Source of the DNA: Clostridia bacterium
Lineage (GTDB): Bacteria > Bacillota > Peptococcia > DRI-13 > SM3-B62
Assembly: GCA_018433675.1 (NCBI GenBank)
Contig: JAHDQS010000043.1
Coordinates: 1 to 35,397, forward strand
DNA length: 35,397 bases
Reading direction: 5' to 3'
Position numbers and translations under genes: made by a program. A model generated the notes under the pieces. It searched no databases, was not told where the DNA came from, and saw nothing but the letters and a program-made list of their open reading frames with translations. This document shows, piece after piece, positions 1-35,397 of this stretch (positions within the stretch are counted from its first letter, which is position 1; each line of letters begins with the position of its first letter).

Positions 1-63
1 GAGCTCAATAAAAAACTAAAAAAACTTTCAAACTAAGGATTCCATACAACATTTTTGCAACGC

Positions 64-108
64 AAAAAGAGAAGAAAACCCAGCATTTAAGCATGGTTTC
101 TTCTCTTT
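64..108 (-). terminator. Terminator of the ArsR-ABC exporter operon
   Basis: The arms at 66-80 and 95-108 are complementary apart from one bulged A, with a 14-nt loop. Read on the minus strand the hairpin follows the end of the permease gene by about 70 nt and runs into a TTTTTGCG tract. This fits an intrinsic terminator closing the minus-strand operon. Nothing else is recognisable in the first 179 bases. Confidence 0.6.
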
Positions 109-179
109 CATATTTTACAAGTGTTGAAAACGGGATTATAAACAAAAGGCTTCCGTTTGTCAATAACACCGGGACAAAA

Positions 180-914
180 TCAATAAATCCACTTTTTCTT
201 AATGTTGTATGTGCTCGTTAAAAACAGTCCGAAGCTGTAAGCTAACAAGACAAGAAGACTGAGCCAAGGTGAAATAAATCCGTTGCCATTGATGGAATTC
301 TTTAAAATATCGGCTCCATAGGTCAAAGGTAAAAGGTATGAAAGAGGCCTCAGTGCTGCCGGTAGGACTTGAATCGGAATAAAGAGACCGCACAGAAAAA
401 TCATCGGAAAGCGGATGAAATTTGAAAAGGTCTGGGCCTCAAAAACCTCGCTGACCGAGACTGAAATAAACAAACCCAGAAAAGTTGAAGTCACAGCGAT
501 AAGCATAATACTCAAAAACATGGTTCCCCAATCTACACCTGAAAAATCGATCCAAAAGGAAGCAAAAAGTACCGGTACGAAAGCGTTTATTACGCCAAAG
601 ATGATTGCTCCGGTTGTCTTGGCCAGCATTAAGAGATTCAGACTGATGGGGGCCAGCAGCAGTCTTTCAAAGGAGCGGCTTTTTCGTTCAAAGGTAATAG
701 TCACTGCAAGCATGGATGTTGTTCCAAACAAGACTGACATAGACATTACTCCGGGCAGGATTTCCCTGATATCTACCGGACTTCCTGTTCTTAAAAAAAA
801 CATAAGCGTCCAGGCTACCGGGAAAATAATTCCCCAACTGATATTAGGCGGTTTCAAATAATAGTTTTTCATATCTTTCATCAGTATGCTGTAGAAGGCA
901 AGTCGCTTTTTCAT
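180..914 (-). CDS. ABC-2 type transporter permease
   Basis: A 244-residue integral membrane protein with about six hydrophobic segments and the usual ABC-2 pattern: a first helix near residues 24-42, a cytoplasmic stretch with FERKSRSFERLL after the second helix, and a final helix near 215-235. It is the membrane half of an exporter whose ATPase is encoded directly upstream; the two genes overlap by 4 nt (911-914). A good ribosome binding site, AAGGAGG, precedes the ATG. The family is clear (ABC2_membrane, DrrB/NodJ-like). The substrate cannot be told; such pairs commonly export drugs, peptides or lipids. Confidence 0.88.
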   Translation of the reverse strand: MKKRLAFYSILMKDMKNYYLKPPNISWGIIFPVAWTLMFFLRTGSPVDIREILPGVMSMSVLFGTTSMLAVTITFERKSRSFERLLLAPISLNLLMLAKTTGAIIFGVINAFVPVLFASFWIDFSGVDWGTMFLSIMLIAVTSTFLGLFISVSVSEVFEAQTFSNFIRFPMIFLCGLFIPIQVLPAALRPLSYLLPLTYGADILKNSINGNGFISPWLSLLVLLAYSFGLFLTSTYNIKKKWIY

Positions 915-1876
915 TTTCTTTTGCCCTCCTTTTCCTTTTTCATTTTGCCGGCTTCGATGCCGGTTATTTTGACAAAGATTTCTTCTAAAGACGGATGTAT
1001 AATCCTAGCCTCTCTTACCGAGAGTCCTCTTTCGTCGAAAAATTTCATAAAGGGCATTAAATCGATTTTTTCTTCTGAAACGATTCTTACCGTGTGCTCG
1101 CCGACCTTTTTAACACTGAATTTTGAGAAGGCCTCAGTGAGGGAAGGAACGAGGGAGGCAGTACTTTCTTCCAACGAAAACTCTACGGTGTTTTCCCTTT
1201 GGGCCTCCTGTAGTAATTCGTTTGTTTTTCCTATTTTAACGATCCGACCTTCTACGATAAATCCAATCCTATGGCATAACCTTTCGGCTTCTTCTATGTA
1301 ATGGGTTGTTAGAAATATCGTCGTGCCGTTTTTGTTAAGGGCATGGATAAGCTTTCTGATCTGTCTGGCGCTTTCGACATCGATTCCCGTTGTAGGTTCG
1401 TCTAAAAATAGTATTTCAGGTTCATGGATAATACCGGCTGCAATAGTCAGTTTTCTTTTCATGCCTTTTGAGTAGGCCTTAAAAGGTCTTTTTCCCGTAT
1501 CGGACAGATTGAATAACTCCAATAAATGTTTTGCTCTGGCCTCTCTCTTACTTTTCTTCATTCCGTAAAGTGCGGCACAAAAAGTCAAATTTTCAAATCC
1601 GCTCATATCGTCGTATAAGTTGCTTTCATCCGGTACGATCCCTATTAGCTGCTGGACTTTTTTTATGTTTTTTATGCCGTCCACATTGGCAATTGTAATT
1701 GAGCCTGAGGTTGGTTTAGCAAGGCCGGTCAGCATATTAATGGTCGTTGTTTTTCCAGCCCCATTAGGGCCCAGGAATCCAAAGATCTCTCCCTTTTCAA
1801 CCGAAAAATCAATTCCTTTCACGGCCGTAAAGTCACCAAACCTCTTTGTCAGTTGCTTAGTCTCGATGATCTTCAA
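911..1876 (-). CDS. ABC transporter ATP-binding protein (ABC-2 exporter)
   Basis: A 321-residue ATPase energising the permease encoded after it. Walker A is GPNGAGKTTT (about residues 38-47), the signature is YSKGMKRKLTIAAG (about 136-149), Walker B is EILFLDEPTTG with the catalytic Glu, and the H-loop His lies in LTTHYIEEAE. A C-terminal extension of about 90 residues resembles the DUF4162-type tail of DrrA/CcmA-like exporters. The start is TTG, with AAAGG about 10 nt upstream, lying inside the end of the arsR-type gene: the two overlap by 20 nt, so translation is probably coupled. Transcription is likely controlled by that regulator. The exported substrate is unknown. Confidence 0.9.
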   Translation of the reverse strand: MKIIETKQLTKRFGDFTAVKGIDFSVEKGEIFGFLGPNGAGKTTTINMLTGLAKPTSGSITIANVDGIKNIKKVQQLIGIVPDESNLYDDMSGFENLTFCAALYGMKKSKREARAKHLLELFNLSDTGKRPFKAYSKGMKRKLTIAAGIIHEPEILFLDEPTTGIDVESARQIRKLIHALNKNGTTIFLTTHYIEEAERLCHRIGFIVEGRIVKIGKTNELLQEAQRENTVEFSLEESTASLVPSLTEAFSKFSVKKVGEHTVRIVSEEKIDLMPFMKFFDERGLSVREARIIHPSLEEIFVKITGIEAGKMKKEKEGKRK

Positions 1877-2213
1877 AGCGTATCATCCTTTCTGGAAAAA
1901 GATTAGCTTTTGGCTTGTCTTTTAGACAACCGTTACCGTTAGGAATCGTATCCGAAAGTTCAATGATTTTGTTGGCGATGTCTTTTAGAATCTCCCGATT
2001 AACGCTGTAATGTGTAAAATAGCCCCTCTTTTCGCCCTTGACAAGTCCCGCACTCCTGAGTAGCTTTAGATGCTGTGATACTGCAGGTTCGCTTATGTCA
2101 AGCTGTCTTGCTAACGCCCTTACGCAATAATCATGTTTTAAAAGTAACGTGATAAGGGCATAGCGGGTTTCATCAGACAAGGCTTTTAAGGCTGCGGTCA
2201 ATTCTGTCACCAT
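1857..2213 (-). CDS. ArsR-family winged-helix repressor
   Basis: A 118-residue protein with the HTH_5/ArsR fold: N-terminal LKALSDETRYALITLLL, then the recognition helix region ISEPAVSQHLKLLRSAGLV (about residues 40-58) and the wing KRGYFTHYSV. It has only two Cys, one in DYCVRAL and one near the C terminus, and lacks the ELCVC metal site of ArsR/SmtB, so a metal sensor is not supported. It is first in an operon with an ABC-2 exporter, and an inverted repeat sits over its promoter, so autorepression of the operon is the likely role. The ATG is preceded by AGGGGG at suitable spacing. Confidence 0.88.
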   Translation of the reverse strand: MVTELTAALKALSDETRYALITLLLKHDYCVRALARQLDISEPAVSQHLKLLRSAGLVKGEKRGYFTHYSVNREILKDIANKIIELSDTIPNGNGCLKDKPKANLFPERMIRFEDHRD

Positions 2214-2232
2214 AATTATACCCCCTATGTAT

Positions 2233-2288
2233 TATATGATTAAGTATGCACTTAAACATATAATAATATGCTAAAATAAAAATGTCAA
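2233..2288 (-). promoter_or_regulatory. Promoter and operator of the ArsR-ABC operon
   Basis: On the minus strand TTGACA (2288-2283), 17 nt and TATTAT (2265-2260) form a sigma-A promoter. Overlapping the -10 and just downstream is an inverted repeat at 2233-2262: TATATGATTAAGT, 4 nt, ACTTAAACATATA, with 12 of 13 positions symmetric. Placement over the start region fits repression by the adjacent ArsR-type protein. That binding is inferred, not shown. Confidence 0.65.
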
Positions 2289-2313
2289 TGACTGCAAAAA
2301 AGCAGTCATTGAC
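2284..2313 (-). terminator. Terminator after the small membrane protein gene
   Basis: A perfect 12-bp inverted repeat (GTCAATGACTGC / GCAGTCATTGAC) with a six-base loop. On the minus strand it is followed by ATTTTTATTTT. It ends the transcript of the small gene at 2378-2587. Its last bases also supply the TTGACA -35 box of the next promoter, so the two elements share sequence. Confidence 0.65.
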
Positions 2314-2377
2314 AAAAATAAAGAATTGATACGGAAAGCAGAGATGCTATCGTAGTTCTATTGCATACATGGAGATA

Positions 2378-2587
2378 TTACATGTACTTAAAAAAGGTTC
2401 GATACATGATCCAAAGATAAGAAACAGCGAAAATGACCCAAATAAGTGCGACGTATCCTGAGAAAAACTGGGTAAAATAGATTCCGGCCAATATGCCAAG
2501 GGAAAACAGGGTCAACTTAAAAACCGCAAAATCAAGCAAAGTATATTTCCTGCCGGCATTTAACGCCCTTTCCATGAAGTTTTTCAA
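2378..2587 (-). CDS. Small two-helix membrane protein of unknown function
   Basis: A 69-residue protein with a short charged N terminus and two hydrophobic helices (about residues 23-40 and 44-62), ending in MYRTFFKYM. It resembles the roughly 70-residue Firmicutes membrane proteins often loosely labelled phosphate ABC transporter permease; no transport function can be supported from so short a sequence. The start is TTG with AAGGA about 11 nt upstream. An ATG four codons later is an alternative but has no ribosome binding site. It is followed by a strong terminator, so it seems to be transcribed by itself. Pairing of hydrophobic segments and terminator makes it a probable real gene. Confidence 0.6.
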   Translation of the reverse strand: MKNFMERALNAGRKYTLLDFAVFKLTLFSLGILAGIYFTQFFSGYVALIWVIFAVSYLWIMYRTFFKYM

Positions 2588-2625
2588 TCTGTCTCACATC
2601 CTTATTAGGTATAGTTAACATTATA

Positions 2626-2870
2626 TCATGTAACAGTACGGAATAATATCCTTTCGCCAAGGAGAACGGTCAAAAAGCTCAATACTGAAAAGATAACTAT
2701 CGCCGCTCCGGATGGGATAGAAAAAACATAAGAATAATCCTGTTCAATCCCTTGCAAAAACGCTTAGATATGGAGGGGGGCACGGATAAGAGAGCAATTA
2801 CCAGGATTATGCCGCCAAAGGCGGTGTGGGCGATTAAATCTACAAGGCAGCCGTATGTGCTGCCGATAAA
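2626..2870 (-). pseudogene. Remnant of a zinc/manganese-type ABC permease (ABC-3 family)
   Basis: No intact gene lies between 2588 and 2945. On the minus strand one frame reads GGIILVIALLSVPPSISKRF, like the conserved segment of ZnuB/TroC permeases. Another frame, ending at the TGA at 2628-2626, reads SYVFSIPSGAAIVIFSVL followed by SFLTVLLGERILFR, like the last helix pair with its PSG motif. The two pieces lie in different frames and closer together than in an intact permease, so both a frameshift and an internal deletion are implied. The remaining stretch towards 2945 translates to nothing I recognise. Identification is from remembered family motifs and is tentative. Confidence 0.45.
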
Positions 2871-2945
2871 ATATTAGCAACCGTTCTTCTGTTCTCAAGG
2901 TCATACCGGTGAAACGGCTTTTTGGTGCCTTTCAATCTTCCCAAA

Positions 2946-4997
2946 TTATTGGCCTGGTTTCAAGAAGGTATTAGATTCGGAGATGATGTTTTTCAGGCTG
3001 TCGCTTAGTTTAACCTGAATCTCTATAGCTTCGGGCTTTTTGCTGTAACTCAGAGGTAGGATACCCTTCAGTAAGGTGTCATCGACGTAATTTGTTGTGA
3101 CAGGTCTGTCGTTGACATAGATTTGGTGATGTGGGGAAAAGTTCCTGCCGCAAACCTCAAGTGTATTCTGTTCACTGATTGCAACACTTTCAATATGGGC
3201 AGGGCCAAATCCGATAACGTAAAAAGGGTTCGCCGCAGGGGTGCGAAGGGGCTCGAAAATATAGGTGTATCTATTACCGATCAGCAGGTCGTATTGAAGC
3301 AGCCTGTATTGTGACAGTTCTTCTTCCGTAATGTCCTCATATTGAAGATAGTGAGAAACGGTTATCACGTTAGTGTCCTTCTTATTAAGGGCAGAGAGAA
3401 AGTCAGTCAGTGGGTTCCCTTCTTTCATAGCGCGTTGTAGCAGATAGGGGCACAAAAAGCTGGAGGAGAGCCGGATGCTGTCCCTGGTATTGGAAAAGTT
3501 ATCCCAAACAACGAAGGGGACGGTATATTTTTTTAAATAGTCTTCATAAGTGGAATCGTTGCTGAAATAGCCGGTTTCCTTGTAGACATCGAAATCATTG
3601 CCGAGCAACGGCAAGTGATCGCCAAAGAAAACAATGACAGAGGGCTCACCGGTATTTTCCAATCCTTCTATGAGAAGCTGTAAGGAATAGTCTACGTCAG
3701 CAATGGTATTAGTATAATTTTCCAGAATAAATTTGGTTTCCTGTTTGAGGTCGCCACCGATTTTAATAGAGTTTTCCGGATTTTCTTCGCTGGAATAAGG
3801 GCCGTGTCCCTGCATGGATAAGGCGAAAATGAAATCGGGTTCTTCTGTTTGTTCCAGGACTTCAAGGATTTTTTGCGAAAGTTCCGTGTCGCGAATATAA
3901 TCTCCATAGTATTCGGGGTCAGCAAAGAATTCCTTGCTGATGAACCTGTCAAACCCCATATGCTGATAAACGATGTTGCGGCGGTAAAACCAATTATCAT
4001 AGGTGTGAATGGCGGTGCTTTCGTATCCTTGCTTGCGCAGAATAGTTGGCAGGGCTTCGAGGGGTTGGTGGAGAGCCTGCACATAAGGGACCATGCCGGG
4101 GGGAAGAAATTGTGTAGAAAGTCCGGTCAAGACCTCAAATTCCGTATTGGCTGTTCCTCCGCCGTAAACGGGAGAGAGCATCAAACCACTAGTATGCTCT
4201 TGCTGGAGAGAATGGAAAAAGGGAATAGGGTCTTTATTGAAAGAGATTCCTTCCAGTACAGTGGGATCCCAGAAGGCCTCGCTCATCACAATAATAATGT
4301 TTGGGGAAAAACCGGTATCGGTTTGATAGGCTGGGGCCAGTTTCCCTATTACTTCTTGAACCGTATCTTTCTCATAATCACAAGGCCTTTCGACGGCAAG
4401 GTATTTTGAGTTCAAGATGAAACCAAGCATTGCACCGTTTTCTTCATAATTCATTTTTTGATTCCAATTTATCAAACGCAGGGAAAAAGTGCTTTCTAAA
4501 TGGTCGGAGTTTAATAGGGAATAGAAAAGGATAAAAGAGAGCAAAGAGATCGTCACTTTTTGCGGCAAGTGATATTTTTCCCGGGGGATTGTAAGAAAGA
4601 TGAAATAAATGGCGACGGACAGAATAACTGCTGTGAGGATAAGGAGAAATGGCAGGAGTGGGAACTGTTCAAAGGTTTGAGAAATGTTTAAGGCCTCCTT
4701 GCCAAGACTGAAATCCCACGGCAGAAGGGGTTCACCCCTAAGTAGAAGCTTTTGACGGCTGACAATTCCCAGCAAAGAAAAGAGAGTCACAAACAAAGCC
4801 CCGAAAACGCTGTACATTCTGCGAGGTAGTATAAAAAACGTATTGACCAGACCGAAAATGAGGCAATAGCCTACCAAGAACTGGACAGGGAAATTAATCA
4901 TCCAAAGTAACGGGTGCACAAAGCTTCCCCGGTGTATTAATTCTGAGACGAACAGAGTCAAGAAAGGTATTAGAGTCAGAAGTAAATAATCAACCAA
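2946..4997 (-). CDS. LTA-synthase-type membrane sulfatase (glycerol phosphotransferase family)
   Basis: A polytopic protein of about 683 residues: five or so N-terminal membrane helices, then an extracellular alkaline-phosphatase-like domain. The catalytic signature is visible: PNIIIVMSEAFWDP (metal-binding Glu), GGGTANTEFEVLTG (probable Thr nucleophile), SMQGHGPY and FFGDHLPLLG. Relatives polymerise glycerol phosphate or transfer phosphoglycerol to surface glycans. The longest open frame starts at 5057, but that ATG has no ribosome binding site; the TTG at 4997 has GGGAGG five bases upstream and is preferred. The last 80 residues (IESVAIS..LEVCGRNFS..IYVNDRPV) look like an IPT/TIG-type beta domain, which is not part of the standard family. 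It is divergent from the SLH-serpin gene; both products act at the surface. Confidence 0.85.
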   Translation of the reverse strand: MVDYLLLTLIPFLTLFVSELIHRGSFVHPLLWMINFPVQFLVGYCLIFGLVNTFFILPRRMYSVFGALFVTLFSLLGIVSRQKLLLRGEPLLPWDFSLGKEALNISQTFEQFPLLPFLLILTAVILSVAIYFIFLTIPREKYHLPQKVTISLLSFILFYSLLNSDHLESTFSLRLINWNQKMNYEENGAMLGFILNSKYLAVERPCDYEKDTVQEVIGKLAPAYQTDTGFSPNIIIVMSEAFWDPTVLEGISFNKDPIPFFHSLQQEHTSGLMLSPVYGGGTANTEFEVLTGLSTQFLPPGMVPYVQALHQPLEALPTILRKQGYESTAIHTYDNWFYRRNIVYQHMGFDRFISKEFFADPEYYGDYIRDTELSQKILEVLEQTEEPDFIFALSMQGHGPYSSEENPENSIKIGGDLKQETKFILENYTNTIADVDYSLQLLIEGLENTGEPSVIVFFGDHLPLLGNDFDVYKETGYFSNDSTYEDYLKKYTVPFVVWDNFSNTRDSIRLSSSFLCPYLLQRAMKEGNPLTDFLSALNKKDTNVITVSHYLQYEDITEEELSQYRLLQYDLLIGNRYTYIFEPLRTPAANPFYVIGFGPAHIESVAISEQNTLEVCGRNFSPHHQIYVNDRPVTTNYVDDTLLKGILPLSYSKKPEAIEIQVKLSDSLKNIISESNTFLKPGQ

Positions 4998-5155
4998 TGT
5001 TTCCTCCCAAATTGTTCCTGTTAATATAAAGTATACTACCATCTGTAACATATTCATAGAGACGGAAAATTTTTCTGGCGGAACTTTTTTTATTGTGAAA
5101 GGGTCAGTTAGGTAGATCGTAAAAATGAATGTAAGAGAAAGGTGAAGGATGCATT

Positions 5156-6901
5156 ATGAAAAAAAGTGTTGCTGGTGTCTTGTTGTCTAGCCTCATGGTC
5201 CTTTTTATCTTTGCTGCATCCGTATCCTCTGCGGCCGGCACTGAGAAAGCCCTCACAATACCCCTGGCCTTAAGATCTGCTGAAACTTTAAACAAATTAG
5301 GGTTGTTTCAGGGGACTGAAAAAGGCTATGAATTAACGAGACATACGACCAGAGCGGAGGCGGTCACGATGGTGCTTCGTATGGTTGGTGAAGATGAAGC
5401 GGCCTTATCATTAAATACTCCCATAGATTTTGCCGACATTGCCGAGTCTCATTGGGCACATGCCAACATTGGATATGCCGTTGCTAAGGGATATATTGAA
5501 GGAACGAGCAAAACAACCTTTGGGCCGACAGAGAAAATCACGGGACAGGGGTTCGTAAAAATGCTGCTTACGGCTATGGGACACAAGGGAGTAACAGTTG
5601 AAAACGCCTATGACAGGGGCGTGGAAAGCGCACTCTTGGTCAACAACTATACGAAGTATGCCGTATCTACCAGCGGTTATCAATTGCAAAGAAATGACAT
5701 GGTAAATATTTGCTACTCGGCACTGTTGGCCAAAGATGTGGAAGGGAAGATGCTTAAGGAAGTTTTGATTACTAAGGGTGTAATCACTGAGGAAGATTTC
5801 AACAGGCTTTTAATTGACGTGAGAGGGGTTGACAAAAACCCTCAAGCCAGAAAGTTCGCCTGGGCACTGAATGAGCTGATGCCGAAGGATGAGAACTACA
5901 TGTTTTCTCCGTTGAGTATAAAATTAGCCTTGGCAATGACAGCAGTGGGAGCAGACGGCGAAACAAAAGCAGAGATGCTGGAAGCTTTGGGAATCGCCAA
6001 TCTGGATGAGTTCAACGAATTCGCGAAACAAATCATCAGGGAATATGGAGAAAAGGAAGAGGTAAGGCTAGAAATTGCCAATTCCCTATGGCTCAATAAG
6101 GATTACTATTCCGGTGACGTACAATTTGCAGATGACTTTGCGGCAGTGATTGCCAAATACTATGATGCCGCCAGTGGGGAAGTTGATGCTTCAGACGCAG
6201 TGAAAAGAATCAACGAATGGGTTTTTGATAAGACGGAAGGTAAAATAACAGAGCTGATTGATGATAGCGATTTTCTGGCTTATATCGTCAACGCCATCTA
6301 CTTCAAGGGAGAATGGGATGTTCAGTTTCCGACATACGCCACGGCAGAAAGGGAATTTACCGGAAGAGATAATCAGAAAAAGCAAATCGACTTTATGAAC
6401 CTGACCGATAGTTTTGATTACTATGAAAACAAAGACCTGCAGATGGTCAGGCTGCCCTATCAGGATGGCAAGACCGGCATGTATGTAGTGCTCCATGAGG
6501 GCCGGGACATTGATTTGGATAAGGTTATCGAGGAAATGGAGCGTAAGAGAGTCAAGATCAGTCTGCCGAAATTCAAAATAGAATCTGAAATGCAATTAAA
6601 AGGGATCTTATCCGAAATGGGCATTAAAACAGCATTTGACAAGAATAAAGCGGATTTCAAAAAGATGTTTACGGCTATTTCCGAGAATACGTTTATTACC
6701 GATGTGATTCATAAAACATTTATTGATGTTGATGAGAATGGGACAGAAGCGGCCGCTGCCACCGGTGTTGAGATGGGACTTACCAGTATGCCTATTGAAG
6801 AGCCGATTGTTTTTACAGCGGATAGACCCTTTGTCTACTTTATCCGTGATGACGCCAGCGGTGAAATACTGTTTATGGGTGAATACGCTTACGCGGAATG
6901 A
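5156..6901 (+). CDS. Secreted serpin with N-terminal S-layer homology domains
   Basis: A 581-residue protein: signal peptide (1-27, cut after SSAAG or nearby), SLH-type repeats at about 38-210 (TRAEAVTMVLRMVG; FADIAESHWAHANIGYAVAKG), then a complete serpin domain from about 225 to 581. The reactive-centre hinge GTEAAAATG matches inhibitory serpins (small residues at P12-P9, Thr at P14 and P8). Aligning this with alpha-1-antitrypsin puts P1-P1' at Thr543-Ser544. So it is predicted to be a suicide inhibitor of serine or cysteine proteases displayed on the cell wall, with a specificity for small uncharged residues (elastase- or subtilisin-like). AAGGTGAAGGA precedes the ATG. It is a single-gene transcript with its own terminator. 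Inhibition is predicted from the hinge only. Confidence 0.92.
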   Translation: MKKSVAGVLLSSLMVLFIFAASVSSAAGTEKALTIPLALRSAETLNKLGLFQGTEKGYELTRHTTRAEAVTMVLRMVGEDEAALSLNTPIDFADIAESHWAHANIGYAVAKGYIEGTSKTTFGPTEKITGQGFVKMLLTAMGHKGVTVENAYDRGVESALLVNNYTKYAVSTSGYQLQRNDMVNICYSALLAKDVEGKMLKEVLITKGVITEEDFNRLLIDVRGVDKNPQARKFAWALNELMPKDENYMFSPLSIKLALAMTAVGADGETKAEMLEALGIANLDEFNEFAKQIIREYGEKEEVRLEIANSLWLNKDYYSGDVQFADDFAAVIAKYYDAASGEVDASDAVKRINEWVFDKTEGKITELIDDSDFLAYIVNAIYFKGEWDVQFPTYATAEREFTGRDNQKKQIDFMNLTDSFDYYENKDLQMVRLPYQDGKTGMYVVLHEGRDIDLDKVIEEMERKRVKISLPKFKIESEMQLKGILSEMGIKTAFDKNKADFKKMFTAISENTFITDVIHKTFIDVDENGTEAAAATGVEMGLTSMPIEEPIVFTADRPFVYFIRDDASGEILFMGEYAYAE

Positions 6902-6940
6902 GTAAATATACTTACAAAAAACTGAAAACAGCATTTCCAA

Positions 6941-6984
6941 AAGAGGACTGGCAAAACCATTTATTTGATTTTGCCGGTCCTCTT
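6941..6984 (+). terminator. Terminator hairpin of the serpin gene
   Basis: A 16-bp stem (AAGAGGACTGGCAAAA with TTTTGCCGGTCCTCTT, one G-U pair) and a 12-nt loop, 40 nt after the serpin stop codon. The expected T tract is absent after the stem. Instead GTAG and a sequence like a group II intron 5' end follow, suggesting that an insertion displaced the T tract. Confidence 0.7.
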
Positions 6985-6988
6985 GTAG

Positions 6989-7024
6989 GTGCGCCCGGTA
7001 TAGGCACAGTCCGATGGATGAAAA
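6989..7024 (+). mobile_element. Relic of a group II intron 5' end
   Basis: The sequence starting GTGCGCCCGG matches the start of the intron at 35262 at 28 of 36 aligned positions, with no gaps, and all eight differences are transitions. It lies 4 nt past the base of a terminator stem, the preferred site of group IIC introns. No further intron sequence follows: the GntR-gene promoter starts at 7031. I read it as a truncated, decaying copy. Confidence 0.6.
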
Positions 7025-7030
7025 ATAATG

Positions 7031-7068
7031 TTGACAAAAAAGTTAATATTGTATATATTATATATACA
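7031..7068 (+). promoter_or_regulatory. Promoter and palindromic operator of the GntR-ABC operon
   Basis: TTGACA (7031-7036), a 17-nt spacer and TATATT (7054-7059) form a near-consensus sigma-A promoter. A 19-bp perfect palindrome with one central base, TGTATATAT-T-ATATATACA (7050-7068), covers the -10 and the likely start site. This is the layout expected for autorepression by the YtrA-type regulator encoded 20 bases downstream. Confidence 0.7.
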
Positions 7069-7087
7069 CAATAAGGGCGGGTGAAAG

Positions 7088-7462
7088 ATGAATATTATTA
7101 TCAGCAATTCCAGCGGACAGCCGATATATGAGCAGATAGCCATGCAGATAAAGAACCTAATCATCGCAGGTAAGCTGCAGGAGGGTGACGCCCTTCCTTC
7201 CATGCGTTTACTGGCTAGGGAACTGCGTATCAGCGTGATTACCACAAAAAGGGCTTATGAGGAACTGGAAAAAGAAGGTTTTATTTTTTCGTTCACCGGA
7301 AAAGGTAGTTTTGTCGCAAGCAAAAATATTGATTTAATCAGAGAGCAGCAGCTACGGGAAATTGAGGATCATATGCAGGCTATCGCGGAAAAAGCAGAGG
7401 TCTGCGGGCTGCGATTGGAAGAACTGGTGGCAATGCTCAACCTCATTTACAAAGGGGAGTAG
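7088..7462 (+). CDS. GntR-family transcriptional regulator (YtrA-type)
   Basis: A 124-residue protein with an N-terminal winged helix-turn-helix: PIYEQIAMQIKNLIIAGKL (residues 13-31), then LPSMRLLARELRISVITTKRAYEELEKEG spread over about 37-66, with the conserved R and Y/E pattern of the family, and a wing FSFTGKGSFV. The effector domain is only a short C-terminal helical part of some 45 residues, the hallmark of the YtrA subfamily, whose members usually control ABC exporters. It is first in an operon: the ATPase starts 4 nt after its stop, and the permease follows. A palindrome over its promoter suggests autoregulation. The inducing ligand is not evident; cell-envelope antibiotics are typical for the subfamily. 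Confidence 0.92.
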   Translation: MNIIISNSSGQPIYEQIAMQIKNLIIAGKLQEGDALPSMRLLARELRISVITTKRAYEELEKEGFIFSFTGKGSFVASKNIDLIREQQLREIEDHMQAIAEKAEVCGLRLEELVAMLNLIYKGE

Positions 7463-7465
7463 AAA

Positions 7466-8317
7466 ATGGATTATGCTTTAGAATTGGCGGATGTATCAAA
7501 AAAGTACGAGGGTTTTGCGCTGGAGCAAGTGAATATTAAGCTGTCCCGGGGATATATAATGGGGTTTATCGGAGAAAATGGAGCCGGTAAGACCACGACT
7601 ATCAAGCTTATCCTGGATTTGATCAAGAGGGATGCGGGAAGAATAAGTGTGTTGGGTAAAGACAACCTTACGGAATTAAGTCAGGTCAAGGAACACTTGG
7701 GGGTAGTGATGGAGGACAGTTATTTCCCGGACAACTTGACGGCAGTGAACGTCAACAGCATTTGTAAGAATCTATACAAAACCTGGGATGAGGCTAAGTA
7801 TGAATCCCTGCGGAAACAATTTTCCCTTCCGGGAGGGAAAATAATCAAGGAATACTCAAAAGGTATGAAAATGAAATTGTCTATTGCCGCGGCACTGTCT
7901 CACGGGACAAAACTTCTCATTCTGGATGAGGCTACCAGTGGCCTGGATCCTATCGTGCGTGAGGAAATACTGGATGTGTTTTTGGAATTCATTCAAGACG
8001 AGAAGAATTCCGTCTTTATGTCGTCGCACATCATCAGTGACTTGGAAAAAGCCTGCGATTATATTACCTTCATTCACCAAGGAAAAATCCTTTTTAGCCG
8101 GAACAAGGATGAATTGCTTGAGGATTATGGGGTTTTGAAGTGCTCGGAAGAAGAGTTTGCCGGGATTGATGCCTCGGCCGTCAAGGGATATCGAAAAAAC
8201 AGTTTTGGCGTAGAGGCTCTTGTTCTTAAAGACAAAATAAGAGGTAGAGTAACCATTGATCGGGCAAGTATCGAGGATATCATGCTTTACCATATTAAGG
8301 GGGCGAAAAGACAATGA
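7466..8317 (+). CDS. ABC transporter ATP-binding protein (YtrB-like)
   Basis: A 283-residue ATPase. Walker A GENGAGKTTT (about 36-45), signature YSKGMKMKLSIAAAL (about 129-143), Walker B KLLILDEATSGLD and the H-loop in MSSHIISDLE are all intact. The C-terminal 70 residues are a short divergent tail seen in exporter ATPases. AAAGGGGAG precedes the ATG. It sits between the regulator (3 nt gap) and the permease (4-nt overlap) and is expected to work with that permease in the membrane. Similar GntR-ABC sets respond to cell-wall-active compounds, but the substrate here cannot be read from the sequence. Confidence 0.92.
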   Translation: MDYALELADVSKKYEGFALEQVNIKLSRGYIMGFIGENGAGKTTTIKLILDLIKRDAGRISVLGKDNLTELSQVKEHLGVVMEDSYFPDNLTAVNVNSICKNLYKTWDEAKYESLRKQFSLPGGKIIKEYSKGMKMKLSIAAALSHGTKLLILDEATSGLDPIVREEILDVFLEFIQDEKNSVFMSSHIISDLEKACDYITFIHQGKILFSRNKDELLEDYGVLKCSEEEFAGIDASAVKGYRKNSFGVEALVLKDKIRGRVTIDRASIEDIMLYHIKGAKRQ

Positions 8318-8934
8318 GAGGACTCCTGATTAAGGACCTTATTAATTTGAAAAAGCAATACAGAGTTTTGCTGGTTATGTTCGTGTTTTACATTGTTGTT
8401 TCCCTTACCAGTGGGGACAATGCCTTTTTTGGCGGGGTTGTTTCTATCATGATGGTGATGCTTACTGTAACCTCGATGTCTTATGATGAGTATGCAAAAT
8501 GGGATAAATATGCCCTGACCATGCCTGTCTCCAGACGTGATTTGGTGCTCAGCAAGTACCTTTTGGGTTTGCTTCTATCCGGTGCTGCTTTTGTAATAAA
8601 TCTGCTGTATCAGGCATCAATGGAGTTGCCATACAAAGAAGCTCTAGGTATGGCGTTTTCGTTGGCCGGTGTCAGCATTCTATTTATATCGCTGGTCTTG
8701 CCTTTCCTTTTCAAGTACGGAATGGAAAAGGGTCGTTTGATAATGATGCTTGTTTTATTTATACCAACGGGAATTATTATGGTAGGAGCCAATATGATAC
8801 CTAAAATGGGGCTGACGTTGCCTGATCCGGATGTTCTAAACAGTCTGGTATATATCCTGCCGTTTGTTCTATTGATTATTGTAGCCGTTTCAATAATATC
8901 CTCTTTAAGAATCTATCAGAATAAGGAGTTTTAG
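8314..8934 (+). CDS. ABC-2 family permease partner
   Basis: A 206-residue membrane protein with about six hydrophobic helices (near residues 18-34, 36-52, 84-103, 111-131, 139-158 and 175-198). After the second helix is the motif DEYAKWDKYALTMPVSRRDLVLSKYLLGLL, shortened here as DEYAKWDKYALTMPVSR, typical of the ABC-2 permeases that partner YtrB-like ATPases. Its start overlaps the ATPase stop by 4 nt, so the pair is translationally coupled. It is presumably the membrane half of the exporter. No clear terminator is seen between its stop and the next promoter at 8980. Confidence 0.85.
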   Translation: MRGLLIKDLINLKKQYRVLLVMFVFYIVVSLTSGDNAFFGGVVSIMMVMLTVTSMSYDEYAKWDKYALTMPVSRRDLVLSKYLLGLLLSGAAFVINLLYQASMELPYKEALGMAFSLAGVSILFISLVLPFLFKYGMEKGRLIMMLVLFIPTGIIMVGANMIPKMGLTLPDPDVLNSLVYILPFVLLIIVAVSIISSLRIYQNKEF

Positions 8935-8979
8935 CATCCTTGTATACAGGTGTGCATATATTGAAGTATGCGGGCATCA

Positions 8980-9008
8980 TTGCAAAATAAAGCGTTGTAT
9001 GCTATAAT
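8980..9008 (+). promoter_or_regulatory. Sigma-A promoter of the riboswitch-aminomutase transcript
   Basis: TTGCAA (8980-8985), a 17-nt spacer and a perfect TATAAT (9003-9008). The start point would be near 9015, just ahead of the riboswitch aptamer. Confidence 0.75.
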
Positions 9009-9032
9009 GATAAACAAATCACCGTGGATTTA

Positions 9033-9144
9033 ATGCCGAGTCCGGTCCCGCGACCGGAGTGGGGGACCCAGAATTTGGGGTGAATCCGGCTTTGCCGGTA
9101 GGGCAGTCCCCTTGCCCGAACCCGTCAGCTAACCTCGCAGGCAT
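9033..9144 (+). promoter_or_regulatory. c-di-AMP riboswitch (ydaO/yuaA class) aptamer
   Basis: The conserved ydaO blocks occur in order: GCCGAGTCC, GGGGGACCCA, TTGGGGTGAATCC, GTAGGG, CCCGAACCCGTCAGCTAACC and CTCGCAGGC. The closing helix P1 is ATGCC (9033-9037) with GGCAT (9140-9144); internal hairpins CCGGT/ACCGG and CCGGC/GCCGG are intact. The class binds the second messenger c-di-AMP and usually switches genes off for potassium uptake, osmolyte supply and wall remodelling. Here it precedes a predicted glutamate 2,3-aminomutase. It is not a cobalamin riboswitch despite the radical-SAM gene downstream. Confidence 0.93.
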
Positions 9145-9217
9145 GTTGGGGAGGGTACAACATCAAAAAATAAGGATGACCCTCTTCGTTTGTGGTTAAA
9201 AAAAAGAACAAGGAGGG
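9143..9217 (+). promoter_or_regulatory. Riboswitch expression platform with competing pairings
   Basis: ATGTTG (9143-9148), which shares two bases with P1, can pair with CAACAT (9158-9163), holding GAGGGT (9151-9156) in the loop. Alternatively GAGGGT pairs with ACCCTC (9179-9184), a stem followed by TTCGTTT, a weak terminator-like tail. The same CCCTC (9180-9184) can also pair with GAGGG of the ribosome binding site (9213-9217). Whether control is by termination or by translation is not settled by the sequence. Confidence 0.5.
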
Positions 9218-9223
9218 ATTTTT

Positions 9224-10495
9224 TTGTCTAGGGAAGGTTATATAAGCACTGAATCGCCGGAAGAAAAACGCGAAATATCTTTACGCAGAGCCGAGGGGCT
9301 CAAGAGGGAAATTGCTGATTATCTTAGTATAGAGAAAAATATTGAAACGGGAATGAGATTTCATGAGCGCAGCGTGCGCAATAGGGAGCGTATTTTGGAA
9401 TATTTTGGGGCAGATGAGCAGAGCTGGGATAATTGGAAGTGGCAGATGAAAAACCGTGTCGGTGACGTGGAGACATTGGCTTCAATATTAAATCTGAGCG
9501 AGCTGGAAATACATGCGATCAAGAGGGCTTCAAAACAGCTTCGTTGGGCTATTTCCCCGTATTATCTCAGTTTGATTGATTTTGAGAATCATGAGGAATC
9601 ACCTATTTACATGCAGTCTGTTCCCAGTTTACTCGAGCTAAAGGATAACCAAAGTGAGGATGATCCGATGGGAGAAGAAACGACTAATCCGGCTCCTCGT
9701 ATTACACGCCGTTATCCCGATAGATTGATTATCAATGTAACCAACCAATGTGGGATGTACTGCCGGCATTGTCAGCGTCGCAGGAACTTCGGCGAGACCG
9801 ACAGGCATGCGGCTCACGAGGATTTGGAAGCCGCTTTGCAGTACATTAGGGAAAACCCTGAGATAAGGGATGTACTTGTAACCGGCGGGGATGCCTTCAT
9901 GCTAAGCGATAAGGAGATTGATTGGCTCTTAGGGGAATTGGATGCCATTGAGCATGTGGAAATCAAGCGTCTCGGGACGAGAGCGCCGGTGACTATTCCG
10001 CAGAGGGTCACACCTGAGCTTTGCCGGATACTGAAAAAATATCCTCCTCTCTATATCAATACACAGTTTAATTCGCCTATGGAGGTTACTCCGGAAGCCA
10101 AGAAGGCTTGTGATATGTTAGTTGAAGCGGGAGTTATTTTGGGTAACCAGGCTGTCTTACTTAAAGGAATAAATGATGACCACAATGTGATGAAGAAGCT
10201 TAATCAGGAACTTTTAAAGATAAGGGTACGTCCTTACTATATCTTCCATGCCAAAGAGGTCAAGGGCACGACTCATTTCATTGCTCCGGTGCAGAAGGGT
10301 CTGGAGATCATGAAGCATTTGCGCGGTTACACGTCAGGCTTGGCTATACCAACTTATATTATCAATGCGCCGGGCGGCTATGGTAAGACACCGGTCAATC
10401 CGGAATACGTGCTGTCTCTCGATGAGAAAGAGGTTGTAATCCGTACCTGGCAGGGTAAGACCTTCCACTACCCTAACCATACCTTTGAGAAGTAG
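9224..10495 (+). CDS. eam: Glutamate 2,3-aminomutase (radical SAM, PLP)
   Basis: A 423-residue radical-SAM enzyme of the lysine 2,3-aminomutase family. The iron-sulfur motif CGMYCRHC (Cys176, 180, 183) and the PLP lysine (Lys388 in PGGYGKTPV) are present. In lysine 2,3-aminomutase two Asp residues (Asp293 and Asp330 in the clostridial enzyme) bind the substrate's distal amino group. Here the same places are Lys344 (IFHAKEV) and Asn381 (YIINAPGG), the pair reported for Clostridioides difficile glutamate 2,3-aminomutase (Lys332/Asn369, same 37-residue spacing). It should therefore convert L-glutamate to beta-glutamate, a compatible solute. The start is TTG with AGGAGGG seven bases upstream. It is a single gene behind a c-di-AMP riboswitch. 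The reaction is inferred from the pocket residues. Confidence 0.88.
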   Translation: MSREGYISTESPEEKREISLRRAEGLKREIADYLSIEKNIETGMRFHERSVRNRERILEYFGADEQSWDNWKWQMKNRVGDVETLASILNLSELEIHAIKRASKQLRWAISPYYLSLIDFENHEESPIYMQSVPSLLELKDNQSEDDPMGEETTNPAPRITRRYPDRLIINVTNQCGMYCRHCQRRRNFGETDRHAAHEDLEAALQYIRENPEIRDVLVTGGDAFMLSDKEIDWLLGELDAIEHVEIKRLGTRAPVTIPQRVTPELCRILKKYPPLYINTQFNSPMEVTPEAKKACDMLVEAGVILGNQAVLLKGINDDHNVMKKLNQELLKIRVRPYYIFHAKEVKGTTHFIAPVQKGLEIMKHLRGYTSGLAIPTYIINAPGGYGKTPVNPEYVLSLDEKEVVIRTWQGKTFHYPNHTFEK

Positions 10496-10532
10496 TGGTT
10501 TAATGGGTGAAACTTGACTTATGTATAACTGA

Positions 10533-10566
10533 AGGGCATCCTTTCCGGGGATGTCCTCGTTTATTG
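10533..10566 (+). terminator. Probable terminator of the aminomutase transcript
   Basis: A 9-bp stem including one G-U pair (AGGGCATCC at 10533-10541 with GGATGTCCT at 10549-10557), a 7-nt loop, then CGTTTATT. The T tract is weak, but the position 40 nt after the stop codon is right. Confidence 0.5.
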
Positions 10567-10642
10567 TGAATGCAACAAGGTTCCCGAGGCCTAACAGCTA
10601 TCTTTAACATACATTCGGCAAGTTACGTATTACAGTTGGGTA

Positions 10643-10671
10643 TTGCAGTTCGGAGAAAAAATACATACAAT
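10643..10671 (+). promoter_or_regulatory. Sigma-A-type promoter for the activase gene
   Basis: TTGCAG (10643-10648), 17 nt, TACAAT (10666-10671). It lies 75 nt before the ATG of the large activase gene. The leader contains AAGGAGG (10713-10719) unusually far (27 nt) from the ATG, with a small hairpin CAGC/GCTG (10726-10739) in between that could shorten the distance. Confidence 0.55.
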
Positions 10672-10746
10672 AGAAGTATTAACAATAAGTCATGATGCTG
10701 TATTTGTTGGCCAAGGAGGTGAATACAGCGTAATAGCTGCAGTGCT

Positions 10747-13700
10747 ATGGAAAACACCTATCATGCTGGCATTGATATTGGTTCTACAACGATTAAGGTA
10801 GTTATCCTAAATGGTAATAAAGATTTGGTTTACAGCAAATACGAAAGGCATTATGCAGATATCAAGCAAAAGCTTCAGCATATACTTTTTGATGCATATA
10901 GCATTTTGAAAAATGTCGAAATGACGGTGATGATTACCGGTTCCGGCGGGATGGGTATTGCCAAAAGTATTGGCGTTCCCTTTACGCAAGAAGTCATTGC
11001 CGCCACCAAGGCGATCAAAACCCATTATCCCCAAACAGACGTGGCGATCGAATTGGGAGGCGAAGATGCTAAAATAACCTATTTTAAAAATGGGGTCGAG
11101 CAGAGGATGAACGGTGTTTGTGCTGGGGGAACCGGTTCGTTCATCGATCAAATGGCCTCCCTGCTTAAGGTTGATGCGAACGGCCTTAACGAACTCGCCA
11201 AGAACTATAAGATGCTGTATCCTATCGCGGCCAGGTGCGGGGTGTTTGCCAAGACCGACGTCCAGCCCTTGTTGAATGAAGGAGCAGCCAAAGAAAATAT
11301 TGCCGCCTCAATATTGCAGGCTGTTGTCATCCAGACAATCAGTGGGCTGGCATGCGGACGCCCCATTAGGGGAAACGTGGCCTTTTTGGGAGGACCACTG
11401 TTTTTCATGTCAGAATTGAGGAAACGTTTTATAGAAACCTTAAAATTACAGCCAAGCCAAATCATCTTTCCCGAGAATTCGCAGCTTTACGTGGCGATTG
11501 GCGCTGCCTTGTCTTCGGAAGGCGAAAAAGCGGTGCATCTCAGTTCCTTACTGAACAGGATGGAGAAGATCGGCAGGGTCAGTCTGGATGAATCATACAG
11601 ATTGCCTCCGCTGTTTGCCGATGATCATGAATATCAAGAATTCAAAGCAAGACATAGTCAAAACTCAGTAAAAAGAAGAGAATTGTCTTCCTTTGCAGGA
11701 GAGTGTTTTCTGGGAATAGATGCCGGGTCTACCACTACAAAAGCAGCTCTCATCGATAAGGACGGGACGCTTTTATATACCCATTATGGCAGCAATGAAG
11801 GCAGTCCCTTGAACTCTACGATTGAAGCCTTGAAGGGATTATATCGGCAATTACCGGCAGGGGCGAAAATAGTTAATTCAGCCGTTACCGGGTACGGTGA
11901 AGGCTTAATAAAAGAGGCCTTAAAGGTTGATATCGGTGAGATAGAAACCATAGCCCATTACAAGGCTGCGGAATTCTTTTGTCCGGCAGTGGATTTCATC
12001 CTTGATATCGGCGGTCAGGATATGAAGTGTCTACAGATCAAGGAAGGGGTTATCGACAGTATACTCTTAAATGAGGCCTGTTCTTCCGGTTGTGGTTCGT
12101 TCCTTGATACGTTTGCCAGCTCGTTGGGAATAGGTATTGAAGATTTTGCTGCAGCAGCCCTGAAGGCAAAAAAACCGGTTGATCTTGGTTCAAGGTGTAC
12201 TGTGTTCATGAACTCCCGAGTCAAACAGGCTCAAAAAGAGGGGGCGACGGTCGGAGAGATTTCCGCCGGTCTTTCTTATTCGGTAATAAAAAATGCCTTG
12301 TTTAAGGTAATAAAATTGAAGGATCCTCAAGAGCTTGGAGGTAAGATTGTTCTCCAGGGCGGTACCTTCTATAATGATGCGGTCCTCAGAAGCTTTGAAA
12401 ACTCAGCGGAAAGAGAAGCCATTAGACCGGATATTGCGGGAATTATGGGTGCTTTCGGTTCCGCTTTGATTGCTAAGGAAAGATATATTAAGGGTTATCA
12501 GACAAGCCTGTTAGACAGATGCGAGCTGGAGGAGTTCGAGATTAAAACGACTATTTCAAGGTGTGGTTTGTGTTCGAACAATTGCTTGCTAACGATAAAT
12601 GAGTTCAAAGACGGTGAAAAATATATTTCCGGCAACAGGTGTGAAAAAGGGGCGGGAAAATGGAAGAAAGAAAACGATTTACCCAACCTTTTTCAGTACA
12701 AATATCGCAGAATCTTTGGCTACAAACCCTTGCCGTCCTCTGTGGCAAAAAGGGGCAGTGTGGGGATACCCAGGGTGCTAAACCTATATGAGAATTATCC
12801 CTTCTGGTTCACATTTTTTACGGAATTAGGCTTTAGAGTCCTGCTTTCGGATAGAACCTCACATGCCATTTATGAGAAAGGAATGGAAACTATTCCTTCC
12901 GAGTCGGTATGCTATCCGGCGAAGCTCGTTCACGGCCATGTCACAAACCTTGTGGAAAAGGGTGTCGATTTTATTTTTTATCCTTGCATTACCCATGAAC
13001 AGAAGGAACAGCCGGAAGCAGACAACCACTTCAACTGTCCGATAGTTATTTCCTATCCCGAGGTCATTAAAAATAACCTTGATATCCTGCGAGAAAAAGA
13101 CATTCTGTATCTGAAGCCCTTTTTGCCCTATGATGATCAGAAACGGTTAACGCAAAGAATATATGAGGAATTAGGGGTATTCAATATCAGCATGGATGAG
13201 GTTAAAGCAAGCGTTGAAAAGGCTTATCGGGAACAAGAAGCCTTTAAAAGGGATATTCAAGAAGCCGGGGAAGAAACCCTCAAGCTTATCAGAGAAAAGG
13301 GGCTTCGCGGCGTTGTGCTTGCCGGCAGGCCTTATCATATCGACCCGGAGATCAATCACGGCATTCCGGAGATGATCAATACATTAGGGATGGCCGTACT
13401 AACCGAAGATTCTGTGGCGCATCTGGGAAAGGTTGATAGACCTTTGCGCGTGGTGGATCAATGGGCCTATCACTCAAGACTATATGCCGCAGCCAGCTTT
13501 GTAGCCAAGCAAAAAGATATAGAGCTGGTACAGCTGAATTCCTTTGGTTGTGGTTTAGATGCCATCACTACCGACCAGGTGCAGGAGATTATGCACGATA
13601 ATTCAAAAATATACACAACCCTTAAAATTGACGAGGTTAACAATTTAGGGGCTGCCAGAATAAGGCTGCGTTCTTTGAAGGCTGCTGTGAGGGAAAGGGA

Positions 13701-15039
13701 AGAAAAAGGGCTTCAGCCTCGGAAAATAAGGGGAAGGCATAAAGTCAGGAAGTTTACGGAGGAGATGAAGAAAAAGCATACCATTCTTGCTCCCGAAATG
13801 TCTCCGATACATTTTCAATTTTTAGAAGAGGCGTTCAGATTGGCCGGATACAATCTGGAGATTCTGCCGCCTATAGACCGAAAGGCCATAGACGAAGGTT
13901 TGAAGCATGTCAACAATGATTCTTGTTATCCCTCTATCATTGTGATTGGACAACTCATGTCCGCCCTAAAATCTGGAAGGTACGATTTGGATAATACCTC
14001 GGTGATGATTTCCCAAACCGGCGGTGGCTGTAGGGCAACCAATTATATTGCTTTGCTGAGAAAAGCCTTGAGGGATGCCGGCTTAGAGAAGATACCCGTT
14101 ATTTCCATCAATGCAAACGGGATGGAGAAGAACCCAGGCTTTAAATTCACCTTTAAGTTACTGGATAGGGCTATGATGGCCTTGGTTTACGGCGATTTGC
14201 TGATGAACGTGCTGTATCGGGTCAGACCTTACGAGAAATTCAAAGGTTCCGCCGACAGACTCTATGATAAATGGGTCGTTATCTGCAAAAACTCTCTTAA
14301 GGGTTTCGGCAAGAAGCAGTTTAGGAGAAATATCAAGGCTATAGTCAAGGAATTTGACGAACTGGAAATTACCAACGAGGTAAAACCAAGGGTAGGATTG
14401 GTAGGGGAAATCCTGGTTAAGTTTCATCCGACGGCGAACAATGAAGTTGTTAAGCTGGTAGAAACCGAGGGTGCGGAAGCAGTAATGCCGGGTTTGGTTG
14501 ACTTTTTACTGTACTGCCTGTATTATCAAGACTTCAAGTATAAATATCTGGCAGGAACCAAAAAAGCCCAGCTCATAGCGTTTTCAACCATTAAGCTGAT
14601 AGAGGGGTACAGGGGCGCGTTAAGAAGGGCTTTAGAGAACAGCAATAGGTTTTGGGCACCTCAGAGCATACAACATTTAGGCCAAGAGGCCTCAAAGGTC
14701 TTGTCTTTAGGACACCAAACCGGAGAGGGCTGGTTCTTGACCGGGGAGATGATCGAGTTGATCCAAAGCGGGGTCAAAAACATCATTTGTATGCAGCCCT
14801 TTGCCTGTCTTCCTAACCATGTGACAGGGAAAGGTATGATAAAAGAGATCAGAAGGGTTTATCCGGGAGCAAACATCGTAGCTATCGATTTTGACCCAGG
14901 GGCCAGTGAAGTAAATCAGTTAAACAGGATCAAGCTGATGATTTCCACAGCCTTTGATAATATTGCGAAAAGTGAGGAAGGTACGAATAAAGTTAAAGGC
15001 AAAAGGTTTTTCAAAAAAGTGAAGGAGTCAATCGAATAG
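10747..15039 (+). CDS. Giant 2-hydroxyacyl-CoA dehydratase activase-like protein (double BadF domain, DUF2229, HgdB-like)
   Basis: A 1430-residue protein. Residues about 5-265 form a first ASKHA ATPase/activase domain ([11 protein letters not shown]; Cys in [10 protein letters not shown] at 125; [10 protein letters not shown]). Residues about 318-590 form a second ([33 protein letters not shown]). A four-Cys cluster ([11 protein letters not shown]) lies near 605-635, then a DUF2229 domain (about 670-880) and a C-terminal part related to dehydratase subunits, with the conserved NNDSCYPS and GGGCRATNY. Activases use ATP and a 4Fe-4S cluster held by the GxC motifs to drive electrons at very low potential into a partner. 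This fused architecture is widespread in anaerobes, but its substrate is unknown. The next gene starts 3 nt after its stop. Confidence 0.88.
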
Positions 15040-15042
15040 GGG

Positions 15043-15957
15043 ATGATAGTTTTCAATGAGATAGAAATAAAAGATAAGCAATGGATAGAGCCAATTTTAA
15101 CTAAAGCAGACTTGCGCGGCTGCCACTACAATTTCACTAATCTTTTTGCCTGGGCGGGAGTGTATGATTACAGGATAGCAGAACTAGAGGGACACCTTGT
15201 TGTTAAAGGTGAACTTGCTGACGGCACATGCTATTACTTTTACCCTGTCGCAGGGGCCAAAAGTCAAAGTACTCTTGCGTTGCTAGCGGAAATGAAAAAA
15301 AATGCGGCAGAACAGGGACATGAGCTGCTCATGTATGGACTGTCGATGCAAAATGTTGATGAACTTAAAAAGATGTTTCCTGACGGTTTTGAGTTTCAGG
15401 AGATGAGGGACAGCTTTGATTATGTATACCTGTTGGAAAAATTGGTCACTCTATCCGGGAGAAAACTCCAGGCTAAACGAAACCATATCAATCGTTTTAA
15501 GGCTAGTAACAATTGGAGTTTTGAACTCATTACCCCCGAAAACTTGGGTGAGTGCTGGGAAATGAATAAAAAGTGGTGTAAACTGCATGGCTGCGACGAA
15601 GATCAGCAATTGGACGATGAGAACTGCGCGGTGCGGCGATGCTTTAAACACTATACGGAGCTTGGACTGGAAGGAGGTCTTTTGCGCGTCGACGGGCAAG
15701 TAGTGGCCTTTACAATGGGTGATAGGCTGAACTCCGATACTTATGACGTGCATGTTGAGAAGGCCTTTGCGGAGATACAGGGTGCTTACCAGATGATCAA
15801 CCGGGAATTTGCCGCCTATATCCAGAACAAGTATCCGGAAATAGTTTATGTCAATCGGGAAGAGGACATGGGGATGTCGGGATTACGTGAAGCCAAACTT
15901 TCTTATCGCCCAATCAGACTTGAGGAGAAATTTCTGGCAAAATACGTTGGCGCTTAG
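15043..15957 (+). CDS. DUF2156 protein (phosphatidylglycerol lysyltransferase C-terminal-like, GNAT fold)
   Basis: A 304-residue soluble protein of the DUF2156/LPG_synthase_C type. Typical segments are CHYNFTNLFAW (about 24-34), RKLQAKRNHINRF near 140-152, and the C-terminal VEKAFAEIQGAYQMINREFA and YVNREEDMGMSGLREAKLSY, which form the acyl- or aminoacyl-transferase fold. There are no membrane helices, so it is not a full MprF-like enzyme. Its ATG lies 3 nt after the stop of the giant activase gene, so the two are very likely co-transcribed. What it transfers, and to what, is not known; stand-alone members are uncharacterised. Confidence 0.8.
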   Translation: MIVFNEIEIKDKQWIEPILTKADLRGCHYNFTNLFAWAGVYDYRIAELEGHLVVKGELADGTCYYFYPVAGAKSQSTLALLAEMKKNAAEQGHELLMYGLSMQNVDELKKMFPDGFEFQEMRDSFDYVYLLEKLVTLSGRKLQAKRNHINRFKASNNWSFELITPENLGECWEMNKKWCKLHGCDEDQQLDDENCAVRRCFKHYTELGLEGGLLRVDGQVVAFTMGDRLNSDTYDVHVEKAFAEIQGAYQMINREFAAYIQNKYPEIVYVNREEDMGMSGLREAKLSYRPIRLEEKFLAKYVGA

Positions 15958-15978
15958 GCTACGAGGGGGAACGGCAAT

Positions 15979-16872
15979 TTGTGTGAGTATGAAATAAGGC
16001 CGGCTCAAGCAGGCGAGGAGAAAAGACAAAAGGAGATTTGGAAAAGGTGCTTCCGGGATAGCGATGAGTTTATAGAGTTTTTTTACACAAAACGATACAG
16101 TCCAGAGAAAACCATGGTCTTGCTCCAAAACGGAGTAATTGCCTCAATGCTGACAATGATGCCGGTTACGGTAACAAGTACCGGCGGAGTGGGTTTTCCT
16201 GCTACGATGCTTTATGCCATCGCTACCCATCCTGATTACCGGCAGAGAGGGTTAGCCAACAGTTTGATGGATTTTACCCATCAATACTTGAGGCAAAATA
16301 ATTGCCCTTTTTCTGTCCTTGTGCCGGCAGAAAAAGGGCTTTTTGATTTTTACCGCAGACAGGGATATCAGGAAGGTTTTGGTGTCAGGGAAACCGTGCT
16401 TGCCGGGGAAAGTCTGGCCAGGGTTTTAATGACTGAGAATTGCCAAGGCAAGCTTACAGAAATCGACCCCCAAGAATATAACAGACGGAGAAATCTGCTT
16501 TTGGGGGGGAGTTTTCATATTTCGTATTCTGTTGAGAAAATAGTCTATCAACAAAAGCTTTCCAGACGTTCCGGCTCCGATATTTATGGTTTGGAAATCG
16601 GCGGTAACAAAGGCTGTGCCGCCGTTGAAAGAATTGCTGCCGATAGCATAATAGTCAAGGAGATGTTGATCGCAGATGAAGACTTATTGGCAGCCTTGAG
16701 GTGTTTGGCACAAAAGCTGCCGGCCACCCGGTACGTTATACGTACGCCAATATTTTGGGGGGAGGAATGGCAAGGTGCTGTGCGGCCTTTTGGGATGATT
16801 AAGGCCTTGCGTAAAAAGGTCTTGCCCCTTAAAGATGATGGTATGGGGTACTTAGGCTTAGCTTTTGACTAA
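15979..16872 (+). CDS. GNAT-family N-acetyltransferase (Eis-like N-terminal domain)
   Basis: A 297-residue protein. The acetyl-CoA-binding motif is visible as ATHPDYRQRGLANSLMDF (about residues 75-92), followed by LVPAEKGLFDFYRRQGYQ, the C-terminal motif of the fold. The remaining 150 residues resemble the second half of Eis-type acetyltransferases, but the sterol-carrier-like third domain is missing, so it is shorter than the usual 400 residues. The start is TTG, preceded by GAGGGGGAA. It follows the DUF2156 gene by 21 nt and is probably in the same operon. Its 3' end overlaps the convergent phoU gene by 44 nt. The substrate is unknown. Confidence 0.78.
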   Translation: MCEYEIRPAQAGEEKRQKEIWKRCFRDSDEFIEFFYTKRYSPEKTMVLLQNGVIASMLTMMPVTVTSTGGVGFPATMLYAIATHPDYRQRGLANSLMDFTHQYLRQNNCPFSVLVPAEKGLFDFYRRQGYQEGFGVRETVLAGESLARVLMTENCQGKLTEIDPQEYNRRRNLLLGGSFHISYSVEKIVYQQKLSRRSGSDIYGLEIGGNKGCAAVERIAADSIIVKEMLIADEDLLAALRCLAQKLPATRYVIRTPIFWGEEWQGAVRPFGMIKALRKKVLPLKDDGMGYLGLAFD

Positions 16873-17527
16873 TATTGTTATACCTGCGGTGCTTTCCTGT
16901 GACGCCGTAGATGACCCACTCACCAATGTTTGTGGCGTGATCGGCCATGCGTTCCAGATATTTTGCAATCATGATCAGGTTAATGGCTTGCCCGACTGTG
17001 TCCGGGCATTTTTTCATTATCTCGGTCAATTCCAGGACGATCAAGGAGAATAATTCGTCGACCTCGTCATCGGCGTTGCACACTGCCCCGGCCAGGTTAA
17101 TATCCTGCTTGATATAGGCATCGATTGATCTATTGACCATGGCCTTGGCGCGTTGGGCCATTTTAGGGATATCGACTAAGGGTTTGATATATTTTTCAGG
17201 GGCCATTTTAATAGTGATTTTCGCAATGTCTGCAGAATGATCGGCGATCCGCTCCATATCGGTAATGATTTTTAAGGCTGCACTGATGGTGCGTAGATCC
17301 TTGGCCAGCGGCTGCTGTTGCATGATGAGGTTTATACATTGCTCTTCAATGACCTTCTCCATATCGTCGATCAAGTCGTCTCCCCGGTAGATCTTGGTAG
17401 CAAGCTCCACGTCATGGTTTTTTAGGGCGATGATGGTTTTTTCAATGGATTCTTCCACGAGACCGGCCATTCTGAGCATATTTTGATGCAAATCCTCCAG
17501 CTGTCGGTCAAAGAGGTTTCTGGTCAT
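16829..17527 (-). CDS. phoU: Phosphate signalling protein PhoU
   Basis: A 232-residue all-helical protein made of two PhoU three-helix repeats. Each carries the metal-binding pattern E/DxxxD: DLIDDMEKVIEEQCINL and DMERIADHSADI in the first, and DDEVDELFSLI and YLERMADHATNI in the second. PhoU restrains phosphate uptake and tunes PhoR signalling by interacting with PstB and the kinase. It is the last gene of the pst operon. The conserved part ends near GKHRRYN; the last dozen residues are an extension reading antisense through the end of the acetyltransferase gene. AGGAGGACAAT precedes the ATG. Confidence 0.95.
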   Translation of the reverse strand: MTRNLFDRQLEDLHQNMLRMAGLVEESIEKTIIALKNHDVELATKIYRGDDLIDDMEKVIEEQCINLIMQQQPLAKDLRTISAALKIITDMERIADHSADIAKITIKMAPEKYIKPLVDIPKMAQRAKAMVNRSIDAYIKQDINLAGAVCNADDEVDELFSLIVLELTEIMKKCPDTVGQAINLIMIAKYLERMADHATNIGEWVIYGVTGKHRRYNNISQKLSLSTPYHHL

Positions 17528-17571
17528 TATATTGTCCTCCTATCTATATAAAATATTAACCTAATAAAATA

Positions 17572-18333
17572 CTAACCGAACCTACCCGTGATATAGTCTT
17601 CCGTTCTCTTATCCTCCGGGACGCGGAAAATCTTTTCGGTGGCCCCGTATTCTACTATCTCACCATGCAGGAAAAAGGCTGTCTGGTCAGAAATGCGGGC
17701 AGCCTGTTGCATGTTATGAGTCACGATAATAATGGTGTAGTTGTTTCGCAGTTCATGGACCAGGTCCTCAATTTTCAGTGTTGCCAAAGGGTCTAGGGCG
17801 GAGGTGGGTTCGTCCATCAAGATTACTTCCGGTTCCACGGCTAGGACCCTGGCGATACATAGCCGTTGTTGTTGTCCACCTGAAAGACCCAGGGCGTTTT
17901 GCTTCAATCTGTCCTTGACTTCTTCCCACAGTGCCGCCTTTTCCAGACTGTTTTTGACTATTTCATCCAGTGTTTCTTTAGCTTTGATACCGTGAATCCT
18001 GGGTCCGTAGGCGACGTTATCGTAAATAGACATGGGAAAGGGATTAGGCTTTTGAAACACCATCCCGATTCTTTTTCTCAGTTCAACAATATCATAATCC
18101 TTGTAAACATCAAGGTCTTCAAAGTATACATCCCCGGTTATTCTTACGTAGGGTATCAGATCGTTCATTCTGTTGAGGGTTTTTAAAAAGGTGGATTTGC
18201 CGCAACCGGAAGGTCCGATCAAAGCGGTGACGTTTTTTTCTTCTATCCGGATATTGATGTTTTTGACCGCGTGATTATCTCCATAAAAAAGGTTTAAGTC
18301 CTTTGTAGCTATTTTTATGTGTGTATTATTCAT
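17572..18333 (-). CDS. pstB: Phosphate ABC transporter ATP-binding protein PstB
   Basis: A 253-residue ATPase of the high-affinity phosphate importer. It has Walker [21 protein letters not shown] (about 39-58), the Q-loop in [14 protein letters not shown], the signature [16 protein letters not shown], Walker [14 protein letters not shown] and the switch His in [11 protein letters not shown]. The TLNRMND segment and [12 protein letters not shown] are diagnostic for PstB. The gene follows pstA by 2 nt and precedes phoU by 44 nt in the pst operon. Confidence 0.97.
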
Positions 18334-18335
18334 AA

Positions 18336-19166
18336 TTATGGCTCATACCTCCTTTTTAATCTTCCGGCGGCCTTATTGGTGGCAAGGTTTATCAAGGCCA
18401 CGGTAATGATCAGGATCGTTGCTGTGGCAAAAGCCTCCTCAAAAGAAATTCCTTCCTTGGCCAGTACGTACAAATGGACGGATAAGGTCCTGCCCGAATC
18501 CATTATACTGTCGGGGAAGCGGGTGACCATTCCGGCGGTTAGGTATACTGCCGCTGTTTCTCCCACGATCCGGCCGATGCTTAGGATGACCGCGGTCAGT
18601 ATCCCGGGGATGGCGCTGGGCAAAACGACACCTCGGATGGTTTGAAACTTTGTTGCGCCCAGAGCCAAGCTTCCTTCCCGGTAAGAAACGGGAACACACT
18701 TGAGGGCTTCCTCGGTCGTTCTGATGACGGTAGGGAGGACCATGATACTGAGGGTCAAAGCCCCGGAAAGAAGTGAAAAGCTGAATTTTAAGATTGTCAC
18801 AAAAAAGATGAAGCCGAATAATCCGTAGATAATCGAAGGGATCCCAGCCAAAGTTTCCGTGGCAAACCTAACCAGGTATAAGAGCTTGCCCGGTTTGGCG
18901 TATTCAACAAGGTAGAGCGCAGCGCCAATCCCGATTGGTGTAGCGATGATTACAGAGAGGAAGGCTACATAAACCGTGGAAAGGATCATGGGCAGGATGC
19001 CGTTTTTTCCGCCCTTGTATTCGGAAAAGATGAAATCAAGGTTTAAATGTTCAAAGCCGTTGGCGATGATATAGATAACTATCCAGGCTAAAGCAGCGAC
19101 AGTAATAAATGTACAAAGCCAGATAAATGATTTTTGTATAATCTCTTTGATCCTTCTTTGTTTCAT
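18336..19166 (-). CDS. pstA: Phosphate ABC transporter permease PstA
   Basis: A 276-residue inner-membrane protein with six helices (first near 15-35) and the binding-protein-dependent transport loop [25 protein letters not shown] that docks on PstB, shown in part as [15 protein letters not shown]. The periplasmic segment [15 protein letters not shown] and [11 protein letters not shown] are typical of PstA. It forms the channel with PstC. The start codon overlaps the pstC stop by 4 nt (19163-19166), so translation is coupled. Confidence 0.96.
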
Positions 19167-20086
19167 TTTTCCTCCCCAGCCTTTCTGAAGATAGTGGTGA
19201 GGACGATGTTTAAGATCATAATAAAGACGAAGAGGACGACCCCGGTAGCAAACAAGGCTTCCTGATGCAGACCCTGGGCATAGCTCATTTCAATGGCGAT
19301 ATTCGAGGTGAGGGTTCTGGCACGATCAAGCAAAGAGCCGGGAAGCTGAGGCGTATTGCCGATGACTAAGATCACAGCCATGGTTTCACCGATGGCTCGT
19401 CCCATGCCGAGGATGATTCCTGCCGCAATCCCTGATCTGGCTGCCGGTATCGAAACTTTGAAGATTGTTTGCAGTTGGGAAGCTCCTAAAGCCAGGGAGC
19501 CTTCTTTGTATTCAATGGGAACGGAGCGCAGTGAGGTTTCAGAAATACTCACGATAGTAGGCAAGATCATGACCCCCAGTATGATGATGGCGGCAAGCAG
19601 ACTGTTGCCGCCCCCGCCGAAGTACTTATCTATCAGGGGTACGATTACAATCAGACCGAAGAAACCGTAAACTACAGAAGGTATTCCTGCCAGCAGCTCG
19701 ATCGCCGGGCGTATTACTTTCGACAACCACAGTGGTGCCAGCTCAGCCAGAAAGACGGCGGTCATCAACCCTACGGTTGCGCCAAAAGCGACCGCTCCTA
19801 TGGTTGCAAGCAGTGAGGCGGCAATCATAGGAAAAATGCCGAACATATCCTCCAAGGGCTTCCAAGTCATGCCGAATACGATTTCTTTAAAGCCGACTTT
19901 TCCAAAAATGGGAACACCGCTATAAAAGATGTAGGTCGCTATGATTAGCAAGGAGAGGACAGCGAGGAAGGCGCATAGCAGAAGAAGTCCTTCCGCTATG
20001 TGTTCCTTAAGATTCCTAAGTCTGAATCTTTTTTGCTGTGTGCCGTATTCAAGGTCAGCGCTGATTGGGTTGCAGACTCTGTTCAT
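19163..20086 (-). CDS. pstC: Phosphate ABC transporter permease PstC
   Basis: A 307-residue membrane protein with six helices after a charged N-terminal tail of about 28 residues. Typical PstC segments are GIFPMIAASLLATIGAV, ELLAGIPSVVYGFFGL and the coupling loop [16 protein letters not shown]. It pairs with PstA to form the phosphate channel. The gene begins 14 nt after pstS and overlaps pstA by 4 nt. Confidence 0.96.
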   Translation of the reverse strand: MNRVCNPISADLEYGTQQKRFRLRNLKEHIAEGLLLLCAFLAVLSLLIIATYIFYSGVPIFGKVGFKEIVFGMTWKPLEDMFGIFPMIAASLLATIGAVAFGATVGLMTAVFLAELAPLWLSKVIRPAIELLAGIPSVVYGFFGLIVIVPLIDKYFGGGGNSLLAAIIILGVMILPTIVSISETSLRSVPIEYKEGSLALGASQLQTIFKVSIPAARSGIAAGIILGMGRAIGETMAVILVIGNTPQLPGSLLDRARTLTSNIAIEMSYAQGLHQEALFATGVVLFVFIMILNIVLTTIFRKAGEEK

Positions 20087-20100
20087 AATCGATCCCCCGC

Positions 20101-20982
20101 TTAGTTGACCGGTATATAGTCTTTGGCCACTACTTCCTGACCCTCGTTACTGAGGATAAAATCCAGAAAGGCTTTTGTTTCTTGGGTGGGTTCTCCTTTG
20201 GTCAGCATCAGGAATGGTCTGGCTATAGGGTAACTTTGGTTCTGAATGTTTTGGACCGTTGCTTCCACTCCGTTGATGTTTGCTTTTTTGACCTTACTTT
20301 CATCCACCATGCCCAAGGACATGTAACCGATAGCGCTTTCCTTTCCTGCTACATTAGCTAACACAGCTCCGTTGCCTTCTGCGATTAGAGCGTTGTCCAC
20401 TACCAGGGAGACGGTCTTATCCCCTTCTTTCTTTTCTAGTTTCATCAATTCTTCAAAGGCCCCCCGGGTTCCGGAACCGGCTTCTCTGCTCACGACGATT
20501 ATCTCTTTGTCTTCGCCGCCGAGGTCTTTCCAATTGTTGATTTCACCCGTAAATATTTTAAGTACGTCTTCATTTTGCAAATCTTGCACTTTGTTAGCGG
20601 GATTAACGATTACGGCAATGCCATCCATAGCGATGACCGTTTCTGTCAGACCCCAGGATTCTTCTTCTGACTTAAGGGCCCTAGAAGCTGTTCCAATATC
20701 GCATGTTCCGTCGTTTACAGACTTAACTCCTGCTGTGGAGCCTACCCCCTGGATGTCGATTCTAAGATCAGGGTGTTGCTTGTTAAATTCATCGGCGAGC
20801 TCTTCGGCCAAAGGCTGTACGGACGTTGACCCCACTATCATGACCTTTCCGCTTAATGATGTTGTTTCTTCATTTGTGGCAGTATTTTCGCAGGCCGCAA
20901 AAAGAAATGTCCCCATTAATATCACTACCAACAGTACTACCGTTAATCCGGTTTTTGAATTGTTCCGCAAAACATTTTTCAT
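20101..20982 (-). CDS. pstS: Phosphate-binding lipoprotein PstS
   Basis: The extracellular receptor of the importer, 293 residues from the chosen start. The N terminus is a lipoprotein signal: charged MKNVLRNNSK, a hydrophobic stretch, and lipobox LFAAC with the lipidated Cys at 31. Phosphate-binding segments are GSTSVQPLAEE, GVGSTAGVKSV..DIGTASR and SREAGSGTRGAFEEL. A start 17 codons further upstream is open, but the ribosome binding site GGGAG (20996-20992) lies nine bases before this ATG and the shorter form gives a clean signal peptide. It is the first gene of the pst operon, behind a phased Pho box. Confidence 0.95.
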   Translation of the reverse strand: MKNVLRNNSKTGLTVVLLVVILMGTFLFAACENTATNEETTSLSGKVMIVGSTSVQPLAEELADEFNKQHPDLRIDIQGVGSTAGVKSVNDGTCDIGTASRALKSEEESWGLTETVIAMDGIAVIVNPANKVQDLQNEDVLKIFTGEINNWKDLGGEDKEIIVVSREAGSGTRGAFEELMKLEKKEGDKTVSLVVDNALIAEGNGAVLANVAGKESAIGYMSLGMVDESKVKKANINGVEATVQNIQNQSYPIARPFLMLTKGEPTQETKAFLDFILSNEGQEVVAKDYIPVN

Positions 20983-21018
20983 TTCTTTCATCTCCCATTT
21001 TTTATTCTTTTCAAAACC

Positions 21019-21094
21019 AGTATAGTAGGTCATGATTATGAGCCGATTAAGGAGATGTAAAGCAGGTGTTAATTGATTCGGTTGTTTATGTTAA
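21019..21094 (-). promoter_or_regulatory. Pho box and promoter of the pst operon
   Basis: On the minus strand there are four TT(A/T)A(A/T)C-like hexamers with exact 11-bp phasing: TTAACA (21094-21089), a degenerate step at 21083, TTAACA (21072-21067), TTTACA (21061-21056) and TTAATC (21050-21045). A TATACT -10 lies at 21024-21019. Direct TTAACA repeats at this period are how Bacillus-type PhoP activates pst, so induction by phosphate starvation is expected. Confidence 0.75.
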
Positions 21095-21097
21095 GGC

Positions 21098-21130
21098 AAA
21101 AAAAAACAAACCCACCAAAATATCCGGTGG
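21098..21130 (-). terminator. Terminator of the metallohydrolase gene
   Basis: On the minus strand CCACC (21130-21126) and GGTGG (21116-21112) form the stem, with a 9-nt loop, followed by GTTTG and a run of nine T. It lies 46 nt after the stop codon of the gene at 21176 and just upstream of the Pho box. Confidence 0.7.
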
Positions 21131-21175
21131 TGAGGCTGTTAAGTTTCTGGCTATGGTGTAATTTTTCCCTGCGTG

Positions 21176-22156
21176 TTATATTGAAAAAAGGTATACTTCA
21201 TCTTTAAGCTGTTTGCGGAGCTTGCCGTTTTTGACAAGGTATTCCAGGTGGGAAGCAGCTTCGCCGCTGGCAAACCATTTTTGCGGCAGAGGAAAGTCGT
21301 CCCAATTATGATAGGAAAGAGACCAGGTCATTTTTGTTGCTACTTGGTAGGCGCTTTGAGGGCTGTTATTAAGGATTACCATTATTTCTTCTAAACGCTT
21401 TTTATGGTGTTCTATTAACTCCTTAATTCGTGTTTTATGGTTTTTGATTGTATGCCGGTGACCGGGTAAAATAAGGTCGATGTCCAGTTTGTCTACCTTA
21501 CATAAGCTTTCATGATATTTGGCCAGTGGATTTGCAAATTCAGGCCAGGGTGTAATGTTGGGTGTTATTCTGGCTAAGATGTGGTCGCCGGAGAAAAAGA
21601 GTTTTTTAGCAGGTTCATATAAGCACATGTGCCCGGGCGTATGGCCCGGCGTGAAAACACATACAAACCTATAGGGGTCGACTTCGATGACAGTTCCTTC
21701 ATTGACAAAGGTAAAATCGAGTGCATGTGGGACACAGTAGTTTTTCGCCGGATTCATGGCCAGAGCTTCTTTCAGGTACTCCTGCGGGAAACCGTACAAA
21801 CTGTAATTCTTGTTTGTTTCTTGCCAGAATTCAGCTGTAATAGTCTGGTTAATAAGTTCTGCATCTATTTTGCTGCAATAAATCTGCGAGGACGTGTTTC
21901 CTTGAGTGAGGTCAGCGACCAGCCCCGAGTGGTCCGCGTGGTTATGAGTCAGAAAAAAATCGGTTTCATCCAGGTTTATATCCAACTCATCAAGAGCCGT
22001 CATCATCGCTTTTTTGCATTCCGGGATATTAAAGCCTGTATCTACAATCAGTGTCCTTTTATGGCCCTTGATGAAATAGGAATTAAGAGACCGTAGAGGA
22101 TTATTAGGGAGAGGAATTTCCACCCTAAAAATACTTGGTGCTACTTCTTCGTACAA
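21176..22156 (-). CDS. Metallo-beta-lactamase-fold hydrolase (glyoxalase II-like, with C-terminal winged helix)
   Basis: A protein of about 326 residues. The zinc-binding motif is complete: HNHADH (about residues 70-75), then PGHTPGHMCLY, FFSGDHIL and LPGHRHTIKNH. After the catalytic domain comes a helical, winged-helix-like tail (ASHLEYLVKNGKLRKQL), as in the COG0491 proteins related to lactamase-beta-2. They hydrolyse thioesters or related bonds; the substrate here is not known. The longest frame starts at a GTG (22165) that overlaps the ribosome binding site GGGAG, so the TTG at 22156, eight bases further on, is preferred. It is transcribed alone, with a terminator after it. Confidence 0.85.
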   Translation of the reverse strand: MYEEVAPSIFRVEIPLPNNPLRSLNSYFIKGHKRTLIVDTGFNIPECKKAMMTALDELDINLDETDFFLTHNHADHSGLVADLTQGNTSSQIYCSKIDAELINQTITAEFWQETNKNYSLYGFPQEYLKEALAMNPAKNYCVPHALDFTFVNEGTVIEVDPYRFVCVFTPGHTPGHMCLYEPAKKLFFSGDHILARITPNITPWPEFANPLAKYHESLCKVDKLDIDLILPGHRHTIKNHKTRIKELIEHHKKRLEEIMVILNNSPQSAYQVATKMTWSLSYHNWDDFPLPQKWFASGEAASHLEYLVKNGKLRKQLKDEVYLFSI

Positions 22157-22258
22157 TGGTATCACTCCCGAAATCGTTTCTTCCTAGGTTAACACAAAAA
22201 GGCAAGCGTTGTAAATACAGAAAATTACATCGACTACTAATATCAAGGGGGAAAACTT

Positions 22259-23026
22259 ATGTGTCTGATTCTCTGCGCCTATCAGCACCATCCCAAGTAT
22301 CCGTTGGTCATTGCGGCGAACAGGGATGAATTCTATGAGCGTCCGACCGCGCCGGCAAAATATTGGGAGGATTATCCGGATATCCTGGCCGGGCGTGACC
22401 TTGAACAGATGGGCACTTGGCTTGGCATTGACAGAAAAGGACGTTATGCTGCCGTAACCAATTACCGCGATCCACGCCTGAAGAAAGAAGGGGTGTACTC
22501 CAGAGGAAGACTGGTTGCCGACTATTTATGCGGAAAGAAAGAGCCGTATGAATACCTGACGGATGTCAGTAAGGCAGGGAATGAATACAATGGGTACAAC
22601 CTTTTGGCAGGTGATAGCAACTCTCTATATTACTACTCTAATATTGAAGGCGCTTTAAAAAAGGTTAGCCCCGGCGTGCATGGCTTAAGCAATCACCTTT
22701 TGAATACGCCCTGGCTCAAGGTAGAAAAAGGCAAGCAGGCGCTAAAGAGGTATTTAGCAAGTGATAGGGCCGGGGACCCCTTTGAGCTGTTGACGATAAT
22801 GTCGGATGATACGGAGGCTGAGGAACATTTACTGCCCTGTACCGGAGTGAGCTTAGAATGGGAACGTCTTCTTTCCTCGATATTTATCAGAGGTGAATCA
22901 TATGGTACGCGTTCAACCACTGTAATATTTGTTGACTATCGTAATCACGTGCAGTATATTGAAAGAAGTTTTCTGCTGGATTCCGGCAAGTGGCAAGAAG
23001 CGGCTTACGAGTTCGATATCACTTGA
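22259..23026 (+). CDS. NRDE-family protein (TANGO2-like Ntn-hydrolase fold)
   Basis: A 255-residue protein that opens with MCLILCAYQHHPKYPLVIAA, followed at once by NRDEFYERP, the family's name motif. Cys2 becomes N-terminal after Met removal and is the expected nucleophile of the Ntn-hydrolase-like fold. Other conserved parts are GTWLGIDRKGRYAAVTNYRD, GYNLLAGD, VHGLSNHLLNTPWLKV and YGTRSTTVI near the C terminus. The human relative TANGO2 is linked to heme or lipid handling, but the bacterial role is not established. AAGGGGG precedes the ATG. Its end overlaps the convergent flavoprotein gene by 8 nt. Confidence 0.9.
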   Translation: MCLILCAYQHHPKYPLVIAANRDEFYERPTAPAKYWEDYPDILAGRDLEQMGTWLGIDRKGRYAAVTNYRDPRLKKEGVYSRGRLVADYLCGKKEPYEYLTDVSKAGNEYNGYNLLAGDSNSLYYYSNIEGALKKVSPGVHGLSNHLLNTPWLKVEKGKQALKRYLASDRAGDPFELLTIMSDDTEAEEHLLPCTGVSLEWERLLSSIFIRGESYGTRSTTVIFVDYRNHVQYIERSFLLDSGKWQEAAYEFDIT

Positions 23027-24395
23027 TTTGCAGGGTTTCGTTCAAGTGCCGGCAGTTCTTGGAAACGGCATTCATGGCTGCCGAGTTAATAGGGTAGGAG
23101 ACGGGGGAGGCAGTTAACAGCGGATGGGTTGCCACCTGGAAGGTATTCAATTCGGTGGCGGTCAAGCCCTTTTGAATAGCCAGAGAAAGGATGTTGATCA
23201 TTTCTCCTATGCCGTAGCCCCCTGCTATTTGAGCCCCTAAAATGACCCCGGAGCACCTGGAAAAAATCAGTTTGATTCTTGTCTCCTTAGCATCTGGCAG
23301 GGAGCCGGGATGCCGGTCCATTGTCGTAAATTCTCCCGTGATGATATTAAAGCCCTCTTTACTGGCTTGAGCTTCGGTGAGACCTGCTGCGGCGAATGCC
23401 CTTTGGAATATCTTCGTTGAAAAAGCGCTGATGGTGCCTTTATTGGCTTTTAACAGTCTTAATTGAAATGAATTGGTGCCGCCGATCTTGGCCTCATTTG
23501 CTGCGGTAGAAGCGAGCAGAACAGGGACGTCCTTGCCTGTGAAAAAACATTTCTTTTCTGCACAGTCCCCAACAGCCAAGATATTCGGGTCACTTGTCCG
23601 CATATATTCGTCGACGAGGATGGCACCTTTAGCATTGACACTTATTCCGGCCGACTGGGCGAGACTGCTGTTGGGTCTGACTCCCAGGGCCAGGATAACC
23701 AAGTCGGCTCGCAGCGTTTCCCCGTTGCTTAATTTGACATCACTGACCTTTTTTTCGCCATTCAGTTCTGTTACTTTCAGGTTTGTTTTGACGTTGATAC
23801 CCTGTTCTTGCAGTTCTTTTTCGGCCAGGGCTGAGAATTCCCGGTCGAAGGCCTGCCAGAGGCACGTTTCTGCCAGTTCGATAATTGTGACGTTTTTTCC
23901 AAGAATGCGGATTTGTTCAGCCATTTCTACGCCTATAAATCCACCGCCGATGACCACTACATCGTTGGCGTGATTGACCTTTTGCAAGAGAGTCTGCAGG
24001 TAATCTTCATCCTTATAGATCGCATGGACGTTTTCCAGGTTGTAGCCTGGTATGAAGGTGGGGAGCAGTGGGGTTGAGCCCGTGCTGATGATGAGTTTCT
24101 TATACGATATTTCTTTATTCGTTTTGGTTTTCGCCGTTCTTTTTTCTCTGTCGATTTCCATGACCTCATCGATGATAAGTTCAATACCGGCACCTTTTAG
24201 CATTTTATCGGGGATGATGTTTTTTTCGGTTTTTTTTAATGTACCGAAGATATACGGTATCCCGCAAGGTACCATGACCTTTTCGGTGGTACGTACTATG
24301 GTGATTTTAATATCCCCGTACGAGTTCCTGGCAGTCAAAGCACTGAGTATTCCTCCTGCACTTCCTCCGATGATCAATAAGTCTGTGGTGAGCAT
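23019..24395 (-). CDS. FAD-dependent pyridine nucleotide-disulfide oxidoreductase (CoA-disulfide reductase / NADH oxidase type)
   Basis: A 458-residue flavoprotein. The FAD site is LLIIGGSAGGILSAL (6-20), the single redox Cys is Cys44 in VPCGIPYIFG, the NAD(P)H site is VVVIGGGFIGVEMAEQ (about 152-167), and the second FAD contact is ILAVGDCAEKK. The C-terminal dimerisation domain follows. With one active Cys rather than a CxxxxC pair, it belongs with CoA-disulfide reductases, NADH oxidases and NADH-dependent polysulfide reductases; a rhodanese domain is absent. These work in oxygen defence or in sulfur and CoA thiol balance. Which reaction applies here cannot be decided. GGGGGATAAG precedes the ATG. 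Confidence 0.88.
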   Translation of the reverse strand: MLTTDLLIIGGSAGGILSALTARNSYGDIKITIVRTTEKVMVPCGIPYIFGTLKKTEKNIIPDKMLKGAGIELIIDEVMEIDREKRTAKTKTNKEISYKKLIISTGSTPLLPTFIPGYNLENVHAIYKDEDYLQTLLQKVNHANDVVVIGGGFIGVEMAEQIRILGKNVTIIELAETCLWQAFDREFSALAEKELQEQGINVKTNLKVTELNGEKKVSDVKLSNGETLRADLVILALGVRPNSSLAQSAGISVNAKGAILVDEYMRTSDPNILAVGDCAEKKCFFTGKDVPVLLASTAANEAKIGGTNSFQLRLLKANKGTISAFSTKIFQRAFAAAGLTEAQASKEGFNIITGEFTTMDRHPGSLPDAKETRIKLIFSRCSGVILGAQIAGGYGIGEMINILSLAIQKGLTATELNTFQVATHPLLTASPVSYPINSAAMNAVSKNCRHLNETLQIK

Positions 24396-24438
24396 TTTTT
24401 CTTATCCCCCTTTTAACTATATTTATATATTTATCTCA

Positions 24439-24447
24439 TGGTATAAT
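24439..24447 (+). promoter_or_regulatory. Extended -10 promoter ahead of sigI
   Basis: TGGTATAAT (24439-24447) is an extended -10 element (TGn plus TATAAT). No good -35 is seen at the right distance. It lies 68 nt before the sigI start codon. No convincing SigI-type promoter (CCCCC..CGAA) was found. Confidence 0.45.
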
Positions 24448-24514
24448 CTTCTGATTACTTTTGCAAGTTATTTATGCACAAAGGGTTTATGTACATAGTG
24501 AGGTGGTGTTTATA

Positions 24515-25180
24515 ATGCGAGAAATTGATCAAATGGCTGTAGATGCAGCGAATGATGCTGAGAAGCTATCTGTGTTTATTGAGGAACACGAAATATTCAT
24601 ATTAAGAATTGCCTCAAAGACAGCCAAACGTTATGTGTCAAAAAGCGATGATGAGTGGTCAATCGCATTGGTTGCCTTCTCTGATGCTATTAAAAAATAT
24701 GACTACAAACGGGGGAGCTTTATTCCGTTTGCAGAACTCATGATTCATCGAAACCTTGTAGATTATTTCAGAGTTCAGGGACGACGCAGCGTGGAGGTTC
24801 AGGTTGATTGTATTGAAGACGAAGCCATTGTTGAATACAATGATAATAATCTAAAATTAGAAATTGAAGCTATAACTCAAGTTCTTGAGAGCTATGAGTT
24901 TAGCTTCATGGATTTAGTTGAATGCTCACCAAAGGCAAATAAAACAAAGAAGGCCTGTGCCAAAGTCGTGTCCTATATTTTGAACAATCCAATACTAGTA
25001 AAGGAAATGCGAGCTTCAAAACAATTACCGGCTAAAATAATAGAAAAAAATGTGGGTATACCCCGAAAAATATTAGATCGTCATCGTAAATACATAATAG
25101 CAGCAGCTGAAATTCTCCACGGAGATTACCCCTATCTTTCGGATTATTTAAGCTATATAAGGGAGGCGAATAAGAGATGA
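24515..25180 (+). CDS. sigI: RNA polymerase sigma factor SigI
   Basis: A 221-residue sigma factor of the SigI family. Region 2 is clear: FILRIASKTAKRYVSKSDDEWSIALVAF appears in part as SKSDDEWSIALVAF (about residues 44-57), then AIKKYDYKRGSFIPFAELMI and HRNLVDYFRVQGR. The C-terminal SigI-specific domain ends with MRASKQLPAKIIEKNVGIPR and RKYIIAAAEILHGDYPYL. SigI factors respond to heat or wall stress in bacilli and to polysaccharides in cellulolytic clostridia. The chosen ATG has AGGTGGTG ahead of it; an upstream in-frame start at 24461 lacks one. Its stop overlaps the rsgI start by 4 nt. Confidence 0.92.
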   Translation: MREIDQMAVDAANDAEKLSVFIEEHEIFILRIASKTAKRYVSKSDDEWSIALVAFSDAIKKYDYKRGSFIPFAELMIHRNLVDYFRVQGRRSVEVQVDCIEDEAIVEYNDNNLKLEIEAITQVLESYEFSFMDLVECSPKANKTKKACAKVVSYILNNPILVKEMRASKQLPAKIIEKNVGIPRKILDRHRKYIIAAAEILHGDYPYLSDYLSYIREANKR

Positions 25181-26217
25181 AGGCAACAGTAGTGGAGATT
25201 AAAGACGGATTTGCTGCATTGCTAAAGGAAGATGGAATTATCGTGAAAGTGCAAAGTGAAAACTTTAAAATTGGAGATGTGGTGAATATGAAAGAAAAGG
25301 CAATACGAAAGAAAGGAAGATTAAGTGCCATAGTGGCAGCGGCGGCAATGTTTGTCATGCTGTTCGGAGGCGGAGTATATGCATATGCGACTCCTTCTTA
25401 CTATGTAAGTCTTGATGTCAATCCGGGAATCCTGATGGAAGTCAATATCTTTGAACGTGTCATTGGGATGGAAGCCGCCAATGAAGATGCAATAGAGGTT
25501 CTAGCCGGATTAGATTTAAAGAATAAAGATATCAAAGACGCTACATCTGTAGCTGTCGAACGTTTAACGGAATTGGGCTATTTTGATGGAGAAGACGGCA
25601 AAATTTTGATTGCCGCTATTTCGAAAAATGAAGACAAGGCCGAACGTTTAGCTGGAAAGATGCAGGGTGCGGCGGAAGAAGAAATTGCGGAAAATGGGGT
25701 AAAAGCTGAAGTGGCGGCTGGAGCCGTTGGCTATGAGATGGTACAGGCGGCTAAAGCTATTGAAGGGATGACACCTGGTAAATACAATATCATCGTGAAC
25801 CTGCTTGGGATCGATCCTGAAGTGGCGGCTGACTATGCAGAGACATCTATAAAAGATTTAATGGCAGAATACACAGCATCAAAGGGCGCAGAAGGCAAAG
25901 GGAGAACTGAAAAAGCGGCTGCGAAAGTGCAAACTCGAGAAGAAAACGGGAAACCAGCTGAAAATGAAGGAGTAAAGGAACGAAATGCTGCAGGTAAAGC
26001 TGAACAAGCCGGAAACCAAGCTGGAAATGCAAAAGTTGATGTACCGGCTTCAGGTAAAAAAGCACTAAATGAGGATGCAATGGAAAACAATGCAAAAGAA
26101 GAAAAACCAGAAACACCTGAAAAACCCAAAACGCCTAAAAAACCAGAAAAGCCAGTAACCCCAGAAAAGCCTGAAAAACCGGAAGTTCCCGTAGGCGGGA
26201 AAGACCATAAAAGCTAA
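25177..26217 (+). CDS. rsgI: Anti-sigma-I factor RsgI
   Basis: A 346-residue single-pass membrane protein. Residues 1-45 form the RsgI N-terminal anti-sigma domain (MKATVVEIKDGFAALLKEDG). One helix follows (about 49-71). Next is the juxtamembrane domain SYYVSLDVNPGILMEVN, where homologues cleave themselves between Asn and Pro (here Asn82-Pro83). A helical part runs to about 240. The last 100 residues are low-complexity, rich in Lys, Glu and Pro (repeats such as KPEKPVTPEKPEKPE), probably spanning the wall. Unlike the clostridial paralogues with carbohydrate-binding or enzymatic ectodomains, no sensor module is recognisable. It overlaps sigI by 4 nt, so the pair forms one operon. Confidence 0.92.
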   Translation: MKATVVEIKDGFAALLKEDGIIVKVQSENFKIGDVVNMKEKAIRKKGRLSAIVAAAAMFVMLFGGGVYAYATPSYYVSLDVNPGILMEVNIFERVIGMEAANEDAIEVLAGLDLKNKDIKDATSVAVERLTELGYFDGEDGKILIAAISKNEDKAERLAGKMQGAAEEEIAENGVKAEVAAGAVGYEMVQAAKAIEGMTPGKYNIIVNLLGIDPEVAADYAETSIKDLMAEYTASKGAEGKGRTEKAAAKVQTREENGKPAENEGVKERNAAGKAEQAGNQAGNAKVDVPASGKKALNEDAMENNAKEEKPETPEKPKTPKKPEKPVTPEKPEKPEVPVGGKDHKS

Positions 26218-26324
26218 TCATTAGAGGCCTTTGACAATGTGCTAGACGGATGGACCAATATTTCTCAAGTAAATCTTGAAAATATGAGAAATATAAGAAA
26301 TCTGTATTGGGATATTTTCCGGAA
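26218..26324 (+). other. Gap between rsgI and the trp promoter
   Basis: About 107 bases with no recognised gene and no clear terminator for sigI-rsgI. The rsgI frame stays open for 36 further codons after its TAA (to the TGA near 26328), reading from SLEAFDNVLDGWTN to NLYWDIFRN. This may be chance or the end of a decayed gene; I do not recognise it. Confidence 0.3.
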
Positions 26325-26353
26325 TTGACAAAAGGGTATGCCGATGCTATTAT
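26325..26353 (+). promoter_or_regulatory. Sigma-A promoter of the trp operon
   Basis: A consensus TTGACA (26325-26330), a 17-nt spacer and TATTAT (26348-26353). Transcription would start near 26360, just before Stem I of the T-box leader. Confidence 0.75.
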
Positions 26354-26374
26354 ACCTATAACGATATAGCAAAC

Positions 26375-26658
26375 CTGTGAGCAAGAGTAGTAGAAACGGT
26401 TATTTGTATGCAGAGAGCCGCCGATTGGTGAGAATGCGGCTGCGAAATCCGTTTTGAATGGACTTGTGAGGGAAGCCCGAAATTTTTGTTGGCAAGAAAG
26501 TTGGCAAGAAAAAGTAGGCGCTTACGGAAGCCCTATCCGTTATCAAGTGGGTGTATATGCTGGTATACAAAAAGAGCGGGCGATTCGTCGCCAATTTGGG
26601 TGGTACCGCAGAGGTCAAAAAGCCTTTGTCCCTTCAGGAGGGATGAGGCTTTTTTTTT
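26375..26658 (+). promoter_or_regulatory. Tryptophan T-box leader
   Basis: The conserved T-box core TTGGGTGGTACCGCA is at 26596-26610. Stem I pairs CAAG (26382-26385) with CTTG (26463-26466) and, above the specifier loop, AAACGG (26394-26399) with CCGTTT (26449-26454). The loop has the AGTA on one side and GAA-TGG-A on the other, giving the specifier codon UGG (26459-26461), that is Trp. The terminator is AGCCTTTGTCCC (26621-26632) with GGGATGAGGCT (26640-26650) and eight T. Uncharged tRNA-Trp should stabilise the antiterminator and switch on the trp genes downstream. Confidence 0.93.
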
Positions 26659-26739
26659 ATACTTTTAGCAAGTATGAAACAGCAAGTATGGCAATGCCGA
26701 AGGATGAACCGTCAAAATAAGCAAGGGAGAGTGAGAAAC

Positions 26740-27924
26740 ATGTCAAAAGGGAGATTTGGGATTTACGGGGGACAATATATTCCCGAGACGCTGATGAATG
26801 CGGTGACTGAGCTTGAAGAGGCATATCATAGATTTAAGGACGATCGGGAGTTTAAGGCAGAGCTGAGTGAATTGCAGCAAAACTACGGCGGACGTCCCTC
26901 ACTTTTGTACTATGCCGAAAAAATGACAAAAGACCTGGACGGGGCCAAGATTTATTTAAAACGTGAGGATTTGAACCATACGGGTTCCCACAAGATCAAC
27001 AATGTCTTGGGTCAGGTGCTGCTTGCCAAGAGAATGGGTAAGACCCGTGTTATTGCCGAGACAGGTGCGGGACAGCACGGAGTGGCGACGGCCACCGCCG
27101 CCGCCCTGATGGGGATGGAATGCGAAATATACATGGGTAAGGAAGATACAGACCGTCAGGCGCTGAATGTTTATCGGATGGAGCTTTTGGGGGCGAAGGT
27201 CCATACGGTCACAAGCGGGACCCAAACGCTGAAGGATGCGGTGAATGAAACCATGCGGGAATGGACGAGGCGGGTCAGGGATACCCATTATGTGCTCGGT
27301 TCTATCATGGGTCCCCATCCCTTTCCCACCATGGTCCGTGATTTTCAGAGTATTATCGGTCGTGAAGCCAAACAGCAAATATTAGAGCAAGAGGGCAGGC
27401 TTCCGGATGCCTTGGTGGCTTGTGTGGGAGGAGGAAGTAACGCCATGGGGCTCTTTTACGAGTTTATTGAGGATCAAAGCGTACGCCTTATCGGTTGCGA
27501 AGCCGGCGGCCAGGGAATAGATACCGATAAGAATGCCGCAACGATGGCAACAGGAACAGTAGGTATTTTCCATGGCATGAAATCATATTTTTGTCAGGAT
27601 AGGTATGGTCAGATCGCCCCGGTCTACTCCATTTCCGCAGGGCTTGATTACCCCGGGATCGGACCGGAACATGCCAATTTGAATGATTTGGGCAGAGCGG
27701 AGTATGTAGCCGTTACCGACGACGAAGCGGTAGAGGCCTTTGAGTACCTTTCACGGTTAGAGGGCATCATCCCGGCTATCGAAAGCGCCCATGCTGTTGC
27801 CTATGTAAAAAAGCTTGCGCCTTCGATGGCAAAAGAGCAGATCATCATCGTTAACCTTTCCGGCAGAGGCGACAAGGATGTTGCCGCCATCGCACGTTAC
27901 AGGGGGGTAGAAATATATGAATAA
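26740..27924 (+). CDS. trpB: Tryptophan synthase beta chain
   Basis: A 394-residue PLP enzyme that joins indole and serine to give tryptophan. The PLP lysine is Lys85 in HTGSHKINN; the glycine-rich phosphate-binding loop is [10 protein letters not shown]; the catalytic Glu lies in [18 protein letters not shown]. This is the standard TrpB1 type that pairs with TrpA. An in-frame start 22 codons upstream is open, but this ATG has AGGGAGAG at proper spacing and gives the family N terminus ([19 protein letters not shown]). It is first in the T-box-controlled operon and overlaps trpA by 8 nt. Confidence 0.96.
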
Positions 27925-28690
27925 GATCAAACAGACATTTGCCGAGGGGAAGGCCTTTGTCCCCTTTATAACCGCAGGAGATCCTTCGTTAGAAATAACT
28001 GAGCAGTTGGTGCTGCAAATGGCAGAGGCGGGAGCGGACCTGATCGAGCTGGGTATCCCGTTTTCCGATCCGGTGGCTGAAGGGACGGTGATACAGGCGG
28101 CCGATGCAAGGGCCCTGGCAGCCGGTACAACGACCGATAAAATATTTGCCACAATCCAGCGTGTCCGCAGAGTAAGCCAAGTCCCCCTTGCCTTGATGAC
28201 CTACATGAATCCGATCTTTACTTACGGTATCGAGAAGTTCATGGTCAATTCCCGTGAAGCCGGAATCGATGCGGTTATCGTCCCGGATGTGCCGTTCGAA
28301 GAAAAAGAAGAGCTCTTGCCCTTCTGCACAAAATACGGCATCGAATTGATCTCCATGATTACACCTACCTCAAAGCAGCGTATTAAAATAATTGCCGCAG
28401 AGGCACAGGGTTTTGTCTATTGTGTATCTTCTTTAGGCGTGACCGGGGTGCGGCAGGAGATCGGGAACAATGTCAGGGAGATGATCAGGCTTGTAAAGGA
28501 GGTCAAGGATATTCCCTGCGCGGTTGGTTTTGGTATCAATACTCCTGAGCAGGCAGCCGAGATGGCGGAATTTGCCGACGGTGTAATTGTGGGGAGTGCC
28601 GTCGTAAGAATCGTGGAACAATATGGAGCAGACTGCCTGCCCCATGTTGTGGAATACGTACGTAAAATGAAAGAAGCGGTTAGAAGATAA
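27917..28690 (+). CDS. trpA: Tryptophan synthase alpha chain
   Basis: A 257-residue TIM barrel that cleaves indole-3-glycerol phosphate and channels indole to TrpB. The catalytic Glu44 (Escherichia coli Glu49) is in [12 protein letters not shown]. The place of E. coli Asp60 is Glu55 (PVAEGT), a conservative change seen in some other Firmicutes as far as I recall. The phosphate-binding segments [13 protein letters not shown] and VGSAVV are intact. Its ATG lies inside the last codons of trpB, indicating coupled translation, which suits the 1:1 complex. Confidence 0.95.
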
Positions 28691-28732
28691 AAAACCTATG
28701 TATGGCATATACAAAGGCGAAGGAGGGAAAAA

Positions 28733-29764
28733 ATGATTAAAAATATTCTACAGAAATTAACTGCCAAAGTAGATTTATCCGCGGAGGAGATACACAGCTT
28801 AATTGTCGAAATAAAAAATGATGAGTTAAGCGAGGTGCAGATTGCCGGTTTCCAGGTAGCCCTTTTGATGAAAGGTCCGACACTTACGGAGATTGCCGCT
28901 ATTGCTCAGGCCATGCGGGATAACTGCATCAAGATTTCCCCACAGGTGGATGAGGAGATCATGGATACCTGCGGTACCGGTGGAGGGCTGAGTACCTTTA
29001 ATATCTCTACTTCGGTGGCCTTTGTGGCGGCGGCAGCCGGTATTCCGGTAGCAAAACACGGCAGCCGTTCCATATCCAGCCTTTCCGGCAGTGCCGATGT
29101 TCTGGAAGCCCTTGATGTGGAGATCAACCAGAGCCCACGGAGTGTGGAAAAATTGATCGAGGAGATAGGGATAGCCTTTCTTTATGCGCCCCTGTTCCAT
29201 CCGGTGATGGGCAAGGTACTGCCGCCGGAAAAAGATCTCGGTATCAAGACAATCTTTTACACGGTGATTGGACCTTTAATCAACCCTTCCAGGGCTACCA
29301 GACATGTTTTAGGTGTTTACAAGCCGGAACTGGTGGATACGGTTTCCCAAGTCGCTCTGTCCTTGGGCTATGAAAGGGCACTGTTTGTTCATGGACAGGA
29401 CGGTTTGGATGAGATATCTTTGATAGGCAAGACCAGGATTAATGAGTTGAACAAGGGGAGTATTACCAGTTATGAGATTGTCCCTGAGGATTTCGGCCTT
29501 TCCCGTTGCAGACTTGCAGAGATCGCCACCGGAACGCCGGAGGAGAATGCCATGATGATTAGGGACGTTTTTTCCGGTAAAGACCAAGGACCGCGGCGCC
29601 AAGCCGTTATTTTGAATTCTGCCGGTGCTTTGCTGATAGGCAATAAAGCCGGTTCTTTCTCGGAAGGCATAGAGTACGCCAAAGAAATCATTGACAGCAA
29701 AGCGGCAGAAAACAAATTAAATCAGCTCATTGAAGCTTCACATGATTTTAAACAGGTGAGTTAG
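28733..29764 (+). CDS. trpD: Anthranilate phosphoribosyltransferase
   Basis: A 343-residue enzyme that attaches phosphoribose from PRPP to anthranilate. An N-terminal helical domain (1-70) precedes the PRPP site DTCGTGGGLSTFNIST (about 78-93), then AKHGSRSISSLSGSADVLEAL and IGPLINPSRATRHVLGVY. The glycine-rich loop reads GTGGGLSTFN where most bacterial enzymes read GTGGDG..TFN, so it lacks one residue, the Asp. HGNR is HGSR. AAGGAGGG precedes the ATG, 42 nt after trpA. Overall identity with TrpD is clear; the altered loop suggests a divergent subgroup. Confidence 0.92.
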   Translation: MIKNILQKLTAKVDLSAEEIHSLIVEIKNDELSEVQIAGFQVALLMKGPTLTEIAAIAQAMRDNCIKISPQVDEEIMDTCGTGGGLSTFNISTSVAFVAAAAGIPVAKHGSRSISSLSGSADVLEALDVEINQSPRSVEKLIEEIGIAFLYAPLFHPVMGKVLPPEKDLGIKTIFYTVIGPLINPSRATRHVLGVYKPELVDTVSQVALSLGYERALFVHGQDGLDEISLIGKTRINELNKGSITSYEIVPEDFGLSRCRLAEIATGTPEENAMMIRDVFSGKDQGPRRQAVILNSAGALLIGNKAGSFSEGIEYAKEIIDSKAAENKLNQLIEASHDFKQVS

Positions 29765-29765
29765 G

Positions 29766-30512
29766 ATGGAAACGAGCCGAGAAAAAGTGAAAGCAAGTCC
29801 CCCAGTGTGTACCGGGTGTACGGCAGTGCTGTGGGAGCAGTATTATCAAGGCATGATACCCGTTATTCCCGATATCAAGTGCAAGTCTCCGCAGGAAGGG
29901 GATTTGTTAAAAGGAAGAGACCCTGTTGCGTTGGCCAAGGATTTAAGCGCAGCCGGTGCGCCGCTTATTTCTGTCGTGACCGAAAAAGAACATTTCGGAG
30001 GTTCGCCGCAATTGCTGCAAAGTATTGCCCGGGCTGTTTCACTGCCCATTCTTCGTAAGGATTTTATCACTACGCGGGAACAGCTTCTCGAGAGCGCAGA
30101 CCTCGGAGCCGGAGGGGTGCTGTTGATTGTTTCGATGTTGGAGAAAAAGCAGCTCTTTAAGCTGGTAGAAGAAACCTTGGCCTTGGGCATGGAGCCGTTG
30201 TTAGAGACCCATGATGAAGATGAAATCAAGATTGCCAATGAACTTGCCCCGACATTTGTGGGTATTAACAATCGCAAGATAGCTGACTGGGAAATGGATG
30301 AAGGAACCGTCAGCACTACGGAAAAACTGGCAAAGTTGGTAAGCTCAGAGGCTTTTGTGCTGAGCGAAAGTTCATTTTCTTCACCTGCAGAAGTGTTGCG
30401 TGCTAAAGCGGCTGGGGCTCACGGAGTGCTGATAGGAACCGCTATTCTGCAAGCCGAGGGGCCGGTACGAAAATACCGTGAGCTTTGTGGTTCCAGGGGG
30501 TTGAAGTCATGA
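29766..30512 (+). CDS. trpC: Indole-3-glycerol phosphate synthase (divergent type)
   Basis: A 248-residue TIM-barrel enzyme closing the indole ring. It has IPVIPDIKCKSPQEGDLL where bacterial TrpC usually has AEIKRASPSKG: the active-site Glu becomes Asp36, followed by Lys38. Other catalytic elements are intact: Lys in LPILRKDFI, Glu in LLETHDEDEI, Asn in VGINNRK, and LSES near residue 201. The N-terminal helix also differs (two Cys in VCTGC). The sequence resembles the form I associate with methanogenic archaea, from memory only. It starts 1 nt after the trpD stop and overlaps trpF by 4 nt. Confidence 0.88.
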   Translation: METSREKVKASPPVCTGCTAVLWEQYYQGMIPVIPDIKCKSPQEGDLLKGRDPVALAKDLSAAGAPLISVVTEKEHFGGSPQLLQSIARAVSLPILRKDFITTREQLLESADLGAGGVLLIVSMLEKKQLFKLVEETLALGMEPLLETHDEDEIKIANELAPTFVGINNRKIADWEMDEGTVSTTEKLAKLVSSEAFVLSESSFSSPAEVLRAKAAGAHGVLIGTAILQAEGPVRKYRELCGSRGLKS

Positions 30513-31186
30513 CGCGGGTTAAGATTTGTGGGCTAATGAATCAAAGGGACGTCAATTTGTGCGTACAGGCAGGGGTAGATATGGTAGGCTTTGTGGTCGA
30601 TTATCCTGCCAGCGTGCCATGGAACATATCAAAGAAAGCAGCAAAGGGATTTGTCAGCCGTGTTCCGCCTTTTGTAAGCACTTGCGTAGTCACGGGAGGG
30701 CCGCCTGAAGTAGTTATCGAGCTAATAAAATATGTAGCGCCGGATGTCGTACAGCTCCATTATAAAGAAACATTGCGGGAAATAACGGAAATAGCGAGTG
30801 ACTTGAAAGAAAAGGGAATAAAAACGATCAAGGCCTTACGTTTAAATCAAGAAGGAAAATGCGATTTTGAAATTGCCGACCCTGCCGAGGCAGCAAGAGA
30901 ACTGGCCCACACAGGAATATCGGCCGTGCTTGTTGATTCCTATACTGAGGTTAGGCCGGGCGGAACGGGGATGACGGTCGATTTGGGAGCTTTTCGTGCC
31001 ATACAAAAGAATAGCCCCCTGCCGGTAATCCTGGCGGGGGGACTTAATCCAGAAAATATTTCTTCCATACTTAAACAAGTACATTCTTATGGGGTGGACG
31101 TCCTGACCGGCGTTGAACAAAAACCGGGGTACAAAGATGAAGAGAAAGTCAGGTTGTTTACGCAGAATGTGCGGCAGGTGGATTGA
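30509..31186 (+). CDS. trpF: Phosphoribosylanthranilate isomerase (divergent type)
   Basis: A 225-residue TIM barrel performing the Amadori rearrangement before TrpC. The general base Cys7 is in VKICGLMN and the general acid Asp143 in VLVDSYTEVRPGGTG; the phosphate loop LAGGLNPENI is intact. Instead of the usual GFVFAPKSPRYV it reads GFVVDYPASVPWNIS, and VQLHG is VQLHY, so like TrpC it is an unusual subtype. The start was moved to this ATG, which overlaps the trpC stop (ATGA) and follows AGGGGG; a longer open frame from 30485 would add eight residues. It is the last gene of the operon; no clear terminator is seen before the convergent gene 24 nt away. Confidence 0.9.
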   Translation: MTRVKICGLMNQRDVNLCVQAGVDMVGFVVDYPASVPWNISKKAAKGFVSRVPPFVSTCVVTGGPPEVVIELIKYVAPDVVQLHYKETLREITEIASDLKEKGIKTIKALRLNQEGKCDFEIADPAEAARELAHTGISAVLVDSYTEVRPGGTGMTVDLGAFRAIQKNSPLPVILAGGLNPENISSILKQVHSYGVDVLTGVEQKPGYKDEEKVRLFTQNVRQVD

Positions 31187-31210
31187 GAGGCCTCCTAAAT
31201 TTTGCGGCTT

Positions 31211-32233
31211 TCATAAATCAGTACTTTCTTGCTGCATCAGACCATTGTATTGCTGACGGCCGCCGCCATGTCCGCCGTTAGCAATACCGGGTTTTCTGTC
31301 CTGAGCGGTGGACCAAATTCCCAGGGCTTTGGACGTGGCAATACCACCAAAAATAATGGTAAAGATCAGTACTGCCATTATCGACATTTTGATAGCAAGA
31401 GGTTTTCCGAATTTATCGCTCGTTTGCATTTTCAGACTATCCGATATCGGGCATTGCAACTCCGAGGTGCATTCAAAACAACTAATACACTGCAGAGAGG
31501 TAACCTTATCTGTCTTGCAAATATCTATATTCATCGGACAGGCTTGATCACATTTGTGACAAGAGATACAGGTTTTGGGATTTCTTCTGATCTTGAAGAT
31601 ACGGAACTTATTAAAGATCCCCAGTATGGCCCCATAGGGACAAGCATATTTGCACCAAGGCCTTTCAATAAATAAAGAACCAAACAAAGTCAAGGCGAGA
31701 ACGAGTAAAGCCGTTGGGGCAACTTCTCCCGTCCAGAATTGGAAAAGCGCATGATACGGGTCTATATTGGAAAAAAGGAGTTGCCCGGAGCGGGCGGTCA
31801 CGTATAAGACTAAGAAGAGCAAGACATATCTGAAATAGCGAAGAATACGGTCCGGCATTTTCGGGATAAAGTTGTTATACCTTTTCTTGAAAATTCGACG
31901 GCCGATTTTGCCGGTCCATTCTTGAAGGGAGCCGAGGGGACAGACCCAACCGCAAAAGACCGGGCCGAAGAGAAGGGCCAGTAAAAAGATCAAACCCATG
32001 ATGACAAGGGACGATACATGAATCTTGTGAATCAGAGTGCCAAAACTGAACAAACTATACAGCGTAACGACACCGCCGAAGGGGCATAGTGCGTGTAAGG
32101 AACCCTCCGATAAGAAAGGGATTCCCGTGCTGCCTGCCTCGATTAGGGTTTTATTGATAGCAATCAAGCCAATCAGCAGGAAAAAGAAGACCTGGACTAT
32201 TCTGCGAATAGTTCTTTTTTTATTATGTAGCAT
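31211..32233 (-). CDS. Polyferredoxin-type membrane protein (NapH/NosR-like 4Fe-4S protein)
   Basis: A 340-residue membrane protein with about five helices. It has two CxxxCP motifs near membrane ends (FCGWVCPLGS, WCKYACPYGA) and a soluble ferredoxin-like module with two Cys clusters (CISCHKCDQACP and CISCFECTSELQCP), so about two 4Fe-4S clusters plus the membrane motifs. Relatives pass electrons from quinols or flavins across the membrane. The C terminus has a Gly-rich tail (NGGHGGGRQQ). The chosen start has GGAGGA seven bases upstream; a longer frame begins five codons earlier without one. It lies downstream of a two-component system on the same strand. The partner oxidoreductase is not in the window. 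Confidence 0.86.
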   Translation of the reverse strand: MLHNKKRTIRRIVQVFFFLLIGLIAINKTLIEAGSTGIPFLSEGSLHALCPFGGVVTLYSLFSFGTLIHKIHVSSLVIMGLIFLLALLFGPVFCGWVCPLGSLQEWTGKIGRRIFKKRYNNFIPKMPDRILRYFRYVLLFLVLYVTARSGQLLFSNIDPYHALFQFWTGEVAPTALLVLALTLFGSLFIERPWCKYACPYGAILGIFNKFRIFKIRRNPKTCISCHKCDQACPMNIDICKTDKVTSLQCISCFECTSELQCPISDSLKMQTSDKFGKPLAIKMSIMAVLIFTIIFGGIATSKALGIWSTAQDRKPGIANGGHGGGRQQYNGLMQQESTDL

Positions 32234-32324
32234 GTTATACTCCTCCACATCTTTTGGTATTTATATCAAAGTCACTTATTCAATGTATGCTCGACTATGG
32301 CCTGTAAAAACAATATATACATAA

Positions 32325-32344
32325 AATGTGGCGAAAGTGTGGCG
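32325..32344 (-). promoter_or_regulatory. 11-bp-spaced direct repeats upstream of the polyferredoxin gene
   Basis: On the minus strand CGCCACACTTT is followed directly by CGCCACATTTT, two copies of CGCCACA with an 11-bp period, about 90 nt before the start codon. OmpR-type regulators bind such phased direct repeats. The neighbouring response regulator is the obvious candidate, but no binding is shown. Confidence 0.4.
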
Positions 32345-32368
32345 CTGACGGAAAATATTTATGTCAAA

Positions 32369-33802
32369 TTAGAACTCAAAACGGAATTCGGTACCTTCGT
32401 TTTCTTGGCTGTCGACAGAAACCTTGATGTGGTGTCTGTCGGCGATCTGTTTGGCGATGGCAAGCCCCAGTCCTGTCCCGCTTTTATTGTCGCCGGATTT
32501 TACCTTGTAAAAGCGGTCGAAAATGTAGGGCAGGTCTTGAGCGGGAATGCCTATCCCCTCATCACTGATTGATAGCTTTTTATCTTTCAATATCACGGTG
32601 ACGGTTCCTCCTCGAGGAGAAAACTTGATGGCATTGTCGAGGATGACGAGCAGCATTTGGCGCAGACGTCCGTAATCGCCAAACACTTGGTAAACCTGGG
32701 CATTCTGCTCCTGTTCTATTGTCACCTGCTTGGTTTGTGCTAAATGCTGCGCACTGCGGATGACATCATTTAGAACATCGCAGAGATTGATCTGCTGCAT
32801 GTCTATTTGGAAATCGGTGTTTTGCAGGCGGGAAAGGTCGAGGAGATCATTCACCAGTCTCTGCAAATAGATGCTTTCGTTCAGCATTTGCTGAAGGTAG
32901 CTTTTTACCTGTTGTGGCTCGGTCACGACATCGTCGCAAAGGGCCTCCAAGGAACCCCGGATAACCGTAACGGGAGTCCTGAGTTCATGAGAGATGTTGG
33001 CCACGAAGTCCCGACGCAGCTTAAGGAGCTTCTCGCTCTCGCGGCTGGCCTTCTCGAGCCGTTCACTCAAGACATCCAGTACTGCGGCCAGTTCGCCGAT
33101 CTCATCCTTTTGCCGGACCCCGGTTTTGGCGTTATAGTTGCCTTCGGCCAGGCATAGCGCAGTATTTTTCATTTTCTTCAAGGGTTTGGTGAAGGCCAGG
33201 GCCAGCACCACGGATAAGAGGATGGATAAGACAAGGGCGACGAGAACACTGATAATCAGCGTTTCAAATCCCTGTGCAACAGCCTCGTTCATACCCTCTA
33301 CCGGGGAATGGAGCAAAAGCGCACCGGCTATTCCCCTTTCCGACATGATCGGTGTTCCCACCGTCAAGGTTGGGGTATGCATTAGCTCGCTGAAGCCTTC
33401 GCTAAAGGTGGTCTTGCCCTGAAAAACCGCCTTTACGACTTTTTCGGCGTCCTGAGGAAGGTCGGCATAGATATATTTTTGATCTACCATATGTCCGCCG
33501 GTGATAAGCTCAAGGTTTTCATCCACGATCCAAACGTCAGTCATGGCGATCTCGTCCAAAAGCCGGAGATATACGCCGTAACCGCCCTGCCTTCCTCCTG
33601 TTAAACCGGCACCGGGTCCACCGCTGGTGTATTCCGAGAGTGTAGTGGCTATGGTGACGGCACGCTTTTCCAAATCGGCTTTGTACAGTTGTATGGTGTG
33701 GTTTTTAAAAAGGGAGATAAAAACGCTGCCGATGATGATGGAAAACAAAAGCAGCGCCGCCGAAAAATATAAGGTGAGTTTAAACGCAATCTTATTTTTC
33801 AT
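32369..33802 (-). CDS. Sensor histidine kinase
   Basis: A 477-residue membrane kinase. The first helix is at about 10-32, an extracellular sensor (33-180, single-Cache/PAS-like in size, with a Gly-rich stretch SGGPGAGLTGGRQGG) follows, then a second helix (182-205), HAMP (205-258), HisKA with His272 in FVANISHELRTPVTV, and HATPase with N box LDNAIKFSP, G1 DEGIGIP and G2 GTGLGLAIAK. It should phosphorylate the response regulator whose gene overlaps its own by 4 nt. The signal is not evident. Nothing ties it to phosphate control: the pst operon is 11 kb away and the enzyme has no cytoplasmic PAS domain as PhoR does. Confidence 0.92.
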   Translation of the reverse strand: MKNKIAFKLTLYFSAALLLFSIIIGSVFISLFKNHTIQLYKADLEKRAVTIATTLSEYTSGGPGAGLTGGRQGGYGVYLRLLDEIAMTDVWIVDENLELITGGHMVDQKYIYADLPQDAEKVVKAVFQGKTTFSEGFSELMHTPTLTVGTPIMSERGIAGALLLHSPVEGMNEAVAQGFETLIISVLVALVLSILLSVVLALAFTKPLKKMKNTALCLAEGNYNAKTGVRQKDEIGELAAVLDVLSERLEKASRESEKLLKLRRDFVANISHELRTPVTVIRGSLEALCDDVVTEPQQVKSYLQQMLNESIYLQRLVNDLLDLSRLQNTDFQIDMQQINLCDVLNDVIRSAQHLAQTKQVTIEQEQNAQVYQVFGDYGRLRQMLLVILDNAIKFSPRGGTVTVILKDKKLSISDEGIGIPAQDLPYIFDRFYKVKSGDNKSGTGLGLAIAKQIADRHHIKVSVDSQENEGTEFRFEF

Positions 33803-34488
33803 GATACCTTCCCCTCGAATTTATAGCCTACGCCCCAAATCGTTTTGATTTCCCAACCGTCATGTCCGAACTCATCCAGCTTGGCGCGGAGGCGTTTGAT
33901 ATGCGAATCCACGGTGCGGCTGTCACCGAAATAGTCGTAGCCCCAGAGGGTATTGAGTAGGTTTTCCCGGGAAAAGACTTTGTTATGGTTGGTAACAAGG
34001 GTCCACAAGAGCTCAATTTCCTTTTTGGTCAGGGAAACATTTTGACCGTCAATCGTAACGAGATAACTGTCTAAATCGATTTTCAAATTATCGTAAGAAT
34101 AGAATTGCTTCTCTTCTTCATCTTTACGTACTAACCTTCGCAAGACAGCTCGCACCCTGGCCATCACTTCTCCGGGGGAAAAGGGCTTCACGATATAATC
34201 GTCTGCACCGATGTCCAAGCCCATGATCTTTTCAAAATCCTCACCTCTGGCTGTGATCATGATGACCGGCACATTTGAGGTTTTGCGGATTTCACGGCAT
34301 ACCTCGAAACCGTCGATTTTCGGCATCATGACATCAAGCAGGATAATGTCCGGACGGAGAGACTCGAACAAGCGGAGGGCTTCAGGCCCGTCTAGGGCAA
34401 TATGGGTAGTGAAGCCTTCTTTTTTGGCATATTCCTCTAAAATAGAAGTGATCTGCTTGTTATCGTCGGCGATCAGAATAGTTGGCAT
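33799..34488 (-). CDS. OmpR-family response regulator
   Basis: A 229-residue regulator with a receiver domain (acid pocket ADD at 7-9, phospho-acceptor Asp52 in LLDVMMP, Thr79, Lys101 in VKPFSP) and a winged-helix DNA-binding domain (about 130-228: LTKKEIELLWTLVTN, SRTVDSHIKRLRAKL, IWGVGYKFE). AAGGAGG precedes the ATG. It is the first gene of the pair with the histidine kinase (4-nt overlap). Its likely targets are the polyferredoxin gene downstream and perhaps the divergent secreted-protein gene. Confidence 0.94.
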   Translation of the reverse strand: MPTILIADDNKQITSILEEYAKKEGFTTHIALDGPEALRLFESLRPDIILLDVMMPKIDGFEVCREIRKTSNVPVIMITARGEDFEKIMGLDIGADDYIVKPFSPGEVMARVRAVLRRLVRKDEEEKQFYSYDNLKIDLDSYLVTIDGQNVSLTKKEIELLWTLVTNHNKVFSRENLLNTLWGYDYFGDSRTVDSHIKRLRAKLDEFGHDGWEIKTIWGVGYKFEGKVS

Positions 34489-34514
34489 ACCAAGACCTCC
34501 TTATCTTATCCCAA

Positions 34515-34523
34515 ATTATATCA
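34515..34523 (-). promoter_or_regulatory. Extended -10 promoter of the two-component operon
   Basis: TGATATAAT on the minus strand is an extended -10 box, 27 nt before the start codon of the response regulator. No good -35 is evident, which is usual for extended -10 promoters. No promoter for the divergent gene could be placed with confidence in 34524-34640. Confidence 0.5.
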
Positions 34524-34654
34524 TACGAACTGGTACAAGAGGGCTAAGACACAAAGATAGAAAAATAAAAACACAGATTTGTCACATTTATTTTATATCC
34601 TTGTCGTAACAGCCGACGAGCTGTAAATTCGAAAACCAACAGGAGGAATTACAA

Positions 34655-35143
34655 ATGACAAAGCTGAAAAAGATCGCGGTTCTTGGAATAATGGTGTTAG
34701 CCATCAGTCTATTTTCAACCGTTGCTTTTGCCGCTGTAGCTGACAATGCACCTGCCGAAGTAGCGGCTGATGTAACGGGAAGAACCGTCGACAGCGTTAG
34801 ACAAGAAAGAGTGGAAACGGGCAAAACTTTCGGTACGATCGCCAAAGAAGCCGGAAACCTGGAACAATTCAAAGCACAAATCCTTCAGGCCAAAAAGGAA
34901 GTCCTGGCCCAGAAGGTTGCCGAAGGAACGATGACTCAGGAAAAAGCCGATGAAATCATAGCTGCCCTGGAGCAGCAACAAGCAGTCTGTGACGGCACAG
35001 GATCGACAAAGATCGGCCGGGAAATGGGTGCCGGTTTCGGCGGTATGAACGGTAACGGCAAGGGCCAGGGTCAAGGTCAAGGGAACAGCAATGGACAAGG
35101 GCTGGGCCAGGGTCAAGGTGGAGTAGGTCGCGGCCGTGCCTAA
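34655..35143 (+). CDS. Small secreted DUF2680-like protein with Gly/Gln-rich tail
   Basis: A 162-residue exported protein. The signal peptide is residues 1-26 (cut at VAFA-AVA). A helical middle part (about 35-108) resembles DUF2680/YckD proteins: VRQERVETGKTFGTIAKEAG, then a region containing VLAQKVAEGTMTQEKADEII. The last 45 residues are a low-complexity GQGQG/GNGNG tail, encoded by short tandem repeats. AACAGGAGG precedes the ATG. The family has no established function. It is divergent from the two-component operon, so it could be a target of that system. A strong terminator follows. Confidence 0.8.
   Translation: MTKLKKIAVLGIMVLAISLFSTVAFAAVADNAPAEVAADVTGRTVDSVRQERVETGKTFGTIAKEAGNLEQFKAQILQAKKEVLAQKVAEGTMTQEKADEIIAALEQQQAVCDGTGSTKIGREMGAGFGGMNGNGKGQGQGQGNSNGQGLGQGQGGVGRGRA
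35050..35131 (+). repeat. Short tandem repeats coding the GQ-rich tail
   Basis: Imperfect repeats of GGCCAGGGTCAAGGTCAAGG, also as GGCCAGGGTCAAGGTGG, encode the Gly-Gln-rich C terminus of the DUF2680-like protein. The unit is 6 nt based and in frame, so copy number may vary without breaking the gene. Confidence 0.55.
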
Positions 35144-35215
35144 CAAGCAGGTTGCCGAATAAACAATAAGTAATGAGCAACAAATAATGAGAAGAGAATA
35201 AAGAAATAAAGTATA

Positions 35216-35261
35216 AAGAAGCGGAGACGATCACTGAGATAAGTGGCTGTCTCCGCTTCTT
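35216..35261 (+). terminator. Terminator hairpin of the DUF2680-like gene, used as intron target
   Basis: A perfect 13-bp stem, AAGAAGCGGAGAC (35216-35228) with GTCTCCGCTTCTT (35249-35261). The 20-nt loop contains a smaller CACT/AGTG stem. The T tract expected next is replaced by the start of a group II intron at 35262, as when class C introns insert behind terminators. Confidence 0.75.
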
Positions 35262-35397
35262 GTGCGCCCGGCATGGGCGCAGTCTAACGGGTGAAAGTCC
35301 CGAACACGCCCGGTAGTGGGAAGTGTATAGCCAAGGCCAAGCGCGTCCATCGTGAGGTGGAGTGCGAAGGAAGGTGGCGGCAAATCTCTGGCCTGAC
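35262..35397 (+). mobile_element. Group II intron 5' end (class C type), cut by the window edge
   Basis: The sequence begins GTGCGCCCGGCATGGGCGCA, a bacterial group II intron 5' end, and continues with recognisable domain I segments: GGGTGAAAGTCCCGAAC, CATCGTGAGGTGGAGT, GAAGGAAGGTGGCGGCAAA and CTCTGGCCTGAC. Insertion exactly at the base of a terminator stem points to class C. The reverse transcriptase gene and the 3' end (domains V and VI) would lie beyond the window, so completeness and activity cannot be judged. Confidence 0.85.

Follow-up and report, generated by a model that had tools for sequence, protein, structure and literature searches.

The window, the whole 35,397-nucleotide stretch of DNA analysed here, encodes at positions 5156 to 6901 of the forward strand a protein (SLH-serpin) that carries a predicted signal peptide, a predicted SLH trimer and a full serpin domain with an inhibitory-type hinge. 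In our view SLH-serpin is probably a suicide inhibitor tethered to the wall and directed at subtilisin- or elastase-like proteases, own or foreign. The sequence, the fold prediction and the occurrence of CsaB in the genome give good support to the two predicted elements of this reading, display on the cell wall and an inhibitory serpin. The first-pass annotation had placed SLH repeats and a full serpin in one polypeptide; the open reading frame is exact, and Pfam matches both Serpin (PF00079, residues 232-577, E 7.5e-94, 315 bits against a cut-off of 27, profile positions 4-367 of 370) and a single SLH repeat above the cut-off (residues 92-130, E 5.4e-10). The features of the locus are as follows.

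5140..5149, +: probable ribosome-binding site, purine-rich AGGTGAAGGA (read from sequence)
5156..6901, +: SLH-serpin gene, 581 aa plus stop, ATG start, with an ortholog in L004/L034
5156..5233, +: predicted signal peptide, about residues 1-26, MKKSVAGVLLSSLMVLFIFAASVSSA (read from sequence; cleavage point approximate)
5234..5830, +: predicted SLH trimer module, about residues 27-225 (module alignments, AlphaFold2 model, PDB fold matches)
5261..5395, +: SLH pseudo-repeat 1, with GLFQG (Gly53) and TRAE (Arg66), lacking the Trp (profile, alignment)
5429..5584, +: SLH repeat 2, with Trp100, GYIEG (Gly116) and TGQG in place of TRAE (Pfam, profile, alignment)
5597..5770, +: SLH pseudo-repeat 3, with QRND (Arg179) at the TRAE position, lacking the Trp and GIIxG (alignment, fold)
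5840..6898, +: serpin domain, residues 229-581 (Pfam, fold and sequence matches)
6734..6763, +: inhibitory hinge P17-P8, ENGTEAAAAT, residues 527-536 (published consensus, PMC8233489)
6782..6787, +: predicted P1-P1' Thr543-Ser544 (canonical counting from P17/P15)
6943..6982, no strand assigned: intergenic stem-loop GAGGACTGGCAAAA...TTTTGCCGGTCCTC, with a poly-T tail on the minus strand only

The gene is solitary. Upstream, on the opposite strand, lies an LTA-synthase-like sulfatase gene, and downstream are a GntR regulator and an ABC-2 transporter; no protease gene adjoins it, and an operon with a protease was ruled out by these neighbours. A sister-species MAG, Clostridia bacterium SV3-B7.1, contains an ortholog with 91% identity flanked by the same sulfatase and GntR/ABC-2 genes (L034, identical in sequence to L004 from G001), and comparison of the two gives a dN/dS of 0.11 over the serpin and 0.22 over the SLH module, which together exclude a chance ORF. 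All 23 residues of the reactive loop from P17 to P6' are identical in the sister species (23 codons, a small sample). Elsewhere in the window, 25177-26217 encodes an RsgI-like anti-sigma factor directly 3' of a sigma-70 region 2 gene at 24461, and 22259-23026 encodes a bacterial homologue of TANGO2 (PF05742).

The top fold matches of the serpin model are serpins throughout, and the nearest solved relatives by both sequence and fold are conserpin, tengpin and miropin. SLH-serpin keeps every column that does not vary among 69 serpins (W355, T360, N379, W387, F401, P471, G529, P558, F559 and F573). The hinge consensus of inhibitory serpins from P17 to P9 is ExGTEAAAA (PMC8233489), which ENGTEAAAA of SLH-serpin fits, with small residues at P12-P9. 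The GTEAAAATG stretch that the first-pass annotation had called inhibitory-type occupies residues 529-537 within this hinge, and canonical counting arrives at the same Thr-Ser scissile bond, Thr543-Ser544, that it had predicted. Of the 68 serpins that could be read, most of them from the class and phylum, 30 have Thr at P1 and 20 have the pair Thr-Ser, in each case the most frequent choice; the loop is therefore ordinary for the phylum. It hints at elastase- or subtilisin-like targets but does not prove them. Subtilisin is not inhibited by the siropins, although these are inhibitory bacterial serpins (PMC5127057), and the target class is for this reason a guess. Full-length AlphaFold modelling gave a good serpin (pLDDT ∼90) with the hinge drawn as a strand at residues 529-536, in a model that does not separate the native from the loop-inserted state.

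Judged by eye, the N-terminus MKKSVAGVLLSSLMVLFIFAASVSSA has the textbook N-, H- and C-regions of a Sec signal peptide. Its signal region ends ASVSSAAG, without the lipobox cysteine at the signal peptide end that marks lipoprotein serpins.

The first-pass annotation spoke of SLH repeats in the plural, a description that the individual repeats bear out unevenly and the module as a whole bears out better. With a profile made from the SLH repeats of this same genome, repeat 1 matched weakly (8.5 bits), repeat 2 matched clearly (27.9 bits) and repeat 3 gave no match. Used as a query, the module of about 200 residues matched serpin-less proteins over residues 16-195 (for example G022:C55, 2.5e-18, and G007:C122) as well as proteins bearing a separate N-terminal domain; some match was present in 34 of the 46 genomes of the class, many of these being partial SLH matches. 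The alignment displays a common pattern of GLFxG and TRxE in repeat 1, FxDV..W and G...G without the Arg in repeat 2, and R.D in repeat 3. Because the same pattern recurs in unrelated surface proteins, we take the module to be an SLH subtype and not a product of decay. It was modelled separately, since the SLH part of the full-length AlphaFold model was poor and the alignment shallow there, and AlphaFold2 on the module alone reached a pLDDT of 81 and a pTM of 0.80. Foldseek comparison of this model with the PDB returned SLH trimers as the only significant matches, and VIA-align superposed it on SpaA-SLH with a Z score of 17.1 (2.4 Å rmsd over 149 residues; next fold 9.5); a PDB search by sequence gave weak Sap matches only. 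The whole module is thus predicted to be a three-repeat SLH trimer, though a single repeat passes Pfam.

SpaA holds its ligand through SLH-Arg43, Gly29 and Trp13, contributed by three different repeats, groove 2 being formed by the Arg of SLH1, the Gly of SLH2 and the Trp of SLH3, with groove 1 secondary (PMC6081394). Homology with SpaA, shifted by one repeat and drawn from sequence, predicts a complete Arg/Gly/Trp triad in groove 1 (Arg179, Gly53 and Trp100), a groove 2 that keeps Arg66 and Gly116 without the Trp, and a groove 3 that is probably lost, with no triad residue. Gly53 and Trp100 are invariant in the alignment of the module family. With groove 3 and the groove 2 Trp apparently lost, affinity may be low.

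The SLH ligand is made by a pyruvyl transferase, CsaB, and the genome encodes a CsaB equivalog (TIGR03609, 281 bits against a cut-off of 213), in a cluster that by eye includes murJ- and tagO-like genes, and SLH repeats occur on six further contigs. CsaB is also present in the sister genome and in the gut genomes tested (G428, G429 and G430); in G212, where the relative is a lipoprotein, nothing scored above the cut-off.

We propose that SLH-serpin would be exported by the general secretory pathway and held non-covalently on the wall by its SLH trimer binding to pyruvylated secondary cell-wall polymer, with a standard inhibitory serpin facing outward. A subtilisin- or elastase-type serine protease, preferring a small uncharged P1, would attack Thr543-Ser544, whereupon insertion of the hinge into beta-sheet A would trap the protease as a covalent acyl-enzyme, each SLH-serpin molecule being used once. 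Its likely role would be to shield proteins of the cell surface, either from subtilases that the cell itself secretes or from foreign proteases. The genome encodes three trypsin-like proteases and four proteins with a subtilase (S8) domain. Two of the four (C22:132982 and C21:2999) are large proteins that carry signal peptides and Big2-like repeats. L039 (G000:C21), a secreted protein of 2615 aa, combines three Big2-like repeats with a subtilase domain and repeats of RHS/YD type.

The module could instead be a worn, non-binding remnant on a secreted or loosely held inhibitory serpin that acts mainly in the surroundings, as might be read from the single Pfam-passing repeat, the canonical TRAE in repeat 1 alone and the failure of repeat 3 to match the profile. 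We regard this as unlikely, since the pattern shared with unrelated surface proteins marks a subtype, the groove 1 triad is kept and a dN/dS of 0.22 places the module under purifying selection. A further possibility accepts the anchor and questions the inhibition. Non-inhibitory serpins exist, and a wall-anchored serpin might serve as a binding or structural protein; the inhibitory-type P17-P8 hinge, with its small P12-P9 residues, and the unchanged loop of the sister species make such a function distinctly improbable here.

Tengpin requires its N-terminal extension for the native state (PMC6718151), and tengpin structures are among the top fold matches, so that the SLH part might chiefly aid folding or metastability of the serpin, with anchoring as a side effect. 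The module, however, also occurs without any serpin, and the close serpin relative L037 does without the module, and we give this idea very little credence. We retain the wall-tethered inhibitor as the best explanation.

Bacterial serpins had been called uncommon in the first-pass annotation, which is wrong for this phylum: 75 of 398 sampled phylum genomes have serpins, as do 40 of 63 from one gut family. Its statement that few are tethered through S-layer domains holds, since six SLH-serpins were found, two genomes of this genus and four of the gut family accounting for them, the gut-family count covering part of that family's serpins. A sample of 86 other serpins read from the order, class and phylum sets comprises 59 with a lipobox, 25 with another hydrophobic N-terminal stretch and two that are truncated, by a simple, crude pattern that errs low for lipoboxes. 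The serpin itself is of an ordinary kind for these bacteria and its SLH anchoring is rare; we found no paper describing the fusion among the open-access articles searched. Two faecal phage records hold serpins with 33-35% identity and no close kinship to SLH-serpin; these coding sequences, in unannotated 'Bacteriophage sp.' records (MT835510 and MT835777), may be mis-sorted bacterial contigs.

Many serpins of gut Clostridia (L085, L087, L089, L119, L124, L168, L185 and others) appear to place a charged cytoplasmic N-terminus and a single membrane span ahead of the serpin. These (for example MKDREAIRMFDHIRPETLAETDL...) resemble anti-sigma factors in layout, and a signalling serpin is possible. 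Some gut-family serpins carry a similar unassigned domain (DAQYIRTDGYHDNVKYPKVTVITSKDEL...) on one side or the other, C-terminal in L164, L173 and L182 and N-terminal in L187 and L199.

All six SLH-serpins fall in one serpin subclade (support 100/99), in which the window serpin and the gut SLH-serpins are joined by the lipoprotein L037 and by L086, a lipoprotein with a copper-amine-oxidase-type stalk. The distribution of SLH on the tree needs three changes, at least two of them forced by starred branches, and the tree does not reject a single grouping of the SLH-serpins (p-AU 0.13). The window module matches non-serpin SLH proteins (2.5e-20) and not the modules of the gut serpins (E 0.25-3). 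One origin of all SLH-serpins, permitted by the p-AU value, was set aside, the anchors not being detectably related beyond the SLH fold. Because the modules come from two unrelated SLH families, two independent fusions are suggested; the simplest reading is two separate fusions or the swap of one anchor for another. Somewhat short of an even chance, in our view, is the wider proposal that the same serpin subclade was joined at least twice to SLH anchors of unrelated families, with close relatives held by a lipid or by a copper-amine-oxidase-type stalk. Under this proposal a wall-held inhibitor would have been favoured by selection again and again, and anchor exchange would be a general trait of bacterial serpins.

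The role of bacterial serpins is an open question (PMC8233489), and a wall-fixed serpin in a genome with secreted subtilases allows the idea of self-protection to be tested directly. Relatives with SLH, lipid and membrane anchors, compared with one another, suggest that these bacteria almost always retain the inhibitor on the cell.

Among known proteins, the SLH trimers of SpaA (Paenibacillus alvei) and Sap share the predicted anchor fold of SLH-serpin, which differs in having one groove apparently lost and one incomplete, and in carrying a serpin as cargo in place of an S-layer lattice protein. The gut Clostridia SLH-serpins (L035, L036, L188 and L191) likewise have an apparent signal peptide, three SLH repeats and a serpin of the same subclade, but their SLH subtype is another, with undetectable similarity to the window module, and their reactive loops differ. 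Miropin, the siropins, tengpin and conserpin belong to the same serpin superfamily and lack an SLH module. Bacillota lipoprotein serpins, including the genome's second serpin (G000:C44), have the same fold, inhibitory hinge and cell tethering, whereas their anchor is a membrane lipid, their serpin clade is another and their P1 region differs. In both L001 (G000:C44, ∼7368-11450) and L003 (G001), a lipoprotein serpin adjoins a secreted protein with a copper-amine-oxidase-type domain and a trypsin-like serine protease; the sister species keeps the pair, which could act as an inhibitor and its protease. The dockerin-bearing clostridial serpins, proposed for comparison in the first-pass annotation, are an apt parallel. 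Of the C. thermocellum serpins, two are cellulosomal and one is membrane-bound, and one of them inhibits subtilisin (PMC6718151). As is proposed for SLH-serpin, Clostridium (Acetivibrio) thermocellum PinA / Clotm-serpins 1-3 are clostridial inhibitory serpins with an extra module that fixes them near the cell surface. They dock to scaffoldin or the membrane, whereas SLH-serpin has a predicted SLH trimer and would need no cellulosome; a Pfam scan found no dockerin in it, which rules out a cellulosomal link. SLH-serpin extends the known surface-held serpins of clostridia by another form of anchoring and does not amount to a new kind of system.
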